A stretch of DNA of 64,000 nt from Paucibacter sp. TC2R-5 (lineage in GTDB: Bacteria; Pseudomonadota; Gammaproteobacteria; Burkholderiales; Burkholderiaceae_C): positions 310,001 through 374,000 of the forward strand of contig NZ_JAJIRQ010000003.1 of NCBI RefSeq assembly GCF_025717605.1, written 5' to 3'. Under the pieces are notes generated by a model. The model had not been told where the DNA came from. It did no database searches and worked only from the letters and a program-made list of their open reading frames with translations. This document shows positions 1-64,000 of this stretch, one piece after another (within the stretch, counting starts at the first letter, position 1; each line of letters opens with the position of its first letter). The position numbers and the translations under genes are program-made.

Positions 1-268
1 AGAAGATGCGCATCAGCAACTTCCACTTGCCGCCCTGGCGCGGCTCGATCGCGCCATTGGCCTTGCGGTGCCAGCCGCCGTTCCAGCGGTCCTGGTTCTC
101 CCATTCCTTCGGGTAGCCGATGCCGGGCTTGGTCTCAACATTGTTGAACCAGGCGTATTCGACGCCGGGGCGATTGGTCCAGACGTTCTTGCAGGTGACC
201 GAACAAGTGTGGCAACCAATGCACTTGTCCAGGTTCAGCACCATGCCGATTTGAGCGCGTACTTTCAT
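1..268 (-). CDS. narH: Respiratory nitrate reductase beta subunit NarH (5' end only; cut by window edge)
   Basis: The first 89 codons of the electron-transfer subunit of membrane-bound nitrate reductase A. NarH carries Fe-S clusters that pass quinol electrons from NarI to the molybdenum site of NarG on the cytoplasmic side. The N-terminus shows the first ferredoxin-type cluster motif (CIGCHTCSVTC, C16-C26), followed by the family-typical KNVWTNRPG stretch. The ATG at 268 overlaps the narG stop codon (ATGA), so the two are translationally coupled. The rest of narH, and presumably narJ and narI, lie beyond position 1. Confidence 0.95.
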   Translation of the reverse strand, partial: MKVRAQIGMVLNLDKCIGCHTCSVTCKNVWTNRPGVEYAWFNNVETKPGIGYPKEWENQDRWNGGWHRKANGAIEPRQGGKWKLLMRIF

Positions 269-3200
269 GCGTGTTCTCCCTCAACTGCTTCTTCCAACCA
301 ATCCACCTTGGCCATCTTGCGCACCAGCACGAACTCATCGCGGTTGGTACCAATCGTGCCGTAGTAGTTGAAGCCGTAGCTCAGCTGCGCATAACCGCCA
401 ATCATGTGGGTCGGTTTGGTGACGATGCGGGTGACCGAGTTGTGGATGCCGCCGCGCGTGCCGGTGATCTCCGAGCCCGGTGTGTTGATGATCTTCTCTT
501 GCGAGTGATACATCATCACCATGCCGTTCTTGACCCGCTGGCTGACCACGGCGCGCGCCGCAATCGCACCATTGGCGTTGAACAACTCGACCCAGTCGTT
601 GTCGACGATGCCGGCCTTGGTCGCATCGTCTTCACTGATCCAAATCACCGAGCCGCCCCGGTTCAGCGTCAGCATCATGATGTTGTCGCTATAGGTCGAG
701 TGGATGCCCCATTTCTGGTGCGGCGTGATGAAGTTGAGCGCAATCTCCGTATGCCCATTCGGTTTGAGCCCCTGCACTTCCACCAGGGTCTTCAAATCGA
801 CCGGCGGCCGATAGCTGCTGAAGCCCTCGCCGAAGGCCTGCATCCAGGGGTGGTCCTGGTAGAACTGCTGGCGGCCCGTCAGCGTGCGCCATGGGATCAG
901 CTCATGCACATTGGTGTAGCCGGCGTTGTAGCTGACTTTTTCGCTCTCAAGCCCCGACCAGGTCGGACTCGAGATGATCTTGCGCGGCTGCGCCTGAATG
1001 TCGCGGAAGCGGATCTTCTCGTCCTCACGGTGCAGCGCCAAGTGGGCATGCTCGCGGCCGGTCTGCTTGCTCAAAGCCTCCCAGGCCTTGACCGCCACAT
1101 GGCCGTTGGTCTCGGGGGCGAGTTGCAAGACGACCTCGGCGGCATCGATGTCGGTCTCGATTCTCGGCATGCCTTTGGTCACACCTTCATCGCGCACACG
1201 ACCGTTCAAGTCGCCAAGTTGCTCAACCTCGGTGTCGGTATTCCAGCTGATGCCCTTGCCGCCATTGCCGACCTTGTTCATCAAGGGGCCTAAAGCAGTG
1301 AAGCGTTTGTACAGATTCGGGTAGTCGCGCTCGACCACGGCGATTTGCGGCGCGGTCTTGCCGGGGATCAAATCAATCTCGCCCTTCTTCCACTCCTGCA
1401 CCCCAAAAGGCTGGGCCAATTCGGCCGGCGTGTCATGCATCAAAGGCGTCAAGACCAGCTCTTTTTCGACGCCCAAATGGCCGACGCAAAGCTCGCTGAA
1501 GCTCTTGGCAAAACCCTTGTAGATCTCCCAGTCGCTGCGTGCCTGCCAGGCCGGGTCCACGGCGGTGGACAGCGGGTGGATGAAGGGATGCATGTCCGAG
1601 GTATTGAGGTCGTTCTTCTCATACCAGGTCGCTGTGGGCAAGACGATGTCCGAGTACAGACAGGTCGTGCTCATGCGGAAGTCCAGCGTCACGAGCAAGT
1701 CCAGCTTGCCCTCGGGCGCCTTGGCGTGCCATTCCACTTCTTCCGGCTTGACATCATCCTTGCCCAAGTCTTTGCCCTGCACACCGTGGGTCGTGCCCAA
1801 GAGATGCTTCAAGAAATACTCATGACCCTTGCCGGATGAGCCAAGGATGTTGGAGCGCCAGACGAACATATTGCGCGGCCAGTTCGACGGGTGATCCGGG
1901 TCCTCGCAGCTCATGCGCAGCGAGCCGTCCTTCAGGCTCTTGACGGCATAGTCCTTGGCATCCATGCCGGCAGCGGCCGCGTCCTTGACCACCTGCATCG
2001 GGTTGGTCTGCAACTGCGGCGCGGACGGCAACCAGCCCATGCGCTCGGCGCGCACGTTGTAGTCGATCAGGCTGCCGCCGTACTTGGCCTTGTCGGCCAG
2101 CGGCGACAAGATCTCGGAGACATCCAGCTTCTCGTAGCGCCACTGGTCGGTGTGGGCGTAGAAGAAGCTGGTCGAGTTCATCTGCCGTGGTGGGCGGATC
2201 CAGTCGAGTGCAAAGGCCAGCGCCGTCCAGCCGGTCTGCGGACGCAGCTTTTCCTGGCCGACGTAATGGGCCCAGCCGCCGCCGCTTTGCCCGATACAGC
2301 CGCACATCATCAGCATATTGATGATGCCGCGGTAGTTCATATCGCAGTGGTACCAGTGGTTCATCGCCGCACCGATGATGACCATGGACTTGCCACGGGT
2401 CTTGTCGGCGTTGTCGCCGAACTCACGACCGACGGTGATGATCTGCTCACGCTTCACACCGGTGATGGACTCCGCCCAGGCTGGGGTGTAGGGCAGGTTG
2501 TCGTCGTAGCTGGTCGGGCAGTCATCGCCCAGGCCGCGGTTGATGCCGTACTGCGCGACTTGCAGGTCAAAAACGGTCGCGACCAGGCATTCGCCCGCGT
2601 CTTCGTGCTTGCCCAGCTTCAGGCGCACCACCGGCACATTGCGACTCAGCACATCTTGCTGCTTGTTGGACTGGAAATTCGGCGTGTCGATGCCGCCGAA
2701 ATAAGGGAAACCGACGGTGGCGATCTCATGCGGCTGCTCACCATCCTCCAGCACCGACAGCTTCAGCTTCACATCGCAGTCATGCACGGCCTCTTTGGAC
2801 TCGAGGTTCCACTTGCCCAGGTCCGGCCTGTCGCCGGCACCCCAGCGGAAACCGATCGAGCCATTCGGCAACACCACCTTGCCGGCCGTATCAAAGGCCA
2901 GCGTCTTCCAGTCGGGGTTGTTGTCCTGGCCCAGCTTGCCGCCGAAGTCGCTTGCACGCAGATAGCGGTCGGGCACCAAGAGCTCGCGACCATCGGCGGT
3001 CGTGGTCTTCTTCATCTTCACCAGCAGCGGCAGGTCGGTGTAGCGGCGGGCGTAATCGTCGAAATACGTGGAGCGCCCTTTGCCGCCATCCTTGAAGTAG
3101 AACTCCTTCAAGATCACATGGCTCATCGCCATCGCGATCGCGGCGTCGGTGCCCTGCTTGGGGTGCATCCAGATGTCGGCCAGCTTGGCGACCTCGGAAT

Positions 3201-4053
3201 AGTCCGGCGTCACCGCCACCGTCTTGGCGCCCTTGTAGCGCACCTCGGTGAAGAAATGAGCGTCCGGCGTGCGCGTTTGCGGCACGTTGGATCCCCAGGC
3301 GATGATGTAGTTGCTGTTGTACCAGTCGGCACTCTCGGGCACATCGGTCTGCTCACCCCAGACCTGCGGGCTGGCCGGTGGCAGATCGCAATACCAGTCA
3401 TAGAAGCTCATGCAGACGCCGCCCATCAGGCTTAGGTAGCGGCTGCCAGCGGCATAACTGATCATGGACATGGCAGGAATCGGCGAGAAACCGATCACGC
3501 GATCGGGCCCGTGCTTCTTGACCGTGTAGATATTGGCCGAGGCGATGATCTCGTTGACCTCATCCCAGGTCGAGCGCACAAAGCCGCCCAGGCCACGGTC
3601 TTTTTGCCATTCCGTACGCTGTTCCTGGTTCTCGACCAAGTTGGTCCAGGCATCGACCGGGCTCTTGGCCACGCCGCGTGCCGCGCGCCAATGCTTGAGC
3701 AGCGAGCCCCGCACCATCGGGTATTTGACCCGGTTGGCACTGTACAGATACCAGGAGTAACTCGCACCCCGAGCGCAACCGCGCGGCTCATGATTGGGCA
3801 GGTCCGGCCGCGTGCGCGGGTAATCGGTCTGCTGGGTTTCCCAGGTGACGATGCCGCCCTTGACGTAGATCTTCCACGAGCATGAACCCGTGCAATTGGT
3901 GCCATGGGTGGAGCGCACGATCTTGTCATGCTGCCAGCGGGCACGATAGGCTTCTTCCCAGGTGCGGTCTTCGGCGGTGGTGACGCCGTGTTCATTGGAG
4001 AACGTTTCCTTCGGCAACGCGAAGTAGTTCAATCGGTCGAGGAAGTGGCTCAT
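265..4053 (-). CDS. narG: Respiratory nitrate reductase alpha subunit NarG
   Basis: Catalytic subunit of NarGHI, reducing nitrate to nitrite with Mo-bis-MGD in anaerobic respiration. At 1262 aa it has the normal full length. The FS0 cluster ligands are visible as H50, C54, C58 (HGTNCTGSC) and C93 (RGCARG). D223 in YDWYCDLPPA is the equivalent of the Mo-ligating Asp of E. coli NarG. There is no Tat signal cleavage site, as expected for the cytoplasm-facing enzyme. The start has an AAGGAA Shine-Dalgarno 6 nt upstream. It lies 44 bp after narK2 and overlaps narH by 4 bp, so it belongs to a narK1-narK2-narGH transcription unit. Identification is secure from end-to-end family features. Confidence 0.98.
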   Translation of the reverse strand: MSHFLDRLNYFALPKETFSNEHGVTTAEDRTWEEAYRARWQHDKIVRSTHGTNCTGSCSWKIYVKGGIVTWETQQTDYPRTRPDLPNHEPRGCARGASYSWYLYSANRVKYPMVRGSLLKHWRAARGVAKSPVDAWTNLVENQEQRTEWQKDRGLGGFVRSTWDEVNEIIASANIYTVKKHGPDRVIGFSPIPAMSMISYAAGSRYLSLMGGVCMSFYDWYCDLPPASPQVWGEQTDVPESADWYNSNYIIAWGSNVPQTRTPDAHFFTEVRYKGAKTVAVTPDYSEVAKLADIWMHPKQGTDAAIAMAMSHVILKEFYFKDGGKGRSTYFDDYARRYTDLPLLVKMKKTTTADGRELLVPDRYLRASDFGGKLGQDNNPDWKTLAFDTAGKVVLPNGSIGFRWGAGDRPDLGKWNLESKEAVHDCDVKLKLSVLEDGEQPHEIATVGFPYFGGIDTPNFQSNKQQDVLSRNVPVVRLKLGKHEDAGECLVATVFDLQVAQYGINRGLGDDCPTSYDDNLPYTPAWAESITGVKREQIITVGREFGDNADKTRGKSMVIIGAAMNHWYHCDMNYRGIINMLMMCGCIGQSGGGWAHYVGQEKLRPQTGWTALAFALDWIRPPRQMNSTSFFYAHTDQWRYEKLDVSEILSPLADKAKYGGSLIDYNVRAERMGWLPSAPQLQTNPMQVVKDAAAAGMDAKDYAVKSLKDGSLRMSCEDPDHPSNWPRNMFVWRSNILGSSGKGHEYFLKHLLGTTHGVQGKDLGKDDVKPEEVEWHAKAPEGKLDLLVTLDFRMSTTCLYSDIVLPTATWYEKNDLNTSDMHPFIHPLSTAVDPAWQARSDWEIYKGFAKSFSELCVGHLGVEKELVLTPLMHDTPAELAQPFGVQEWKKGEIDLIPGKTAPQIAVVERDYPNLYKRFTALGPLMNKVGNGGKGISWNTDTEVEQLGDLNGRVRDEGVTKGMPRIETDIDAAEVVLQLAPETNGHVAVKAWEALSKQTGREHAHLALHREDEKIRFRDIQAQPRKIISSPTWSGLESEKVSYNAGYTNVHELIPWRTLTGRQQFYQDHPWMQAFGEGFSSYRPPVDLKTLVEVQGLKPNGHTEIALNFITPHQKWGIHSTYSDNIMMLTLNRGGSVIWISEDDATKAGIVDNDWVELFNANGAIAARAVVSQRVKNGMVMMYHSQEKIINTPGSEITGTRGGIHNSVTRIVTKPTHMIGGYAQLSYGFNYYGTIGTNRDEFVLVRKMAKVDWLEEAVEGEHA

Positions 4054-4097
4054 GGTCTATTCCTTGTTTTGTCGTTTGTTCTTCGTTTGCGCTTCGT

Positions 4098-5720
4098 TCA
4101 TGGGTTCTTGACGTACGCGTTGGCGCGCAGATAGAACCACCAGTTCAAAATCAGGCAGACGGCGTAGAAGACCGCGAAGCCGTAGAAGGCATATTGCGGC
4201 GTACCGGCCTTGATCTGCTGGCCAATCAGCACCGGGGCGATGAAGGCGCCGTAAGCGGCGACGGCCGAAGTCCAGCCCAACACTGGGCCGGCTTGGGCCT
4301 TGTCAAAGATGAAACCAACGCTGCGGAAGGTCGAGCCATTGCCTACGCCGGTTGCGGCAAACAGCAGGATGAACAGGCCCATGAAGAGCTGGAAATACTG
4401 CTCCGGCGTGCTTGATTGGTAGGCCTGCATCATCACGTAGCCGACCGCTGCGGAGGCGAACACCATGATGGCCGAGATCACTTGCGTGACGATGGAGCCG
4501 CCGACCTTGTCTGCGATCCAGCCGCCGATCGGCCGCACCGCCGCGCCGACGAAGGGCCCGATCCAGGCATAGGTCAGTGCCGACGGAGCATTAGGGTTCT
4601 TCAAGGCGTGTTGCAGCACGCCGGCCGCATCGGGCGCATGGATGAAGCCGAAGATCACCGTGATGGCCAAGGGCAAGGCCATCGAGAAGCCGATGAAGCT
4701 GCCGAAGGTCACGACATAGAGCGCCGTCATCGCCCAGGTGTGCTTGTTCTTGAAGATCGCGAACTGCTTGCTAACGCCCTCTTTCATCGTGCCAAAGGCG
4801 GCCAGCTTCATCACGACCAAGGCCGCAATGATGTCAAGCGGGATCGCCACCCACATATTCAGCAGCCCCAAGCCGGTCGGTGCTGGCAGGTAAAGATAGA
4901 GCATCGCGATCGAAGGTACGAAGGCGAGCGAATACAGATAGATGATCTTGCCGAAAGCGGTCAAGGGCGAGCCGGTTTCGGGCGACACCGTTTTCAGATT
5001 GTTCATGCCGAACCAGCACAGAATCGACAGCGGCACCAATGACAAGACCCAGGCAAAGCCGGCGTTTTGAATCCAGGTGGGCGTGCCGGCCACGATCTTG
5101 CCGAGAATCCAGCCGCTGTCCTTGATCAGCGGCCGCGAGTCGCCGCCCAAGGCGCCGAACAGGCCCACCGTCATCACCAGCGGGATCACGATCTGCATCG
5201 TCGTAACGCCAAAATTACCTAGACCGGCGTTCAGACCCAGCGCCGTGCCCTGCAAGCGCTTGGGGAAGAAGGGGCTGATATTGGACATCGACGAGGCGAA
5301 GTTGCCGCCGCCCACGCCCGACCACAGCGCCATCAGCTGGAACACCCACAGCGGCCACTCGGGATGCTGCAGTGCCACGCCGGTGCCGATAGCAGGTGCC
5401 AGCAGCATCGCGGTGGTCAAGAAGATGGTGTTGCGCCCGCCGGCCATGCGGATCAAAAAGGAGGCCGGGATACGCATGGTGGCGCCCGAGATGCCGGCAA
5501 TCGCCGTCAGCGTGAACAGCTCGTCCTTGCTGAAGGGGAAGCCCAGGTTGAGCATCTGCACTGTGATGATGCCCCACATGCCCCAGACCGCAAAGCCGCA
5601 CAGCAGCGCAGGAATCGAGATCCAGAGGTTGCGGTAGGCGATTTTCTTGCCGGTGGATTCCCAGAACTTTTCGTCCTCAGGGCGCCAGTCGACGATGTCA
5701 TTCTTTGATGGGCTACTCAT
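4098..5720 (-). CDS. narK2: Nitrate/nitrite transporter, NarK2 type
   Basis: A major-facilitator protein of the nitrate/nitrite porter family (540 aa, twelve predicted membrane helices). The NarK2 type is associated with nitrate/nitrite exchange, supplying NarG and expelling nitrite. Seen here are a helix-2 arginine in the ATMRIP context and a nitrate-signature glycine stretch (GLNAGLGNFG), with a second glycine-rich stretch near residue 460 (ATGVGNGSTF). The extended hydrophilic N-terminus and the large loops between later helices separate it from the shorter NarK1 gene. It lies 28 bp after narK1 and 44 bp before narG. The assignment to the NarK2 branch rests on order and length; transport mode is inferred from the family. 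Confidence 0.9.
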   Translation of the reverse strand: MSSPSKNDIVDWRPEDEKFWESTGKKIAYRNLWISIPALLCGFAVWGMWGIITVQMLNLGFPFSKDELFTLTAIAGISGATMRIPASFLIRMAGGRNTIFLTTAMLLAPAIGTGVALQHPEWPLWVFQLMALWSGVGGGNFASSMSNISPFFPKRLQGTALGLNAGLGNFGVTTMQIVIPLVMTVGLFGALGGDSRPLIKDSGWILGKIVAGTPTWIQNAGFAWVLSLVPLSILCWFGMNNLKTVSPETGSPLTAFGKIIYLYSLAFVPSIAMLYLYLPAPTGLGLLNMWVAIPLDIIAALVVMKLAAFGTMKEGVSKQFAIFKNKHTWAMTALYVVTFGSFIGFSMALPLAITVIFGFIHAPDAAGVLQHALKNPNAPSALTYAWIGPFVGAAVRPIGGWIADKVGGSIVTQVISAIMVFASAAVGYVMMQAYQSSTPEQYFQLFMGLFILLFAATGVGNGSTFRSVGFIFDKAQAGPVLGWTSAVAAYGAFIAPVLIGQQIKAGTPQYAFYGFAVFYAVCLILNWWFYLRANAYVKNP

Positions 5721-5748
5721 GATGTTTTTCTCTCAGTTCTAAATGACA

Positions 5749-7044
5749 CTAGATGGGTGATGCGGGCGCGTTGCTGCCCATCATTTCGGTCTTGCGGACC
5801 TCGGTCCAATACATCCAGATCAGCGAGACCCAGACCACCGCGTACATCAGCATGAAGGCGCTGGAGCGGATGCCGGTCAGGTCCATCAAGGCGCCGAACA
5901 TGATGGGCAGCACGAAGCCGCCGAGGCCGCCGGCCAGGCCGACGATGCCGGAGATGGTGCCGATATTGGCGCCGTAGTCATCGCTGATGTACTTGAAGAC
6001 GCTGGCCTTGCCAAAAGCCCAGGCGATGCCCAGCGTGAACATCAGGCCGGTGAAGGCATAGACATTGAGGCCGATGTGGAAAGTCTTGGGGCCATTGACG
6101 GTCACGACGGTGAAGTCGGTCTGCGGGTAGGACAAGATGAACAAACATATCCAGCTCACCCACAGCACCCACCAGGTGACGTTGTGCGCGCCATGCTTGT
6201 CCGACATCCAGCCGCCCACCGCACGCAAGACGCCGCCGGGCAGCGAGAAGCAGGCGGCCAGCAAGGCGGCGACACGGATGTCGAGGCCGTATTCGCCGAC
6301 GTAGTACTGCACCATCCACAGGCTCAAGGCCACATAACCGCCGAACACGATGGAGTAGTACTGGCAGTACTTCAAGACCCGAGGGTCCTTCAAGGCCTTC
6401 AGCTGCGACACAAAGCTGGCATTGCTGGCGACCAGATGCTTGTCGTCCGAGTGGCTGAAGAACCAGAACAGGATGGCCGTACCCAAGAGCACGGCGGCAT
6501 AGACATGCGGCACCATGGTCCAGCCGAAGGCCACGACCAGGCCAGGGGCGACGAATTTGTTGACCGCAGCGCCGGAGTTGCCGGCACCGAACACGCCCAT
6601 CGCAAAACCCTGCCGATTCTTCGGGAACCAGCGCGCCACATAAGGCGTGCCGACCGAGAAGGAGCCGCCAGCCAGGCCGACGAACAGGCCGATGACCAAA
6701 AAATGCCAGTAGGCGGTGGCATAACTCATCAGCCAGATGGGCAAGACGCAGGCCATCATCAGGCAGAAAAAGACGATGCGGCCGCCGAACTTGTCGGTCC
6801 AGATGCCCAGCGGCACACGGATCAGCGAGCCACTCAAGACCGGCATCGCGGTCAGCAGACCGAACTCGGTCGAATTGAGGTTCAGCGCCTTCTTGATCGG
6901 GATGCCGATCACGCCAAACATCATCCAGACCATAAAGCAAACGGTGAAAGCCAGCGTGCTGACGATCAAGACGCTGAGCGCCTTGCGGCCTTGGCTTGAT
7001 GCATCGACGCTGGCGCCAACAGGACTTGCGGGGTTCACAGACAT
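5749..7044 (-). CDS. narK1: Nitrate transporter, NarK1 type
   Basis: A second nitrate/nitrite porter (431 aa, about twelve helices). NarK1-type proteins are thought to act as nitrate/proton symporters that start nitrate uptake before nitrite is available for exchange. The sequence has the helix-2 SLIRVPLGIWTDKFGGR motif and the glycine-rich GVFGAGNSG signature near residue 150. The ATG at 7044 is preceded by GAGGAG with 7-nt spacing. It is the first gene of the narK1-narK2-narGH row. A candidate FNR box lies at 7187-7200. NarK1 and NarK2 are separate genes here, not fused as in Paracoccus. Confidence 0.9.
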   Translation of the reverse strand: MSVNPASPVGASVDASSQGRKALSVLIVSTLAFTVCFMVWMMFGVIGIPIKKALNLNSTEFGLLTAMPVLSGSLIRVPLGIWTDKFGGRIVFFCLMMACVLPIWLMSYATAYWHFLVIGLFVGLAGGSFSVGTPYVARWFPKNRQGFAMGVFGAGNSGAAVNKFVAPGLVVAFGWTMVPHVYAAVLLGTAILFWFFSHSDDKHLVASNASFVSQLKALKDPRVLKYCQYYSIVFGGYVALSLWMVQYYVGEYGLDIRVAALLAACFSLPGGVLRAVGGWMSDKHGAHNVTWWVLWVSWICLFILSYPQTDFTVVTVNGPKTFHIGLNVYAFTGLMFTLGIAWAFGKASVFKYISDDYGANIGTISGIVGLAGGLGGFVLPIMFGALMDLTGIRSSAFMLMYAVVWVSLIWMYWTEVRKTEMMGSNAPASPI

Positions 7045-7186
7045 GGAGGTTCTCCTCTTTTCTATGTCTGTGACTGTCCCGGATCAGCGTCGCGGCGAAC
7101 ATCCTTCCAAGGGTAGGCGCCAGGCCGCCATAAGGACGATGACACCACGCCGGCCATAGTTCCTTCGAACTAGCCGGCGCTTAAGT

Positions 7187-7200
7187 TTGCGTTTGATCAA
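7187..7200 (-). promoter_or_regulatory. Candidate FNR/Anr box upstream of narK1
   Basis: TTGCG-TTTG-ATCAA matches the FNR consensus TTGAT-N4-ATCAA at 8 of 10 positions. It lies 143-156 bp upstream of the narK1 start in the narL-narK1 gap. This position fits oxygen-responsive activation of the nar operon. The match is by eye and no promoter start has been mapped. Confidence 0.55.
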
Positions 7201-7228
7201 GGTGCCGGCCTCATGAAGCCCGGCCCGC

Positions 7229-7246
7229 AAAAAGCCAGCCTTGGCT
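7229..7246 (-). terminator. Probable intrinsic terminator after narL
   Basis: Read on the minus strand, AGCCA-AGGC-TGGCT followed by five T residues forms a short hairpin overlapping the narL stop codon. A second GC-rich inverted repeat (GCCGG/CCGGC) follows within 30 bp. It would separate narXL from the narK1 promoter. The stem is only 5 bp, hence the moderate confidence. Confidence 0.5.
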
Positions 7247-7904
7247 AACCCAGGCCCCGCTCGCTCGCCCAGACCGCCACCTGCACGCGCGAACTCAGGT
7301 TCAACTTGCGCAGAATATGCTGGACGTGGATCTTCACCGTCGTCTCGGCAATGCCCAGCGTGCGGGCAATTTCCTTGTTGCTGGCGCCGCGTGCGATTTC
7401 GCGCAACAGCTCTTGCTCGCGCGGCGACAGCAAAGACTCCTCGGCCGCGCTGGCTGCACAAGGGGGCGGCGCAGCCGCTGTGGACGCCTTGAAGGCACGC
7501 ACCAGTTTGTGCGTCATCTCGGCGCTGACCACCGACTCTCCGCCGACGGCACGGCGGATCGCTGCCGCCAGGTCTTGCCCGTCAATGGTCTTGAGCAAAT
7601 AGCCGGCCGCACCAGCGCGCAAGGCGGCGGCCAGATCTTCTTCGTCCTCGCTGACCGTCAACATGATGAACTGGGTTTCGGGCGCCACTTCCAACAAGCC
7701 GGGCAGCAAATCAACACCGCGCACACCGGGCATATGGTTGTCCAGCAACACGACGGCAGGTTGCAGCTCCTTGACCCGACGCAAGGCCTCGACGCCGTCT
7801 GCCGCCTCCCCCACCACCTCCAGCCCTGGCTCATGGGTCAACAGAGCGGTCAGGCCGCGGCGAAACAGGCTGTGGTCATCGACCACCATCACGCGAATAG
7901 TCAT
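7245..7904 (-). CDS. narL: Two-component response regulator NarL
   Basis: A NarL/FixJ-family regulator (219 aa from the ATG at 7904; an in-frame TTG three codons upstream is the alternative). The receiver domain (residues 1-120) has the acidic pair in VVDDHS and the phospho-acceptor Asp at residue 55 in LLDNHMPG. A LuxR-type helix-turn-helix (about residues 150-215) has the typical LSPREQELL and NKEIARTLGIAETTVKIHV segments. The partner kinase narX lies just upstream on the same strand. The predicted role is nitrate/nitrite-dependent activation of narK1K2GHJI together with FNR. Confidence 0.93.
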   Translation of the reverse strand: MTIRVMVVDDHSLFRRGLTALLTHEPGLEVVGEAADGVEALRRVKELQPAVVLLDNHMPGVRGVDLLPGLLEVAPETQFIMLTVSEDEEDLAAALRAGAAGYLLKTIDGQDLAAAIRRAVGGESVVSAEMTHKLVRAFKASTAAAPPPCAASAAEESLLSPREQELLREIARGASNKEIARTLGIAETTVKIHVQHILRKLNLSSRVQVAVWASERGLG

Positions 7905-7922
7905 GGCATGCAAACGGTTAAC

Positions 7923-9863
7923 TTAAACGGACCTAGCGGCAAGGCCGGGACCCGGGGCAACATCGGCCACAAGGCTGATGTCGGGCGCTGAACTGCGGCC
8001 CTGCGGCGGCAGCGTCAGGCTGATCTGCGTGCCCTGCCCCGCCTGGCTGCTCACCTGCAAGGTGGCGCCGATGCGCTGGGCACGCTCGCGCATGATGTGC
8101 AGGCCGACATGGGTCTCATCGAAACGCCCGGCAAGCGCGTCGAAGCCGGCGCCATCATCGCGCACCTCAAAACGCCACTGCGGCGACTGCGTGACGCGCA
8201 ACTCCACCGAGCTGGCACCGGCATGTTTGCGCACATTGGAGAGCGCTTCTTGCAACACATGCAAGACCTGCACCTGCTGGTCAGGCGGCAAGGGCACGCC
8301 CTGCCCGGCCATCGTCAGCTGCGTGCTGAGCCCGCTTTGCAGCTCGAATTTAGACAAGGTGCTGCGCAGCGCGTGCGCAATATCCTCTTGGTCGGGCCGG
8401 GTGCGAAAGTGCAAGAGCAACTCGCGCACATCGGCATAACTTTCCTTCACACCGGCATCAATTTCGGCCAAGCTCGCCTCCACTTCCTGCGAGTGCCCCT
8501 CCTTGATCCCGCGGCGCAACAGTTGCACCTGGATTTTCAAGAAGGCAAGCGACTGCGCGATCGAGTCGTGCAGCTCCTGCGCCATCAAATTGCGCTCCTC
8601 GCTGACCGCCATCTCGCGCATGCGTGAGGCCAAACGCAGATTGTCCAGCTGCGTCGCGACCTGGCCCGCCAAGGCGTCCAGCAAATGGCGCTCTTCCTCC
8701 GAGATGGTTCGCTCGCCGTAAAAAAACAGCTCAACCTCGCCGACCGTGCGGTTGGGCGTACGCATCGGAATCGCGACCACGGTCTGATAGCCGGCCGCCT
8801 CGCAATGCTTGAGCTTGCGCTGGCCCAAGGCCCGAATCGGAATGATGCGCGCGCCGGCCACGGTCTCCAGATGCTCGCCGCAGGCACAGTCGCCCCTGCG
8901 CACGCAGGCTTCGGCCTCGACCATGCTGGCCGGCAGCCGGTGATGACCCAACATCAACAGGCGTTCGCCGTCCTCGGCAGCCAAACGCACGGCGGCCGCA
9001 TCGGCGCCTGAAATGCGGCAGATCTTCGCGGCGAACTCTTGCGCCAAGTCCTGGGTGCTGGGCTGGCTTTGCACCGCCATCAGGGCGACGTCATACAGGG
9101 CGGCCAAACGCTCGTTCTGGCGAGCCAGATCCGCCGTCTTCTCGGCCACTTTGTGTTCCAGGCCCCGGTAAGAACCCTCCAGCGCGTCGGCCATGGCATT
9201 GAAGCCCAAGGCCAGTGAACTGAACTCTTCGACGGTGTTGCTTTCATCGATGCGAAGCGAAAAGTCGCGCGCCGCCATTTGCTTCAGGCCATCACGCAAG
9301 CGCTGCAAGGGCTGAATGATCCAGACAAAAGTGCCCGACACAAACACCACCGAGGCGGCAGCCACCAGCACCACCAAGCCGAAACACAGGCCGCCGAGCA
9401 AGGCGGTACGGGTGGCGATGGCATTCTCGATGGCCGAAACAAAGGCATCGACCGTGTTGACAAATTGATCGGCCTGGCTGCGCAGCGCCGGGCCTTCGGT
9501 GGGCTCCAGCAACTTGCCGCGCAGCGGCAACCAGGCCCGCTCGACCTCTTTGAATCGGTCCAGACTGGTTTGATTGTCGGGAATGAAGAGCGGTCGTGAG
9601 GGGTCCCCTCGCCGTAGGCTCAAGACCATCGCATCAAAGCTTGCGACACCCTGCGCGACCTCCATATGTTCACCGGCCTGATGCATCAGCGTCAGCTTGT
9701 AGGTCAGCATGCGCATGCGGCCGGCCTCGTTGATGGCACCCGCCCCGCCCTCCAACTGCCATGACACCCAAAGCGTGAAGGCGATCGAGGCCAGCGCCAC
9801 GACCAAGAATGTGGTTTGAATCAGGGCGAGCTTGCCCGCCAATGTTCGATAGAGCTTGCGCAT
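7923..9863 (-). CDS. narX: Nitrate/nitrite sensor histidine kinase NarX
   Basis: A membrane sensor kinase of 646 aa. Helix 1 (about 13-35) leads into a periplasmic domain that opens with a P-box-like nitrate-binding segment (AINEAGRMRM, residues 43-52). Helix 2 (about 153-180) is followed by HAMP, then a GAF-like module with a cysteine cluster (C320, C326, C328) as in NarX central domains. Next come a HisKA_3 dimerisation box with H432 (AQELHDS) and a HATPase domain. The only in-frame ATG downstream of an upstream TGA is at 9863. That codon sits inside a perfect hairpin and lacks a visible Shine-Dalgarno. It pairs with narL, starting 18 bp downstream. Confidence 0.92.
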   Translation of the reverse strand: MRKLYRTLAGKLALIQTTFLVVALASIAFTLWVSWQLEGGAGAINEAGRMRMLTYKLTLMHQAGEHMEVAQGVASFDAMVLSLRRGDPSRPLFIPDNQTSLDRFKEVERAWLPLRGKLLEPTEGPALRSQADQFVNTVDAFVSAIENAIATRTALLGGLCFGLVVLVAAASVVFVSGTFVWIIQPLQRLRDGLKQMAARDFSLRIDESNTVEEFSSLALGFNAMADALEGSYRGLEHKVAEKTADLARQNERLAALYDVALMAVQSQPSTQDLAQEFAAKICRISGADAAAVRLAAEDGERLLMLGHHRLPASMVEAEACVRRGDCACGEHLETVAGARIIPIRALGQRKLKHCEAAGYQTVVAIPMRTPNRTVGEVELFFYGERTISEEERHLLDALAGQVATQLDNLRLASRMREMAVSEERNLMAQELHDSIAQSLAFLKIQVQLLRRGIKEGHSQEVEASLAEIDAGVKESYADVRELLLHFRTRPDQEDIAHALRSTLSKFELQSGLSTQLTMAGQGVPLPPDQQVQVLHVLQEALSNVRKHAGASSVELRVTQSPQWRFEVRDDGAGFDALAGRFDETHVGLHIMRERAQRIGATLQVSSQAGQGTQISLTLPPQGRSSAPDISLVADVAPGPGLAARSV

Positions 9864-9888
9864 GCCGCAGGGTAGGCCTGCGGCATGC
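9860..9888 (-). promoter_or_regulatory. Perfect inverted repeat enclosing the narX start codon
   Basis: The arms GCATGCCGCAGG (9860-9871) and CCTGCGGCATGC (9877-9888) are perfect 12-bp complements around a 5-nt loop. In the narX mRNA the initiation codon lies in the 3' arm. No purine-rich Shine-Dalgarno precedes it, so initiation would need this stem to open. It may be a translational control hairpin. Confidence 0.6.
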
Positions 9889-9896
9889 GGCGGTCA

Positions 9897-9910
9897 TTGA
9901 CCTAGGTCAA
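9897..9910. promoter_or_regulatory. FNR/Dnr-like palindrome upstream of narX
   Basis: TTGAC-CTAG-GTCAA is a perfect 14-bp palindrome with 8 of 10 matches to the FNR-family consensus. It lies 34 bp upstream of the narX start. It could serve FNR, Dnr/Nnr or another Crp-family regulator and would make narXL responsive to low oxygen or nitrogen oxides. Confidence 0.5.
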
Positions 9911-9943
9911 GAGCGCCGCGCTTCTAGGATCTTGCTGCAATCT

Positions 9944-10132
9944 TTAGTTGGATGCGGCGGAAGCGGGGGCTGGCACCGAAGCAGGGCTCGAAGCAGCCGA
10001 AGCTGACTCTTCGACATGCGGTGCGGCCACGTCGTGCTTTTCTCCGCTCATATCAACGTTTCCACCGCTCTTCATCAAGATAAAGATGGCCAGGGCAGCA
10101 AAAGCGGCAAAGCCGACGAGTAATTTCCACAT
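9944..10132 (-). CDS. Small single-helix membrane protein of unknown function
   Basis: A 62-aa protein starting at the ATG of MWKLL. Residues 3-20 form one hydrophobic helix. The rest is a hydrophilic tail rich in Ala, Ser and Pro, with acidic residues and two His in the middle. No family was recognised. It lies 80 bp upstream of narX on the same strand and might share its transcript. The composition of the tail is typical of an extracytoplasmic linker. Coding status is inferred from codon use, a sensible membrane helix and position. Confidence 0.5.
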   Translation of the reverse strand: MWKLLVGFAAFAALAIFILMKSGGNVDMSGEKHDVAAPHVEESASAASSPASVPAPASAASN

Positions 10133-10228
10133 GATTCGGTTCCAGTACAAAGAAAAGGTTAGCAGCAAATTTTATTGTTACCGAACTTGCTGACTCCAGC
10201 CTGAGAGCGCTTTGGCAAAGCCGAATTG

Positions 10229-10253
10229 AAAAAGGGCGGCCCTAAGGCCGCCC
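10229..10253 (-). terminator. Intrinsic terminator of the MFS transporter gene
   Basis: GGGCGGCC (10234-10241) and GGCCGCCC (10246-10253) form a perfect 8-bp GC stem with a 4-nt loop. On the minus strand it is followed directly by five T residues. It lies 40 bp past the transporter stop codon. Confidence 0.85.
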
Positions 10254-10292
10254 CGTGCAACTCAAGCGTTTGGCTCGCTGAGGAGCTTTGGC

Positions 10293-11981
10293 TTAGTCGT
10301 TGGCGTAGATATCCACATCCTTGGTTTCACGCACAAACAGCAGGCCGATCACCAGCGTCATGGCAGCGACGCCGATTGGGTACCACAGGCCGTGGTAGAT
10401 GTTGCCGTTTTGCGCAACCATCGCGAAGGTGATGGAAGGCAGCAGTCCACCGAACCAGCCGTTACCGATGTGATAAGGCAAGCTCATCGAGGTGTAACGG
10501 ATACGGGTTGGGAACAACTCCACCAGCATCGCAGCGATCGGGCCGTAGACCATGGTCACATACAGGACCAAGATGAACAGGATCGCGACGACCATGGGCT
10601 GGTTGATCTTGGCAGGATCGGCCTTGGCGGGGTAGCCGGCAGCCTTCATTGCTTCGCTCAGCTCCTTCTTGAAGGCGGCGATGCCCTTGGCGCTGGCTTC
10701 GTCGAACTTGTGCCCGCCGGCCATCACGGTAGCGTTCAGGCCGGTGATGGCCTTGTCGCCGACCTTGATCACGGCCACCGAGCCGGCTGGGCCGGGCAGG
10801 GTTTCGTAGCTGGCGGAAGACTGAGCCAAAGCGCGCTTGGCGATGTCGCAGCTGCTGGTGAAGTCAACTTCACGAGCGATCGGGCTGCCCTGGAAGGAGC
10901 AAGTCGATGTATCCACCGTCAGCGTGATTTGCGCTGTGGCTTGTGCCTTGGCCAGATCAGGGTTGGCAGCGTTGGTCAGCGCCTTGAACAGCGGGAAGTA
11001 GGTGACGATGGCGAGCAGCAGGCCGGCCATGATGATGGGCTTGCGGCCGATCTTGTCCGAGAGTGTTCCGAAGATCACGAAGAAAGGCGTGCCCAAGAGC
11101 AGCGAGATCGCGACCATGATGTTGGCGGCCGACATCTCCACCTTCAACACGCTGGTCAGGAAGAACAGCGCATAGAACTGGCCTGTGTACCAGACCACGC
11201 CCTGACCGGCGACCAGACCGAACAGCGCCAGCATGACGATCTTCAGGTTCTTCCACTGACCGAAGGACTCGGACAGCGGCGCCTTGGAAGTCTTGCCTTC
11301 GGACTTCATCTTCTGGAAGGCAGGGCTTTCGTTCATCGACAAGCGAATCCAGACGCTGATGGCCAGCAGCAAGATCGACACGATGAAAGGCACGCGCCAG
11401 CCCCACTCACCGAAGGCAGCTTCGCCAATCAGCGTGCGGGTACCCAGAATCACCATCAGCGACAGGAACAAGCCCAGCGTCGCGGTGGTTTGAATCCAGG
11501 AGGTGTAAGCACCGCGCTTGCCCTGTGGCGCATGTTCCGCCACATAGGTTGCGGCACCGCCGTACTCACCACCCAGCGCCAAGCCTTGCAGCATGCGCAG
11601 GCCGATCAAGATGACCGGGGCGGCCGCGCCGATGGTGGCGTAATTCGGCAGCACACCGACGATGAAGGTCGACAGACCCATGATCAAAATGGTCACCAAG
11701 AAGGTGTACTTGCGACCGATCATGTCGCCCAAACGGCCAAACACCAGCGCGCCGAAGGGGCGCACGATGAAGCCGGCGGCAAAGGCCAGCAAGGACGCAA
11801 TGAACGCCGCTTGCGGGTCCAGGCCCGAGAAGAATTGCTTGGCGATAATTGGCGCCAAAGAACCGTAGAGGTAAAAGTCGTACCACTCGAACACGGTGCC
11901 CAGCGAGGAGGCGAAGATAACCTTCTTCTCTTCACCCGTCATTGGCGTGTTGCTCGTGGAGACTGCTGTTGCAGTTGCCAT
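10293..11981 (-). CDS. MFS transporter, metabolite:H+ symporter (MHS) family, with large loop insertion
   Basis: A twelve-helix transporter related to ProP, ShiA and other MHS symporters for organic acids or osmolytes (562 aa; usual length 430-450). The family signature FEWYDFYLYG occurs near residue 30, and a conserved inter-helix loop reads GRLGDMIGRKY. An extra segment of about 110 residues lies between the helix ending FPLFKAL and the helix beginning VVAILFILV, the predicted periplasmic loop 9-10. It contains two Cys (TCSFQ and SCDIA) that could form a disulfide. The start at 11981 has GGAG 9 nt upstream. It is a monocistronic unit with its own terminator and a nearby FNR-type dyad. The substrate is unknown. 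Confidence 0.85.
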   Translation of the reverse strand: MATATAVSTSNTPMTGEEKKVIFASSLGTVFEWYDFYLYGSLAPIIAKQFFSGLDPQAAFIASLLAFAAGFIVRPFGALVFGRLGDMIGRKYTFLVTILIMGLSTFIVGVLPNYATIGAAAPVILIGLRMLQGLALGGEYGGAATYVAEHAPQGKRGAYTSWIQTTATLGLFLSLMVILGTRTLIGEAAFGEWGWRVPFIVSILLLAISVWIRLSMNESPAFQKMKSEGKTSKAPLSESFGQWKNLKIVMLALFGLVAGQGVVWYTGQFYALFFLTSVLKVEMSAANIMVAISLLLGTPFFVIFGTLSDKIGRKPIIMAGLLLAIVTYFPLFKALTNAANPDLAKAQATAQITLTVDTSTCSFQGSPIAREVDFTSSCDIAKRALAQSSASYETLPGPAGSVAVIKVGDKAITGLNATVMAGGHKFDEASAKGIAAFKKELSEAMKAAGYPAKADPAKINQPMVVAILFILVLYVTMVYGPIAAMLVELFPTRIRYTSMSLPYHIGNGWFGGLLPSITFAMVAQNGNIYHGLWYPIGVAAMTLVIGLLFVRETKDVDIYAND

Positions 11982-12134
11982 GGTGGATGTCTCCAAATAT
12001 TTGCCTGAGAACCACCGACCGGCAGCTCTTGGCCGCAACTATGGAAGCGCCCTCTGACCCCACTCTGACACCGCGCTGAACGCTTGCTTACAAAACCCGC
12101 TGAAACCCTTGCTTAGGATTTCGCAATGCAAAAT

Positions 12135-12148
12135 TTAATCCAGATCAA
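12135..12148 (-). promoter_or_regulatory. FNR-type box upstream of the MFS transporter
   Basis: TTAAT-CCAG-ATCAA matches TTGAT-N4-ATCAA at 9 of 10 positions. It lies in a locally AT-rich stretch 154-167 bp upstream of the transporter ATG at 11981 and 15 bp past the stop of the preceding gene. It suggests that the transporter is expressed under oxygen limitation along with the nar genes. Confidence 0.6.
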
Positions 12149-12162
12149 GGGTAAGTCCTGGG

Positions 12163-12819
12163 TCACTTGGTGCTGCTGGCCCGGCGCACGCCCGGACGGG
12201 CTTTGGCCGCGGCATCCCAGGCCCCCTGTTCAAACCAAGGGTCACCGCGCAGATAGGCCGCTAGCATGTCGAGCGAGTCCAATCCCCAGAACAAGCGGCC
12301 GTCCACCTCGATGGTGGGCACACCGAACACGCCCAGCTCCAGCGCTTGTTCGGTGGCGTTGCGCAAGGCTTCCTTGATCTCTTCGCTGGCCACATCGCGC
12401 TGCGGGGTCAGGTCTTGCGTCAGCAGCGCCAAGCGTTCGGCCTGATTCGCATCGGCACCCTCGCCGCGCCAGACATGGTGCAAGATCTTCTCGACCTGCA
12501 GCCGGTTCGGCGTACCGCCGGCCGGCGCACAGGCCCAAGCCAGGCGCAGCAGCGGCAAAGGATTAAACGGGTGCTGCGCCGGCACCTGCAAAGGGATATT
12601 CAGCTGATGGGCCGCCCAAGCCACTTGGCGAAAGGTCCACTGGCGTTTGGGCTCGATTTCGGCCGGGCCTTTCTGGCCCAGGGCGTGTAGCAGCGCCGCG
12701 AACAGAATCGGCCGGTACTCGACGCTGTAGCTGATGCCGCTCAAGGCTTCGGGTAGGCGCTCGAAGGCCAGTGCCGCGTAAGGCGAGATCGGGTCGAAAT
12801 AAAAACGCATATGTTTCAT
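12163..12819 (-). CDS. DsbA-family thioredoxin-fold protein, 2-hydroxychromene-2-carboxylate isomerase-like
   Basis: A cytoplasmic protein of 218 aa starting MKHMRFYFDPISPYAAL, the N-terminal strand and SPY/SPF motif of the HCCA isomerase/DsbA-like branch. That branch has Ser or Pro where oxidoreductases carry CxxC. The C-terminal LGVFGVPTIEVDGRLFWG is the cis-Pro loop and final strand typical of the family. Members catalyse glutathione-dependent isomerisation or act as GST-kappa-like proteins. No naphthalene genes are nearby, so the real substrate is unknown. It is the last gene of a co-directional row starting at the phosphonate genes. Confidence 0.82.
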   Translation of the reverse strand: MKHMRFYFDPISPYAALAFERLPEALSGISYSVEYRPILFAALLHALGQKGPAEIEPKRQWTFRQVAWAAHQLNIPLQVPAQHPFNPLPLLRLAWACAPAGGTPNRLQVEKILHHVWRGEGADANQAERLALLTQDLTPQRDVASEEIKEALRNATEQALELGVFGVPTIEVDGRLFWGLDSLDMLAAYLRGDPWFEQGAWDAAAKARPGVRRASSTK

Positions 12820-12835
12820 GGTGCGGCTTGGCCTT

Positions 12836-13072
12836 TCAGGGCTCGTGGGTTTGTTCGGCGGCGGTGAAGATGCCCAAATTGAGCAAATGTTCGCGGCGCG
12901 GCGGCAAGCGGTCGAGAATTTCCAGGCGGGTGACGTCGGCCGCCTTGGACCAGACCGTGATTTCAGGAATCGTGCGGGCGCAGCCCTCGCACCAGCCGGT
13001 GGGCTGGTGGATCTTGCAGACATTGGTGCAAGGCGATTTAACCGCCCCGGCGATCGCGGACACGCTGCTCAT
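12836..13072 (-). CDS. DUF1289 family small Cys-rich protein
   Basis: A 78-aa protein with the DUF1289 cysteine pattern: CTNVC near residue 15, then GWCEGCARTIPEI. The spacing suggests a metal or Fe-S site. Its biochemical role is not established. The gene overlaps the stop of the upstream YbaK-like gene by 4 bp and is followed by the DsbA-like gene after 16 bp, implying one transcript. The C-terminal half is amphipathic and charged. Confidence 0.85.
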   Translation of the reverse strand: MSSVSAIAGAVKSPCTNVCKIHQPTGWCEGCARTIPEITVWSKAADVTRLEILDRLPPRREHLLNLGIFTAAEQTHEP

Positions 13073-13584
13073 GCTTGCACCACATCGATCACCGGCGCGC
13101 CGGTCAAGGCGGCCAGCTCGGCCGGCGACATCTGAAAAACGCCGTTGGGGTGCCCCGCAGCGGCCCAGATGACATCGAAGCGAAACAGCTCTTGATCGAC
13201 AAACAGCAAGGGCAGCGACGCATCAGCGGCCGGCGCAAAACCCAGCGGCGACACGCCGCCGATGGAAAAGCCCGTGCGCGCCTTAACGTAGTCGGCATCG
13301 GCGCGGCCCAGCGCCCCGGTGTGGGGGGCAAGCTTCTTCTCGTCCACGCGCTTGTCACCCGAGGTGATCACCAGCACAGCGGCCTCATCCGATTTACGCT
13401 TGAACACCACCGATTTGGCAATCTGCCCCAAGCTCACGCCCAAGGCATCGGCCGCTTCTTGCGAGGTGCGTGCGGCCACCTCCAACCACTGCGGTGCATA
13501 GGGATGGCGGGCCTGCGCCAGCGCGGCCTGGACGCGCACAAAGCCGTCTGGGCGATCTGTACTGACAGTTGCTGATTCATTCAT
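13069..13584 (-). CDS. YbaK/EbsC family aminoacyl-tRNA deacylase
   Basis: A single-domain trans-editing protein of the YbaK/ProX superfamily (171 aa). Such proteins hydrolyse mischarged tRNAs, for example Cys-tRNA(Pro) or Ala-tRNA(Pro). The family core is visible: GVSLGQIAKSVVFK with the conserved Lys around residue 62, SGDKRVDEKKL, and the GVSPLGF glycine loop. An alternative ATG lies three codons upstream at 13593. The tRNA specificity cannot be read from sequence. It is translationally coupled to the DUF1289 gene. Confidence 0.85.
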   Translation of the reverse strand: MNESATVSTDRPDGFVRVQAALAQARHPYAPQWLEVAARTSQEAADALGVSLGQIAKSVVFKRKSDEAAVLVITSGDKRVDEKKLAPHTGALGRADADYVKARTGFSIGGVSPLGFAPAADASLPLLFVDQELFRFDVIWAAAGHPNGVFQMSPAELAALTGAPVIDVVQA

Positions 13585-13620
13585 GGCCGGCATTGTCTCA
13601 GGCCGGCCAAAAACTACTGT

Positions 13621-14442
13621 TCAGGCGGGCAATTCGCCCGCAGCCATGCGGCGCTCGATCTCGGCTATCAGCGGCAGCAAGTCGGCCACCCCGTCAATCA
13701 CAAAATGCGCGCCGCCGTCCAGCAAGACTTGACGCGCCTGCGCCCGCAGCAGCGCTTGCTGCGCGGCCGGCGTGGCCAGCCATTCGGCCTCGCTCAGCCC
13801 CAAACAGTTGCCAGTGACGGCCAGGCCGACCACCCAGGCGCCGACCGCCCTGCCCTCTTGCAAGCCCGGCACCGTGTCGTCCACCTTGACGACCGCAGCC
13901 GGTGGCCAAACGCCCAGATCCGACAGCGTGCGCACCATCATCAGGGGCCCCGGTCTAGCGCTGGCCATATCGCCGGCGCAGACCAGGTTGTCGGGCTTGT
14001 AGCCCTGCGCCTCGGCCAGCGGCGCGACAACATCCATGATGGGGCGGTTGTAGCCGGTCGTTGAGCCGATCTTCAAACCCCGCGCGCGCAAGGCCACCAC
14101 CGTCTCCAAAGCGCCTGGAATGAGGCTTGCGTGCTGGGTGACGCTGGCCTGGTTCATCGGCGTGAAGACCTCGTACAGCTCATCGCAATCGGCATCAGAA
14201 AAGTCGCGCCCATGCGCCTGGCGCCAGCGCTGCGCAATCTCAGGCTGATTGCCCAGCGCATGGATATGGTCCCACTTGGCCAGACCCATCGGCACACGCG
14301 CCTCGGCAATGCTGATGCTCACGTCATAACGGGCAAATAGTTGGACAAACGCGCCCATGGGCGCCAAGCTGCCGAAGTCGATGATGGTGCCGGCCCAGTC
14401 GAACACCACCGCTTGCAAATGTTGAATCGTCTTGTCATTCAT
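13621..14442 (-). CDS. phnX: Phosphonoacetaldehyde hydrolase PhnX
   Basis: A HAD-superfamily enzyme that cleaves the C-P bond of phosphonoacetaldehyde, giving acetaldehyde and phosphate (273 aa, full length). The nucleophile Asp15 is in VVFDWAGT and the Schiff-base lysine K56 is in PMGLAKWDHI, the two hallmarks separating phosphonatases from other HAD enzymes. Motif III KVDDTVPG is near residue 190. It begins 7 bp after the FAD oxidoreductase gene, so both are made together. This is the last dedicated step of the 2-aminoethylphosphonate pathway encoded here. Confidence 0.96.
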   Translation of the reverse strand: MNDKTIQHLQAVVFDWAGTIIDFGSLAPMGAFVQLFARYDVSISIAEARVPMGLAKWDHIHALGNQPEIAQRWRQAHGRDFSDADCDELYEVFTPMNQASVTQHASLIPGALETVVALRARGLKIGSTTGYNRPIMDVVAPLAEAQGYKPDNLVCAGDMASARPGPLMMVRTLSDLGVWPPAAVVKVDDTVPGLQEGRAVGAWVVGLAVTGNCLGLSEAEWLATPAAQQALLRAQARQVLLDGGAHFVIDGVADLLPLIAEIERRMAAGELPA

Positions 14443-14448
14443 TGCGGT

Positions 14449-15561
14449 TTACCAATTCTTGAAAACTTCTTCGGCCAGCCCAAACGCGGTGCTGGCGCCG
14501 GTGCCACTGGTGACCGTGACCAGCCGGGTGTTGGCGGCGGGCGCCTCGACCAGGCAGGGCTCGGTGGCCGAGGACGGATAGGTGCCGACCCAGCGCTCGG
14601 TCACCTCGACGCTCTTGATGTGCAGGCTTGTGCGCAGATGGCGCAGGATCAAGGCATCGACCTCTTCGGACGCAAACGGCGGCAAGACCGGACCGTAATG
14701 GTGCGAGTCACCGACGACCAGCGAGCCATCGGCGCTTTGCACCACGATCAGATGGATGCCGTGGGCCAGGCTGGCGGCTTCTTCCTGCTCCAGCCGCGCG
14801 CGCAAGGCACTCGCCTCCTTCAGCTCCGAGTAGCCCTCGTAACGCACCAGACTCAGGTCCCCCATCACCGAGGCGGGCAGTTTGAAGCCGGGCTCGGGGC
14901 GTACCCGCAACATCTGCAACTGGCACATGCGCAGCCGGTGCGGCAGCCAGCTGTTGGCGAACAAGCCGTTCAACTCGGCGCCGCCGCAGACCACCACCCG
15001 CTCGGCCTGGTAGCTGGCGCGCGCCGTCTGCACATGGGGCGTGTCAACCGCCAGCACCGCCTCGCCGAAACGAAACTCGACGCCATGCGCGGTGGCCAGC
15101 CAAGTGGTCAAGCGCGGGATCGCGGTCCGCGACTCGACCCGCAGTTCATGCGGGCTGTAGAGCACGCTTTGCAAATGTTCGGTGCGCAGGGCTGCGTTGC
15201 GATCGGCCGCCTCGGCCGGGCTCAAGAGCTCGCAAGCCTCGGCCATCTCGGTCGCCATAAAGGCCTCGAGCACCGCATGCGCCTCGGGCCGCTCGGCCGC
15301 CAGAAACAGACCGGTGTGCACCACATCAATGCCGGCGAGCGGCGCCACCTCAGCCCAAACCTGGCGCGAGCGACGCGCTCTGGCATGGCTGGCACCGGCT
15401 TTTTGGCCGGTCACAGTGACAAAGCCAAAGTTGCGGATTGAGGCGCCGACGCAGGCCGCGTCGCGCTCCAACACCAGCACCTTCAAGCCGCGCCGGGCGG
15501 CGGTATAGGCATGGGCGAGGCCGACGATGCCGGCGCCGACTACCAGGAGGTCGTATTTCAT
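14449..15561 (-). CDS. FAD-dependent oxidoreductase of the phosphonate-linked HpnW (TIGR03364) type
   Basis: A DAO-fold flavoprotein (370 aa) with the N-terminal dinucleotide motif VVGAGIVGLAHAY and the LERDA segment, related to glycine and sarcosine oxidases. This family is known from phosphonate gene clusters. Recent work on recurrent FAD enzymes there supports oxidation of 2-aminoethylphosphonate or its N-methyl derivative to phosphonoacetaldehyde. Here it sits between the importer and phnX, with no phnW aminotransferase in the window, so it is the likely source of phosphonoacetaldehyde. The ATG at 15561 was chosen over an upstream TTG. The exact substrate is inferred. Confidence 0.85.
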   Translation of the reverse strand: MKYDLLVVGAGIVGLAHAYTAARRGLKVLVLERDAACVGASIRNFGFVTVTGQKAGASHARARRSRQVWAEVAPLAGIDVVHTGLFLAAERPEAHAVLEAFMATEMAEACELLSPAEAADRNAALRTEHLQSVLYSPHELRVESRTAIPRLTTWLATAHGVEFRFGEAVLAVDTPHVQTARASYQAERVVVCGGAELNGLFANSWLPHRLRMCQLQMLRVRPEPGFKLPASVMGDLSLVRYEGYSELKEASALRARLEQEEAASLAHGIHLIVVQSADGSLVVGDSHHYGPVLPPFASEEVDALILRHLRTSLHIKSVEVTERWVGTYPSSATEPCLVEAPAANTRLVTVTSGTGASTAFGLAEEVFKNW

Positions 15562-15596
15562 AGTTGCTATCAAACTCTAGAAAGAAGAACGAAGAC

Positions 15597-17267
15597 TCAG
15601 CGTGCACGCCAGGCTTGGGTGCGATTGATCAACACGCGTTCCAGCAGCGCGATCAAAAACCGGCCAAAGGCAGCGGTCAAAAAGATCAGCACCGCCATCG
15701 CCGCAGCCGGGCCGATGTCACCGGCGTCGTCCATCGCCAGCACTGCCACCGAGGCCAGCGTGGTTTCGGGCGAATACAAGAACACCACGGCCGACACCGT
15801 CGTCATCGCATTGATGAAGAAATAGGCGGCCACCTGCATCATGGCCGGCAGGCTGACCGGCAAATGCACGCGCCACAGCGTGGTCCAAAACGGCACGCCC
15901 AAGGACGCGGCAACCAGCTCGTATTCGGGGTCCAGCTGGCGCAGCGCGGCCAGCTGCGTGATGTGGGCGACCGAGTAGAAATGCGCGACCGTGCAGATGA
16001 TCAGCAGGCTCAAGCTGCCGTAAAGGCCGTGCAGCGGATTCCAGCCGGCGTTGAAAAACAAGATATAGCCCAGGCCCAGCGCCAGACCCGGCACCGCCAT
16101 CGGCAAGCTGGCCATCGCGTTCAAGAGGCCGCGCCCGGCGGCAAAGCGGCGCGGCTTTTCGACCAGATAGGCGCTCAAAAAGGTCAGGCCCGCGCCCAGC
16201 ACCGCGCAGCCCATGGCCAGCTTGATCGAATTGCCGTAGCTGGCCCAGCCGCCGCCATCCATCATGTCGAAGCGAAAGTTGTTGAAGGACGGCGCCAAGT
16301 TATAGGGCCAATAAGTCGCGAACGCGGCGAACACGGCAACGCCCATCACGGCGATCAAGAGCAAGGCAATAGCGCTGCAATAGAGCAGCATGGCAGCGTC
16401 AAGTCCGCTGCTGGGGCTGGGTTGATAGGGCACAGCGCGCACGGTCAGCGCCGCGCCTTGCGCGCGGCGCAGGCGCTGCTCGACCCAAAAGGCCAGCACC
16501 GCAGGCAGCAAGAGCAACAAGGCCACGACCGCGCCCATTTGCAGGCGCTGCTGGCCGATCACCTGCTTGTAGATATCGGTCGCCAGCACTTGGGTGTTGC
16601 CGCCAATCACCTTGGGCACGCCAAAGTCGGTCAAGACCATCACGAACACGACCACCAGCGAGATCAGCAGCCCGTAGCGGCTGGCCGGCAGCGTGACGGT
16701 GCGGAAGATCCGCCAGCGGTTCGCACCCAAGCTGGCGGCCGCCTCGTGCAAGCGGCCGTCGCTGGTGGCCAGCGCCGTCAACATAATCAGCAAGGCATGC
16801 GGCAGCGTCCACAGCACCGAGCCAATGACGATGCCGGGCGGGCCGTAGATGGATTCAAAGCCCAAGGCGTTCTTCAACAAGCCTTGGTTGCCGAACAGAT
16901 AGATCAGGCTGATCGCCATCAACAACGAAGGTGCCAGGATGGGCAGCAAGGCCACCGCGCGAAAGAAGCGCCGCCCCGGCATGCAAGTCTGGGTCAGCGC
17001 GTAGGCATAGCCATAGGCCAAGCTCACGCTGATCACGGCGCTCAAGGCCGACAGCCACAGGCTGTTGAACAAGGACCGGCCCACGTTTGGCCCGCTCAGA
17101 TAGGCGCTGAAATTGCCCAGGCCGGCGAAGCTGCCGTCGGCGCCGTAAAAACTCATCGCCAACAGGCTGCCGACCGGTAAGGCAATGCCCAGGCCCAAGA
17201 CCAGCAGGCCCACGCCCAACAGCAGCGCCAAGGGGCCGCGCTCGCTGATATTGCTCTTCATCTTCAT
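15597..17267 (-). CDS. 2-aminoethylphosphonate ABC transporter permease (fused two-domain type)
   Basis: An inner-membrane permease of 556 aa holding two BinPDT (MetI-like) halves in one chain, as in the TIGR03262 family of phosphonate importers. The first half shows the EAA-type loop EAAASLGANRWRIF near residue 195. The second shows ELVAASLGVPFWTTLW near residue 455. About twelve membrane helices are predicted. The start ATG overlaps the TGA of the ATPase gene (ATGA), so translation is coupled. The fused layout means the transporter needs only three genes: binding protein, ATPase and this permease. Confidence 0.92.
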   Translation of the reverse strand: MKMKSNISERGPLALLLGVGLLVLGLGIALPVGSLLAMSFYGADGSFAGLGNFSAYLSGPNVGRSLFNSLWLSALSAVISVSLAYGYAYALTQTCMPGRRFFRAVALLPILAPSLLMAISLIYLFGNQGLLKNALGFESIYGPPGIVIGSVLWTLPHALLIMLTALATSDGRLHEAAASLGANRWRIFRTVTLPASRYGLLISLVVVFVMVLTDFGVPKVIGGNTQVLATDIYKQVIGQQRLQMGAVVALLLLLPAVLAFWVEQRLRRAQGAALTVRAVPYQPSPSSGLDAAMLLYCSAIALLLIAVMGVAVFAAFATYWPYNLAPSFNNFRFDMMDGGGWASYGNSIKLAMGCAVLGAGLTFLSAYLVEKPRRFAAGRGLLNAMASLPMAVPGLALGLGYILFFNAGWNPLHGLYGSLSLLIICTVAHFYSVAHITQLAALRQLDPEYELVAASLGVPFWTTLWRVHLPVSLPAMMQVAAYFFINAMTTVSAVVFLYSPETTLASVAVLAMDDAGDIGPAAAMAVLIFLTAAFGRFLIALLERVLINRTQAWRAR

Positions 17268-18361
17268 GCGGCGCGCATTGTTGAGAGCGGCTGCGCCAGG
17301 CCGCGAATACTCATGGCAGGCAGTTCCATCAAGACCTGACCCTGCAGCCAAACCGGCAGAGTCGCGTCATCCGAGCTCGGCAATTCGGCCTCGATGACGA
17401 TTCCGCCCAAGGCCTCACAACGCAAACGCACTAAGGTGCAGGGGCCCAGGAACACCGTCTCCAGCACCTCCGCGCGCAAGCTATTCAGGCTGGCACTTGG
17501 CCCTGGCTCCGCGTCGACGACGAAGGGCCGCAATCCAATGGCTTCGGGCCGCAGGCCCAGCAGCAAAGGGCTGCCGGTCTTGAAGGCCTCGATATCGCAG
17601 TGCAAGTCCTGTGTACCGACACGGGCCCGGTTGCGCCCGACCACCAACGCCGGCATCAGGTTCATCTTGCCGACAAAACCGGCCACAAACTCGCTCGCCG
17701 GCCGCGAGTAAAGCTGCTGCGGTGTGCCGGTCTGTTCGATCTGCCCCTTGTGCATGACGACGACGCGGTCCGACATCGACAGCGCCTCATCCTGGTCATG
17801 GGTGACCATCAGCGTGGTGATGCCTAACTGCTTTTGCAGGCGGCGGATCTCGGCCCGCAGGCTGACCCGCACCTGCGCGTCCAGCGCAGAGAGCGGCTCA
17901 TCCAGCAAGAGCAGCGGCGGCTGCGGCGCCAACGCTCGCGCCAAGGCCACGCGCTGCTGCTGGCCGCCGGACAGCTGGGCCGGGAACTTGTGCGCCTGAT
18001 CGGCCAGGCCGACAAGGTCCAGCATTTCCAAAGCCCGGCTGTGCTGCTGCGCCCGCTTCGTGCCTTGCAGCCCATAGGCTACGTTCGCCGCCACGCTCAG
18101 GTTGGGGAACAAGGCATAGGACTGAAAGACGACGCCGAAGCGGCGCTGCGAAGCTTCCAGCGCGGTGATGTCCTGGCCGCGCAGGTAAATGCTGCCGGTG
18201 TCGGGCGTCTCGATGCCGCAGAGTATGCGCAAGAGCGTGGTCTTGCCGCAGCCCGAAGGCCCCAGCAAGCTGATGAACTCGCCCTGCGCCACGTCCAGCG
18301 CGATGCCGCGCAGCACCGACTGCGTGCCGTAGCGCTTGGTGATGTGTTGTACCGAGAGCAT
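17264..18361 (-). CDS. 2-aminoethylphosphonate ABC transporter ATP-binding protein
   Basis: An ATPase of the importer (365 aa), of the PotA/FbpC-like subfamily with a C-terminal TOBE regulatory extension. Walker A is GPSGCGKT (34-41), the Q-loop is Q80, the signature LSGGQ is at 130-134 and Walker B LLLLDE ends at 154-155. The D-loop is SALDA and the switch His is in VTHDQDEAL. Its neighbours place it with TIGR03258-type phosphonate importers. It is separated from the binding-protein gene by 9 bp and overlaps the permease by 4 bp. Confidence 0.93.
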   Translation of the reverse strand: MLSVQHITKRYGTQSVLRGIALDVAQGEFISLLGPSGCGKTTLLRILCGIETPDTGSIYLRGQDITALEASQRRFGVVFQSYALFPNLSVAANVAYGLQGTKRAQQHSRALEMLDLVGLADQAHKFPAQLSGGQQQRVALARALAPQPPLLLLDEPLSALDAQVRVSLRAEIRRLQKQLGITTLMVTHDQDEALSMSDRVVVMHKGQIEQTGTPQQLYSRPASEFVAGFVGKMNLMPALVVGRNRARVGTQDLHCDIEAFKTGSPLLLGLRPEAIGLRPFVVDAEPGPSASLNSLRAEVLETVFLGPCTLVRLRCEALGGIVIEAELPSSDDATLPVWLQGQVLMELPAMSIRGLAQPLSTMRAA

Positions 18362-18370
18362 TGCTTACTC

Positions 18371-19399
18371 TTATTTCTTTGCTTCAGCCTTGCCTTCATA
18401 ACGCTTCGCCCACTCGTTCAGAATGCGCTCGCGGTTGGCGGCGGCCCAGGCGAAGTCGTTTTTGACCAAGAACTTTTCGATGTCGGACGGCACAAATTCC
18501 AAACGCTCTTGCACCTGCGGCAGCGCCAGCACGGCGAAGTTGCCGGCATAGAGCTCATTGGCCTTCTTGGTCACCGCCCAGTCGGCCAGCGCGCGCGCGG
18601 CTTCTTGCTTCTTGCTGCTCTTGAAGATGGCGGTCGCCTCAACATCCCAGCCCAGGCCTTCCTTGGGGAAGATGATGTCGATAGGCGCGCCGTCCTTCTT
18701 GGTCTTGTTGGCGCGGTAGTCAAAAGACAGGCCGACCGGGAACTCGCCAGCACCGGCCTGGCGGCAAGGCTTGGAGCCGCTGTGGGTGTAGACGCCGACG
18801 TTCTGGTGCAGCGCGTCCATGAAGGCCCAGCCCTTGGCCTCGCCCATGCTTTGCAACCAGGCCGACACCATCAAGAAACCGGTGCCGCTGGAGGCCGGGT
18901 GCGGCATCGTGACCGTGCCCTTGTAGACCGGCTGCGTCAGGTCGGCCCAACTGGTGGGCTTGGGCAGATGGCGCTTTTCGGCCTCGACCGTGTTGAAGCA
19001 AACCGCCGAGGACCACAGGTCCATGCCGACCCAGGTCGGCTGAGCGCGCGGGTCGCGCATGCTGGCGCGCACCTGCTCCAGGCCCTTGGGCGCATATGGC
19101 TGCAAGAGGCCGTCTTTGTCCAGCAGCATCAAGGACGTTGCGGCCAGCCCCCACACCATATCGGCCTGCGGATTGGCTTTTTCGGCCAGTAAGCGGGCGG
19201 TGATGATGCCGGTGGACTCGCGCACGAACTTCAGTTCGATGCCGGGGTTGTCGGCCTCGAAAGCAGCCTTGTAGGCCTTGATCTGATCGGCTTCCAGCGC
19301 CGAATAGACCAGCAACTCGGTCTTGCCTTGAGCAAATGCTTGGGCACCCATCAGGGTAGTCAAGCTCAACAAGGCCAATTTCACAAAGGTTTGACGCAT
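18371..19399 (-). CDS. 2-aminoethylphosphonate ABC transporter substrate-binding protein
   Basis: A periplasmic binding protein of 342 aa with a clear Sec signal peptide (cleavage after AQAFA, about residue 23). The mature start KTELLVYSALEADQ is characteristic of the Fe/AEP-type class II binding proteins (TIGR03261). Conserved segments include STGIITARLLAEKANPQADM and ASSGTGFLMVSAWLQSMGE. The ATG has GGAG 5 nt upstream. It is the first gene of the phosphonate operon, divergent from the LysR gene, and so the best promoter candidate is the 190-bp gap between them. Confidence 0.93.
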   Translation of the reverse strand: MRQTFVKLALLSLTTLMGAQAFAQGKTELLVYSALEADQIKAYKAAFEADNPGIELKFVRESTGIITARLLAEKANPQADMVWGLAATSLMLLDKDGLLQPYAPKGLEQVRASMRDPRAQPTWVGMDLWSSAVCFNTVEAEKRHLPKPTSWADLTQPVYKGTVTMPHPASSGTGFLMVSAWLQSMGEAKGWAFMDALHQNVGVYTHSGSKPCRQAGAGEFPVGLSFDYRANKTKKDGAPIDIIFPKEGLGWDVEATAIFKSSKKQEAARALADWAVTKKANELYAGNFAVLALPQVQERLEFVPSDIEKFLVKNDFAWAAANRERILNEWAKRYEGKAEAKK

Positions 19400-19509
19400 T
19401 TCAACTCCAGCAGGTTCGACGAAAAATGGTTTTCAGCTCTCGGTGCGCAAAGCTCCGATGAGCCAGACGGCGCATCGGCGAAACTGTAGGGATGACGGAT
19501 GAACACAGC

Positions 19510-19532
19510 GCGTCAAATGACGCAAATTTGAC
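19510..19532. promoter_or_regulatory. Nested dyads, candidate LysR-type operator
   Basis: GTCAAAT-N7-ATTTGAC (19512-19532) is a perfect 7-bp dyad with LysR-like spacing. A second perfect dyad, GCGTCA-AA-TGACGC (19510-19523), is nested in its left half. They lie in the gap between the binding-protein gene and the LysR gene, 58 bp before the regulator start. The position fits co-inducer-dependent control of both directions. Confidence 0.6.
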
Positions 19533-19589
19533 AAAGCAGCTATTGGCGGGTTTTGCACCGCTGCCCCAGAGCGACTGCGGGGGTCGACC

Positions 19590-20468
19590 ATGTTGGTGAG
19601 CCAGCTGAAGGCGTTTTTCACCGTTGCGCGCCTGGGCAGCGTGACGCTGGCGGCCAAGCACCTTGGCTTGAGCCAGCCCACGGTCACCACACAAATTCGC
19701 GCGCTGGAAGAGCATTACGGCGTCGAGCTGTTCCGCCGCGAGGGCGGCCGGCTCTTGATCAGCGATGCCGGCGTGCTCTTGATGCCGCGCGTCGATCAGC
19801 TCTTGCAGCAAGAAATCGACCTGGAGTTTGCGCTGCGCAATGCCGGCGAGTTGCAGCGCGGCAGCCTGCGCATCGGCGCCACCGCGCCCTATTACGTGCT
19901 GAGCATCGTGCAGCGCTACCGCCAGCGCTTCCCGCAGGTCGAGATCACCTTGGCGGCCGGCAATTCGCGCCAGATGATCGATGCGCTGCAAGAGTACCGG
20001 GTCGACATCGCTACTTCGTCTCATCTGGAAGACGACCCGCGCCTGCACCGCCTCGAACTCGGCGCCGACCCGCTGGCCCTGGTCGCGCACCGCGACCATC
20101 CGCTCGCGCGACTCGCCCAGGTGCGGCTGAGCGCCTTGGCTGGCTGCCATCTCTTGATGCGCGAGCGCGGCTCGATGACGCGCCAGCTGACCGAGCAAAT
20201 GCTCGCACGAGCCAAAGTACAGCCGCTCAGCTGCATGGAGATTGCTAGCCGTGAGGCCTTGCGCGAGGCGGTGATCCGGCAAATGGGTGTCAGCATCTTT
20301 GCCGCCAACGAAGTCTGTGAACACCCGGATCTGCGCGTCATCCCCCTGACCGGCATGGCCAATGACGAGGCGGCGCCGCTGGTGCGCGAATACCTGTATT
20401 GCCTGAAGGACCGGCGGGATTCACGTTTGATTGACAGCTTTTTGCTGGCATGCCGGCACAAGGACTGA
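19590..20468 (+). CDS. LysR-type regulator of aminoethylphosphonate catabolism
   Basis: A LysR-family regulator (292 aa). The N-terminal winged helix (residues 1-60) contains AAKHLGLSQPTVTTQI, the recognition helix. The C-terminal periplasmic-binding-like co-inducer domain follows. It resembles the TIGR03339 group found beside phosphonate importers. Divergent placement next to the phosphonate operon argues that it controls that operon and itself through the dyads at 19510-19532. The inducer is probably 2-aminoethylphosphonate or phosphonoacetaldehyde, which is an inference. Confidence 0.9.
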   Translation: MLVSQLKAFFTVARLGSVTLAAKHLGLSQPTVTTQIRALEEHYGVELFRREGGRLLISDAGVLLMPRVDQLLQQEIDLEFALRNAGELQRGSLRIGATAPYYVLSIVQRYRQRFPQVEITLAAGNSRQMIDALQEYRVDIATSSHLEDDPRLHRLELGADPLALVAHRDHPLARLAQVRLSALAGCHLLMRERGSMTRQLTEQMLARAKVQPLSCMEIASREALREAVIRQMGVSIFAANEVCEHPDLRVIPLTGMANDEAAPLVREYLYCLKDRRDSRLIDSFLLACRHKD

Positions 20469-20570
20469 GCCTATTTTTTTGGAACTGGGGGCAAAAACAT
20501 CGGGATTTGGAGGGTGTCAAAGCCGGCCGGCCTGCATACTATGGACTCATGTTCCTGAATGGAGTGCTCA

Positions 20571-21137
20571 ATGCCCAATCTGATTGCTGACCAATTGAAC
20601 GGCCTGATGGATAGACAGGCTCTGCAGGCCCTGATGGAGCAGGCGGCCACTGCGGCCCGCTCGAGTGGCCAGTCGCTGGCGGTGCTAACGCTGGATCTCG
20701 ACCATTTCAAGGCCTATCTCGAAGACCAAGGCCAGAGCCAAGCCCAAACCGTGTTGCAGAGTGCGGCCAAACTATTTGCCGACCGCATGCCCGCCGGCGC
20801 CAGCTTGGCCCATCTGGGCGGCGATGAATTCGTGATGCTGCTGCCGGCCACCGATCTGGCCGCTGCGGTGGCCACCGCCGAAACCTTGCGCGCGGCGGTC
20901 GAAGCCGAATTTGCCTCGCTGGGCGGCCCCACGCCCTTGACCGTGACCTTGGGAGCCGCCGCCAGCCCTAGCGGCTCAGACTGGACTGCACGCAGCTTGC
21001 TGGCCCTAGCCGATGCCCGCATGACCTTCGGCAAAAAGCGCCTGCTGCCTCACCACAACCGGGTCTGGTCGGGCACCCTGCCCTCGGATTGGTACCCGCG
21101 CTTTGACGTTCAGGCCGAGGTCTGGCCCAGCTTGTAA
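20571..21137 (+). CDS. Stand-alone GGDEF domain protein (probable diguanylate cyclase)
   Basis: A cytoplasmic protein of 188 aa that is nearly all GGDEF domain. The active-site loop LGGDEF is intact near residue 90, and the metal-binding LDLDHF strand is present. The usual entry motif DxLTGLxNR is altered to DQLNGLMDR. There is no RxxD inhibitory site before the signature. No sensor domain or membrane helix is seen, so regulation must come from expression or partners. The ATG at 20571 has GGAG 8 nt upstream, and an ATG four codons earlier is the alternative. It lies 102 bp after the LysR gene. Confidence 0.8.
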   Translation: MPNLIADQLNGLMDRQALQALMEQAATAARSSGQSLAVLTLDLDHFKAYLEDQGQSQAQTVLQSAAKLFADRMPAGASLAHLGGDEFVMLLPATDLAAAVATAETLRAAVEAEFASLGGPTPLTVTLGAAASPSGSDWTARSLLALADARMTFGKKRLLPHHNRVWSGTLPSDWYPRFDVQAEVWPSL

Positions 21138-21156
21138 GCTGTTCACCTCTTCCATA

Positions 21157-21196
21157 GCAAAGAAGGCCCGAACCTGCTGGTTCGGGCCTTCTTTGC
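21157..21196. terminator. Bidirectional terminator hairpin
   Basis: Two perfectly complementary 18-nt arms (21157-21174 and 21179-21196) flank a 4-nt TGCT loop. The outer part is AAAGAAGG/CCTTCTTT, giving T-rich ends on both strands. It lies between the convergent GGDEF gene and the PEP-CTERM gene. Confidence 0.9.
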
Positions 21197-21221
21197 AATT
21201 GCAGGCAGTTCAGCCCTTTGA

Positions 21222-22610
21222 TCAGTCCCGCTTGCGGCGACCCACCACAAAGAAGCCGATCCCGCCCAGACCCGCCAAGAGCAAGGCATAGGTGCTTGGC
21301 TCAGGGATAGGGCTGGTCAGGTGGATCTTCAGGAACTCGGTGTTGTCCGATCCCAGATCACGGCCACCGATGCCGGGGTAGTTGTTGTCGTTCGCCACCA
21401 GCAAGGTGTTCGCGTCCAAGACCAACACGCTTTCGATCGTCACGAAGGGGAAGGTGAAGGTCGTTTTGCCGTCGCCGTTGAGGTCATCCGGGTCGGCGAT
21501 ATTCATCAGATCGACCGCTTCGGACTTGGCGACATAGCCGGCCGCATCGACCTTGTTGATGTCGATGCGGAAGATCTTCTTGAACGGTGTACCCGAAGCC
21601 GAGGTGGCCGTCACACCGTTGCGCTCAATGACCAGGAATTCATGGTCATTGATGGCGGTCATGTCACCGATATTGGTGCCGGCCACGTCGAGCTTGTACT
21701 TCCACTGCTGGCCGGTATAGGCCTCGGCATCGATGCTGAACTCGTTGATGCGCAGTGTCTTGCGGCTGGCGTCGTCGCCGGCGACTGTGCCTTCCAGCAG
21801 CGTGAACAGCTTGTCGCCGGAACGATTGATGGCCATGCCTTCGAAGCCGTTGGAGCCGTTCAAGTTGGGCGTGCCGCCGTTCAGATAAGGGTTTTGCGGC
21901 GACATCACGCCGGGCAGGCCGACCTCGCCGCGCAGCACCTTGCCGCTGGCATCGGCCTTGACCAGGAAGGGCCCGAACTCATCACCAAACCACAGATTGC
22001 CGTTCTTGTCTTTGCGCACCGACTCGATGTCGAAATCCGCACCTGTCAACAAACGGCCGGCACGAATGCTTGCGTCGACCAAGGGCTTGCTGGCGTCGTT
22101 GTAGTAGTTGTTGTAGTCGGCTTGAATCTTGAAGCCGATCTTCTTGTCGGGGTCGGCCAAATTGATGTAGCTGCCGCTGCTGAAGCCGCCCATCACTGCG
22201 CCGCTGTTGTAGTTGGCGGCCTTGACCGTGCCGCTGCCACCGAGGGATGTCTTGAAATCAGGCGTTACGGCATACATGCGCAGCAAGGCATCGGCCGAGT
22301 TGCCCTTGGTGCCAAAGCCGTTATCGGGCATGAACAAATAGCTGCCCGCCACCGGACCATTCAACACGGCCGAGAAGCCTTGCACCGACTGCTTGTTCAG
22401 CAAAGGCAAAGGATTGCCGCCAGCGCCGCTGGCAAATTGACCCGTGGTGGGGCCGTCGGCAAAGGTGTTGGCGGGCATGATGGCCCAGCCTTCCAGCGAG
22501 GCGCCGCCGGCAAAGGCCGGCGCCGCAAAGGCCAGACCGCAAGCCACTGCAATCAAACGCAAGGACTTGGTGTGGGCCTTCTCGCTCACTTCATATGACT
22601 TTGTCTTCAT
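21222..22610 (-). CDS. PEP-CTERM anchored phytase-like esterase domain protein
   Basis: A secreted protein (462 aa) with an N-terminal signal peptide ending AAPAFAGG. The body is a beta-propeller-like region of the esterase-like activity of phytase type (PF13449-like: WFGDEFGPFLVKAD, NGFEGMAINRSGDKLFTLLEG, and a late NDNNYPG). The C-terminus is a canonical PEP-CTERM sorting signal: IPEPST, a hydrophobic helix, then RRKR. PEP-CTERM proteins are handled by an exosortase, often with exopolysaccharide; no exosortase gene is in this window. The start ATG is preceded by GGGAG. The substrate is unknown; phosphoesters are one possibility. Confidence 0.85.
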   Translation of the reverse strand: MKTKSYEVSEKAHTKSLRLIAVACGLAFAAPAFAGGASLEGWAIMPANTFADGPTTGQFASGAGGNPLPLLNKQSVQGFSAVLNGPVAGSYLFMPDNGFGTKGNSADALLRMYAVTPDFKTSLGGSGTVKAANYNSGAVMGGFSSGSYINLADPDKKIGFKIQADYNNYYNDASKPLVDASIRAGRLLTGADFDIESVRKDKNGNLWFGDEFGPFLVKADASGKVLRGEVGLPGVMSPQNPYLNGGTPNLNGSNGFEGMAINRSGDKLFTLLEGTVAGDDASRKTLRINEFSIDAEAYTGQQWKYKLDVAGTNIGDMTAINDHEFLVIERNGVTATSASGTPFKKIFRIDINKVDAAGYVAKSEAVDLMNIADPDDLNGDGKTTFTFPFVTIESVLVLDANTLLVANDNNYPGIGGRDLGSDNTEFLKIHLTSPIPEPSTYALLLAGLGGIGFFVVGRRKRD

Positions 22611-22702
22611 CTCTACTACTCCCTGAGCGCAGACAGCCTGCGCGACAAGGGGCATTCTTGCGACCCTAGGTGATACCCTGATGACGTCAAATTTTGCCTA
22701 AA

Positions 22703-22716
22703 GAGCCAAACGGCTC
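22703..22716 (-). terminator. Possible weak terminator after the M28 peptidase
   Basis: GAGCC-AAAC-GGCTC forms a 5-bp stem just past the stop codon of the M28 gene. It is followed on the minus strand by TTT and, nearby, more T residues. The stem is short and the T tract is interrupted. Confidence 0.35.
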
Positions 22717-22721
22717 ATCCG

Positions 22722-24335
22722 CTATTGGGGCGTGTAGCTCACCGTCAACTTGAATGTCCCCGCGCTATAGCCTTTGAGCAAGACGTAGACGTCGCTGTTG
22801 ACGGTGGCACCAAGGCTGCAGCTTTCGGTCGCCGTGCTGCCGTCGCTCTTGCAGTCGTAGCTGCTGGTGCTGGCAGGGCCGCCCCGCTTGACGAACAAGT
22901 CGATGTCTCCGCTGCCGGTGGTACTGGCCTTCAAGCTGCCGCCACTGGCGAGCTTGAAGGGCCCGAAGGATTGGGTTTGATTCAAAGCCAGGCTGCCGCT
23001 GAAGTTTTCGGTCTTGTCCACCGGCGGCGTGGCGGCGCCGTCGGCCCCCAACTCCACCGCATAGGCCAAAGCCATGCGCGCGAATTTCAAGGAATGATCG
23101 GCCTGGTTGCCGCTATTGGCATAGGTGTCATTGGCGCTGTGGATATAGGGGTTGTCGGCCGCAAACGAAGATTCAAACGGCATCGATGCGTAAAAGCCCT
23201 TGGCGCTCCAAGAGGCATGATCGGAACAAGCGTAGCCGCAGCGGTCAGTGCCAACCTTCAGTGTGGGCAAATAGGTCTTGATCAAATTGCTCACAAAAGT
23301 GTTCTGCGCGCTGTCGGTGTAGTCGGTGAAGATATAGATGTCGTTGGCGGCGCCCTTGTAATTGGTCATATCCAACTGCATCACACCGACCACATTGGCA
23401 TTGGCTGCGGCGAAGCTATTGGCAATTTCTTGCGAACCTCGCAGGCCCACCTCCTCGGCCGCGTAAGCCATGAACTTGAGGGTGCGGCGTGGCTTGAAGC
23501 CGCTATTGACCAAGGTACGGAAGATCTCGGTCAGGCTGGCGACGCCCGAGGCATCGTCATCGGCGCCGGGTGCGCGGGTGGTTTCGGTCGTGCCTTGCGA
23601 ATTGATCGAATCCAGATGGGCGCCGAGCACCACGATTTGCGCGGCGTTGTCGCTACCCTTGATGGTCGCAATCACCGACTTCTGAGCCCAGTTCGCATGG
23701 CTGAACTGCTCGACCGTGATGTCGCTGCGCCCCGCCGCCAGATTGCTCCAGCGGTTTTTGAGCCAATTGGACGCGGCCACGCCGCCACTGGTCGTGTAGT
23801 AACGGTTGGTATTGGCGGATAGATCAAGAATGGTTTGACCGATATTGCTCGCTTGCATTTGCGCGAGCATCGGGTTCACCGTCGTCTGCTGATCAATCAC
23901 ATAGCTCGGACGTGTGGGGGCCAGCAGCGCGGTAAACCCGGCCTGCCCGGACTGCAGCGCCTTCATGCCCTCGGCCTTGCTGGCGTGAAACATATAGCCG
24001 CCGCAGCGCCGCAACTTCTCATGCACAGCGTTTGATAAGCCCAGCAGCGCGGCCTCATCAACTTCGACCAGATGCACTTTCTCGGCCTTGATCGCAGCTC
24101 GCGCTCCTTGAGTCGCCTCTGCTGAGACTTGTTTGATCTCGACGCTGGCACTCGCTTTTGCTGCGGGCTGAAGCTGTTGTAACTGGGCCCAGGCGGCATC
24201 GCCCAAGCTGATCCAGACCTTGTCACCGGCCGCTGCGGCGGGCGCAGTCGTGTTGAGCAATACCAGCCCGACCAGCAGCGAAGCCAGAGGTGCCATACAA
24301 AGCGGCGAGAAAAAAGGAGCAGGTGCTGAGCGCAT
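22722..24335 (-). CDS. Secreted M28 family leucyl aminopeptidase with C-terminal PPC domain
   Basis: A secreted zinc aminopeptidase (537 aa) with a signal peptide to about residue 36 and a propeptide-like region to about 150. The M28 catalytic domain resembles Vibrio aminopeptidase. The co-catalytic zinc ligands are visible as H240 (GAHLDS), the Asp run 259-261 (ADDDASG), E294/E295 (AEEVGLRG), D322 (QLDMT) and H399 (IHSANDT). A cysteine-containing segment (DRCGYACSDHASW) matches the family disulfide. Residues after about 435 form a PPC (bacterial pre-peptidase C-terminal) beta-domain that is usually removed on export. The ATG at 24335 has GGAG 8 nt upstream. It is divergent from the M4 peptidase. 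Confidence 0.92.
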   Translation of the reverse strand: MRSAPAPFFSPLCMAPLASLLVGLVLLNTTAPAAAAGDKVWISLGDAAWAQLQQLQPAAKASASVEIKQVSAEATQGARAAIKAEKVHLVEVDEAALLGLSNAVHEKLRRCGGYMFHASKAEGMKALQSGQAGFTALLAPTRPSYVIDQQTTVNPMLAQMQASNIGQTILDLSANTNRYYTTSGGVAASNWLKNRWSNLAAGRSDITVEQFSHANWAQKSVIATIKGSDNAAQIVVLGAHLDSINSQGTTETTRAPGADDDASGVASLTEIFRTLVNSGFKPRRTLKFMAYAAEEVGLRGSQEIANSFAAANANVVGVMQLDMTNYKGAANDIYIFTDYTDSAQNTFVSNLIKTYLPTLKVGTDRCGYACSDHASWSAKGFYASMPFESSFAADNPYIHSANDTYANSGNQADHSLKFARMALAYAVELGADGAATPPVDKTENFSGSLALNQTQSFGPFKLASGGSLKASTTGSGDIDLFVKRGGPASTSSYDCKSDGSTATESCSLGATVNSDVYVLLKGYSAGTFKLTVSYTPQ

Positions 24336-26563
<2,228 letters not shown>

Positions 26564-26613
26564 CCGAGCCCTTGACCCCCGTGCAGCTGCGACCGATATC
26601 TGTCGCAGCCGCA

Positions 26614-26646
26614 AAAGAAGCGCCGGCTCAGCCCCGGCGCTTCTTT
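26614..26646. terminator. Bidirectional terminator between the M4 peptidase and a chemoreceptor
   Basis: AAAGAAGCGCCGG (26614-26626) and CCGGCGCTTCTTT (26634-26646) are perfect 13-bp complementary arms. The A/T-rich outer segment gives a T tract on either strand. It lies between convergent genes. Confidence 0.9.
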
Positions 26647-26669
26647 CTTGCCCCTGCCAGCCCTCAAGC

Positions 26670-28658
26670 TCAGGCCTGGACGGCCCGCCCACAAGCGAGG
26701 CGAAAGCCGCTCACCATCTCGGCCAGATGCTGGGCCTGCGACTGCAGGCTTTCGGCGGCAGCCGTGCTTTCCTCCACCAACGCTGCGTTTTGCTGCGTGC
26801 TGGCGTCGAGGTGCGTGATGGCGACGTTGACCTGGCTGATACCCGCGCGCTGTTCACTGGCTGCGGCGCTGATCTCCGACACCACCGCATTGACGCGGCC
26901 AATGCTGCTCATGATCTCGCCCATCGAGCGGCCAGCCGCCTGCACCTGCTTGAGCCCGGCGTCCACACAGACCACGCTGCCACCGATCAAGCCCTTGATT
27001 TCACGCGCCGACTCGGCGCAATGCTGGGCCAAGCTGCGCACCTCCTTGGCCACCACCGCAAAGCCGCGCCCCTGATCGCCGGCCCGCGCTGCCTCAACCG
27101 CGGCGTTCAGCGCCAGGATATTGGTCTGGAAGGCGATTGCGTCAATCGTGCCAATGACCTCAACTATCTTGCGGCTGGCCGTGCTGATGTCGTCCATGGT
27201 CATCAAGACCTGCTGCATTTCCTCGCCACCCTGGTTGGCGGCCAGATTGGCGCTGAGCGCCAAGGCCGTGGCCGAGCGCGCGGCTTCGGCCGTCTGCGCC
27301 ACCGCGCCGGTCAGCTGCTCAACCGAGCTGGCAATTTGCTGCAAGCTGCTCGCACCACTCTCGGTGCGGCCAGACAAGTCCTGGCTGCCGGCCGCCACTT
27401 GCGAGCTTGCGGTGGAGATGCCGTCGGTGGCCATGCGCACCGAGCCAATGGTCTGGGCCAGTTGCTGGCGCATCAGCTCGACATGGCCGGCCAGCGCGCC
27501 CAAGTCATCATCACGCTGCGCCCGCACCGGCACTGACAAATCTCCGTTTGCAAAGCGGGCAACTGCCGTATTCAGCGCGGTCAGCGGCGCGCCGACCCAG
27601 CGCCGCAGCAGCCACCACAGGCCCATGGCCAAGCTCAGACTGGCCAGACCCAAGGTCAGCCACAGATTGCGCTGCGCCACCCAATGCTCGCGCAGCGCCT
27701 GGCGATCCGACACCTCGGCCACCACCCACAAACCGGTTGCCTCGCTGTGCTTGGCGACCACCCAGGCGTCGTCATTGGCCTTGTTGAGCAGGGCCGGTGC
27801 CTTGACGGGCATGTTTGCGATATCAGCTGCGGGCTTGCGGAACAGCTCGGTCAAAAAAGCTTCCGCCGCCGGGTCAAACTCGGCCACCGCTTTGCCCGTC
27901 TGAGTCGGGTGAGCGCGGAACATCGGTTTGCCCTTGGCGCCGGTCGGGTCAATCAAATAAACACCGCCGGTGCCGAACAAGCTAACGCCCTGGCTCAGCT
28001 GCTCCAGCGAGCGCTGAAATTCCGACGTATCAAAGCCGACGAACAAGATGCCGATGACCGCCCCTTGGCTGTCTTTGATCGGCTGGTAATGGTTCATAAA
28101 CGGCTTGCCAAACAGCACCGCCTTGCCCACATAGGGCTGGCCTTCCATCATCTTGGCAAAAGCCGGATGCGCCTTGCCCAAGGTGGTGCCGACCGCGCGC
28201 TCGCCGTTCTCTTTTTTCAACGAGGTCGTGATGCGCAAGAAATCATCGCCCTTGCGCATGAAGATGGTGGCGGCACCACCGGTGTTGCGGCTGAAGCGGT
28301 CGACGGCCTCGAAGTCTCCGGCCAATTTGTGCCCCTCGAACAGCAGGTCGGACGCGTCCGTCTGCAAACTGAAACTGCCCTTGAAGTCGCCCGCAAAGGT
28401 GTTGTAGAAGCGTTCCACCATCAGCCGCGCGCTGTTGTCAAAGGCGTCGGCCATGCGGGCCACAGCGCCGGCTTCGCTGGCGGCCAGCAGCGCGGCACGC
28501 TCACGCTCCGCACCGGTGGCCTTGTAGCTCAGGCCCAGGCTGGTCAAGCCGATCAAGACGGCGACACTGAAGCCGCCGGCGACAGCAACGCGCCGGGCCA
28601 GGCTGGCATATGACTTGGGATGGGTGCCAGCGGCTGATGAGTTGGACAAGTTGTTCAT
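26670..28658 (-). CDS. Methyl-accepting chemotaxis protein with Cache-type periplasmic sensor
   Basis: A chemoreceptor of 662 aa. Helix 1 is at about 23-47. A large periplasmic Cache_3-Cache_2 type ligand domain (about 50-320) follows, with the typical DFxxVD start, GGAATIFM strand and [12 protein letters not shown] segment. Helix 2 is at about 322-345, then HAMP and a cytoplasmic signalling hairpin with the conserved tip [19 protein letters not shown]. No C-terminal NWETF-like pentapeptide is seen. The ATG at 28658 was chosen; one nine codons upstream is possible. The long leader holds a cyclic-di-GMP riboswitch, so the second messenger probably tunes receptor level. Confidence 0.93.
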
Positions 28659-28898
28659 CTTCAATGCAATTCTCTGGGTTGGCATGCCGACTCACAGGAG
28701 CCGGCACGGCCGCGCGGGCAGCCAGTGCCAAACGCGCAGGGGTCAATGGGCAAACAAAACCATTGGCACGCCCTGCAAGGGAGAAAGCGAGAAGAGAGTC
28801 GCAGAGGCTTCACGGCGGCGATGCGGGATCGCGCTGGGTGAACTGTCTGACAGGCAAGTCCGGCCAAACCGCACCATCAACGGGGGCTTGAACTGAGC

Positions 28899-29002
28899 TT
28901 GACTGGCAACCCCGCTATCTTGGCCCAGCCGAGCGTGATGCTCGCCTGAACGGTAGACCGGAAGCTTTGCGACCCCGTCTTTCAAGCGGGTGTGCCGATT
29001 TG
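28899..29002 (-). ncRNA. Cyclic-di-GMP-I (GEMM) riboswitch in the chemoreceptor leader
   Basis: Read on the minus strand, the segment contains in order the GEMM core elements: GGCACACC, a stem capped by a GAAA-containing loop, GGGTCGCAAAGC, TTCCGGTCTACC, a variable stem CGAGC/GCTCG, and TAGCGGGGTTGCC. These align with the Vibrio Vc2 aptamer (GGCAAACC, GGGACGCAAAGCC, CCGGCCTA, TAGCGGGGTTACC). The 5' and 3' ends can pair as P1. It lies 241 nt upstream of the chemoreceptor start codon on the same strand. GEMM riboswitches commonly precede chemotaxis and motility genes. Confidence 0.88.
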
Positions 29003-29050
29003 GCGCTGCGAGCAGATCAACACTGGTTCGCAACTGGTATTGAAGTATCT

Positions 29051-29064
29051 TTGATTTCGATCAA
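29051..29064. promoter_or_regulatory. Perfect FNR/Anr box
   Basis: TTGAT-TTCG-ATCAA matches the FNR consensus at all ten specified positions. Its centre (29057.5) would put a class II start point near 29016 on the minus strand, a few nucleotides before the riboswitch, or near 29099 on the plus strand toward the binding-protein gene. Confidence 0.8.
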
Positions 29065-29099
29065 ATAGCCAAGGGTAAACCCTTTAATTGCAGGCCAAA

Positions 29100-29115
29100 C
29101 GTGACATTGATCACA
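29100..29115. promoter_or_regulatory. Crp/Vfr-like dyad
   Basis: CGTGA-CATTGA-TCACA differs from the Crp consensus TGTGA-N6-TCACA at one of ten positions. It lies 50 bp from the FNR box and 158 bp upstream of the orphan binding-protein gene. It could recruit a Crp-family protein other than FNR. Confidence 0.55.
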
Positions 29116-29272
29116 AAGCCTCGGACGAAATATCCACAAGAGTGGCATTGCACTGGCCTGACGCCGCCGACCCAAAGTCCTCAACGTCGCTGGCGGCGCG
29201 GGAGGCGCGGGGGGCAAGCCAGCAGCATGGCGCATGCCGCATAGCCGACTGGCGACTCGCTAAACTGCACGC

Positions 29273-30094
29273 ATGCCCAATGCAACTCAGCCGACATCGC
29301 GGCGCCTCGGCCCGTGCGCAAGGGTTCAGCACTGTTTGGCGCTACTTTGCCTGAGCCTGCTTGCCCAGCCGCTGCCGGCGGCCGCCCAAGCGCAGCCGCA
29401 AACCCCAGCCGCCGCCGCTCAATTGGCGGCGCCCGCTGTTGGACCACCACTGCGCATCTTGCTCAATGATGTGGCGCCCTACACCCTGCATGGCGAGGTG
29501 AGCCGGCCCGGCATGCATCATGAAATCATGCTGGCCCTGGCACGCGAAGCGGCGCTGCCGGTGGCACTCGGCTCGGCCGTCTATGTGCGCCTGGCCATGG
29601 GCTTGAAGGATGGCAGTGCCGATCTGGTGGTCGGCGTTGAAGGACCCGAGCTGGAAGAACTGGCGCAACGGGTCACACCCTTTCACGTCTTCAAGTTCGT
29701 CGTGCTGACGAAGAAGGCGTCCGACATCCGTAGCGTCGCCCAGCTCAAAGGCAAGCTCTTGGGTGTGGCCCGCGGTGCCTTCTATGATGACGCCATCAAC
29801 AAGGACGACGCCATCCGCAAGTTCGGCGTCGCCGATCCTTTTCAAGGCGTGCGCATGCTGGCTCTGGACCGGCTCGACGCGGTGATCTCGTCCGACTACC
29901 TGCTCAGTTATGCCTTGAAGCAAAGCGGCGTTGACCTGAACCAGTTCAACAGCCCATTCACCGTCAACGAAAAGAGTTACGTCTTGTACGCCCGCCGGGA
30001 GCTTGGCGCCGAGACGGTGCGGCGGCTGCAGCGCGCGATGGAGTCGCTGCAAAAGTCCGGCCAGATCGAGCGGATTTTGCGCAGCTATCAGTGA
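29273..30094 (+). CDS. Orphan periplasmic solute-binding protein, SBP_bac_3 family
   Basis: A periplasmic protein of 273 aa with a long signal peptide (about 1-39, ending AAAQA) and a low-complexity Ala/Pro/Gln linker. A class II bilobed binding domain like amino-acid ABC binding proteins follows, with GMHHEIMLALAREAALPV and LKGKLLGVARGAFYD as fold landmarks. No permease or ATPase gene is nearby, so it may work with a remote transporter or as a sensor partner for the adjacent chemoreceptor. The start lacks a strong Shine-Dalgarno. The ligand is unknown. Confidence 0.82.
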   Translation: MPNATQPTSRRLGPCARVQHCLALLCLSLLAQPLPAAAQAQPQTPAAAAQLAAPAVGPPLRILLNDVAPYTLHGEVSRPGMHHEIMLALAREAALPVALGSAVYVRLAMGLKDGSADLVVGVEGPELEELAQRVTPFHVFKFVVLTKKASDIRSVAQLKGKLLGVARGAFYDDAINKDDAIRKFGVADPFQGVRMLALDRLDAVISSDYLLSYALKQSGVDLNQFNSPFTVNEKSYVLYARRELGAETVRRLQRAMESLQKSGQIERILRSYQ

Positions 30095-30515
30095 GGTCAA
30101 CGCACGCCGTCCAGCATGGTTTGATCAGCGCGAATTCAGGGGCGCAATCGCCAGCTGTTCCGACGCGACTTTACTTGCCGAAGCGGGGGGTCTTGCTACA
30201 AATAAGGTAGCTTCCAAAAAGGCTGCAAAGTGCCCAGAGCTGTCGCCCGTCTGCACCAAGCCGACCAATACAGCAATGCTGGCTGCGGTCATTTGATTTT
30301 GGCGATCCAAAGACCGCTGTTGTCGCTCGGTCACTGGCTTCACAGCCTCGGCTTTGAACTCCGAGGCATATCTTGCTCGACTTTTTTCCTCTTCTCCGTT
30401 TTAAGTTTGACCCTATCAAATGTCTACTGAAGCGGATGAAGTTCATTGGCTGCGAGTTTGTCGTGAAAGAATGGAAAGGTTCTATTGATCGCACAACAGG
30501 AGTCCATTTTTCCGC
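30095..30515. other. AT-richer gene-free interval upstream of the winged-helix/TPR regulator
   Basis: A stretch of 421 bp with no convincing gene on either strand. Its composition is clearly more AT-rich than its surroundings. It ends with an AGGAG about 13 nt before the regulator start. A small inverted repeat (GCTAC/GTAGC) lies near 30190. Promoters of the regulator should be here. Confidence 0.55.
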
Positions 30516-32819
30516 ATGCCTCGCTACTGTTTTGATCATTGCGTCATTGACACCCTCAAGCACAGCTTGTCCGTTCAGGGTCAGCCTGCCGAAGTACAGC
30601 CCTTGATTTTTGATCTTTTGCTGTTTTTCGCGCGCAATCCACAACGCATGCTCAACAAGGATGAACTGCTCGATGCGGTCTGGAAAACCAGCTTTGTCAC
30701 CGATTCGGTGGTGGCTAGGGCGGTGATGAAGGCACGCCGTGTGCTTCAAGCTGCAGGCAGCTCGGAAGACATCATCAAGACTGTGCGTGGTGTCGGCTAC
30801 CGTTTCGATGCAAGTGTTGAGTTGCGCCAGGACTCAGGGAAGGAAGCGGCATCCGGGACCAGTCCGACTATCTCTCCCGCAGCATCGCCCCCTAAGCCGG
30901 CCACTTTGACGCTTATCGGCGTCATGCATCCCAAAGGCAGCCGCCCCACCCTTGCCGTGCTGCCTTTTGTCAACCAAGCCGGCGATCCGCAGTTTGACTG
31001 GGCAGAGCGCGGCTTGGCGGGCCTGGTTCATCACCAGCTGGAGGCAAAAGGCAAGATTGCAGTCGCCAGCATGAATGCCACCAGCGACTGGCGCAGCCAT
31101 TTTGCCTGGGGGGCCGAGGCCCTGAGCCATGCCTGTCAGCAACTTGGCACCGAGAAGGCCTTGCTCTGTCGGTTTTCCCGTTCAGACCAAAACGTCTACG
31201 CGCTGGAGTCCCTGTACGGAAGCGCGGAGCGTGACCTGGAAAGCCGCCTTTTTGAGGGTGGCGACCTGTTGGCGCTAGCTGCCGCCATGGTGGGCTATCT
31301 GGAGGCGCAATTCGACCCCGCCCAAGTGCCGGAGCCTTTGTACTGGGAGGAGCAGTTGGCGCGGGCCTTGGACTTTGAATTGCGGGGTGACCTGGTTTCA
31401 GCCTTACCGTTGCTGGAGTCTTGCATGCAGCGGCTAGATGTCACGCCTAGCATTCACTTGGTTCACGCGCGCCTGTTGAGGGAGCAGTCTGCAGCGATGG
31501 ATCAGGCTCGTGTAGCCGCCTATGCGGCTTTGGAGGGAGCGCGGGCCGCCGATAAGCATGATTTGCAAGTTGATGTTTATGCAGAGTTGTCGCGCATCGA
31601 CATCAACTCGGGGGACTTGCCGTCTGCAGCTAGGCAATGTGAGCTGGGCCTAGCGCTGGTGTTTTCCGGGCAGGCCAGCGTCGGGGTTTTGGCGAATATT
31701 TTGATTGCGCGCGCCGATTTGGAGCGCTTTCAGGGGCAGTCGGAAGTGGCTGCCAAGACGGTAGCGCGTGCCGTCGAAGCAGCCAAGGCGGCTGGCGATG
31801 TCTACCGTGAGCTATTGGCCTCTTGCCTGTATGGTCATGTCTTGATGGGCATTCCCTTGATGCCCAAGGCGATTGACACCTTGCGCAATGTGGTCAGAGA
31901 AGCGCGCCTGCGGGGATTGGTCCGCGTTGAGCTGCAAGCCTATATGTCGCTCGGGACCGCCTTGAGTGTGATGCGTCAGTATGGCGAAGCGGTGGAGGCC
32001 ATTCGAAGGGCTGCATTGCTCGCCACTAGCCTGGGCTACCAGGGAAAATATCTGGGGTCAAAAATCCAGGAGACCTTTATCTTGATTGACGCAGGGCGCT
32101 TGGTCGAGGCGGAGTCATCTACGCATGATTGCATCCGGCTGATGGGTGGGGATGTGCCGATCTACTTATCGTCTGCACATGGCCGTGCGCACGCGCATCT
32201 GCAATGGCGTGCGGGACTTCTTGAGCAAGCTGTGCAGCAGCAAGAGCAAATGCTCGACTTGGCCCGGAAATGGGGCTGGTACACCCGTTGGCTTTGTGCT
32301 GCCTTGCTGTGCAGCTGGTACATCACGATCGGCCGCGAGGCCGATGCGCAAACCGCGCTTGAGGTATTGAAGGACGACAACAATCTCGCGCGGCGCAGCC
32401 GCAGCGAGGCTGCTCTGCTGCTGCACCAGTCCCGCCGAGAGGAAGCCAAGGCCTGCCTGCGCATGGCTTGGTCCACAAGCTCCAGCGAAAGCGCAGCCGG
32501 GCAGGATTTGGCTGTCGATTTGGGCTGGATGTTGCTGGAGGATGGTCAGGGCAAGGAGCTGGAATTCCTGATGCGCTCGGTCACCAAGATGAGCGCAGAG
32601 CACGCGCCCACGGCCTTGCTGCAAAGCGTCTACGCCTGGAAGGCAATGTATGCCGGCGAGGCGCAGCAAGATTGGCTGCAGAAATGGCAAGCCTTGCTGC
32701 AGCAAGTGCCGGCACTGGTGCGCAACGTCCCGGCTTTGATCGGCGAGGGCGGCCTGCTCGGGCTGCTGCGTGGGGAACAGCCGGCATTTCACTTGCTACT
32801 CAATAACGCTTGTGACTGA
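30516..32819 (+). CDS. One-component regulator: OmpR/CadC-type winged helix fused to TPR array
   Basis: A cytoplasmic protein of 767 aa. Residues 1-100 form a Trans_reg_C winged helix (LLLFFARNPQRMLNKDELLDAVW, then the C-terminal hairpin IIKTVRGVGYRF). A Ser/Pro linker is followed by a TolB/FlgO-like stretch (TLAVLPFVNQAGDPQFDW, about 145-250). Residues about 270-740 are alpha-helical TPR-like repeats. There is no membrane helix, unlike CadC. Such proteins bind DNA and probably sense peptides or partner proteins through the TPR solenoid. The Shine-Dalgarno spacing (about 13 nt) is long, but no other in-frame start exists before an upstream stop. The target is unknown; it converges on the 33-40 kb gene row. 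Confidence 0.8.
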   Translation: MPRYCFDHCVIDTLKHSLSVQGQPAEVQPLIFDLLLFFARNPQRMLNKDELLDAVWKTSFVTDSVVARAVMKARRVLQAAGSSEDIIKTVRGVGYRFDASVELRQDSGKEAASGTSPTISPAASPPKPATLTLIGVMHPKGSRPTLAVLPFVNQAGDPQFDWAERGLAGLVHHQLEAKGKIAVASMNATSDWRSHFAWGAEALSHACQQLGTEKALLCRFSRSDQNVYALESLYGSAERDLESRLFEGGDLLALAAAMVGYLEAQFDPAQVPEPLYWEEQLARALDFELRGDLVSALPLLESCMQRLDVTPSIHLVHARLLREQSAAMDQARVAAYAALEGARAADKHDLQVDVYAELSRIDINSGDLPSAARQCELGLALVFSGQASVGVLANILIARADLERFQGQSEVAAKTVARAVEAAKAAGDVYRELLASCLYGHVLMGIPLMPKAIDTLRNVVREARLRGLVRVELQAYMSLGTALSVMRQYGEAVEAIRRAALLATSLGYQGKYLGSKIQETFILIDAGRLVEAESSTHDCIRLMGGDVPIYLSSAHGRAHAHLQWRAGLLEQAVQQQEQMLDLARKWGWYTRWLCAALLCSWYITIGREADAQTALEVLKDDNNLARRSRSEAALLLHQSRREEAKACLRMAWSTSSSESAAGQDLAVDLGWMLLEDGQGKELEFLMRSVTKMSAEHAPTALLQSVYAWKAMYAGEAQQDWLQKWQALLQQVPALVRNVPALIGEGGLLGLLRGEQPAFHLLLNNACD

Positions 32820-32866
32820 GCATCGGCGTTGGCCTTCGCCACTGCCGGGCGCTCTTGCCGACCCAA

Positions 32867-34708
32867 TCAGCGGCTTGCTTGGCCGGTGCTCAGCCTAGTG
32901 CTGAAGCCGTTGGCGTCGAGCGGGCGATCCAGCAGATAACCTTGCACCGCATCGCTTCCTACTTGGCGCAGTGCCTCCAGCTCACCCGCTGTTTCCACAC
33001 CCTCGGCAACGGTTTTCATCTGAAACGCATGGGCCACTTCAACAATGGCCTTGACCAATTGCCTGGCGCTGGGATCTTGCTCCATACGGCGAACAAAGCT
33101 CCGATCGATTTTAAGTTTGTCACAGTTGATGCGGTGGAGGTAGCTGAGCGAGCTGTAGCCAGTGCCAAAGTCATCCAGCGACAGGCAATAGCCCAGGCTT
33201 TTGAGCCGATTGATGATGGAGTCTTCGGCCTCTATTTCCTCGAAGGCCGCGCGCTCAGTCAGTTCGATTTCCAAGGCTTCGGGCCCAAGCTCCAAGTCGC
33301 GCAGACGCTGGATAAAAGTGTCTTTCGATTGCTCACGCAAGAACTGCAAGGAGCTCAGATTGATGGCGATGGGCGGCACCTTGAGGCCACGACTAAGCCA
33401 TTCAAGGCGATTCTTGTGAACCAGGCCGAGTACTTGCAGGCCGATTTCTTCGATCAAGCCTGCGCTTTCTGCGATCGGGATGAATCGCTCCGGCGAGATC
33501 ATGCCGCGTGTGGGGTGGTGCCAGCGAAGCAAGGCTTCGGCGCCGCACAAAGACTGGTCGTGTATCGAATAGATAGGCTGGTAATGCAGGTGAAACTCTG
33601 CCTTGGCCAAGGCCTGCCGCAAAGCCTCGGCAAGTTCGGCGCGTTCGCGCATTTCCCTGTCATGGGCTTGCGCATAGCGCGAGAAACCACCATGCCCAGC
33701 CAATCGGGCCGCGCTCAAGGCTGCGCTGGCGGCCCGGATCGCACTGTCTTCATCTGCGCCATCGACCGGCAGCAACGCCATGCCAATACAGGCCGTAGGC
33801 CTCAAGGCAATGTTGCCAATGAAGATGGGCTCTCTCAGTACCGCCTGGATTTTTCTGCTGAAGTTGGCGAAGCCTGGTTCATCACCCTGCGTCAGGGACA
33901 AGGCAAATTCGTCGGCACTGAGTCGAGCCAAGCAGTCTGCTGAGCCCAGCAAGTGCTGCAGGCGCTGTGCGATCACGCGCAAGATGACGTCGCCTTGTTG
34001 CGCGCCGTAGGCAGCGTTGATGACGCCAAAGTCATCCAGGTCAATCAGATACAGAGCGGACATGCCCTCAGCCCTGCGCTGAAGCTCGCGCAAATGTGCC
34101 CGCAGCTCCTCGCGATTGGCGCAGCCGGTCAATGGGTCATGCCGGGACATCCAGGCCAGACTTTGTTGGGCCTGTCGGGCCGTCTTGGCCGCTCGCTTGG
34201 CCGAGAACCAGGATGCCAACCAGGCGCCAAAAATGGCCAAGCACCCGACGCCGAGAAAGACTGCGGTCCAGATGAGCAACTTTTGTGAAGAGCCGGTCAA
34301 GATCAAATTCCCAACGGGCTTGCCAAAGGCCAGCACTGGGCGCGAGACTTTCAGCAGCACCAGGCTATGACTCCAATGAGTCGACCCCCCGGCGTAAACG
34401 GCCAGTAGCCGCCCATCCAGGCTTTCAAGTCGAGCTTGTCGCAGATTGCTGGAGGTAGCCAATGCGGTCAGCAATTCATGCGCTTCGGTGTCGTTCTCGA
34501 TCACGATGGCATAGCTGGTGTTCTGCGCGATCAATTCTGCCGACGAGCCCAAGTCCGCCAGTATGCTGGCTCTGAGCCCGTGATATTGCACCAAGCCCAG
34601 CAGCATCAGCATGCCAAAGAGGGCCAGCACCAGCCCTGCAAGCTCTCTGCTTGGCGCGGAATGCAAGTTTGAACTGAGTCCGTTTCGGTTCGTAGTGGTG
34701 TGGGTCAT
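32867..34708 (-). CDS. Membrane GGDEF-EAL protein with CHASE8-like periplasmic sensor (probable c-di-GMP phosphodiesterase)
   Basis: A protein of 613 aa. Helix 1 (about 24-45), a periplasmic domain of about 100 residues (SAELIAQNTSYAIVIENDTEA, ARLESLDGRLLAVY) and helix 2 (about 145-168) give the CHASE8/YfiN-like sensor layout. The GGDEF domain is degenerate: LSADEF replaces GGDEF, and no I-site is seen. The EAL domain keeps CGAEALLRW, ELTERA, LDDFGTGYSSLSYL and EGVE, so hydrolysis of cyclic-di-GMP is expected. It is last in the co-directional row with two PstS-like proteins, two porins and a chemoreceptor, which may feed it periplasmic input. Confidence 0.88.
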   Translation of the reverse strand: MTHTTTNRNGLSSNLHSAPSRELAGLVLALFGMLMLLGLVQYHGLRASILADLGSSAELIAQNTSYAIVIENDTEAHELLTALATSSNLRQARLESLDGRLLAVYAGGSTHWSHSLVLLKVSRPVLAFGKPVGNLILTGSSQKLLIWTAVFLGVGCLAIFGAWLASWFSAKRAAKTARQAQQSLAWMSRHDPLTGCANREELRAHLRELQRRAEGMSALYLIDLDDFGVINAAYGAQQGDVILRVIAQRLQHLLGSADCLARLSADEFALSLTQGDEPGFANFSRKIQAVLREPIFIGNIALRPTACIGMALLPVDGADEDSAIRAASAALSAARLAGHGGFSRYAQAHDREMRERAELAEALRQALAKAEFHLHYQPIYSIHDQSLCGAEALLRWHHPTRGMISPERFIPIAESAGLIEEIGLQVLGLVHKNRLEWLSRGLKVPPIAINLSSLQFLREQSKDTFIQRLRDLELGPEALEIELTERAAFEEIEAEDSIINRLKSLGYCLSLDDFGTGYSSLSYLHRINCDKLKIDRSFVRRMEQDPSARQLVKAIVEVAHAFQMKTVAEGVETAGELEALRQVGSDAVQGYLLDRPLDANGFSTRLSTGQASR

Positions 34709-34775
34709 GAATAGCATTTGCTCGAGCAGGGGTGCAGAAGAGCGCCCAGGGGCAATCTCCGGGGTGTGGCGAAAC

Positions 34776-35201
34776 TCAAGGGAAGACTTGCTTCAGAGAG
34801 GCGTCCAAGTCTTGCCGCCGGATATAGGCAATTGCTTGTGCGTCCTCTCTCAAGCGAGCTTTCAGGCTATCAAGCGAGGCGCATTTCAGCGGCGGTTTGG
34901 CCTTGCCGGTGAACACCATGGCTGCCCAATGTGAGCGCAGTTTGTGTTCGGACATGCCGGTCATCTCGTCGTGAAAGCTCAGGCGAAGTTCGTCCTCGCC
35001 CTTCAGCTCAATCGGCCTGATGTCGCCGCTGCCTGGTAGGCTTTCCACGCGCCCCAGAAAGACGTTGCTGATGTCATGCGAACTCAGTTTGGTACGGGTG
35101 CTTTGCTGCCCGACCACGACCACAAAACTTGTGGGCTGAGCCTGGACCGTGCAGCTCATCCAAACACAGACAACAGAGACAAGCAGGTGAAGGCGTTTCA
35201 T
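34776..35201 (-). CDS. Short periplasmic PstS-like protein, copy 1
   Basis: A 141-aa protein with a signal peptide (cleavage near VQAQP, residue 22). The mature part resembles the first lobe of phosphate-binding (PBP-like) proteins but is under half their usual length. It is clearly paralogous to the protein at 36618-37052: both share a KLSSHD/KLDADA helix, xxFLGR/LYLGK, LPGxG, the HWAAMVFTGKAKPP/YWARMIFTGKGQPP block, a YIxxxxxDAS segment and a short C-terminus. It lies 2 bp after a porin gene, so the pair is co-translated. A regulator-like periplasmic role is inferred from the CHASE8 neighbour. Confidence 0.8.
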   Translation of the reverse strand: MKRLHLLVSVVCVWMSCTVQAQPTSFVVVVGQQSTRTKLSSHDISNVFLGRVESLPGSGDIRPIELKGEDELRLSFHDEMTGMSEHKLRSHWAAMVFTGKAKPPLKCASLDSLKARLREDAQAIAYIRRQDLDASLKQVFP

Positions 35202-35203
35202 GG

Positions 35204-36553
35204 TCAGTACGCGAAGTCCATGCTGAGGTTGTAGACATGGATGGCCGGGCTGCTGCTCAGATTGCGGCCCACAAGGCCGACACGGTTCAAGGAGCTCACG
35301 CCATTGCCCTGGCCCAGTGGCCTCATGCGGTCGATCTGTGCCTTGAACGCAAGTCCGGGCATCGCGTCCCAGCGTAGACCCAGGCTTTGGCTGTCTTGTT
35401 CGGGCCCTTCGGAGCCGGCCGGTCGGTAGACCTTCAAATTGGGCTTGACCAGGGTTTCATACTCAGGCTTGACTGCGGCCTCGAAGGTTTTGCTCCCCGC
35501 CCGGTGCCAAGACCAAGTGATGTAGGGCGTCAGTTGCTCAAAGCTTCGGGCCAGGGTGATGTAAGCGGCGCGGCTGTTGGCAACGCGCGAATGATGGTGC
35601 AGCCAGATGGCCTCGCTGCTTAAACGCCAAGGGCCTCGTTCATAGCTCACGCCGGCGCTGCTAAAACGAAAGAGGGCCTGATTGACGTCGTATCCTTGTT
35701 CCAGTTCCGCAAAACCGGTGTACAGGCCGCGGCAGAGCAGGGGCGTGCGCGCGCTATTGGCCTTGGACATGCAGGCCAGCTGGCTATCGCCAAATATGCT
35801 GAGGCCCCGTTCGGGCAGGCCTTGGGTGGTGATAAAAGTCTGGCGCGCACGCATATGCGCCAGACGCAAGCCCAGCCCGTCTCTTTGCAGGCTGAGATTC
35901 AGGCCCAACATCTTGTCATACTCAACCGCTTGATTGGTGAGCCCGACCGCGCCTTTGCGCGGGAACTGCTGTCGGCTGCTACCGCCCCAGATTTGTGTCA
36001 AAAAAGCATTACCGGCCCAAGCCTGGCGCCAGATCAGATCAGCGCCGTCGACCCCGTTCAGCGCCAAGGTGTATACGTCCACGGGCGGCCGGACCCATAA
36101 GTTGGCATAGCCCACCAGGCGGGTGTCCGAGGCCGCAAACAAGGGCGCGACAAAGCGCCCGGCGCGCAGGTTGAGTCCGGCACTGGGCTGGTAGCTGAGG
36201 TAGGCCCAGTCAATATCGGGCCGATAGTTGTTCTGGTCATCCCGCCTGGCGGTCAGTTGCAGGGTAGCCGTGGCGCTGGGCAGGAAGTTGTAACGGGCCT
36301 GCACGGCCAGCATGGAGTCAAGACCGCTGGTCCAAGCGCTTTTAGCACCGGAGGGCTGGTTGCCGAAGGGCAGAAAAGTAGCCCCCCCGCTGTCGACCCG
36401 GACCATGGACAGGGTCCCAAAGGTCGCCAAGGAGAAGGCGGCATTACTGTCCTCGACGTCGGCAAGCGCAGCGCCGCCCAATAAGCAGGCCGAGGCCACC
36501 AGCAAGGGCTTTCTCAGTCCGTTCAAGGTAGTGATGATTGCCAAGAGGCTCAT
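35204..36553 (-). CDS. Outer-membrane porin-like protein, copy 1
   Basis: A beta-barrel type protein of 449 aa from the ATG at 36553; a GTG at 36589 would add 12 residues, and neither has a strong Shine-Dalgarno. The signal peptide ends near ALADV. Alternating hydrophobic strands and a C-terminal aromatic (YNLSMDFAY) suit outer-membrane insertion. It is paralogous to the porin at 37067-38410, sharing IDWAYLxYxP, RAGRFVAP and the block VGYANxWVRPPxDVY...VDGxD. It sits between the two PstS-like genes with gaps of 2 bp (downstream) and about 64 bp (upstream). The substrate is unknown. Confidence 0.82.
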   Translation of the reverse strand: MSLLAIITTLNGLRKPLLVASACLLGGAALADVEDSNAAFSLATFGTLSMVRVDSGGATFLPFGNQPSGAKSAWTSGLDSMLAVQARYNFLPSATATLQLTARRDDQNNYRPDIDWAYLSYQPSAGLNLRAGRFVAPLFAASDTRLVGYANLWVRPPVDVYTLALNGVDGADLIWRQAWAGNAFLTQIWGGSSRQQFPRKGAVGLTNQAVEYDKMLGLNLSLQRDGLGLRLAHMRARQTFITTQGLPERGLSIFGDSQLACMSKANSARTPLLCRGLYTGFAELEQGYDVNQALFRFSSAGVSYERGPWRLSSEAIWLHHHSRVANSRAAYITLARSFEQLTPYITWSWHRAGSKTFEAAVKPEYETLVKPNLKVYRPAGSEGPEQDSQSLGLRWDAMPGLAFKAQIDRMRPLGQGNGVSSLNRVGLVGRNLSSSPAIHVYNLSMDFAY

Positions 36554-36617
36554 GGTGTCGGAATATCGGCCAAAGATGTTGGGCGGCACCGTTCAGGCGC
36601 CGCCTCGGGTTACGCCC

Positions 36618-37052
36618 TTACAGAGCCAGCAATACCTTGACGCTGGCGTCAACGGCCGATTTCTCGATGTAGCCAACGGCCGAAGGGTTGGCCGCCACGG
36701 CCTTCTTCACCGCGGCGGCACTGTCCATCGCGCGGGGCGGCTGGCCCTTGCCGGTGAAGATCATGCGGGCCCAATAGGCCTTCAGCGCACTGGCGTCTTT
36801 CTTGGTGACGTCTTGATAGAAGCTGTCCCGGGTGGTGCTGCCTTCGGGCAGATCCAAGACAGCGACGGAGCCAACACCCGGCAGGTCGGTACTCTTGCCG
36901 AGATAGAGGTTGCCTACAGCATCAGCATCTAGTTTATTGATGCTGCTCTTGGCATTGGCGACAAGCACCCAGTCTGCAGCCAAAGAGATCGATGGCAAGC
37001 ATGACAGCAGGGCGAGCGTCAGGGCGGCAGTAGTTTTGTTAAAGCTGAACAT
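36618..37052 (-). CDS. Short periplasmic PstS-like protein, copy 2
   Basis: A 144-aa paralogue of the protein at 34776-35201, with a signal peptide ending SLAAD (about residue 26). It carries the same one-lobe PBP-like pattern (NLYLGKSTDLPGVGSV, YWARMIFTGKGQPP, VGYIEKSAVDASVKV). It follows the second porin by 14 bp. The conserved FTGKxxPP loop and the absence of a second lobe suggest that it binds a partner protein or a small anion and does not feed a transporter; no pst genes are nearby. Confidence 0.82.
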   Translation of the reverse strand: MFSFNKTTAALTLALLSCLPSISLAADWVLVANAKSSINKLDADAVGNLYLGKSTDLPGVGSVAVLDLPEGSTTRDSFYQDVTKKDASALKAYWARMIFTGKGQPPRAMDSAAAVKKAVAANPSAVGYIEKSAVDASVKVLLAL

Positions 37053-37066
37053 GTTGATGGCGCTCC

Positions 37067-38410
37067 TCAGAAGACGAAGTCAAGCGCCACGGTCGCCAAC
37101 TTGACGGAGCCGACGGAAGTAGACATAGGTGTGGCGAGCACGCCGTTCACCCGGCTCATGGTTTGCGCATCGGTGGCACCGAAGCTGTTGGTGTTTGGCG
37201 TGTAGCGGTCAAGCTGGAACTTCAAGGCGACCGAAGCCGCGACGTCGACGCGCAAGCCCAGGGACAAGGTGTTGTTGTCCGTATTCGAGGTTTGCACATA
37301 GGGCGCGCCATTGGTGAACTTGCCTGCAATCGCGGCGCTAGGCGTCAAGGTGAGCCGGCGGGTATCCGTCTTGCTGCCCGAGTAAGTCACATAAGGCAGC
37401 AGCTTGCCGATGCGGTAGCCAGCAGTCACGTAGTAGGCGTCGGAATCCGAAAGCGCGGAGTCAGACTTGCGCATCATGTACTCGGCTTGCACAACGACTT
37501 TGCCGTTGTCGTAGGCCAGGCCCAGGTCGGTGATGTTGAAAGGCTTGTGGTCGCGGCGCACGGCGCTGAAAACATCATCAAAGCTCGCGAACAGGGCGCT
37601 GCAGCCTGCGTTGGCTTGTAGGCCAGCATTGCAAGTGGCGCCGGCCGGGTTGAGTCGGAAGCCACGGCCGGTGCTGGGCTCGCTGACTGCAAACAGCGTG
37701 GAAGGGGCTACTTGGCCGTCGGCCTGATAGTTGGTGTGCCGCGCGTCCATGTGGCTGGCGCGGAAGGTCCAGCTGCCCAGTTCAGCGGTCAGGTTCAGCC
37801 CGCCCATGCGGTTGAACTTGATGCCCGAGCCGCCTGCAAACTTCAGGTCATAAGTGCCGAAGTAGGCTTGCGCGCTGTATGAAAACGGGCCCAGTTCACC
37901 GCGGTAGATGGCATCAAGGCCGTCGACATTGTTGATGGTCGCTGAGTTGTATACATCGGTGGGTGGGCGCACCCAGATATTGGCGTAGCCCACATTGCGA
38001 TAGTCCGAACCCATCAGCACCGGAGCGACAAAGCGGCCGGCACGAACCGTCAAGGTACTCATCGGCTTATAGGCCAGGTAAGCCCAGTCGATCGAAGGCT
38101 TAAAGCTGTTTTCTTCATTGCGGCGCGACAGCAGTTGCACGACGGCCTGCAATTTTTCGGTAGGGCGGTAGCTGAGTTGAACACCGAGCTTGCTGTCGTT
38201 GTCGAATTCATGGCTGTTCGCCGTGCCGCTGGGCAAGCGGTTGTCGGAGCGGAACTGAATGTTGGCGTTGTCGGTTTGGACGGCAGACAAGGTGCCAAAG
38301 CCTGACAGCACAAGCGTTTTGCTTTCGTTGGAAATCTCGGCATGGACGGTGGCCGAGCAGGCAATGGCGGCAGCCAAAGCTGTCAGATTACGACGGTGAA
38401 AAAACTTCAT
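37067..38410 (-). CDS. Outer-membrane porin-like protein, copy 2
   Basis: A 447-aa beta-barrel candidate with a clear signal peptide (to VHAEI, about residue 25) and a C-terminal Phe in VALDFVF, the recognition end for outer-membrane assembly. It aligns through most of its length with the porin at 35204-36553 (IDWAYLAYKP, RAGRFVAPVLMGSD, VGYANIWVRPPTDVY, NNVDGLD). It is the gene after the chemoreceptor, at a distance of 156 bp. The porin/PstS-like pair has been duplicated in tandem. The pore substrate cannot be read from sequence. Confidence 0.83.
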   Translation of the reverse strand: MKFFHRRNLTALAAAIACSATVHAEISNESKTLVLSGFGTLSAVQTDNANIQFRSDNRLPSGTANSHEFDNDSKLGVQLSYRPTEKLQAVVQLLSRRNEENSFKPSIDWAYLAYKPMSTLTVRAGRFVAPVLMGSDYRNVGYANIWVRPPTDVYNSATINNVDGLDAIYRGELGPFSYSAQAYFGTYDLKFAGGSGIKFNRMGGLNLTAELGSWTFRASHMDARHTNYQADGQVAPSTLFAVSEPSTGRGFRLNPAGATCNAGLQANAGCSALFASFDDVFSAVRRDHKPFNITDLGLAYDNGKVVVQAEYMMRKSDSALSDSDAYYVTAGYRIGKLLPYVTYSGSKTDTRRLTLTPSAAIAGKFTNGAPYVQTSNTDNNTLSLGLRVDVAASVALKFQLDRYTPNTNSFGATDAQTMSRVNGVLATPMSTSVGSVKLATVALDFVF

Positions 38411-38566
38411 TGAATGGACTTTCTAGGCGGGAGGAAATTTGCATGCGCCGACTTGCCCACCATGCAAATAGGCGACGACACGCTCTGCCCGACTTCTGGT
38501 GAAGGGCAGCGCAGCTGTTGGATTGGGTTTGCCAGAGATCGCAGAGCTGCGGTCTGGCGGTGAGGG

Positions 38567-40093
38567 CTAGGAGGGCTCGTTGCCCGTCTGGAATCGTTGG
38601 GTCAGTGCCGCCAGCCTTTGCGTTTGTTGCTCCAGGCTTGCGGCTGCTGCGGCTGCTTGCTCAACCAGGGCACTGTTTTGCCGGGTGCTGTCATCAATGC
38701 CTGAAATGGCGGTTCCAGCCTCAGTGATGCGCTCGGCTTGTTCGTTACTGGCCTGGGCAATCTCGGTGATCAAGGTGGCCACTGAACTGACCGATTGCAC
38801 AGCGCTTTGCATCGTGCTGCCGGCCAAATTCACTTTGGCTGTGCCGTGTGAGACATGTTGCGCCGAGGCATCAATCAAACCAGCAATTTCTTTGGCAGCC
38901 TCGGCGGCCCGGTGAGCCAGGCGGCGCACTTCTCCGGCGACCACTGCGAAGCCCCGGCCATGCTCGCCGGCGCGCGCCGCTTCGATCGACGCGTTCAGCG
39001 CGAGGATATTGGTCTGGAATGCGATGCCGTCGATGACGCCGGTTATCTCGGAAATCTTTTTGGATGATTCGGTGATCTGCTGCATCGAAACGATGGCTTC
39101 CCGAACCGCCTCACCGCCACGCTCCGCTTCCTCGCAGGCATTTGCAGCATTCCGGGTGGCTTGTCTGGCGTTGGCCGCGTTGTGCCGCACCGAGTCGGTC
39201 AGTAGTTGCATGGTCTGGGTGGTCACTTCGACCGCACTTGCTTGAGCTTCGGTTCGTTTGGAGAGGTCCAGATTACCGGCGGCAATCTCGCGCGCCGCGT
39301 AGGCAATTTCGCCGGCGCCGTCGCGGACTTGATCGACCATATCGCGAAGGCTATAGGACATGACGCAGATAGCACTCAACAAGTCGTTGCCTGATTCGCC
39401 TTTGCCTTCGATGTGGCGGGACAAATCACCCTCGGCTATTTCCTGCATGACATCACGAACCTCGGCAGGTTCCGCACCAAGCTGACCCCAGACGCTGGAG
39501 ATGATCCGCCAAGAGGCGAACATCAGGGCGGTCAGCACAAATGCTGCGCTGATGAGGGTGACTTTGCTGACCGACTGCACGCCTTGTTGACTACCGATCA
39601 GCATCTGGTCAAAGGCTTCCTGTGCCAGTTGGGTTTCTTGCTCCAAAGCCGTTCGCAGGGCCTTGAGGCTCGTCTGCATGCGCGGCACAGCGCTAGCTGC
39701 TTCGCCATCGGCCTTACCGAGCAGGATCAAAGCGGTGTTGTTCGCATCGCGGGCATATGCGTTGCTTGCCAGCAAGAGACTCTGAGCCGCATCCGCGCGA
39801 CCAGTTACCCGGGAGATGCGCTCCAGGTTCTGATTCATGCCTTGCGTCAAGCGGCCCGCGTCTTCGAGCCGCTTCGGTTCGGTCTCGCTGACCGCCGCTT
39901 GAAACGCGACCGAAATAGGGTCCAACAATGCCAGCGCCTGAGTTGCGGCAGTCAGATGCGGATAGGCATCTCTGCCCATCTTGTTGATGGTTTCAGACGT
40001 CTTGTGGGAGACGGTCAGAATGATGCCGATGCTGATTGCAAAGATGAGGGCCGCTATCGCCGGCAAGGCCCATATCCGTTGTTTGATTCCCAT
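38567..40093 (-). CDS. Methyl-accepting chemotaxis protein with four-helix-bundle sensor
   Basis: A chemoreceptor of 508 aa. Helix 1 is at about 9-28, followed by a periplasmic helical domain of about 145 residues (4HB/Tar-like), helix 2 at about 175-197, HAMP, and a signalling domain with the tip [19 protein letters not shown]. No CheB/CheR-binding pentapeptide is present at the C-terminus (NEPS end). It is first in the row of porin and PstS-like genes on the same strand. A link between chemotactic sensing and those periplasmic proteins is an inference from order. Confidence 0.92.
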
Positions 40094-40936
40094 GAGATAC
40101 CAACTGTGCTGCCGTTGAAATTAACAAGGCTGCAGTGTCGTTTTCGGGGGCGGCGGCGTCATGATCGCTGCTTGACCAAACCATGACCATTCAATCCCGG
40201 CAGGCGTAGAAGCCGTTCTGGCTTCAAAACAGCCTTGCATGACTGCATCGTTTGCAGCGATCGACCTACTCCGCAGAATTCCCTGTGTCCAAGGATTCGA
40301 TCCGAACTGGAACAAGCTAGGCGCTTACGACCGTTGTGGTCCCTCTGCTTTGAGAAATCGCGTCGCGCACGAAACAAAGCCTTGTGGAAGCGGACACCGC
40401 TTACCTTAGCAAACCGGTGGAGTTAATCGCGGCTTGTGAACGGTGTAGTTGGATCAGACAATACTTCGCGCCCTGATGGTCATGTGCCTCGGATTTTGCG
40501 GATCGGCAGCTTCGGAAGGTAAAGCTGACTTTTGACCAAGGCAATGTTCAATGGCGGGTGTCGGAGGCAGCAGTCATTGGCTTGCCAAATTCGAACGACT
40601 GCAGCCAGCTTTCCAGCGTCGAGAGATCTCGCACGATGGGCGACAGCAATTGGGACCAAGCTGACTTCCAAATTCAGCGGGCAATCAGATCGACTGGGCA
40701 CCCTGGTTTGGAGTTCTACTCCAACTCTGGGGCGCCTCAGCGCAACTGCTCCCCCCGCCCCCTCTGGCTTCTCAATGGCCATCATGCTTTCCGTCAGCGC
40801 CACAAGAAAGAGGTAGATCAGCCGGCCACTGTGATGTCCGTGGAAGGGCCCCAAGGCGTACATCAAGAACACCGTCGCCCTGCCCTTTAATGCGCTGTTC
40901 AGCCGTCTGGCCTATTGAAGTTGGTGTGGCAGTTTT
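40094..40936. other. 843-bp interval without a recognisable gene
   Basis: Both strands have open frames of 95-130 codons between about 40480 and 40890, but none shows a recognisable domain, a ribosome-binding site or convincing codon use, and frames change within the segment. Near the right end a +1 shifted frame reads KAYIKNTVALPFNALF before a stop, as if a decayed gene were present. The left part must hold the promoter of the chemoreceptor at 38567-40093. The interval is less GC-rich than its neighbours. Confidence 0.5.
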
Positions 40937-42385
40937 TCAAGGTTTGACGGCCGCCGCCAACCACTCCACCGTCAGGCGACCCAACTCCGGGTTGTAGCGT
41001 TCTTGCAGCGCTGGCAGCATCTTGCCCGGCTCGGCCAAGGCCGCCGCCTCTTGATAAGAGCCAACCTTGATGAACGCATGCTCGGTGCCAGGAACCAGGA
41101 GATAGCTACCCTGCCCCGGATGACTCTCGTTGACCACTGCGGCGATGCTTTTGGCGTCGCGGTCATGAAGGGCTTGCAGATCGAACTCGCCATACATGGC
41201 CAAGACCTTGCCGCTGACCTGGCTCCAGGCCGCCGCCATAGGGCGCTGGTTCATCTGCTGCCAGAACTTGTAGTTACGACCATACATATAGTCGCCATCG
41301 CTGATGTCGTTGCCACCTGCTTCAAGCAGTTGTCGCCAGCCCAGGTTCTGCGCCTTCAACTGCTGCGGGCTCTGCCCCTGCTCCAACCAACCGTAGTAAA
41401 CCGGCAGCATTGCCCGCAGCTTGGCCTCGGCTTCGACATGGCTGCTGCCTGTATAGGTTGACTGAATGCGGGCATGGTCGATGAAGTACTCCAACCAAGA
41501 GCGCATCACCACGCCGTAGACCATGATGCCCTTGGGCTGATGCACTTGCGCCAACAGCGGCGCCGTCACGCTGCCCATCGAATGGCCGAAGAAGAATATC
41601 TGCGCGGGGTCGACAAAGTCTTGCTTCAATAGCTGGCGATAGACCTGCTGATGCAGCGCCAACTCCTCCTCGTAGTCGATGTCGCGGCAGTCCTTGCTGG
41701 CGCGGCTGTCGCCGATATTCGGGCGCTCGACGCGAAACACCGCATAGCCAGCCCGCGTCCAGTCATCGATCAAGCGCTTGCCGGCATGCGTCGAATTGGG
41801 CGGGTACTCCTGCGAGTCGCAGCTATAGCCCTGCAGCCAAAAGATGGTCGGCAGCTTGCCCGACTTGTTGGCGCCGGACTTGGGGATGTGGCTGATGGTG
41901 CGCAGCGTTCCGAGCGACACCGGCGCCGCGCCGTAGCGGACCTGCGCATATTCCGAGGTTTCCAGCGGCCGGCCCTGGGCCAGCCCTTGCCGCATCTGGC
42001 GCTCGCCGCTGGCAGACAGCGTTAGCGCCTCCAGCGGCGAGCCTTCTCTCAAGTTGCGGGTGAAGGCGGCCAGATCCTCGAAACGAGCAAACTTGTGCCC
42101 GTTCAGCGATAGCAGCAAGTCCCCCACCTTGAACCCCATTTGATCGGCGCTGGAGCCGGCAAGCACCAAGGTGATCAGCAAGCCATCACCGACGTTCACA
42201 CCCAGGGTTTTGGCCGTTAGATCGTCCAAGGCCTTGGCGCCGACGCCCAGCACGCCCTTGCGGGACAGCTCTCCTGCAGCGCCGGTTTGCTCAAGCTCGG
42301 CGCTGCGCGCAGGCATGGCTGCGGCCAAGCAAGTCGCCACCAACACGGCGGTCAAACTCGCGATTGCGGTTTTTCTTTTCATCAT
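40937..42385 (-). CDS. Exported PDZ-domain alpha/beta hydrolase
   Basis: A protein of 482 aa with a signal peptide (to about residue 29, PARSAEL). A PDZ-like domain (about 40-130: GLLITLVLAGSSADQMGFKVGDLLLSLNG) comes before an alpha/beta-hydrolase domain. The nucleophile elbow is GHSMGS, with an acid candidate in MYGEFD and the His in GTEHAF near the C-terminus. The oxyanion region is FWLQGYSCDSQEY. PDZ plus hydrolase in one exported chain is uncommon. The gene starts 16 bp after the M13 peptidase and so shares its transcript. It may be a secreted esterase or peptidase. Confidence 0.8.
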   Translation of the reverse strand: MMKRKTAIASLTAVLVATCLAAAMPARSAELEQTGAAGELSRKGVLGVGAKALDDLTAKTLGVNVGDGLLITLVLAGSSADQMGFKVGDLLLSLNGHKFARFEDLAAFTRNLREGSPLEALTLSASGERQMRQGLAQGRPLETSEYAQVRYGAAPVSLGTLRTISHIPKSGANKSGKLPTIFWLQGYSCDSQEYPPNSTHAGKRLIDDWTRAGYAVFRVERPNIGDSRASKDCRDIDYEEELALHQQVYRQLLKQDFVDPAQIFFFGHSMGSVTAPLLAQVHQPKGIMVYGVVMRSWLEYFIDHARIQSTYTGSSHVEAEAKLRAMLPVYYGWLEQGQSPQQLKAQNLGWRQLLEAGGNDISDGDYMYGRNYKFWQQMNQRPMAAAWSQVSGKVLAMYGEFDLQALHDRDAKSIAAVVNESHPGQGSYLLVPGTEHAFIKVGSYQEAAALAEPGKMLPALQERYNPELGRLTVEWLAAAVKP

Positions 42386-42401
42386 CGCTCGCAAGAACCT
42401 T

Positions 42402-44468
42402 CTACCAAATCCGAATCCGCTCGGCCTCGGGCTTGAACATCTTGTCGCCCGGCTTGGTTGCGAAGGCTTCGTGGAAGCCGTCGTGGTTGACCGGCGTGCC
42501 ATTGGCGCGGAACTCGGCCGGGGAATGCGGGTCGGACAGCAACTGCTGCAGCGTTTGCTCATCCCGCGTCTTGCCGCGCCAGACCTGGGCGAAGCCATAG
42601 AAGAAACGTTGTTCGCCACTGCGCCCGTCTATCACTGCAGCCGGCTGGCCCTGCAGCGAATGCTTGTAGGCCTTGTAAGCAATCTGCAGGCCGGACAAAT
42701 CGGCGATGTTTTCACCCAAGGTGAGCTTGCCATTGACCTGCTTGCCCGGGATCGGTGAGTAGCCGTCGAACTGGTCCGCTAGCTTGGCGGCGATCGCCTC
42801 AAAGGCCTTGCGGTCTGCCTCGCCCCACCAGTTGCGCAGCGCGCCGTCGCCGTCAAACTGGCTGCCGCTGTCATCAAAGCCGTGACTGATCTCGTGCCCG
42901 ATCACCGCGCCGATGGCGCCGTAATTGACCGCATCATCGGCATTGATGTCGAAGAACGGCGGCTGCAGAATCGCCGCCGGGAAAGTGATCGCATTGAAGC
43001 TTGGGCTGTAGGACGCATTGACCGTCTGCGGCGTCATACCCCACTCATTGCGGTCCACCGACTTACCGGCCTTGGCGACTTGGCGCTGCCAGCGGAACGC
43101 CGCCGCACGCTCGGCATTGCCAAGCGCATCGCCGGCAATCACCTTCAAACCGCTGTAATCGCGCCACTGTTCGGGGTAGCCGATCTTGGTGATGAACTTG
43201 GCGAGCTTTTGTTGCGCGCTGGCCTTGGTGGCCGGGCTCATCCAGGCCAGGCCGTCGATGGACTCGCGGTAAGCCTGCATGAGATTGGCCACCAAGGCCT
43301 GCATGCGCGCCTTGTGCTCGGGCGAAAAATGCCGCGCCACATAGAGCTGGCCCACACCCTCGCCCAAAGCCCCGTTCAGCTCGGCAATGCTGCGCTGCCA
43401 GCGCGGCATCTCGGCCGAAGTGCCGCTCAAGGCCTGGTCCCTGAAGGCAAATCGGGCCTCGCGGAACTCCTTGGGCAGCACGGCGGCGGCGGCGTCCAGG
43501 CTGCGCAGCTTGAAGTACAGCTTCCAGTCGGCCAAGGGCAGCTCGGTATAGAGCTTGGCTGTTGCCGTGGCCGTGCTGGGCTGGGCGACGGACAGGCGCG
43601 TCTGACCGCCCAAACCGGCCGCCTGCATGAAGCCTGCCCAATCAAAGCCGGGCGCCAAGGCCTGCAGCTCGGCCACGCTCATCGGGTTGTAGCGCTTGGC
43701 TGGGTTGCGGTTTTGTACGCGGTCCCAGTGCGCTTGCGCCAAGGCCTGCTCGAGGCCCAAAACACGCTGTGCCGCAGCCTGGGGCTCGGCCTCGCCAGCG
43801 AGCCGGGCCAGCGTCGTCAGGTATTGCGCATAGGCCGCAAACGCCTTGCTTAGACGGGCATCGTTCTTTTCATTGAGGTAGTAGTCGCGATCGGGCAGCC
43901 CCAGCCCGCCTTGGAACGCCGACACCCGGTTGATGGTGGGCTCTTTGTAATCGGCCGACACGTTCAAGTTGATCGGCAAAGACAGCTGACCTTGCACCGC
44001 GCCCTGCCACTGGGCCAGCTCGTTCAGGTCCTTGACCGCATCCAGGCGCGCCAGCTGCGGCGCGATCGCCTTGAGGCCAAGGCGGTCGATCGCGTCCGTG
44101 TCGAGATAGCTCGCGTAAGTGTCGGCAATCTTTTGCTCCAGGCTGCCTATCACCGGCTTGCGCGCCAGAGGCTTGGCCACCAGTTCTTCGACGATGACGC
44201 GCACGCGCTCGTCCGACAAATCCCGCAACTGGATAAAGCTGCCGACGCGCGCCTTGTCGGCGGGCAGCTCGTAGGTCGCCAGCCAGTGACCATTGACGGC
44301 GCGAAACAAATCATCTTGCGGGCGCACGCTGGCATCAAAGGCACTGGCATCCAGTCCGGCGCTCAAAGGCGCCGACGTGCCCGCGTAGGCCGTCGACGTC
44401 AACAAAGCAGCCTGCATCAGCAGACAGGGCAAGAGTCGAAGTTTGGCTAAGGATTTCATAGGGCGCAT
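42402..44468 (-). CDS. M13 family (neprilysin/PepO-like) zinc metallopeptidase
   Basis: An exported oligopeptidase of 688 aa with a signal peptide to about residue 29 (TAYAG). The zinc site is H525-E-I-S-H529 (GHEISHGFDD), with the third ligand E586 in LGENIADLSG. The M13 N-terminal helical domain (RPQDDLFRAVNGHW) is intact, and the substrate-binding NAY-like motif appears as VNASYSP. The C-terminus IRIW is shorter than the common CxxW. An ATG three codons downstream (44459) is an alternative start. It is co-transcribed with the PDZ-hydrolase gene. Role: degradation of short peptides in the periplasm or outside. Confidence 0.92.
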   Translation of the reverse strand: MRPMKSLAKLRLLPCLLMQAALLTSTAYAGTSAPLSAGLDASAFDASVRPQDDLFRAVNGHWLATYELPADKARVGSFIQLRDLSDERVRVIVEELVAKPLARKPVIGSLEQKIADTYASYLDTDAIDRLGLKAIAPQLARLDAVKDLNELAQWQGAVQGQLSLPINLNVSADYKEPTINRVSAFQGGLGLPDRDYYLNEKNDARLSKAFAAYAQYLTTLARLAGEAEPQAAAQRVLGLEQALAQAHWDRVQNRNPAKRYNPMSVAELQALAPGFDWAGFMQAAGLGGQTRLSVAQPSTATATAKLYTELPLADWKLYFKLRSLDAAAAVLPKEFREARFAFRDQALSGTSAEMPRWQRSIAELNGALGEGVGQLYVARHFSPEHKARMQALVANLMQAYRESIDGLAWMSPATKASAQQKLAKFITKIGYPEQWRDYSGLKVIAGDALGNAERAAAFRWQRQVAKAGKSVDRNEWGMTPQTVNASYSPSFNAITFPAAILQPPFFDINADDAVNYGAIGAVIGHEISHGFDDSGSQFDGDGALRNWWGEADRKAFEAIAAKLADQFDGYSPIPGKQVNGKLTLGENIADLSGLQIAYKAYKHSLQGQPAAVIDGRSGEQRFFYGFAQVWRGKTRDEQTLQQLLSDPHSPAEFRANGTPVNHDGFHEAFATKPGDKMFKPEAERIRIW

Positions 44469-44581
44469 GAATAAAGAAAGCTCAAGGCTAACGCCCAGCT
44501 GCGCTTGAGCCGAAAGTTTTCATCATGGGACATTCCCGAACTCGCACGGCAAGGCGAAGCTAGGCCTTGCCGGCGCCGGGC

Positions 44582-45637
44582 CTACAAGCTCGGATAGTCG
44601 GTATAGCCCTTGGGGCCGGGGGTGTAAAACGTGCTGGAGTCGGGCGCATTCAGGCTCGCACCCGCCTTGAGCCGGGCAGGCAAATCGGGGTTGGCCAGGA
44701 AGGCGGTGCCGAAGGCCACGGCGTCGAGCTTGCCGGCGCTGATCGCCTGCTCGGCTTCGGCGCCGCTGTATCCCATATTGCCGATCAGTACGCCCTTGTA
44801 ATACGCCCGCGCCGGCGTCATCACATCACCTGTTTGCGCTTGGAAGAAGTCGGCCCGCATCAGGTGCAGATAGGCCAAGTTAAAGGCGCTCAGGCGTTCG
44901 GCCAAGAAGGCGATCAGGGCCAGCGGGTCGCTGTCCTTCATATCGTTGTAGCTGTTGAGCGGCGACAGGCGCAGACCCACACGCTCCGAGCCAATGGCCG
45001 CACAGACGGCAGTCAGCACTTCAAACAGAAAGCGCGCGCGGTTTTCCATGCTGCCGCCATACGCGTCACTGCGCTGATTGGCACTGTCACGCAGAAACTG
45101 GTCGATCAGATAACCGTTGGCGCCATGTACCTCAACGCCGTCGAAGCCGGCCGCAAGCGCATTCTTGGCAGCATCGGCGAAGGCTTGCACCAAAGCCGGA
45201 ATTTCATCGCTTCGCAACTCGCGCGGGGCGACTTGGGCGACCTTGCCTTCGGCCGTATGCACCTCGCCACTGAGGGCCACACTGCTCGAAGAGACCGTAG
45301 GCGCTCCATGGTTGTGAGCCGGGTGAGCGGCTCGGCCGGCATGCCAGATTTGCAGCACGATGCGGCCACCCTTGGCATGAACTGCGGCGGTGACTTTCTT
45401 CCAAGCCTCGATCTGCTCGGTGTTGTAGATGCCCGGCTCGCTGGCGAAGGCCGAGGTGCCGGCGGCAATCATGGTGCATTCGGTCACGATCAGTCCGGCA
45501 CTGGCGCGCTGCGCGTAATACTCGGCCATCAAATCGTTCGGCAGGTGCCCCTGACTGGCACGCGCGCGGGTCAGCGGTGCCATCAGGATGCGATTGGGAA
45601 GGCTCAGCGCGCCGGCTTGCAAGGGGGAGAACAGCAT
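44582..45637 (-). CDS. Old Yellow Enzyme family alkene reductase (NemA-like)
   Basis: An FMN-dependent ene-reductase of 351 aa reducing activated C=C bonds or nitro and maleimide compounds with NADPH. Family landmarks: the N-terminal [15 protein letters not shown], a substrate-binding [10 protein letters not shown], the FMN-site [28 protein letters not shown] region, and the C-terminal [14 protein letters not shown]. The ATG at 45637 was chosen because the family start follows it directly. The gene stands alone between the M13 operon and a divergent chemoreceptor. Confidence 0.93.
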
Positions 45638-45906
45638 GGTGTTGGACGAAGAAGTTATGTGCAACCAAGATAACACCAAGCCGGCGCGGGCGCATGGCGG
45701 AGGGCTTTGCGCGGCAAGGCCCTGCCCTCCCCCGCCATGCCGCGCTGCTTCACGGGATGCGACATGAAGGACGTAAGGTCTCAAATGGGCGCCAGCCGCA
45801 CTGCTGGACAGGCCAAGTCCGCCCTATGTGCGCCAGCACACAGACCGAAACATCAGGCCGAGGTTCAATGAGTGCCGAGCAGTTTAAGCAGCAAACAAGG
45901 AATTCC

Positions 45907-47484
45907 ATGGATTTTTCCCGCATGACCGTTGGCAAACGCTTGAATGCGGGTTTTGGCCTGATTCTGATCGTGATGGCGATCGTCACGGTGCTGGCGATGT
46001 TCAAGGTGCAGGCCATACAAACGGCCTTGCACGCCAATAGCGAAGAACATGGCGCGATACAGCGTTACGCGATCAACTTCCGCGGCTCCGCCCATGACCG
46101 TGCCATTGCCACGCGCGACCTCGTGCTGGCCGAAACCCCGGCCGACCGCCAAAAAGAAGTGGCGACGATTGACTCGCTCGCCAAGTTCTACGCCGACTCC
46201 GCTGGTCCGCTGGAAAAGCTGATCGGCAGCGCCGGCGATGCCGAGCAATTGGGCCGGCTGTACGGCGCCATCAAGGACATTGAGCGCCAATCGGTGGCCA
46301 CCACACAGGCCGTCATCCTCTCGCTGGACAAGGGCGACGCGGCCGGCGCGCAGACGCTGGCATGGTCGCAGGCCAAGCCGCAATATGTGCAGTGGTTGGC
46401 CGCCATCAACAAGCTGATTGATTTCGAAGAAACCCGTATTCAGGAAAAGAGCAAGCTGGCCTCTGCGCAGGCCAACAGCTTCCGTGCGGTGATGTTGACC
46501 GCGCTGGCCTTGGCGCTGGCGGGCGGCATCGGCTTGGCCCTGCTGATCTCACGCAGCATCGTCAGGCAACTCGGCGCGGAACCCACCACCTTGGGCGACG
46601 CCGCAAGGCGCGTCTCCGAAGGGGATCTGAGCATGGTGGAAGGCGCAGCGGTAGCGCCGGCGGGCAGTGTGCTGGCTTCTTTGGCGGCCATGCAGGCCAG
46701 CTTGGCGCGCGTGGTGGGGCAGGTCCGCAGCGCCTCGGACTCGATCGCCACCGGCTCTGTCCAGATCGCCAGCGGCAATCTGGATCTGTCGCAGCGCACC
46801 GAAGAGCAGGCCAACAATGTGCAGCAGACGGCCGCCTCGATGGAGGAGATGAATGCGGCCGTGAAGGCGAATGCCGAAACCGCTCGTCAGGCCACGCTGC
46901 TCGCCAGCTCGGCCAGCGCCGCTGCCGAACGAGGCGGGCTGGTGGTTGGCCGTGTGGTCGCGACCATGGACGACATCACCACCAGCTCTAAAAAGATCGG
47001 CGACATCATCGGCGTCATCGACGGCATTGCCTTTCAGACCAATATCTTGGCGCTGAACGCGGCGGTAGAGGCCGCGCGCGCCGGCGAGCAAGGCCGGGGC
47101 TTCGCGGTCGTGGCGAGCGAGGTGCGCAGCTTGGCACAGCGCAGCGCCGAAGCAGCCAAAGAGATCAAGGCCTTGATTGGCAGCAGCGTGGACAAGGTGG
47201 AAGTAGGCTCCAGACTGGTCGGAGAAGCCGGCGCATCCATGGAAGACATCGTGTCGCAGGTGCAGCGCGTGTCGGTGCTGATAGGCGAGATCAGCGCGTC
47301 AACGCTGGAGCAGACCAGCGGCATTGGCCAAGTCAGCGCGGCCGTGACGCAGCTCGACCTCTCGACGCAGCAAAACGCCGCGCTGGTCGAACAAAGTGCC
47401 GCCGCCGCCGAAAGCCTGAAGCATCAGGCCGCCCACCTTGCCGCCGTGGTCGGCATCTTCAAGCTCGGTCAGTTGGGCAATTAG
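45907..47484 (+). CDS. Methyl-accepting chemotaxis protein, Tsr-like
   Basis: A chemoreceptor of 525 aa starting [17 protein letters not shown], preceded by AGGA with 6-nt spacing; an in-frame ATG 13 codons upstream is less well placed. Helix 1 is at about 10-32. The periplasmic four-helix bundle includes the [14 protein letters not shown] segment typical of betaproteobacterial Tsr-like receptors. Helix 2 is at about 195-215, then HAMP and the signalling hairpin [19 protein letters not shown]. No C-terminal pentapeptide is seen. It is unlinked to che genes in this window. Confidence 0.93.
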
Positions 47485-47496
47485 CTTGCAAAAAAG

Positions 47497-47769
47497 CTAG
47501 GCCGCCAAGGATTTGGCGTAGTCCGATTCGGGCGCAAACACGGCGACTCCGAGTTGGCGCAGGCGCTCGCACAGGGCGGGCATCTGCAAGGGATGCAGTT
47601 GCACGCCAATCGAGAACTCGAGCTGCCGGCTCTCGCCCCGCACAAGAACCGTACCATCAGGCTCGGCCAGCACCACGGCGCGTTCCAGTTTTGGGGCGAA
47701 GAAGAGCGTGCGCAAGGCCGCGCGCGCCACCGCTTCGCGGCCTGTTTCCTCATCAAGATCCAATCGCAA
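47497..47769 (-). CDS. Hypothetical 90-aa protein with TTG start
   Basis: A small cytoplasmic protein with no recognised domain. It alternates strands and helices and has a central VVLAEPDGTVLVRGESRQLEF segment. The TTG start is supported by a strong GAGGAG ribosome-binding site 8 nt upstream, and codon use is good. A competing frame on the same strand (47481-47789) lacks both. It converges on the chemoreceptor, with only 12 bp between stop codons. Confidence 0.6.
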   Translation of the reverse strand: MRLDLDEETGREAVARAALRTLFFAPKLERAVVLAEPDGTVLVRGESRQLEFSIGVQLHPLQMPALCERLRQLGVAVFAPESDYAKSLAA

Positions 47770-48100
47770 TTGGGTCTCTCCTCGATCAAGCTGTCGCAGC
47801 CAGGCTAGAGCCGACTGGTGCTTCTTCTTTGACTCCCTGTAAATCTTCTGATGTCTTATTGTTGTGGGCTGCCTTGTTTGGGCAACAACAGGCTTGTAGA
47901 GGATTCATCGGCCGGCAGGCAAGGGGGTCAACCCTGGCGCGCCTAAGTTAACCGGGCAGCGCGTGAAAACTTCATGAATTGAGGCAGCGGCACACCCTGC
48001 GCACCCTGCAAGCTCGTCACTGCTGACGGCCCATCTACACTCACTGCTGCCACATCAAGGCGAGAGCTTTGACCTCTTTCATTGAACAAGGACGCACCTC
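47770..48100. other. 331-bp interval without a gene
   Basis: This is the upstream region of both the 90-aa gene and the GyrI-like gene. It is relatively AT-rich near 47820-47900. An imperfect TTGTTG/CAACAA inverted repeat lies near 47860-47895. No RNA gene, operator or mobile element was recognised. Confidence 0.5.
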
Positions 48101-48541
48101 ATGCAACGCGAAAAAATAGCCAGCTTCCAGGTCCAAGGCCCGAGTTGCCGTACCAGCAACGCCGCCGAATTCAATCCGCTGACCGGCCGCATTGGCCCGC
48201 TTTGGCAAGAATTTGCCGCCAGTGGCTTGGGCACCGACTTGAGCCAGGTCTTTGGCGTCTATTTCGACTACGCAGACCGCCATCTGGGCGAATACTCGGT
48301 GATGGCCGGCGTCAAACGGGCCGAAGCGCCAAGCGCAGGTGAGCGAAGCGTCAACATTCCTGCCGGTGAATACCTGGTGTTCGATTGCAAAGGCCCGATG
48401 CCGGGCGCCTTGATCGCGGGCTGGGGGCAGGTCTGGGCCCATTTTGCCCAGCCCGACGCACCGGCGCGCGCTTATGGCCATGATTTCGAGCGTTATCTGG
48501 GCCTGGACCACGCGCAAATCTGCATTGGCTTGAAGGCCTGA
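48101..48541 (+). CDS. GyrI-like effector-binding domain protein
   Basis: A stand-alone small-molecule-binding domain of the GyrI/AraC-effector type (146 aa), as in SbmC/YdeE proteins. It shows the two-fold SH2-like strand pattern: PLWQEFAASGLGTDL, FGVYFDYADRHLGEYSVMAGV and IPAGEYLVFDCKG. There is no DNA-binding domain. Family members sequester or hydrolyse xenobiotics or protect gyrase from toxins; which applies here is unknown. It is convergent with a VOC gene, 3 bp apart. Confidence 0.85.
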   Translation: MQREKIASFQVQGPSCRTSNAAEFNPLTGRIGPLWQEFAASGLGTDLSQVFGVYFDYADRHLGEYSVMAGVKRAEAPSAGERSVNIPAGEYLVFDCKGPMPGALIAGWGQVWAHFAQPDAPARAYGHDFERYLGLDHAQICIGLKA

Positions 48542-48544
48542 AGC

Positions 48545-48955
48545 CTAAGCCGGCTGGTGGCAGCAGATGCAAATCTTGTTGCGGTCTAGGTCGCGGAAGT
48601 AGGCCCCGTAATAGTCGGGGTGGTAATGCGGGCGCAAGCCAGGAGCCCCCTCGCATTGCCCGCCCTGCGCCATGGCCATGGCGTAGGCGCGGTCCACGCT
48701 CGCCCGCGAGGCGGCCAGCAGCGCCACCATCTGACCATTGCCCGGCGCTGCCGGCCCGCCGTCATAGGGCTTGCCGATCAGGAACAAGGGCCTGGGAGCA
48801 TCCGGCGCCACCCAAGCAGCCCAAGCATTGACCGGGTCGCTGAACTTTTGCAGCAGCCCCAATTCGGCCATCAGCGGCGCGTAAAAAGCCAGGCTGCGTT
48901 CAAAGTCAGCCACACCCAGATAGATATGTGAAATCACTTGCGTCCCGTCCTGCAC
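48545..48955 (-). CDS. VOC (glyoxalase/bleomycin-resistance) family protein
   Basis: A 136-aa single VOC module: ISHIYLGVADFERSLAFYAPLM opens it with the first metal-ligand His, and YYGAYFRDLDRNKICICC closes it. Starts are GTG codons: one at 48955 and one six codons later at 48937 just before ISHI, each with GGACGG-like sequence upstream. The function is not predictable; relatives include glutathione-independent lyases and lactoylglutathione-lyase-like proteins. It lies 23 bp after the stop of the LysR gene on the same strand. Confidence 0.82.
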   Translation of the reverse strand: MQDGTQVISHIYLGVADFERSLAFYAPLMAELGLLQKFSDPVNAWAAWVAPDAPRPLFLIGKPYDGGPAAPGNGQMVALLAASRASVDRAYAMAMAQGGQCEGAPGLRPHYHPDYYGAYFRDLDRNKICICCHQPA

Positions 48956-48978
48956 TCGTAGAAAGATGTAGAAGAATC

Positions 48979-49869
48979 TCAGCTTGAGCCCGCCAACAAC
49001 TGCATCAAGCGCTGCCTTGCCCGCCCGGCGGGTCGATCCAGACTTTGCACCAGCCAGGGCGTGAAGCGAAAGCGTGAGCCGCCAGCGTAGGCCAACTCCA
49101 GCAATTGCCCGGCAGCCAAGGCTTCATCGACGAGGTAGCGCGGCATCCAGCCAAAACCCATGCCCATCAGCAAGGCCTGGCGTTTGGCGACAAAGCCGGA
49201 CAAATAAAACACCCGCTCGCCGCCAAAGCGGCGGCTATCGCCCGCGCCATCATGGCCGCCCCGCTCGCTGCTGTCTTGTACGCTCAGCTCGACATGGGCC
49301 TGCAAATCATCCAGGCTGACCGGGCCGCTGAGCAGCGCCAAAGCATGGGTCGGCGCCACGCACAAGACACACTCGATTTCCTTCAAAGGCTCGGCCTGCA
49401 TTTGATTGGAAGGCTCGTAAGCCTTGACCAGCATCAGATCGGCCTGCTCTTTCTCGAAGCGGTACTGAACACCGCGCAAGAACTCGATCTTCAGTTGCAC
49501 CCGCGTCGGCACGCCCTCGTCGGCCAGCGTTTTGAGCGCCTGCAAGGTATCGGCCAGCGGCAGGATGCCGTCCACCACCACCAGGAGCCTCGCCTCCCAG
49601 CCGCTGGCCAACTGCTGCGCCAAGGCCTCAAGCTGATAGGCCTGGCGCAGCAAGCGCCGGCCCTCGGCCAGCACCGCCTCACCGGCCGGGGTCAGCTTGA
49701 CCCGGTAGGCGCTGCGGTCCAGCAGCGTCAAGCTCAGTTGCTCTTCCAACTTTTTCACCTGATAGCTGACGGCCGAAGTGACCTTGTGCAAGCTTTCAGC
49801 GGCACGCGCAAAGCTGCCGTGGCTGACGACCGCGTCGAGTGCAGCGAGCGCTTCAAGATCCAATTTCAT
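48979..49869 (-). CDS. LysR-type regulator, ArgP/IciA-like, divergent from hpd
   Basis: A LysR regulator of 296 aa. The N-terminal winged helix (residues 3-60) has AAESLHKVTSAVSYQVKKLEEQL. The effector domain is marked by RVQLKIEFLRGVQYRFEKEQADLM and a FVAKRQALLMGMGFGWMPRYLV switch segment. It lies head-to-head with the 4-hydroxyphenylpyruvate dioxygenase gene across a 120-bp AT-rich gap containing a TTGATCAA palindrome (49881-49888). This suggests control of tyrosine catabolism, although the downstream VOC gene is also a possible target. Confidence 0.85.
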   Translation of the reverse strand: MKLDLEALAALDAVVSHGSFARAAESLHKVTSAVSYQVKKLEEQLSLTLLDRSAYRVKLTPAGEAVLAEGRRLLRQAYQLEALAQQLASGWEARLLVVVDGILPLADTLQALKTLADEGVPTRVQLKIEFLRGVQYRFEKEQADLMLVKAYEPSNQMQAEPLKEIECVLCVAPTHALALLSGPVSLDDLQAHVELSVQDSSERGGHDGAGDSRRFGGERVFYLSGFVAKRQALLMGMGFGWMPRYLVDEALAAGQLLELAYAGGSRFRFTPWLVQSLDRPAGRARQRLMQLLAGSS

Positions 49870-49989
49870 GTTCGAAATTATTGATCAAGTCTCGCAAATA
49901 TTTTCGCTTTTCTTGTTGGCTAAAGCCCATAAAAATTGCGCTCAATCCTGCAGCACGCAGGGCTAACGAGCAACCCAGTCGGAGACATC

Positions 49990-51027
49990 ATGAACAACGA
50001 GAGCAACCCAGTCGGCCTGACCGGCATTGAATTCACCGAGTTTTGTGGCCCGTCGCTGAAACATCTGGACGGCCTGTTTTGGGCTTTTGGTTTCTCTAAG
50101 CTGCGCCGCCATCCGGCCAAGGCCATCAGTTACTACCGCCAGAACGATATTCACTTTTTGCTCAATGGCGAGCGCAATGGCCACTCCGCCCAGTTCGCCC
50201 GCCAACATGGGCCGGCCATCAGCGCTATGGGTTGGCGCGTGAAGAACGCGCAGGCTGCGCTGCAGGCCGCCGTGGCGCGCGGCGCCGTCGCCGTACCCGA
50301 GGCGATGAAAGATCACGCCTACCCCGCCGTCTGGGGCATTGGCGAAAGCATCATCTATTTTGTCGAGCCCACCGCCAACGGGCAGTCGATTTACGAGCGC
50401 GACTTTGTGGCACTGGACGCGCCCTTGATTCAGCCAGACAAGGGCTTTTTGGCCGTCGATCACCTGACCAACAATGTGCCGCCCGGCGAGCAGGACAAAT
50501 GGGCTAATTTCTACAAAAGCATCTTCGGCTTCACGGAAGTACGCTACTTCGACATCCAAGGCGCCAAGACCGGCCTGACCAGCTTCGCGCTGCGCTCGCC
50601 CGACGGCTCGTTCTGCATCCCGATCAACCAGCCCAAGGACGATAAGGACCAGATCGCCGAGTACCTGCGCGAGTACAAGGGCCCGGGCGTGCAGCATCTG
50701 GCCTTCAGCACCCATGACATCCTGAGCTCGCTGGACCAGTTGGAAGGCAGCGGTATTGAAACCCTGGAAATTGATGATGACTACTACGCCGAGGTGTTCG
50801 AGCGGGTGGCCGGCGTGCGCGAAGATCACAAGCGCCTGCAAGCGCACCAAGTGCTGATCGACGGCGATGAACAGGGTTATCTGCTGCAGATCTTCACCAA
50901 AAATATCATCGGCCCGATCTTCATCGAGATCATCCAGCGCTGCAACAACCTGGGCTTTGGCGAGGGCAATTTCGGTGCGCTGTTCCGCTCACTGGAGAAG
51001 GACCAGGAACGCCGCGGCGTGATCTGA
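49990..51027 (+). CDS. hpd: 4-hydroxyphenylpyruvate dioxygenase
   Basis: A non-heme iron dioxygenase converting 4-hydroxyphenylpyruvate to homogentisate in tyrosine degradation (345 aa). The iron ligands are H158 (AVDHLTNNV), H236 (GVQHLAFST) and E313 (FIEIIQR). The C-terminal FGEGNFGALFRSLEKDQ matches the family's closing helix. The ATG at 49990 has GGAG 6 nt upstream; a nearer 5' in-frame start at 49936 lacks support. It is followed 42 bp later by a VOC gene with its own ribosome site. Homogentisate dioxygenase is not in the window. Confidence 0.96.
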   Translation: MNNESNPVGLTGIEFTEFCGPSLKHLDGLFWAFGFSKLRRHPAKAISYYRQNDIHFLLNGERNGHSAQFARQHGPAISAMGWRVKNAQAALQAAVARGAVAVPEAMKDHAYPAVWGIGESIIYFVEPTANGQSIYERDFVALDAPLIQPDKGFLAVDHLTNNVPPGEQDKWANFYKSIFGFTEVRYFDIQGAKTGLTSFALRSPDGSFCIPINQPKDDKDQIAEYLREYKGPGVQHLAFSTHDILSSLDQLEGSGIETLEIDDDYYAEVFERVAGVREDHKRLQAHQVLIDGDEQGYLLQIFTKNIIGPIFIEIIQRCNNLGFGEGNFGALFRSLEKDQERRGVI

Positions 51028-51069
51028 TTGCCGCTTAAATACACATCTAGCTAGCAGGAGAGCAACACC

Positions 51070-51615
51070 ATGTTGGTTCAAGGCATTCACCACGTCGCCT
51101 ACCGCTGCCGCGACGTGCAAGAAACTATTCGCTTCTACAAAGACGCGCTCGATATGGACCTGATGCTGGCCATCTCCGAGGACCATGTGCCCTCGACCAA
51201 AGAGCCCAACCCCTATATGCATATCTTTCTGGATGCGGGCCGGGGCAATGTGCTGGCCTTCTTCGAACTGCCGGACTCACCGGCGCAAGGCCGCGATGAG
51301 AACACCCCCGCCTGGGTCCAACATCTCGCCTTCCAGGTCGAAGATGTAGCGACCTTGGAGCGTTGCAAAGCCAAGCTGGTGGCCATGGGGGTTGATGTAT
51401 TGGGCCCGACCAATCACGAGATTTTCCAGTCCATCTATCTGCACGACCCGAACGGCCACCGCATCGAGCTGGCGGCCAACACGGTCAAGCCCGGTCAGCT
51501 GGAGCGCCTGCGCGAGCTGGCTCCCGCCATGATCGAGGAATGGGGCCGCACCCACCGGGCGGTCAAACATGCGGCTTGGCTGCATGAGAAAGAGTTCGCT
51601 CAGACCAGCGAATAG
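51070..51615 (+). CDS. VOC family protein co-transcribed with hpd
   Basis: A 181-aa VOC-fold protein with two beta-alpha-beta modules. It starts VQGIHHVAYRCRDVQETIRFY (first ligand His) and contains VQHLAFQVED and IYLHDPNGHRIELAAN, giving a possible H, H, E metal triad. A strong GGAGAG site lies 7-8 nt before the ATG. The position directly after hpd implies a role in aromatic amino-acid breakdown, for example a dioxygenase or isomerase step, but the reaction cannot be named from sequence. Confidence 0.82.
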   Translation: MLVQGIHHVAYRCRDVQETIRFYKDALDMDLMLAISEDHVPSTKEPNPYMHIFLDAGRGNVLAFFELPDSPAQGRDENTPAWVQHLAFQVEDVATLERCKAKLVAMGVDVLGPTNHEIFQSIYLHDPNGHRIELAANTVKPGQLERLRELAPAMIEEWGRTHRAVKHAAWLHEKEFAQTSE

Positions 51616-51700
51616 ACGCGGCGGCGCGGCGCGCCCAAACTCCTCAAGCCAACTCACCGCAGCGGCGCGGCTTGCCCAAGCTGCCCACTGCGATTAAGAT

Positions 51701-51722
51701 GTAAATTGTTTATACGATTTAC
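51701..51722 (+). promoter_or_regulatory. AT-rich dyad just upstream of the H1-like protein gene
   Basis: GTAAAT (51701-51706) and ATTTAC (51717-51722) are perfect complements around a 10-nt spacer that includes TTTATA, a possible -10 element. The dyad ends 2 bp before the AAGAGGAG ribosome site. It may be an operator for autoregulation by the ribbon-helix-helix-like product. Confidence 0.45.
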
Positions 51723-51735
51723 CAAGAGGAGTACC

Positions 51736-52650
51736 ATGCAAAACAAGCTGTCCGCAGACGTCACTGAAACTGCTCACGAAGCTGTTGATCAGGCCACTAG
51801 CGCAGTTCCAGCAGCGTCCGTCGTGGCTGCAACGGCCCCGGCCACCCCAGCCGCTGTCGCCGCCGTGGCCAAGCCCGCCGAAACAAGCCCTGCCCTGCCG
51901 GCAGTCAAACGCGCCGCCAAGGCGGCTGCTAAGCCGGCCGCATGGCCAGTTCCGCGCCTTGCCGATGCAGCCAAGCCTGCTGTTAAGCCCGCAGCAAAAG
52001 CCGTCGCCAAGACAGCCGCCACGCCCTTCGTGAAGGCAGCCGCAGTCAAAGCAGCAGCGCCAAAGCCTGCAAAAGCACCTGCGAAAACACCTGCAACTGC
52101 AGCTGCCACTACAGCCGCCACTACAGCCGCCACTACAGCCGCAAAGTCAGCGCTGAAATCAGCGGTGAAGGCACCCGTCAAAGCCCCAGCGAAGGCTGCC
52201 CCTGAAGCACCCGCGAAAGCCGTCGTGGCTGCTGCAGCAGCACCAAAGCTTGCATCAAAGGTCGCCGCCAAGCCAGCGGCCAAGGCCACGGCTGCCGCCA
52301 AGCCTGTCGCTGCGAAGCCAGTCGCCAGCAAAGCAGCAGCAGCACCCAAGACTGCTACCAAAGCAGCGGCCAAAACTGAACTCAAAGCCGCCACGGCCAA
52401 GCCTGCGGTGCAAATCGAAGCCAAGCCCAAGCTCAAGCTCGTGCGCGACAGCTTCACCATGCCGCGCGCCGATTTCGAACTGATCACACGCCTGAAGGAC
52501 CGCGCCATCGGCTTCAAGCGCTCGACCAAGAAGAGCGAGCTGCTGCGTGCCGGTCTGCAAGCCTTGATGGCCTTGACCGACAAGCAGTTGGCTGCGATTT
52601 TGACGGCGCTGACACCGATCAAGACTGGCCGCCCTAAAAAGAGCGACTGA
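51736..52650 (+). CDS. Histone H1/AlgP-like Ala-Lys-Pro-rich protein with ribbon-helix-helix-like C-terminus
   Basis: A protein of 304 aa. Residues about 30-235 are low-complexity repeats of Ala, Lys, Pro and Thr (AAKPA, KAPAKA types), as in bacterial H1-like and AlgP proteins that coat DNA. Residues about 240-300 are ordered: SFTMPRADFELITRLKDRA, then KKSELLRAGLQALMALTD. This strand-helix-helix pattern resembles ribbon-helix-helix DNA-binding domains. A strong AGAGGAG site precedes the ATG. The likely role is a nucleoid-associated protein that anchors by the C-terminal fold and compacts DNA with its basic tail. The family is not named with certainty. Confidence 0.78.
   Translation: MQNKLSADVTETAHEAVDQATSAVPAASVVAATAPATPAAVAAVAKPAETSPALPAVKRAAKAAAKPAAWPVPRLADAAKPAVKPAAKAVAKTAATPFVKAAAVKAAAPKPAKAPAKTPATAAATTAATTAATTAAKSALKSAVKAPVKAPAKAAPEAPAKAVVAAAAAPKLASKVAAKPAAKATAAAKPVAAKPVASKAAAAPKTATKAAAKTELKAATAKPAVQIEAKPKLKLVRDSFTMPRADFELITRLKDRAIGFKRSTKKSELLRAGLQALMALTDKQLAAILTALTPIKTGRPKKSD
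52105..52140 (+). repeat. 12-bp tandem repeat (3 copies) in the H1-like gene
   Basis: Three exact head-to-tail copies of GCCACTACAGCC, each encoding Ala-Thr-Thr-Ala in the reading frame. The unit is a multiple of three, so copy-number change would alter linker length without a frameshift. Confidence 0.9.
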
Positions 52651-52656
52651 TATAAG

Positions 52657-54714
52657 CTAAATCGCCGCCGGCCCTAAGACCTGGTGCAGGCTGACCCGCT
52701 CGGAAGAGCAGGCAGCGTCGAAATCAGCCTCGATCTGCATCAAGGCCTCAGCATCGCCGGCGGCCACGGTGGCAATGCCCATGGCCTGGTTGCGGCCCCG
52801 CGATTTGGCGGTGTAGAGCGCCATATCGGCCCAATTGACCGCCTGCTCCCAATGCAGATCCAGCATGGCCGGGGGCAGCGGGAAATGTGCAAAACCAATC
52901 GACACGGTGATGCGCAGCGGCCCATCCTGGGCCTGCACGGGCAAAGCGCCCACCTCCATCAAGATGCGCTTGGCCAAGCGGCGCAGCGTCTCCTGATCGA
53001 CATCGGGCGCAAACACCAAAAACTCCTCGCCGCCCCAGCGCACCACCAGGTCCTCGGCCCGCACCGCGTGACTGATGCGCCGCGCCACCTCGCAGATCAC
53101 CTGATCCCCAACACCATGGCCATGGTGATCATTGACATGCTTGAAGTGGTCGATATCGATCATCAGCAGCGCGCCGGTGAACTGGGCCTTGGGCTGCATC
53201 GCCATCACCGCCAGCAGATGACGCCGATTGGCCAAATCGGTGAGCGGATCACGCTCACTTTGCGCACGCAACAGCAATTCATTGGCCTGCAAGCGTTGAC
53301 GGGCGGCACGCACCTTGCGCACCATCATCACCACGAACACCAAGGTCAGCACCAGCAACACCGCCACCGCCGCGCTGGCCTGCTGCGCCAAGCCCCGGTT
53401 GGCCAGTTGCTGCTCGACCAAGCTGCTCTCGCGCTGCAGCAAGGCCAAATCAGCTTGTTTGCGATCACTGTCGTATCTGATCTTCAGCTCGCGCAGCGAG
53501 GCTTCCCGGTTGCTCGCGGTCAGCTCGGCGCTGAGTTTGCGCTCGGCATGAAACAACGCAATTGCCTCCTTGGCTTGGCCGGCTTGGGCCCAAGCTTCGC
53601 CCAACTCGCGCAACTCCTCGGCGCGCTGCCCCTGGTCGGCCGATGCCCCGCGCAAGTCCTGGCCGCGCTGTAACTCCTGGCGGGCTTGGTCGAATTGCCC
53701 GAGTTGAATCAAGGCCACCGCAATGTTCTGCCTCAAGGTGCGCTCTAGGCGCAAGTCCTTGAAACTCAGCACCACAGGCAAGGCTTGATTGGCTGCCGCC
53801 AGCGCCAGCGCCGGCTGCTTCATGCGCAAATAAGCGTCGGCCATATTGGCCTGTAAATGAGCAGCCAGGCGCGGCGCATCGGCAAGCTTTGCAAGCCGCA
53901 GCCCCTCCTCCAACGCCTTGAGTTGCGTGGCTGCTTCGCCGCGCATCCCGGTCACCGAGCCGACATAGTTTTTCAAATTGGCCTGGCTGAGTTCGTCGGT
54001 TCGGGCCGCCTTGAGCGCCTGTGCGAGGTAACTGTCGGCCTGCTCGGACTGCCCTTGCGCCTGCACCAGCAGGGCGAGCTGACCGAGGCTTTGCACCACC
54101 AGTGCCGGGTCACGGCCGAACTCGGCCAAGGCCAAGGCGTACCGGGCCGAAGAAAGAGCCTGCGGCAGGGCGCCCTCTTTGTACTGCGTGCGGGCCAGCA
54201 CACGCAAAGCACTCCAGGCATTTCGGTAATCGCAGTTTGGGGCCGGCATCGCTTTGAGCAGATCTTCACGCGGGCAGTCTTGCGCTGCCGCTTCTAGCGT
54301 TTGGCTCGCAAAGCTAGCGGCCAGCTCAGACTGACCCTGGCGGTCGGCAATCTCGGCGCGCAGCACCAACACTATTTGAGCCGCTTCGGGCTCGACGGCC
54401 AGGGCGTCGGCAATTCGCTGCGCGGCGTCGATATCGCTGGCAAACACCTGCAGCCGCCCTTCGGTCAAACGCAAGGCCCGCTGGGCCTCAGCATCCGCGT
54501 TGGTGGGTGCGGCCGAGAGCTTTTGCAGCTCTTGCAGGGCTTGCTGCGGATGATCGAAACCTCTGCGCAAAAGCTGACTCAGCTGCTGGGCCAGTGCTGC
54601 ATCCTGCGGCTGCGCCAAGCCAGGCAGCTTGCTGCCTTGAGCGTGCACCACATTGCCGGTCGAACTCAGCACCAGCAAGATGCTGCTCAACACCCAAGAC
54701 AGTCGCAGCGTCAT
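52657..54714 (-). CDS. TPR-GGDEF diguanylate cyclase, downstream copy
   Basis: A 685-aa protein with a signal/anchor at the N-terminus (to VVHAQG, about residue 26). Periplasmic TPR-type helices run to about residue 450, followed by a membrane helix (ASAAVAVLLVLTLVFVVMMV) and a cytoplasmic GGDEF domain. The entry motif DPLTDLANRRH, LIDIDHFKHVND and signature GGEEF are intact. The RAED inhibitory site sits five residues before GGEEF. It should therefore make cyclic-di-GMP and be product-inhibited. Its start overlaps the stop of the paralogous upstream gene by 4 bp (ATGA). The ligand of the TPR sensor is unknown. Confidence 0.9.
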   Translation of the reverse strand: MTLRLSWVLSSILLVLSSTGNVVHAQGSKLPGLAQPQDAALAQQLSQLLRRGFDHPQQALQELQKLSAAPTNADAEAQRALRLTEGRLQVFASDIDAAQRIADALAVEPEAAQIVLVLRAEIADRQGQSELAASFASQTLEAAAQDCPREDLLKAMPAPNCDYRNAWSALRVLARTQYKEGALPQALSSARYALALAEFGRDPALVVQSLGQLALLVQAQGQSEQADSYLAQALKAARTDELSQANLKNYVGSVTGMRGEAATQLKALEEGLRLAKLADAPRLAAHLQANMADAYLRMKQPALALAAANQALPVVLSFKDLRLERTLRQNIAVALIQLGQFDQARQELQRGQDLRGASADQGQRAEELRELGEAWAQAGQAKEAIALFHAERKLSAELTASNREASLRELKIRYDSDRKQADLALLQRESSLVEQQLANRGLAQQASAAVAVLLVLTLVFVVMMVRKVRAARQRLQANELLLRAQSERDPLTDLANRRHLLAVMAMQPKAQFTGALLMIDIDHFKHVNDHHGHGVGDQVICEVARRISHAVRAEDLVVRWGGEEFLVFAPDVDQETLRRLAKRILMEVGALPVQAQDGPLRITVSIGFAHFPLPPAMLDLHWEQAVNWADMALYTAKSRGRNQAMGIATVAAGDAEALMQIEADFDAACSSERVSLHQVLGPAAI

Positions 54715-56861
54715 GCCTCTTCCTCCTCACGCACAAGCGCGCTGGCGCCAAGCAGGGCCAACAGTTCAACAGTACCTTCGTGCCAGGCAGCCTCGATCCG
54801 GGCCGACAGCTCGGCCACGCCCGCTGCGTCGCTGGCCTGCATCACCTTGATGCCGTAAGCGCGGTTGCGGCCATGTGCTTTGGCCATATACATCACGGTG
54901 TCGACCAAATCGATGGCCCTCTCCCAGCTCAGTGCCACATCATGCGGCGCGAGCGGGAAGCTGGCAAAACCCAGCGAAGCCGTCACCGCAATGTCACCGC
55001 CCGCGCAGGGCACCGGCGGCTGGGCAATATTGTCCAGCAAGCGCTGCGCCAGCAGCCGCGCCGCGTCTGCATCACGGCCATCGACGACGATCAAAAACTC
55101 CTCGCCGCCCCAGCGCACCACCATGTCTTCGTCGCGCAAGATCAGGCGCAGCCGCCGGGCCACTTCCACCAAGACGGCGTCGCCGGCAGCATGGCCGCGG
55201 CTGTCATTGACACGTTTGAAATGGTCGATGTCAATCAAGAACACCGTGCCGCTGAAGCGCCCCTTATCGGCCAAGCGCTTGATGGCCGCCTGGAAATGTC
55301 GCCGGTTGGCCAGCCCCGTCAGCGGGTCACGCTCGCCCTGGCGTTTCAAGGACTCATTGCTAAGCGCCAGCGCTTGGTTGGTCTTGCCTATGCGTTGATA
55401 GGCCAGCCACATCAGCAGCCCGGACAAGAGCACGCAGCCACCCAGGGCTGCCCACAGTCGCAGCCGCAAGTCCCCTGCACGCACCTGCTCGGCCTTGAGT
55501 TGGTTGCCTTGGTTGAGCGCTTCGATCTCCTTGGCCTGGCGCTCATTGTCAAAGCGGGCCTGCGCCTCCAGCACCGCCCGGCGGCTGTCTTCACGCAAGA
55601 CTTGATCATTGAGCTTGCGGTAATGGTGATAGGCCTGAACGGCGCCGAGCTGGTCGCCAAAACGCTCGAGCTGTTTGGCCAACTCCAGCCAACCATCGGA
55701 CGCCTGGGCGAATTGACCCTGCGCTTCGTCCACGCTTATGGCCGCGATGACCTCGCGCTTGCCCTCCGCGATCTGCCGCAGGCCGATCTTGGCCATGCCG
55801 ATGTTCTGGCGGGCCAGGGTCTCGCTATTGAGATCGTGCGTCGCCAAGGCCAATACCAAGGCCTCCTCCGACAACTGCCGCGCCCGCAGAAAATCGCTCT
55901 TGCGCAGCTGCGAGTCGGCTGCATTGCCCAGCGCCAGCGCCAAGGTGACGGGATTGCCGGTCTGGCGCGCATAGTCCAGCGCCAACTGCATCGCCTGGCC
56001 TGCGGTACTCGAGTCGCCCAGCTCCGAATACACCATGCCGCGCACGTTGTAGACCCGGGACAGCAACATCGGGTCGGGGTCGAGCAAGGCCAGTTGCTGC
56101 GCCTCAGCGATCAGTTGCTTGGCACGCTCCAGTTGCTGAGCGCGCATATAGCTGAAGGACAGGCTCACCAGTGCATTCGCGCGGCGCCACACCGCCCCAC
56201 TCTGCTCGGCCAGCCGCAAAGCCATCACGCTGGTATTGATGCCCGCATCGACCTCCCCCGCATCGGACAGCAAAGAGGCCAGCATACCCAGGCTGCGCAG
56301 CCGCAGCGTCAAGCTTGCTTCGTTGTCTGCAACGCTGTCCACCATCTCCAAGCTCTTGATGGCCAGCGCCGGCTGACCTTGGCGCAAGAGCAGCTTGGCC
56401 CGCAAATGGGCCGCTGCCAATCGTGCGGCCCCACGCTGGGCAGGGTTGGGCCAGGCCTCCAGCTCCTTGATCAAGCGCTCCAGCAAGGGCTTTTTATCGG
56501 CTTGATCTGCATTCAAGCTGCCTCGCAGCGCAAGCACTTCGACATGCTCGGCACTGCCCGGCGCCACCTGCGCCAACAAAGCCAGCAAGGCCAAATCATT
56601 TTCCGGCGCGCGGCTGCTGCCTCTGCGCTCGATGCGCTCCAGCGCCGCTTGTAACTCCGTCTTGGCGATCAGCGAATCGGGTGCAGAAGCACTCGTATGC
56701 AGGCCCGGCTTGGCGCTGGCGCCGCTCGGACTGTCATTCGCCTGTGCGCTTGAAAAAGCGATGAGGCAGAGCAGCAGGACAAGCCCAGCCGCCTTGACCT
56801 TGGGCCGCAGCTTCGGCGGCTGATGCGACTTTCTCGTTGCTTGGGGCAAAGGCGCGATCAT
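54711..56861 (-). CDS. TPR-GGDEF diguanylate cyclase, upstream copy
   Basis: A 716-aa paralogue of the next gene with the same order: N-terminal export signal (AFSSAQAND), a long periplasmic TPR array, a membrane helix near residue 480 (LWAALGGCVLLSGLLMWLAY), then GGDEF. Active-site features are intact: DPLTGLANRRH, LIDIDHFKRVND, and GGEEF with the RDED I-site before it. The ATG at 56861 was chosen; an upstream in-frame TTG would add eight residues. The two cyclases are translationally coupled, so equal amounts are expected and they might heterodimerise. Confidence 0.9.
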   Translation of the reverse strand: MIAPLPQATRKSHQPPKLRPKVKAAGLVLLLCLIAFSSAQANDSPSGASAKPGLHTSASAPDSLIAKTELQAALERIERRGSSRAPENDLALLALLAQVAPGSAEHVEVLALRGSLNADQADKKPLLERLIKELEAWPNPAQRGAARLAAAHLRAKLLLRQGQPALAIKSLEMVDSVADNEASLTLRLRSLGMLASLLSDAGEVDAGINTSVMALRLAEQSGAVWRRANALVSLSFSYMRAQQLERAKQLIAEAQQLALLDPDPMLLSRVYNVRGMVYSELGDSSTAGQAMQLALDYARQTGNPVTLALALGNAADSQLRKSDFLRARQLSEEALVLALATHDLNSETLARQNIGMAKIGLRQIAEGKREVIAAISVDEAQGQFAQASDGWLELAKQLERFGDQLGAVQAYHHYRKLNDQVLREDSRRAVLEAQARFDNERQAKEIEALNQGNQLKAEQVRAGDLRLRLWAALGGCVLLSGLLMWLAYQRIGKTNQALALSNESLKRQGERDPLTGLANRRHFQAAIKRLADKGRFSGTVFLIDIDHFKRVNDSRGHAAGDAVLVEVARRLRLILRDEDMVVRWGGEEFLIVVDGRDADAARLLAQRLLDNIAQPPVPCAGGDIAVTASLGFASFPLAPHDVALSWERAIDLVDTVMYMAKAHGRNRAYGIKVMQASDAAGVAELSARIEAAWHEGTVELLALLGASALVREEEEA

Positions 56862-57093
56862 GTGCTGTCTTGATGGCTGAAGCAATCGACACCGGGGTCA
56901 AACACAGTGGCGGGTTCCTTGATGCGCGAGTTCCCTGCGAGCTTGGCAGCTGAATTGCATTTTCACCCAGCACATAGTGATCACGAAGGCTCAGTATCGC
57001 CGGATATTTGAGTCCCGCGCAGCTTTGATCATCACAGTTTCACAAACGCCGGATAATCCACGCCACAGCGCTTGCGCTCACCCAAGGCAAAAC

Positions 57094-57426
57094 ATGAAAA
57101 AAACATTCCAATTACAAGTTGAAGGCAAGCATCCGGACCGTCTGCTGGAAGCCATCAAGCATGAAATCCGCAAGTACATCAAGCGCGAGCAGAACAAGGC
57201 CCGCCCCGTGGGCGTGGACTTCTGGGACTTTGATTGCCGCTTCGGCAGCAGCGAAGCCACCGCCGCGGTGATTGAATTCGCCAACATCACCGCGCGCATC
57301 AATGCCTACGCGGCCGACAAGGCCGATGCCTTCTACCTGGAACTGCTGGCCAAGCCGGGCGTGAAGAAGCCCCGCCCGCCGGCTCCCGCGCCCATCGCTG
57401 AAACCGACGACACATCGGACGCGTAG
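57094..57426 (+). CDS. DUF6172 family protein
   Basis: A 110-aa cytoplasmic protein beginning MKKTFQLQVEGKHPDRLLEAIKHEIRKY, the conserved start of DUF6172, with VDFWDFDCRFG in the middle and FYLELLAKPG near the end. The C-terminal 25 residues are Pro/Ala-rich and variable. The function is unknown. It is divergent from the cyclase pair. The ATG at 57094 was chosen because the upstream in-frame extension has no family similarity. Confidence 0.82.
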   Translation: MKKTFQLQVEGKHPDRLLEAIKHEIRKYIKREQNKARPVGVDFWDFDCRFGSSEATAAVIEFANITARINAYAADKADAFYLELLAKPGVKKPRPPAPAPIAETDDTSDA

Positions 57427-57490
57427 AGCCGTTTAACCGGCTCCAAAGCCGCTCAATCAGTTGGGGCCGGAGCTTGTCGGGTACGACAAG
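57426..57490. terminator. Two stem-loops between convergent genes
   Basis: GAGCCG-TTTAAC-CGGCTC (57426-57443) begins on the DUF6172 stop codon. CTTGTC-GGGTAC-GACAAG (57473-57490) follows. Both have perfect 6-bp stems. Neither has a good T tract, so they may act only as weak terminators or as 3'-end stabilisers. Confidence 0.4.
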
Positions 57491-57509
57491 GTCCAACCCG
57501 CAATAACCC

Positions 57510-57533
57510 GCTCAGAAAGCCGCTCAGAAAGCC
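57510..57533 (-). repeat. 12-bp tandem duplication across the gcdH stop codon
   Basis: On the minus strand GCGGCTTTCTGA occurs twice head to tail. The first copy encodes the final Ala-Ala-Phe and stop of glutaryl-CoA dehydrogenase (frame offset noted), and the second repeats it with a second in-frame TGA. It looks like a recent slippage duplication. Confidence 0.75.
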
Positions 57534-58699
57534 GCGATCCCCGTCATCGCCCGGCCCAGGATCAGCGCATGGATGTCATGCGTGCCTTCGTAGGTGTTGA
57601 CCACCTCCAGGTTGACCAGATGGCGGGCGATGCCGAATTCGTCTGAGATGCCGTTGCCGCCCAGCATGTCGCGGGCCGTACGGGCAATCTCCAGTGACTT
57701 GCCGCAGCTATTACGCTTCATGATCGATGTGATCTCCACCGCCGCCGTGCCTTCGTCCTTCATGCGGCCCAAGCGCAAACAACCCTGCAGGCCCAGTGTG
57801 ATTTCGGTCTGCATATCGGCCAGCTTCTTTTGCACCAGCTGATTGGCGGCCAAAGGCTTGCCGAACTGTTTGCGGTCCAGCACATAATGGCGCGCCTTGT
57901 GCCAGCAGTCCTCGGCCGCACCCAGCGCGCCCCAGGCGATGCCGTAGCGGGCGCTGTTCAGGCAGGTGAACGGGCCCTTGAGGCCGCGCACCTCGGGGAA
58001 GGCGTTTTCCTCAGGGCAGAAGACCTCGTCCATCACGATCTCGCCGGTGATGGACGCGCGCAAGCCGACCTTGCCGTGGATGGCAGGCGCCGTCAGGCCT
58101 TTCCAGCCCTTTTCCAAGACAAAGCCACGGATCTGCCCGCCATCATCCTTGGCCCAGACCACAAACACATCGGCCACCGGGCTGTTGGTGATCCACATCT
58201 TGGAGCCCGTCAGCGAATAGCCGCCAGGGACCGCCTTGGCCCGCGTGATCATGGAACCAGGGTCGGAACCATGGTTGGGCTCGGTCAAGCCGAAGCAGCC
58301 TATCCACTCGCCCGTGGCCAGTTTGGGCAGGTATTTCTGCTTGGTCGCCTCGTTGCCGAAGTCGTTGATGGGCACCATCACCAAGGAACTTTGCACACTC
58401 ATCATTGAGCGGTAGCCGGAATCGACCCGCTCCACTTCACGGGCAATCAAGCCGTAGGCCACATAGCTCAGACCCGGCCCGCCGTACTCGGGCGCAATCG
58501 TGGGACCCAGCAGGCCGATGGCGCCCATCTCGCGGAAGATCTCCAGGTCGGTGCGCTCGTGCCGAAAGGCCTCGAGCACGCGCGGTGTCAGGCGGTCCTG
58601 GCAATAAGACGCGGCCGCGTCACGGATCATCCGTTCCTCGTCGCTGAGCTGCTCGTTCAATAGCAGCGGGTCGTCCCAATGAAATGTGGCTTTGCTCAT
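57524..58699 (-). CDS. gcdH: Glutaryl-CoA dehydrogenase
   Basis: An acyl-CoA dehydrogenase (391 aa) that oxidises and decarboxylates glutaryl-CoA to crotonyl-CoA and CO2 with FAD. The catalytic base is E371 in [13 protein letters not shown], and the C-terminus [10 protein letters not shown] is diagnostic for this enzyme. FAD-site segments [14 protein letters not shown] and [12 protein letters not shown] are intact. It is the last gene of the aryl-CoA row, 16 bp after the RidA gene, consistent with a pathway that converges on glutaryl-CoA. It could also serve lysine or tryptophan breakdown. Confidence 0.95.
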
Positions 58700-58715
58700 G
58701 ATTTATTCCTGTCTC

Positions 58716-59135
58716 TCAAGCCGGTAAAACCGGTAATACGGCCGTCACTTCGATCTCGACCTTGGCCCTATCTTCCATCAGACCGGCCACCACCACCGCC
58801 GCCATGGCGACACCGTACTCGGCCCCCATCACCTCGCGGTAGACCTGACCGACCTCGCGGCCGCGCGCCTGGTACTCTTTCTTGTCCAGCAAATACCAGG
58901 TCATGCGCGTCATATGAGCGGGCGTGGCACCGGCCTCTTGCAGGATGGCCTTGATATTCAGCAGCGTCTGGCGGACCTGGTCAATGAAATCATCGCTATC
59001 GAACTGGCAGGCGCTGTTCCAGCCAATCTGGCCGGCAACGAAGACCGTGCGGCCGCTCGCCGCCACGCCGTTGGCGTAGCCGCGCGGCTGCGCCCAGCCA
59101 ACGGGCTGCAAAACTTGTTTGTTTGTTGCACTCAT
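58716..59135 (-). CDS. RidA/YjgF family enamine/imine deaminase-like protein
   Basis: A 139-aa Rid-superfamily protein. Family landmarks are GYANGVAASGRTVFVAGQIGW, TLLNIKAILQEAGATP and the C-terminal KVEIEVTAVLP. The catalytic Arg of archetypal RidA (SRVCVE context) is replaced by the AKVEIEV form, so this is a divergent subgroup. Rid proteins are common in 2-aminobenzoate/2-aminobenzoyl-CoA clusters, where imine or enamine intermediates occur. It overlaps the thioesterase gene by 4 bp. Confidence 0.88.
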   Translation of the reverse strand: MSATNKQVLQPVGWAQPRGYANGVAASGRTVFVAGQIGWNSACQFDSDDFIDQVRQTLLNIKAILQEAGATPAHMTRMTWYLLDKKEYQARGREVGQVYREVMGAEYGVAMAAVVVAGLMEDRAKVEIEVTAVLPVLPA

Positions 59136-59578
59136 GTTGCTGCTCCTGTGACTCGCTCCAAGGCGGCACGTAAATCGGGGGGAAAGGGCTGCGCCTTGTG
59201 TGTGTCCAGCGAGGTACAGACCAAGACCTGCTCGAAGGCGACCCGGCAGCCATCTTCATCGTTGTTGGTGCCGTCGAACTGTAGCGTCAGCCCCAGTGAG
59301 CTGCGGCCCAGCTTGTTGATGGCGATGCGCTGCGTCAGCAAGTCACCCATGCGGCTGACCCGCTTGAAATCTGCACTCAAGCGTACCGAGGGCATGCCGA
59401 CGCGGCGCGGCCCCAGCAGCTGCGCATAGTCAATGCCCAAGCCCTGGGTGAACCAGTCTTCCACCAGCGCATTGAGCATCTCGAAATAACGCGGATAGAA
59501 CACGATGCCGGCGGGGTCGCAGTGGCCGAAGCGCACCAACTCTTGGCGCTTAAAAATCCATGGCTTACTCATCATCAT
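59132..59578 (-). CDS. Acyl-CoA thioesterase, 4-hydroxybenzoyl-CoA thioesterase family
   Basis: A hotdog-fold thioesterase of 148 aa. The sequence VRFGHCDPAGIVFYPRYFEM holds the active-site Asp of the 4HBT family. Three consecutive ATG codons (59578, 59575, 59572) make the exact start uncertain. It lies 17 bp after the CoA ligase. It may recycle CoA from stalled aryl-CoA or acyl-CoA intermediates. Confidence 0.88.
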   Translation of the reverse strand: MMMSKPWIFKRQELVRFGHCDPAGIVFYPRYFEMLNALVEDWFTQGLGIDYAQLLGPRRVGMPSVRLSADFKRVSRMGDLLTQRIAINKLGRSSLGLTLQFDGTNNDEDGCRVAFEQVLVCTSLDTHKAQPFPPDLRAALERVTGAAT

Positions 59579-59595
59579 GGTTCAGGCCTTCTATT

Positions 59596-61218
59596 TCACT
59601 TTTCGTCTGGCAGGCGCAGGCGAAAGCGCTGCAGCTTGCCGGTTTCGGTGCGCGGCAGGCTGGCCCTGAATTCGATCGCCCGCGGGTATTTGTAGGGCGC
59701 AATGCTCGCTTTGACGAAGTCTTGCAGCTCTTTGGCCATCTCCGGGCTGGGCTCAATGCCCTGCCGCAAAACCACCGCCGCCTTGACGATCTGGCCGCGC
59801 TCCTCGTCGGCCACGCCGATCACCGCACATTCCGCCACCGCCGCATGAGCCAGCAAGGCCGATTCCACCTCGGGGCCGGCGATGTTGTAGCCGCCCGAGA
59901 TGATCATGTCGTCAGTGCGCGCTTGGTAGATGAAATAGCCCTCGGCGTCTTGAAGATAGGCGTCGCCGGTCAGGTTCCAGCCGTTCAAAACGTAGCCGGC
60001 CTGGCGCGCATCGGCCAGATAACGGCAGCCGGTCGGCCCCTTTACGCCTAAGCGGCCCACCTGGCCCGCAGGCAAGACCTGACCCTCGTCGCCCAAGATA
60101 CAGGCCCGGTAGCCCGGCACCGGCAGACCCGTCGCGCCGGGCTTGGCATGCTGCTCGTCATGCGAGATAAAGATATGCAGCAACTCGGTAGCGCCGATGC
60201 CGTCGATCAACTCGATACCGCTGCAATCTTTCCAGAGCTTGCGCGTCGCCGCCGGCAGCGCCTCGCCGGCGCTGATGCATTTGCGCAGGCTGCTGAGGTC
60301 GTGCTGAGCCACCGACGGCGCCATCGCCCGGTACGAAGTCGGCGCCGTGAACAAAATCGTGGCGCGGTACTGGGTGATCGCGGGCAGCAAGGTCTCCGGC
60401 GAGGCTTTTTCAAGCAGCACGGCCGAGGCGCCCACACTCATCGGGAACAGCACCAAGCCGCCCAAACCAAAGGTGAACGCCAACGGCGGGCTGCCGATGA
60501 AGATGTCGTCCGCTTGAGGCTTGAGCACATGGCTGGGCCAGCAGCGGCAAATTGCCAGCACATCACGGTGGAAATGCATGGTGCCCTTGGGCGCACCGGT
60601 CGTGCCGGAGGTAAAGGCAATCAGGCAGCAGTCATCTGCGGCGGTGTCGACATTGCTGAACTCGCTGCTGTGACTGGCGGCGCGGGCCTCCAGCCCATCG
60701 CTTGCCTCGCTATGAAAGTGCACCACGCTGCGCAGCTGCGGGCAGGCAGGCAAAGCAGCCCCTAACTCATCCGCCAGACGGACATCACACAGCGCGTGGC
60801 TGACCTCGGCCTTCTGTATCACCTGGGTCAACTCTTTGGCGCGCAGCAAGGGCATGGTCGCCACCGCCACCGCGCCGGCCTTTTGCACCGCAAACCAGCA
60901 AGCCACCATCTCCGGCGTGTTGGCGCCGCGCAGCAAGACGCGGTTGCCCGGCACGACGCCCATCTCGGTGTGCAGCACATGGGCGATCTGGTTAGCACGG
61001 GCCTGCAGATCGGCATAGGTCCAGCGCGAGCCGTCCGAGCCTTGCAGGCACAGGCGAGCACCTTGCCCGCTGGCGATCCAACTGTCCAAGAGCTCGGTCG
61101 CGCAGTTCAGCCGCTCTGGGAACTGCAGTTCCGGCAGCTCAAAGATCAGCTCAGGCCACAGCTCAGTAGGCGGCAGGTTGTCACGCGTGAAAGTATCAAG
61201 ATGCGCTGAAGTAATCAT
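59596..61218 (-). CDS. Benzoate/2-aminobenzoate-CoA ligase family enzyme
   Basis: An ANL-superfamily acid-CoA ligase of 540 aa that activates an aromatic acid with ATP and CoA. The phosphate loop is [10 protein letters not shown] (203-212), the adenylate motif is [12 protein letters not shown], a hinge region follows [10 protein letters not shown], and the catalytic lysine is K528 in RTETGKLQ. The [10 protein letters not shown] signature is that of benzoate- and 2-aminobenzoate-CoA ligases. Neighbouring RidA, thioesterase, acyl-CoA dehydrogenase and hydratase genes favour 2-aminobenzoate (anthranilate) as substrate. The ATG overlaps the TGA of the upstream acyl-CoA dehydrogenase. Confidence 0.88.
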
Positions 61219-62366
61219 TTAAGGAGATCCCGTCCAATGATCAGTTGCTGCACCTCGCTGGCACCTTCATAGATGCGCAAGGCACGAATTTCGCGGTAAA
61301 GCGACTCCACCATTTCGCCGCTTCGCACGCCGCGCCCACCAAACAGCTGCACGCCAGCGTCGATGACGCGCTGCGCGCCTTCGGTCGCCATCAGCTTGGC
61401 CATGGCCGCCTCGCGGGTCACGTTCTGGCCCTGATCGCGTTGCCAGGCGGCCCGGTAGACCAACAAGGCCGAGCTGTCCACCGTGCAGGCCATCTCGGCC
61501 AATTTCGCCTGCGTCAGCGGCAGCTCGGCCAGGGTCGCCCCGAACATCTTGCGGCTTTTTGCCTGCTGCAGGCCTTCTTGCAGCGCACGGCGCGCAAAGC
61601 CCAGAGCCGCGGCCGCCACCGAGGTGCGGAACACATCGAGCGTGCGCATCGCCACCTTAAAGCCCTCGCCGGGTGCGCCAATCATCTGGCTCTTGGCAAC
61701 CCGGCAATTATTAAAACGCAACCTGGCCAAAGGGTGCGGCGCGATCACCTGGATGCGCTCGGCAATCTCGAAGCCGGGCAGGCCGGCATCAACAATGAAG
61801 GCTGAAATGCCGCGCGAGCCGGGAGCTTCTCCCGTTCTGGCAAAAACCACATAGAAGTCGGCAATGCCGCCGTTGGAGATCCAGGTTTTTTCACCGTTCA
61901 AGACATAGCTGTCGCCATCCTCGACCGCCGCGCACTGCATGGCCGCAACGTCCGAGCCGGCTTCGGGCTCGGACAGCGCGAAAGCGGCCAGCGCCCTGCC
62001 CTCGGCAACCGCCGGCAAGTAACGCTGCCGTTGAGCGTCAGTGCCAGCCAACGAAATCGCACCCGAGCCCAGGCCCTGCATTGCAAAAGCAAAATCGGCC
62101 AGGCCGTTGTAGCGGGCCAGCGTTTCACGCAAGATGCAGATGGCGCGGGTGTCAATCACCTCGGCCGAGCCGCCCAGCGCTTTTCCAGCGACAGCATGGC
62201 TCAACCACCCGCCTGCCCCAAGAGCCTTGACCAGACCAATGCACTCCGCATCGACGTCATGGCCATGTGCCGCCTGCAGATGCTCCGCACACCAGGCATC
62301 CAGCTCTGTTGCCAGCTGCCGATGTCTGGGCTCGAAGAAAGGCCATTCCAGATGTTTGAGATGCAT
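61215..62366 (-). CDS. Acyl-CoA dehydrogenase of the aryl-CoA cluster
   Basis: A flavoprotein dehydrogenase of 383 aa with the FAD/substrate segments [15 protein letters not shown] and [17 protein letters not shown], and catalytic Glu at 367 in [10 protein letters not shown]. It probably acts in beta-oxidation-like ring-product breakdown. The ATG at 62366 follows [10 protein letters not shown]. Its ribosome site (GGGA) lies in the right arm of a perfect inverted repeat only 4 nt from the ATG. A 111-bp gap separates it from the hydratase gene, the largest inside this operon. Confidence 0.9.
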
Positions 62367-62370
62367 GATT

Positions 62371-62401
62371 AGCTTCCCGACGGGCCGTCCCAAGGGAAGC
62401 T
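62371..62401 (-). promoter_or_regulatory. Inverted repeat sequestering the acyl-CoA dehydrogenase ribosome site
   Basis: AGCTTCCC (62371-62378) and GGGAAGCT (62394-62401) are perfect 8-bp arms, with an inner GACGG/CCGTC stem between them. In the mRNA the downstream arm holds GGGAAG, the best ribosome-binding match, ending 4 nt before the ATG. Translation would require melting or binding of the stem. Confidence 0.6.
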
Positions 62402-62419
62402 GCGCCCCCGGGCCGATGA

Positions 62420-62440
62420 AAAGGCACGTGCCGAGCCTTT
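62420..62440 (-). terminator. Possible intra-operon attenuator hairpin
   Basis: AAAGGC and GCCTTT pair around a 9-nt loop that itself contains the palindrome GGCACGTGCC. On the minus strand the stem ends in CTTTTC. It lies 19 bp upstream of the repeat that covers the acyl-CoA dehydrogenase ribosome site. It may lower read-through from the hydratase gene. Confidence 0.35.
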
Positions 62441-62477
62441 GGGGCAGTGAACGAAAGTGAACGTGGGGGTCAACATC

Positions 62478-63332
62478 TCAGTCCCCTTTGAACTCGGGCC
62501 GCTCTTTGGCCACAAATGCCTCATAGGCGCGATGGAAATCCTTAGTCATCATGCAAATCGCCTGCGCCTGCGCCTCGGATTCGATTGCCTCGTCCACGCC
62601 CATGGCCCATTCCTGATGCAGCATTTTCTTGGTCATTGCATGGCCAAAGCTGGGGCCGCTGGCGATCTGCTGCGCCCAATCAAGGGTCTCTTGCAACAAA
62701 GCCTCCGGTTCCACCAGTCGGTTCAGAAAACCCCAATTGAGGCCCTCTTCGCCGCCCAGGCTGCGCCCGCTATAGAGCAGATCCGAGGCTCGGCCCTGGC
62801 CGATGATGCGCGGCAAAATCGCGCAAGCGCCCATGTCACAGCCGGCCAAGCCGACCCGGGTGAACAAGAACGCGGTCTTGGAGCGGGCCGTGCCGACACG
62901 CAAATCCGAGGCCATGGCCACGATCGCCCCAGCACCCGCGCAGACCCCGTCTATGGCCGACAGCACCGGCTGCGGGCAGGCACGCATCGCCTTGACCAAG
63001 TCCCCCGTCATGCGCGTGAAGGTCAGCAAGTCAGGCATGCTCATCTGCGTCAGCGGCCCAATGATTTCATGCACATCGCCGCCCGAGCAAAAGTTGCCGC
63101 CCGCGCCTTGCACGACGATGGCACGCACCTCGTCCACAAGCACAAGCCGGCGGAACAGATCGCGAAGCTCGGCGTAGGAGTCAAAGGTCAAGGGATTCTT
63201 GCGCTCGGGGCGGTTCAGCGTGATCAGGCCGACCGCGCCATGCTGGGCCCAGCTGAAATGCTCGGGTGCGAAGTCCGCCAGGCTTTGCCGGTTGCCGGCC
63301 AGCAAATGGCCGTCCATCTTGCGTTGATTCAT
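62478..63332 (-). CDS. Enoyl-CoA hydratase/isomerase family protein
   Basis: A crotonase-fold enzyme of 284 aa. The oxyanion-hole segments are [12 protein letters not shown] and [19 protein letters not shown], and the [16 protein letters not shown] helix is conserved. It has an N-terminal extension of about 25 residues compared with FadB-type hydratases, as seen in aryl-CoA cluster members. Its ATG overlaps the MarR stop codon by 4 bp. It is expected to hydrate an unsaturated or ring-derived CoA ester in the lower pathway. Confidence 0.9.
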
Positions 63333-63838
63333 TTCGATTTCTCCTTGGGCGCGGCCGCATCCATCGCAGCCAAATTTGTCAAATGAGACTTCAAGCCCGC
63401 CAGCAGGCCATGGACCTCACTCTTTTCTTCTGCTGACCAGCCGGCCAGCAGCTCAATCACCCATTGCTCGTGCGTGCTGGCCATGCGCTTGAATTGCTGC
63501 TTGCCGGCGAGCGTCAACTTGACCGTGAAGGAGCGCCGGTCGCTCAGGCGTGCCTCGCGCACGACCAGGCCCTCAAGCTCCAGCTGATCGGTGATGCCGG
63601 TGATATTGCCGCCGGTCACCATCAAGCGCTGGGACAGCTCGCGCATGGAGAGGCCGTCCGGGTTGCGCTCCAACTGCGCCAGCAAATCAAAGCGCGGCAA
63701 GGTGGTGGCAAAGTCTTGGCGCAAGCGGTTGCGGATAACGCCCTCGATGCGGTTGGTGCAAGTCAACAGGCGCAGCCACAAGCGCAGAGCCTGGTGGTCA
63801 TCCGCGCTGGCGCGCGACTCCAAATCGAGTTCTTCCAT
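63329..63838 (-). CDS. MarR family transcriptional regulator
   Basis: A 169-aa winged-helix regulator. The recognition region [26 protein letters not shown] and the wing [18 protein letters not shown] are typical of MarR proteins. The ATG at 63838 overlaps the stop of the upstream SDR gene by one base (TGATG). Embedded in the aryl-CoA operon, it probably represses the operon and is released by the aryl-CoA thioester, as BadR/AbmR-type regulators are; that ligand is an inference. Confidence 0.9.
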
Positions 63839-64000
63839 CACAACATCAACTCGCCGCCGCAAACGGCGATGGCCTGGCCCGTCACCGCGCCGCTGCCGCG
63901 CTGCGCCAGCCACAAGACCGTGTCGGCCACTTCCTGTGGCTGCACCAGCCGGCCCTGCGGGTTGGCGGCCACCAGTTCGGCGCGTGCCTCATCTGTGCTG
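63838..64000 (-). CDS. Short-chain dehydrogenase/reductase (C-terminal fragment; cut by window edge)
   Basis: The last 53 codons of an SDR-family oxidoreductase run in from the right edge. They read [19 protein letters not shown], then [17 protein letters not shown] and stop, the conserved C-terminal region of 3-oxoacyl/3-hydroxyacyl-CoA type SDRs. Its stop codon is coupled to the MarR start. It probably supplies the 3-hydroxyacyl-CoA dehydrogenase step of the cluster. Confidence 0.88.

Follow-up and report, generated by a model that had tools for sequence, protein, structure and literature searches.

Two tandem VpvAB-type gene pairs between a chemoreceptor gene and a CHASE8-GGDEF-EAL gene in a Roseateles-like bacterium

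In a Roseateles-like bacterium, six minus-strand genes follow one another in the order chemoreceptor, porin, half-PstS protein, porin, half-PstS protein and CHASE8-GGDEF-EAL protein (Table 1). Each of the two units in this row has a gene for a predicted porin-like barrel (VpvA) and, after it, one for a small PstS relative with a single lobe (VpvB). By layout, this pair is the VpvAB unit of the Vibrio cholerae VpvABC system, a unit that is already known but has received little study. The row is probably a tandem of two VpvAB sensing units connected to two outputs, with VpvB proposed to dock on the sensor domains of both. Judged from sequence, VpvAB-type units adjoin several signalling classes, and many of the adjoining receptors bear periplasmic sensor domains that belong to a few recurrent types.

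A preliminary description of the window (the whole stretch of DNA analysed, 64,000 nucleotides) had reported the six genes, and all are found where it placed them. In gene order, they are separated by gaps of 156, 14, 28, 2 and 58 bp. The first of these, between the chemoreceptor and porin 1 genes, leaves room for a promoter; a search of this region for sigma-70-like sites found none, where shuffled sequence gave 1.6 on average, an uninformative result. The listed start of porin 2 is a GTG, and the true start may be an internal ATG at 36553, which by inspection is followed by a signal-like stretch. No transporter gene lies within the row, which looks like an envelope-to-cytoplasm signalling row rather than an uptake system, as first described. 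The CadC-like protein encoded convergently has a homologue at the equivalent place in three other window-family loci (44–65% identity to that of the window) and is a possible regulator of the row.

Table 1. Features of the six-gene row and the convergent regulator gene, in window coordinates.
Feature	Coordinates	Strand	Evidence
Methyl-accepting chemotaxis protein (MCP), 508 aa, first of row	38567..40093	-	MCPsignal PF00015, E 4.8e-47
Chemoreceptor periplasmic sensor domain, ~147 aa, VpvAB-linked family	39572..40012	-	Profile searches, 1.6e-31 and 5.3e-36
VpvA-type porin 1, 447 aa	37067..38410	-	Beta-barrel model, Foldseek porin matches
VpvB-type one-lobe PstS-like periplasmic protein 1, 144 aa	36618..37052	-	Structure model, partial TIGR02136 match
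VpvA-type porin 2	35204..36589	-	Paralogue of porin 1
VpvB-type protein 2, 141 aa, strongly diverged	34776..35201	-	Paralogue of VpvB1
CHASE8-GGDEF-EAL protein, 616 aa, predicted cyclic-di-GMP phosphodiesterase	32867..34717	-	Pfam, EAL motif segments
CHASE8 region and membrane helices, residues 32-180	34178..34624	-	PF17152, E 8.6e-7
Degenerate GGDEF motif SADEF	33905..33919	-	Sequence
EAL signature, phosphodiesterase domain	33530..33538	-	Sequence
Convergent CadC-like winged-helix/TPR regulator, 767 aa	30516..32819	+	Trans_reg_C, 5.9e-17

Both halves of the pair are paralogous, as had been proposed: the two porins share RAGRFVAP and WVRPPxDVY and have 32.4% identity across 414 aligned residues, and the small proteins are 32.1% identical over 112 aligned residues and share FTGKxxPP. 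Porin 1 is modelled as a beta-barrel (mean pLDDT 82.8) whose Foldseek matches are porins, both general ones and those for phosphate (OprP and OprO), and it is 84% identical to porin 1 of locus L156. The model of VpvB1 (mean pLDDT 90.2) matches PstS chains with a query TM of about 0.6 and a target TM of only 0.35–0.39 among the twelve best matches, in keeping with the earlier label of half a PstS. VpvB has the fold of one lobe of PstS/PBP_like_2 proteins (PF12849, TIGR02136), with sequence likeness running from LGK to IGY, whereas PstS is two-lobed and VpvB is half its size (141–144 aa). VpvB1 matches TIGR02136 partially (4e-6), far under the family cut-off, and neither small protein matches a Pfam family at E 1. 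Two long PstS-like proteins above the PF12849 cut-off are encoded elsewhere in the same genome. The small proteins nevertheless belong to a conserved family of 113 members with near-invariant residues (F78, W94, F99, G101 and P106), which bears out the view that they are not decay products of PstS.

The column aligned with the phosphate-binding arginine of PstS holds Q in 50/113 VpvB proteins, L in 49/113 and R in 3/113, and the column aligned with the PstS threonine position holds T in 10/113. By this alignment and these counts, VpvB is without the phosphate-contacting arginine and the SGT segment of PstS lobe 2, which we take to be ligand residues in PstS. Phosphate sensing by VpvB is weakened by the loss of these positions, as is the suggestion of a periplasmic anion as ligand by the missing arginine, and VpvB is probably a signalling adaptor rather than a phosphate carrier. 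That the pair works as a module for nutrient uptake or for phosphate, placed beside signalling genes by chance, is highly improbable: the PstS-like fold and the matches to OprP and OprO would fit such a module, yet it is opposed by the lost phosphate positions, the want of a transporter gene in the row, and the recurrent sensor domains and partner-sorted trees described below.

A stronger competitor, which we rate at somewhat below even chances, is that VpvB is an ordinary ligand carrier that binds a small molecule admitted by VpvA and docks only in its ligand-bound form, as PstS does with CtpL. The modelled VpvB has the fold of a solute-binding protein, PstS binds the chemoreceptor CtpL in Pseudomonas aeruginosa phosphate chemotaxis (PMC4926252), and VpvA is proposed to import an unidentified signal sensed by VpvB and VpvC (PMC12456836). 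Against a carrier, a one-lobed VpvB lacks the usual two-lobe cleft, and arginine at the phosphate-binding position is confined to the three members above. The PstS-CtpL pair resembles the row in joining a PstS-fold periplasmic protein to a chemoreceptor, here a presumed partner, and is a precedent for docking of VpvB on a chemoreceptor (PMC4926252). Unlike that PstS, VpvB is one-lobed, devoid of the phosphate-binding arginine, paired with a porin and without an adjoining ABC transporter.

The row was initially taken for a possible new YfiBNR-like circuit. YfiBNR (TpbB) of Pseudomonas combines an outer-membrane component with a small periplasmic one and a cyclic-di-GMP protein that bears CHASE8, and the row has all three, its CHASE8 match (PF17152) lying above the cut-off. 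YfiBNR, however, is built from a YfiR-family protein, the OmpA-like lipoprotein YfiB and an active GGDEF without EAL, whereas the window enzyme combines SADEF with EAL and its GGDEF looks inactive. Pfam found no YfiR family in either small protein (E 1), the VpvB1 fold being PstS-like, and no OmpA-like (YfiB) family in either porin, the porin 1 model being a porin barrel. Membership of YfiBNR is thereby ruled out on domain content, and the closest known system is VpvABC.

VpvABC is described as comprising a porin, a periplasmic binding protein and a membrane diguanylate cyclase and acts in V. cholerae rugose biofilm formation, the sensed signal being described as unknown; vpvAB without VpvC is presented in the same source as what may be a conserved sensing unit of numerous genera, among them Roseateles (PMC12456836). 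The row resembles VpvABC in uniting a porin, a small periplasmic binding protein and a membrane cyclic-di-GMP enzyme in one operon (PMC12456836, PMC8754643), with the VpvA gene adjoining the VpvB gene in both pairs of the window. It differs in that the pair is doubled and a chemoreceptor heads the row, and while VpvC is a diguanylate cyclase, the degenerate GGDEF and the EAL of the window output would be expected to break down cyclic-di-GMP rather than synthesize it. Locus L271 (group f61/g282), with vpvA, vpvB and a GGDEF gene encoding Trp237, near the published W240 of VpvC, is a candidate Vibrio VpvABC. Family members are present in named Vibrio and Photobacterium plasmid records, and a named Vibrio VpvC was not found in the plasmid records searched with L271. 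In the openly accessible literature, no report was found of VpvAB with chemoreceptors or of the partner logic of VpvAB.

Neighbourhoods were compared in an order-level first set (105 loci, 113 VpvB genes), a phylum set (40 loci, 42 VpvB genes) and a named set that overlaps the first. Regions outside the window were chosen from search matches, 100 in the first set with the best scores to VpvB1 taken first and 40 from a VpvB search of phylum genomes, so class proportions in both sets lean to the VpvB1 lineage. Units were counted from domain matches because the gene caller lost some overlapping frames (VpvB was missing at 2 loci in one run and 3 in another). VpvB has VpvA as its same-strand neighbour in 104/113 order-level, 37/42 phylum and 84/86 named cases. 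A same-strand signalling domain occurs within 1.5 kb of the unit for 74/113 VpvB genes (68/105 loci) in the first set and 25/42 (25/40 loci) in the phylum set, leaving 39/113 and 17/42 with none in that range. The classes are chemoreceptor, kinase, GGDEF, GGDEF-EAL and SpoIIE phosphatase; the neighbours of L107 (by Pfam) and L113/L189 (by sequence reading) are HSP90 and were rejected as partners. The full order of MCP, two vpvAB units and CHASE8-GGDEF-EAL recurs in L048/L156. L047/L155 keep two units and the enzyme and end at a contig end.

The chemoreceptors beside VpvAB share a sensor domain of about 150 residues for which no Pfam family was found. A profile made solely from receptors encoded downstream of vpvAB recovers the window domain at E 1.6e-31, and a search with alignment A6, of which the window stretch is one row, at E 5.3e-36. 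For the test of the downstream profile, the domain could be extracted from 12/15 upstream-linked receptors (10 non-identical). Among 14 receptors labelled "other", 5 match and all stand beside vpvAB (in 3 cases the caller or profile had missed a partner gene, and 2 lie on the opposite strand); the other 9 do not match (E at least 0.33), one of them (L102) being beside VpvB on the opposite strand. One MCP beside vpvAB in the named set, and likewise 2 on the opposite strand, gave no sensor-domain match. A hybrid histidine kinase next to VpvAB also has the domain (L117, E 1.8e-21).

Alignments A6 and A7 include rows from several of the genomes tested, and the genome-wide searches therefore test specificity more than recall. 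Across 18 genomes of the genus, 15 of which have 25–40 chemoreceptors, 16 copies were found among 485 MCPs; 15/16 lie within 3 kb of VpvB, and the last runs up to the start of a contig, which is consistent with its partner being absent. In 18 gammaproteobacterial genomes (481 MCPs), 19/21 copies lie within 3 kb of VpvB, the genomes having been chosen for having VpvB. The unselected phylum sample of 398 genomes gives a lower proportion, with 25 of 33 copies within 3 kb of VpvB (23 same strand, 2 opposite), and VpvB is present in 27/29 genomes with the domain versus 64/398 overall. The domain is not exclusive to VpvAB, since no VpvB (E up to 1e-10) lies within 3 kb of 8/33 copies, and 2/29 genomes lack VpvB altogether.

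The second output is the enzyme, in which Pfam identifies EAL (3.2e-70), GGDEF (2.6e-26) and CHASE8 (8.6e-7, above cut-off). The GGDEF motif reads SADEF here and in L047, L048 and L087, and all seven EAL motif segments searched for, which we take to be the active site, are present. The protein is expected to destroy cyclic-di-GMP rather than make it, and the proposed output, a phosphodiesterase with a dead GGDEF, agrees with the degenerate motif and an EAL that looks intact. VpvAB-adjacent GGDEF, GGDEF-EAL and kinase proteins share a second, CHASE8-like (class-2) sensor domain, which is also the one seen in the VpvC-like L271. In 19 chosen genomes, 16/17 strong matches to it lie within 3 kb of VpvB, and the matches near VpvB in G313 and G129 come from outside the profile-building set. 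The window CHASE8 is a doubtful member of class 2, weakly linked to this profile (hhalign probability 75%, E 2.5e-5); at a threshold of E 0.001 the profile matches nothing in G310, G487 or the genome of the window, and L047/L155 (E 0.013) is the only locus of the window family among its listed matches.

The trees sort by partner sensor, with 4 changes for VpvB (shuffled mean 20.3) and 3 for VpvA (shuffled mean 16.5), relatedness being a confounder in both; groups in the VpvB tree are labelled by locus, and one second VpvB of L140 wrongly bears the sensor-2 label. Over 62 loci, the distances between VpvB proteins correlate with those between sensor domains once the MCP signalling domain is corrected for (partial r 0.42), and signalling-domain distances corrected for the sensor domain add little (0.08), again with relatedness as a confounder. 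Each pair might instead serve its nearest output, porin 1 and VpvB1 the chemoreceptor and porin 2 and VpvB2 the CHASE8 enzyme, as two complete modules. Gene order and the strong difference between VpvB1 and VpvB2 would favour this, as does the FastTree placement of VpvB2 among VpvBs linked to the second sensor class. That grouping is not retained in the better-modelled mixture-model tree, and AU tests, with groups defined after seeing the trees, gave p 0.174 for VpvB2 with second-sensor-class VpvBs and p 0.109, or 0.233 with L132, for VpvB2 with VpvB1, which is also unrejected. Assignment of VpvB2 to a cyclic-di-GMP-linked lineage was accordingly dropped. Furthermore, porin 2 is nearer porin 1 than the sensor-2 clade in the VpvA tree, and Roseateles asaccharophilus (L087/L157) has a single vpvAB unit between the MCP and GGDEF-EAL genes. 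Two separate modules are on balance unlikely.

VpvB2 and two orthologues sit on a branch of 2.15 changes per column in the mixture-model tree, a divergence with which VpvB2 could be losing function, and R. asaccharophilus manages without a second pair. A decaying second pair, with only the first at work, is nonetheless improbable: open frames are kept in the window, L047 and L048, porin 2 is 69% identical to its nearest orthologue over 402 columns, and doubled units recur in L107, L207 and L214.

In the preferred reading of two tandem units wired to two outputs, a compound would enter through the porin or be detected there, and VpvB would relay this information across the periplasm by docking both on the chemoreceptor's periplasmic domain and on the CHASE8 domain of the enzyme. 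Chemotactic signalling and the breakdown of cyclic-di-GMP would then shift in concert, and a single cue could bias swimming and favour the motile state. This suggests that one envelope signal steers both swimming and surface life. A broader extension is doubtful: that VpvAB is a general plug-in input in Pseudomonadota, joined by way of a small number of recurring docking domains to chemoreceptors, histidine kinases, cyclic-di-GMP synthases or phosphodiesterases and SpoIIE-type phosphatases, with VpvB reporting the state of the porin (occupancy or gating) rather than a soluble ligand, and the window operon driving chemotaxis and cyclic-di-GMP from one such input.

The VpvAB unit was known already; what appears new against the openly accessible literature is its partner logic, in signalling classes and recurrent sensor domains. 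With these domains, partners of VpvAB could be sought from sequence. Were VpvAB also to feed chemoreceptors that carry a recurrent sensor domain, the hunt for its ligand would become a simple swimming assay in harmless environmental strains. The doubled operon lends itself to asking how chemotaxis and cyclic-di-GMP are both controlled by a single envelope input.

Six genes on the minus strand of the window form a row encoding, in order, a chemoreceptor, porin 1, small protein 1, porin 2, small protein 2 and a CHASE8-GGDEF-EAL enzyme, separated by intergenic gaps of 156, 14, 28, 2 and 58 bp; the genes, their domains and their linkage are observed directly. The two porins share 32.4% identity and the two small proteins 32.1%. 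SADEF occupies the GGDEF motif position in the enzyme of the window and of three related loci (L047, L048 and L087), and all EAL motif segments searched for are found in each of these enzymes. A CadC-like regulator converging on the row end may control the row.

Coordinates of the row and of other features of the window
Feature	Position	Details
Six-gene row	40093-32867	minus strand
Winged-helix/TPR regulator, CadC-like	30516-32819	767 aa; convergent towards row end; homologue at same place in L047, L048 and L087
Family-3 solute-binding-like protein	29273-30094	near the CadC-like regulator; SBP_bac_3 match under cut-off
Possible further phosphate-binding-like protein	19875-20222	PF12849 match below threshold, within a 315-aa frame

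The preliminary description took this arrangement for a possible new YfiBNR-like circuit. It is instead a real and well-supported signalling row that represents a new variant of VpvABC. The Vibrio cholerae system, as described in PMC12456836, consists of the porin VpvA, the periplasmic binding protein VpvB and the membrane diguanylate cyclase VpvC. The same source reports vpvAB without vpvC from many genera, including Roseateles, and suggests that vpvAB is a conserved sensing unit linked to VpvC later. The porin and small-protein pairs of the window are assigned as VpvAB units by layout. One locus (L271), with the order vpvA-vpvB-GGDEF, is a putative VpvABC; its 412-aa GGDEF protein carries Trp237, close in position to W240 of VpvC as given in PMC8967002.

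A model of small protein 1, built from an alignment of 63 family members, has a mean pLDDT of 90.2, and its top Foldseek matches are PstS chains. The query TM-score of about 0.6 against a target TM-score of only 0.35-0.39 indicates that the protein corresponds to one PstS lobe; in profile alignment, the VpvB family matches a central stretch of PstS chains that runs from the IFLGK segment to the IGY segment. Across 113 VpvB members, F78, W94, F99, G101 and P106 show no or almost no variation. The column aligned with the phosphate-binding arginine of PstS holds Q or L in 99 of the 113 and R in 3. The small proteins are a family of their own. Among the matches listed in a scan of the genome collection, at least 508 of 593 candidate stretches encode a VpvB relative.

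Neighbourhoods were read in 105 order-level loci (the window, four from its own genome and 100 other regions), 40 phylum regions and 80 named contigs, the last overlapping the first set; the named relatives in the window's genus are Roseateles, Paucibacter and Rubrivivax. A same-strand VpvA adjoins VpvB in 104/113, 37/42 and 84/86 cases, respectively. A same-strand signalling domain lies within 1.5 kb of 74/113 order-level VpvB genes (68/105 loci; 39 genes without) and of 25/42 in the phylum set (17 without). These partners, with Pfam support for examples, include chemoreceptors, histidine kinases, GGDEF and GGDEF-EAL proteins and SpoIIE phosphatases. In L114, vpvB-vpvA stands next to a Cache-adenylate/guanylate cyclase; a CHASE8-GGDEF-EAL gene with an intact GGDEF motif is also nearby. 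Pair order is not fixed, since vpvB precedes vpvA in L074, L136 (with a GGDEF gene between), L240, L241, L247, L250 and L274. An Alteromonas plasmid (L154) carries vpvB-vpvA with type IV CRISPR csf genes close by.

Six VpvB-like matches occur in the genome that the window comes from, two of them in the row; elsewhere VpvB is followed by a second chemoreceptor (L012) or by a protein resembling the SpoIIE-bearing one of L078 (L013), lies beside a kinase-like gene (L014) or sits inside a longer reading frame (L015). In L013, L077-L079 and L129, VpvAB is followed by an approximately 850-aa HAMP-SpoIIE-HATPase-type protein (Pfam on L078), preceded in L013 and L077-L079 by a gene of approximately 1270 aa, an AAA-ATPase/BTAD regulator in L078. 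Within the genus, genomes G311, G314 and G316 have 0-1 chemoreceptors and no VpvB match, and G315 has 25 chemoreceptors and no VpvB match.

All six genes recur in L048 (= L156; a Rubrivivax MAG). L047 (= L155; an uncultured Roseateles MAG) has two units and the enzyme, cut by the contig end, and L087 (= L157; Roseateles asaccharophilus) has the chemoreceptor, a single unit and the enzyme. A chemoreceptor followed by two units also occurs in L107, L214 and L207 (Cellvibrio), the last with a gene between the units.

A domain of approximately 115 residues, distantly CHASE8-like (PF17152 match in 5/14 members, best E 0.0023), recurs in the GGDEF, GGDEF-EAL and kinase proteins encoded next to VpvAB. 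Across 19 chosen genomes it gave 17 strong matches (E <1e-10), 16 of them beside VpvB, including two (in G313 and G129) absent from profile building, and three weak matches. The profile gave no match for the window-type operon in the window's genome (G000), G310 or G487, and the resemblance of the window's CHASE8 to this domain is at the detection limit.

Receptors downstream of vpvAB share a different periplasmic domain, of approximately 150 residues. A profile built from these receptors alone recovers the domain in upstream receptors (10/10 non-identical domains extracted, 2e-41 to 1e-7) and matched none of nine other receptors (values ≥0.33); at E ≤1, matches to any single Pfam family were confined to at most 4 of the 47 members. 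Among 485 MCPs in all 18 available genomes of the genus, the domain occurs 16 times, 15 within 3 kb of a VpvB; the 16th ends at a contig start, a position that would fit the lost partner of L047's vpvA, which lies at the end of another contig. In an unselected phylum sample of 398 genomes, 29 genomes carry 33 copies in total, of which 25 lie within 3 kb of VpvB (23 on its strand, 2 on the other) and 8 do not; VpvB is present in 27 of these 29 genomes versus 64 of 398 overall. Some phylum copies, encoded in open frames 757-1234 aa long, may belong to proteins other than chemoreceptors, and the domain also lies within the VpvAB-adjacent hybrid kinase of L117.

The VpvB and VpvA trees both sort by partner sensor. 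Over 62 chemoreceptor-linked loci, VpvB distances correlate with those of the sensor domain after control for the MCP signalling domain (partial r 0.42); controlling for the sensor domain leaves hardly any correlation with signalling-domain distances (0.08). Organism relatedness is still a confounder of the sorting and the correlation. Most likely, VpvB would relay a porin-dependent cue to both the chemoreceptor domain and CHASE8 and so adjust chemotaxis in concert with cyclic-di-GMP breakdown; within this mechanism, we infer the docking, the ligand, the direction of control and the enzyme activity. Binding of PstS to CtpL, as reported in PMC4926252, serves as a working precedent for such a relay, not as a sign of family membership. 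The most useful new piece is the chemoreceptor domain that recurs alongside VpvAB.
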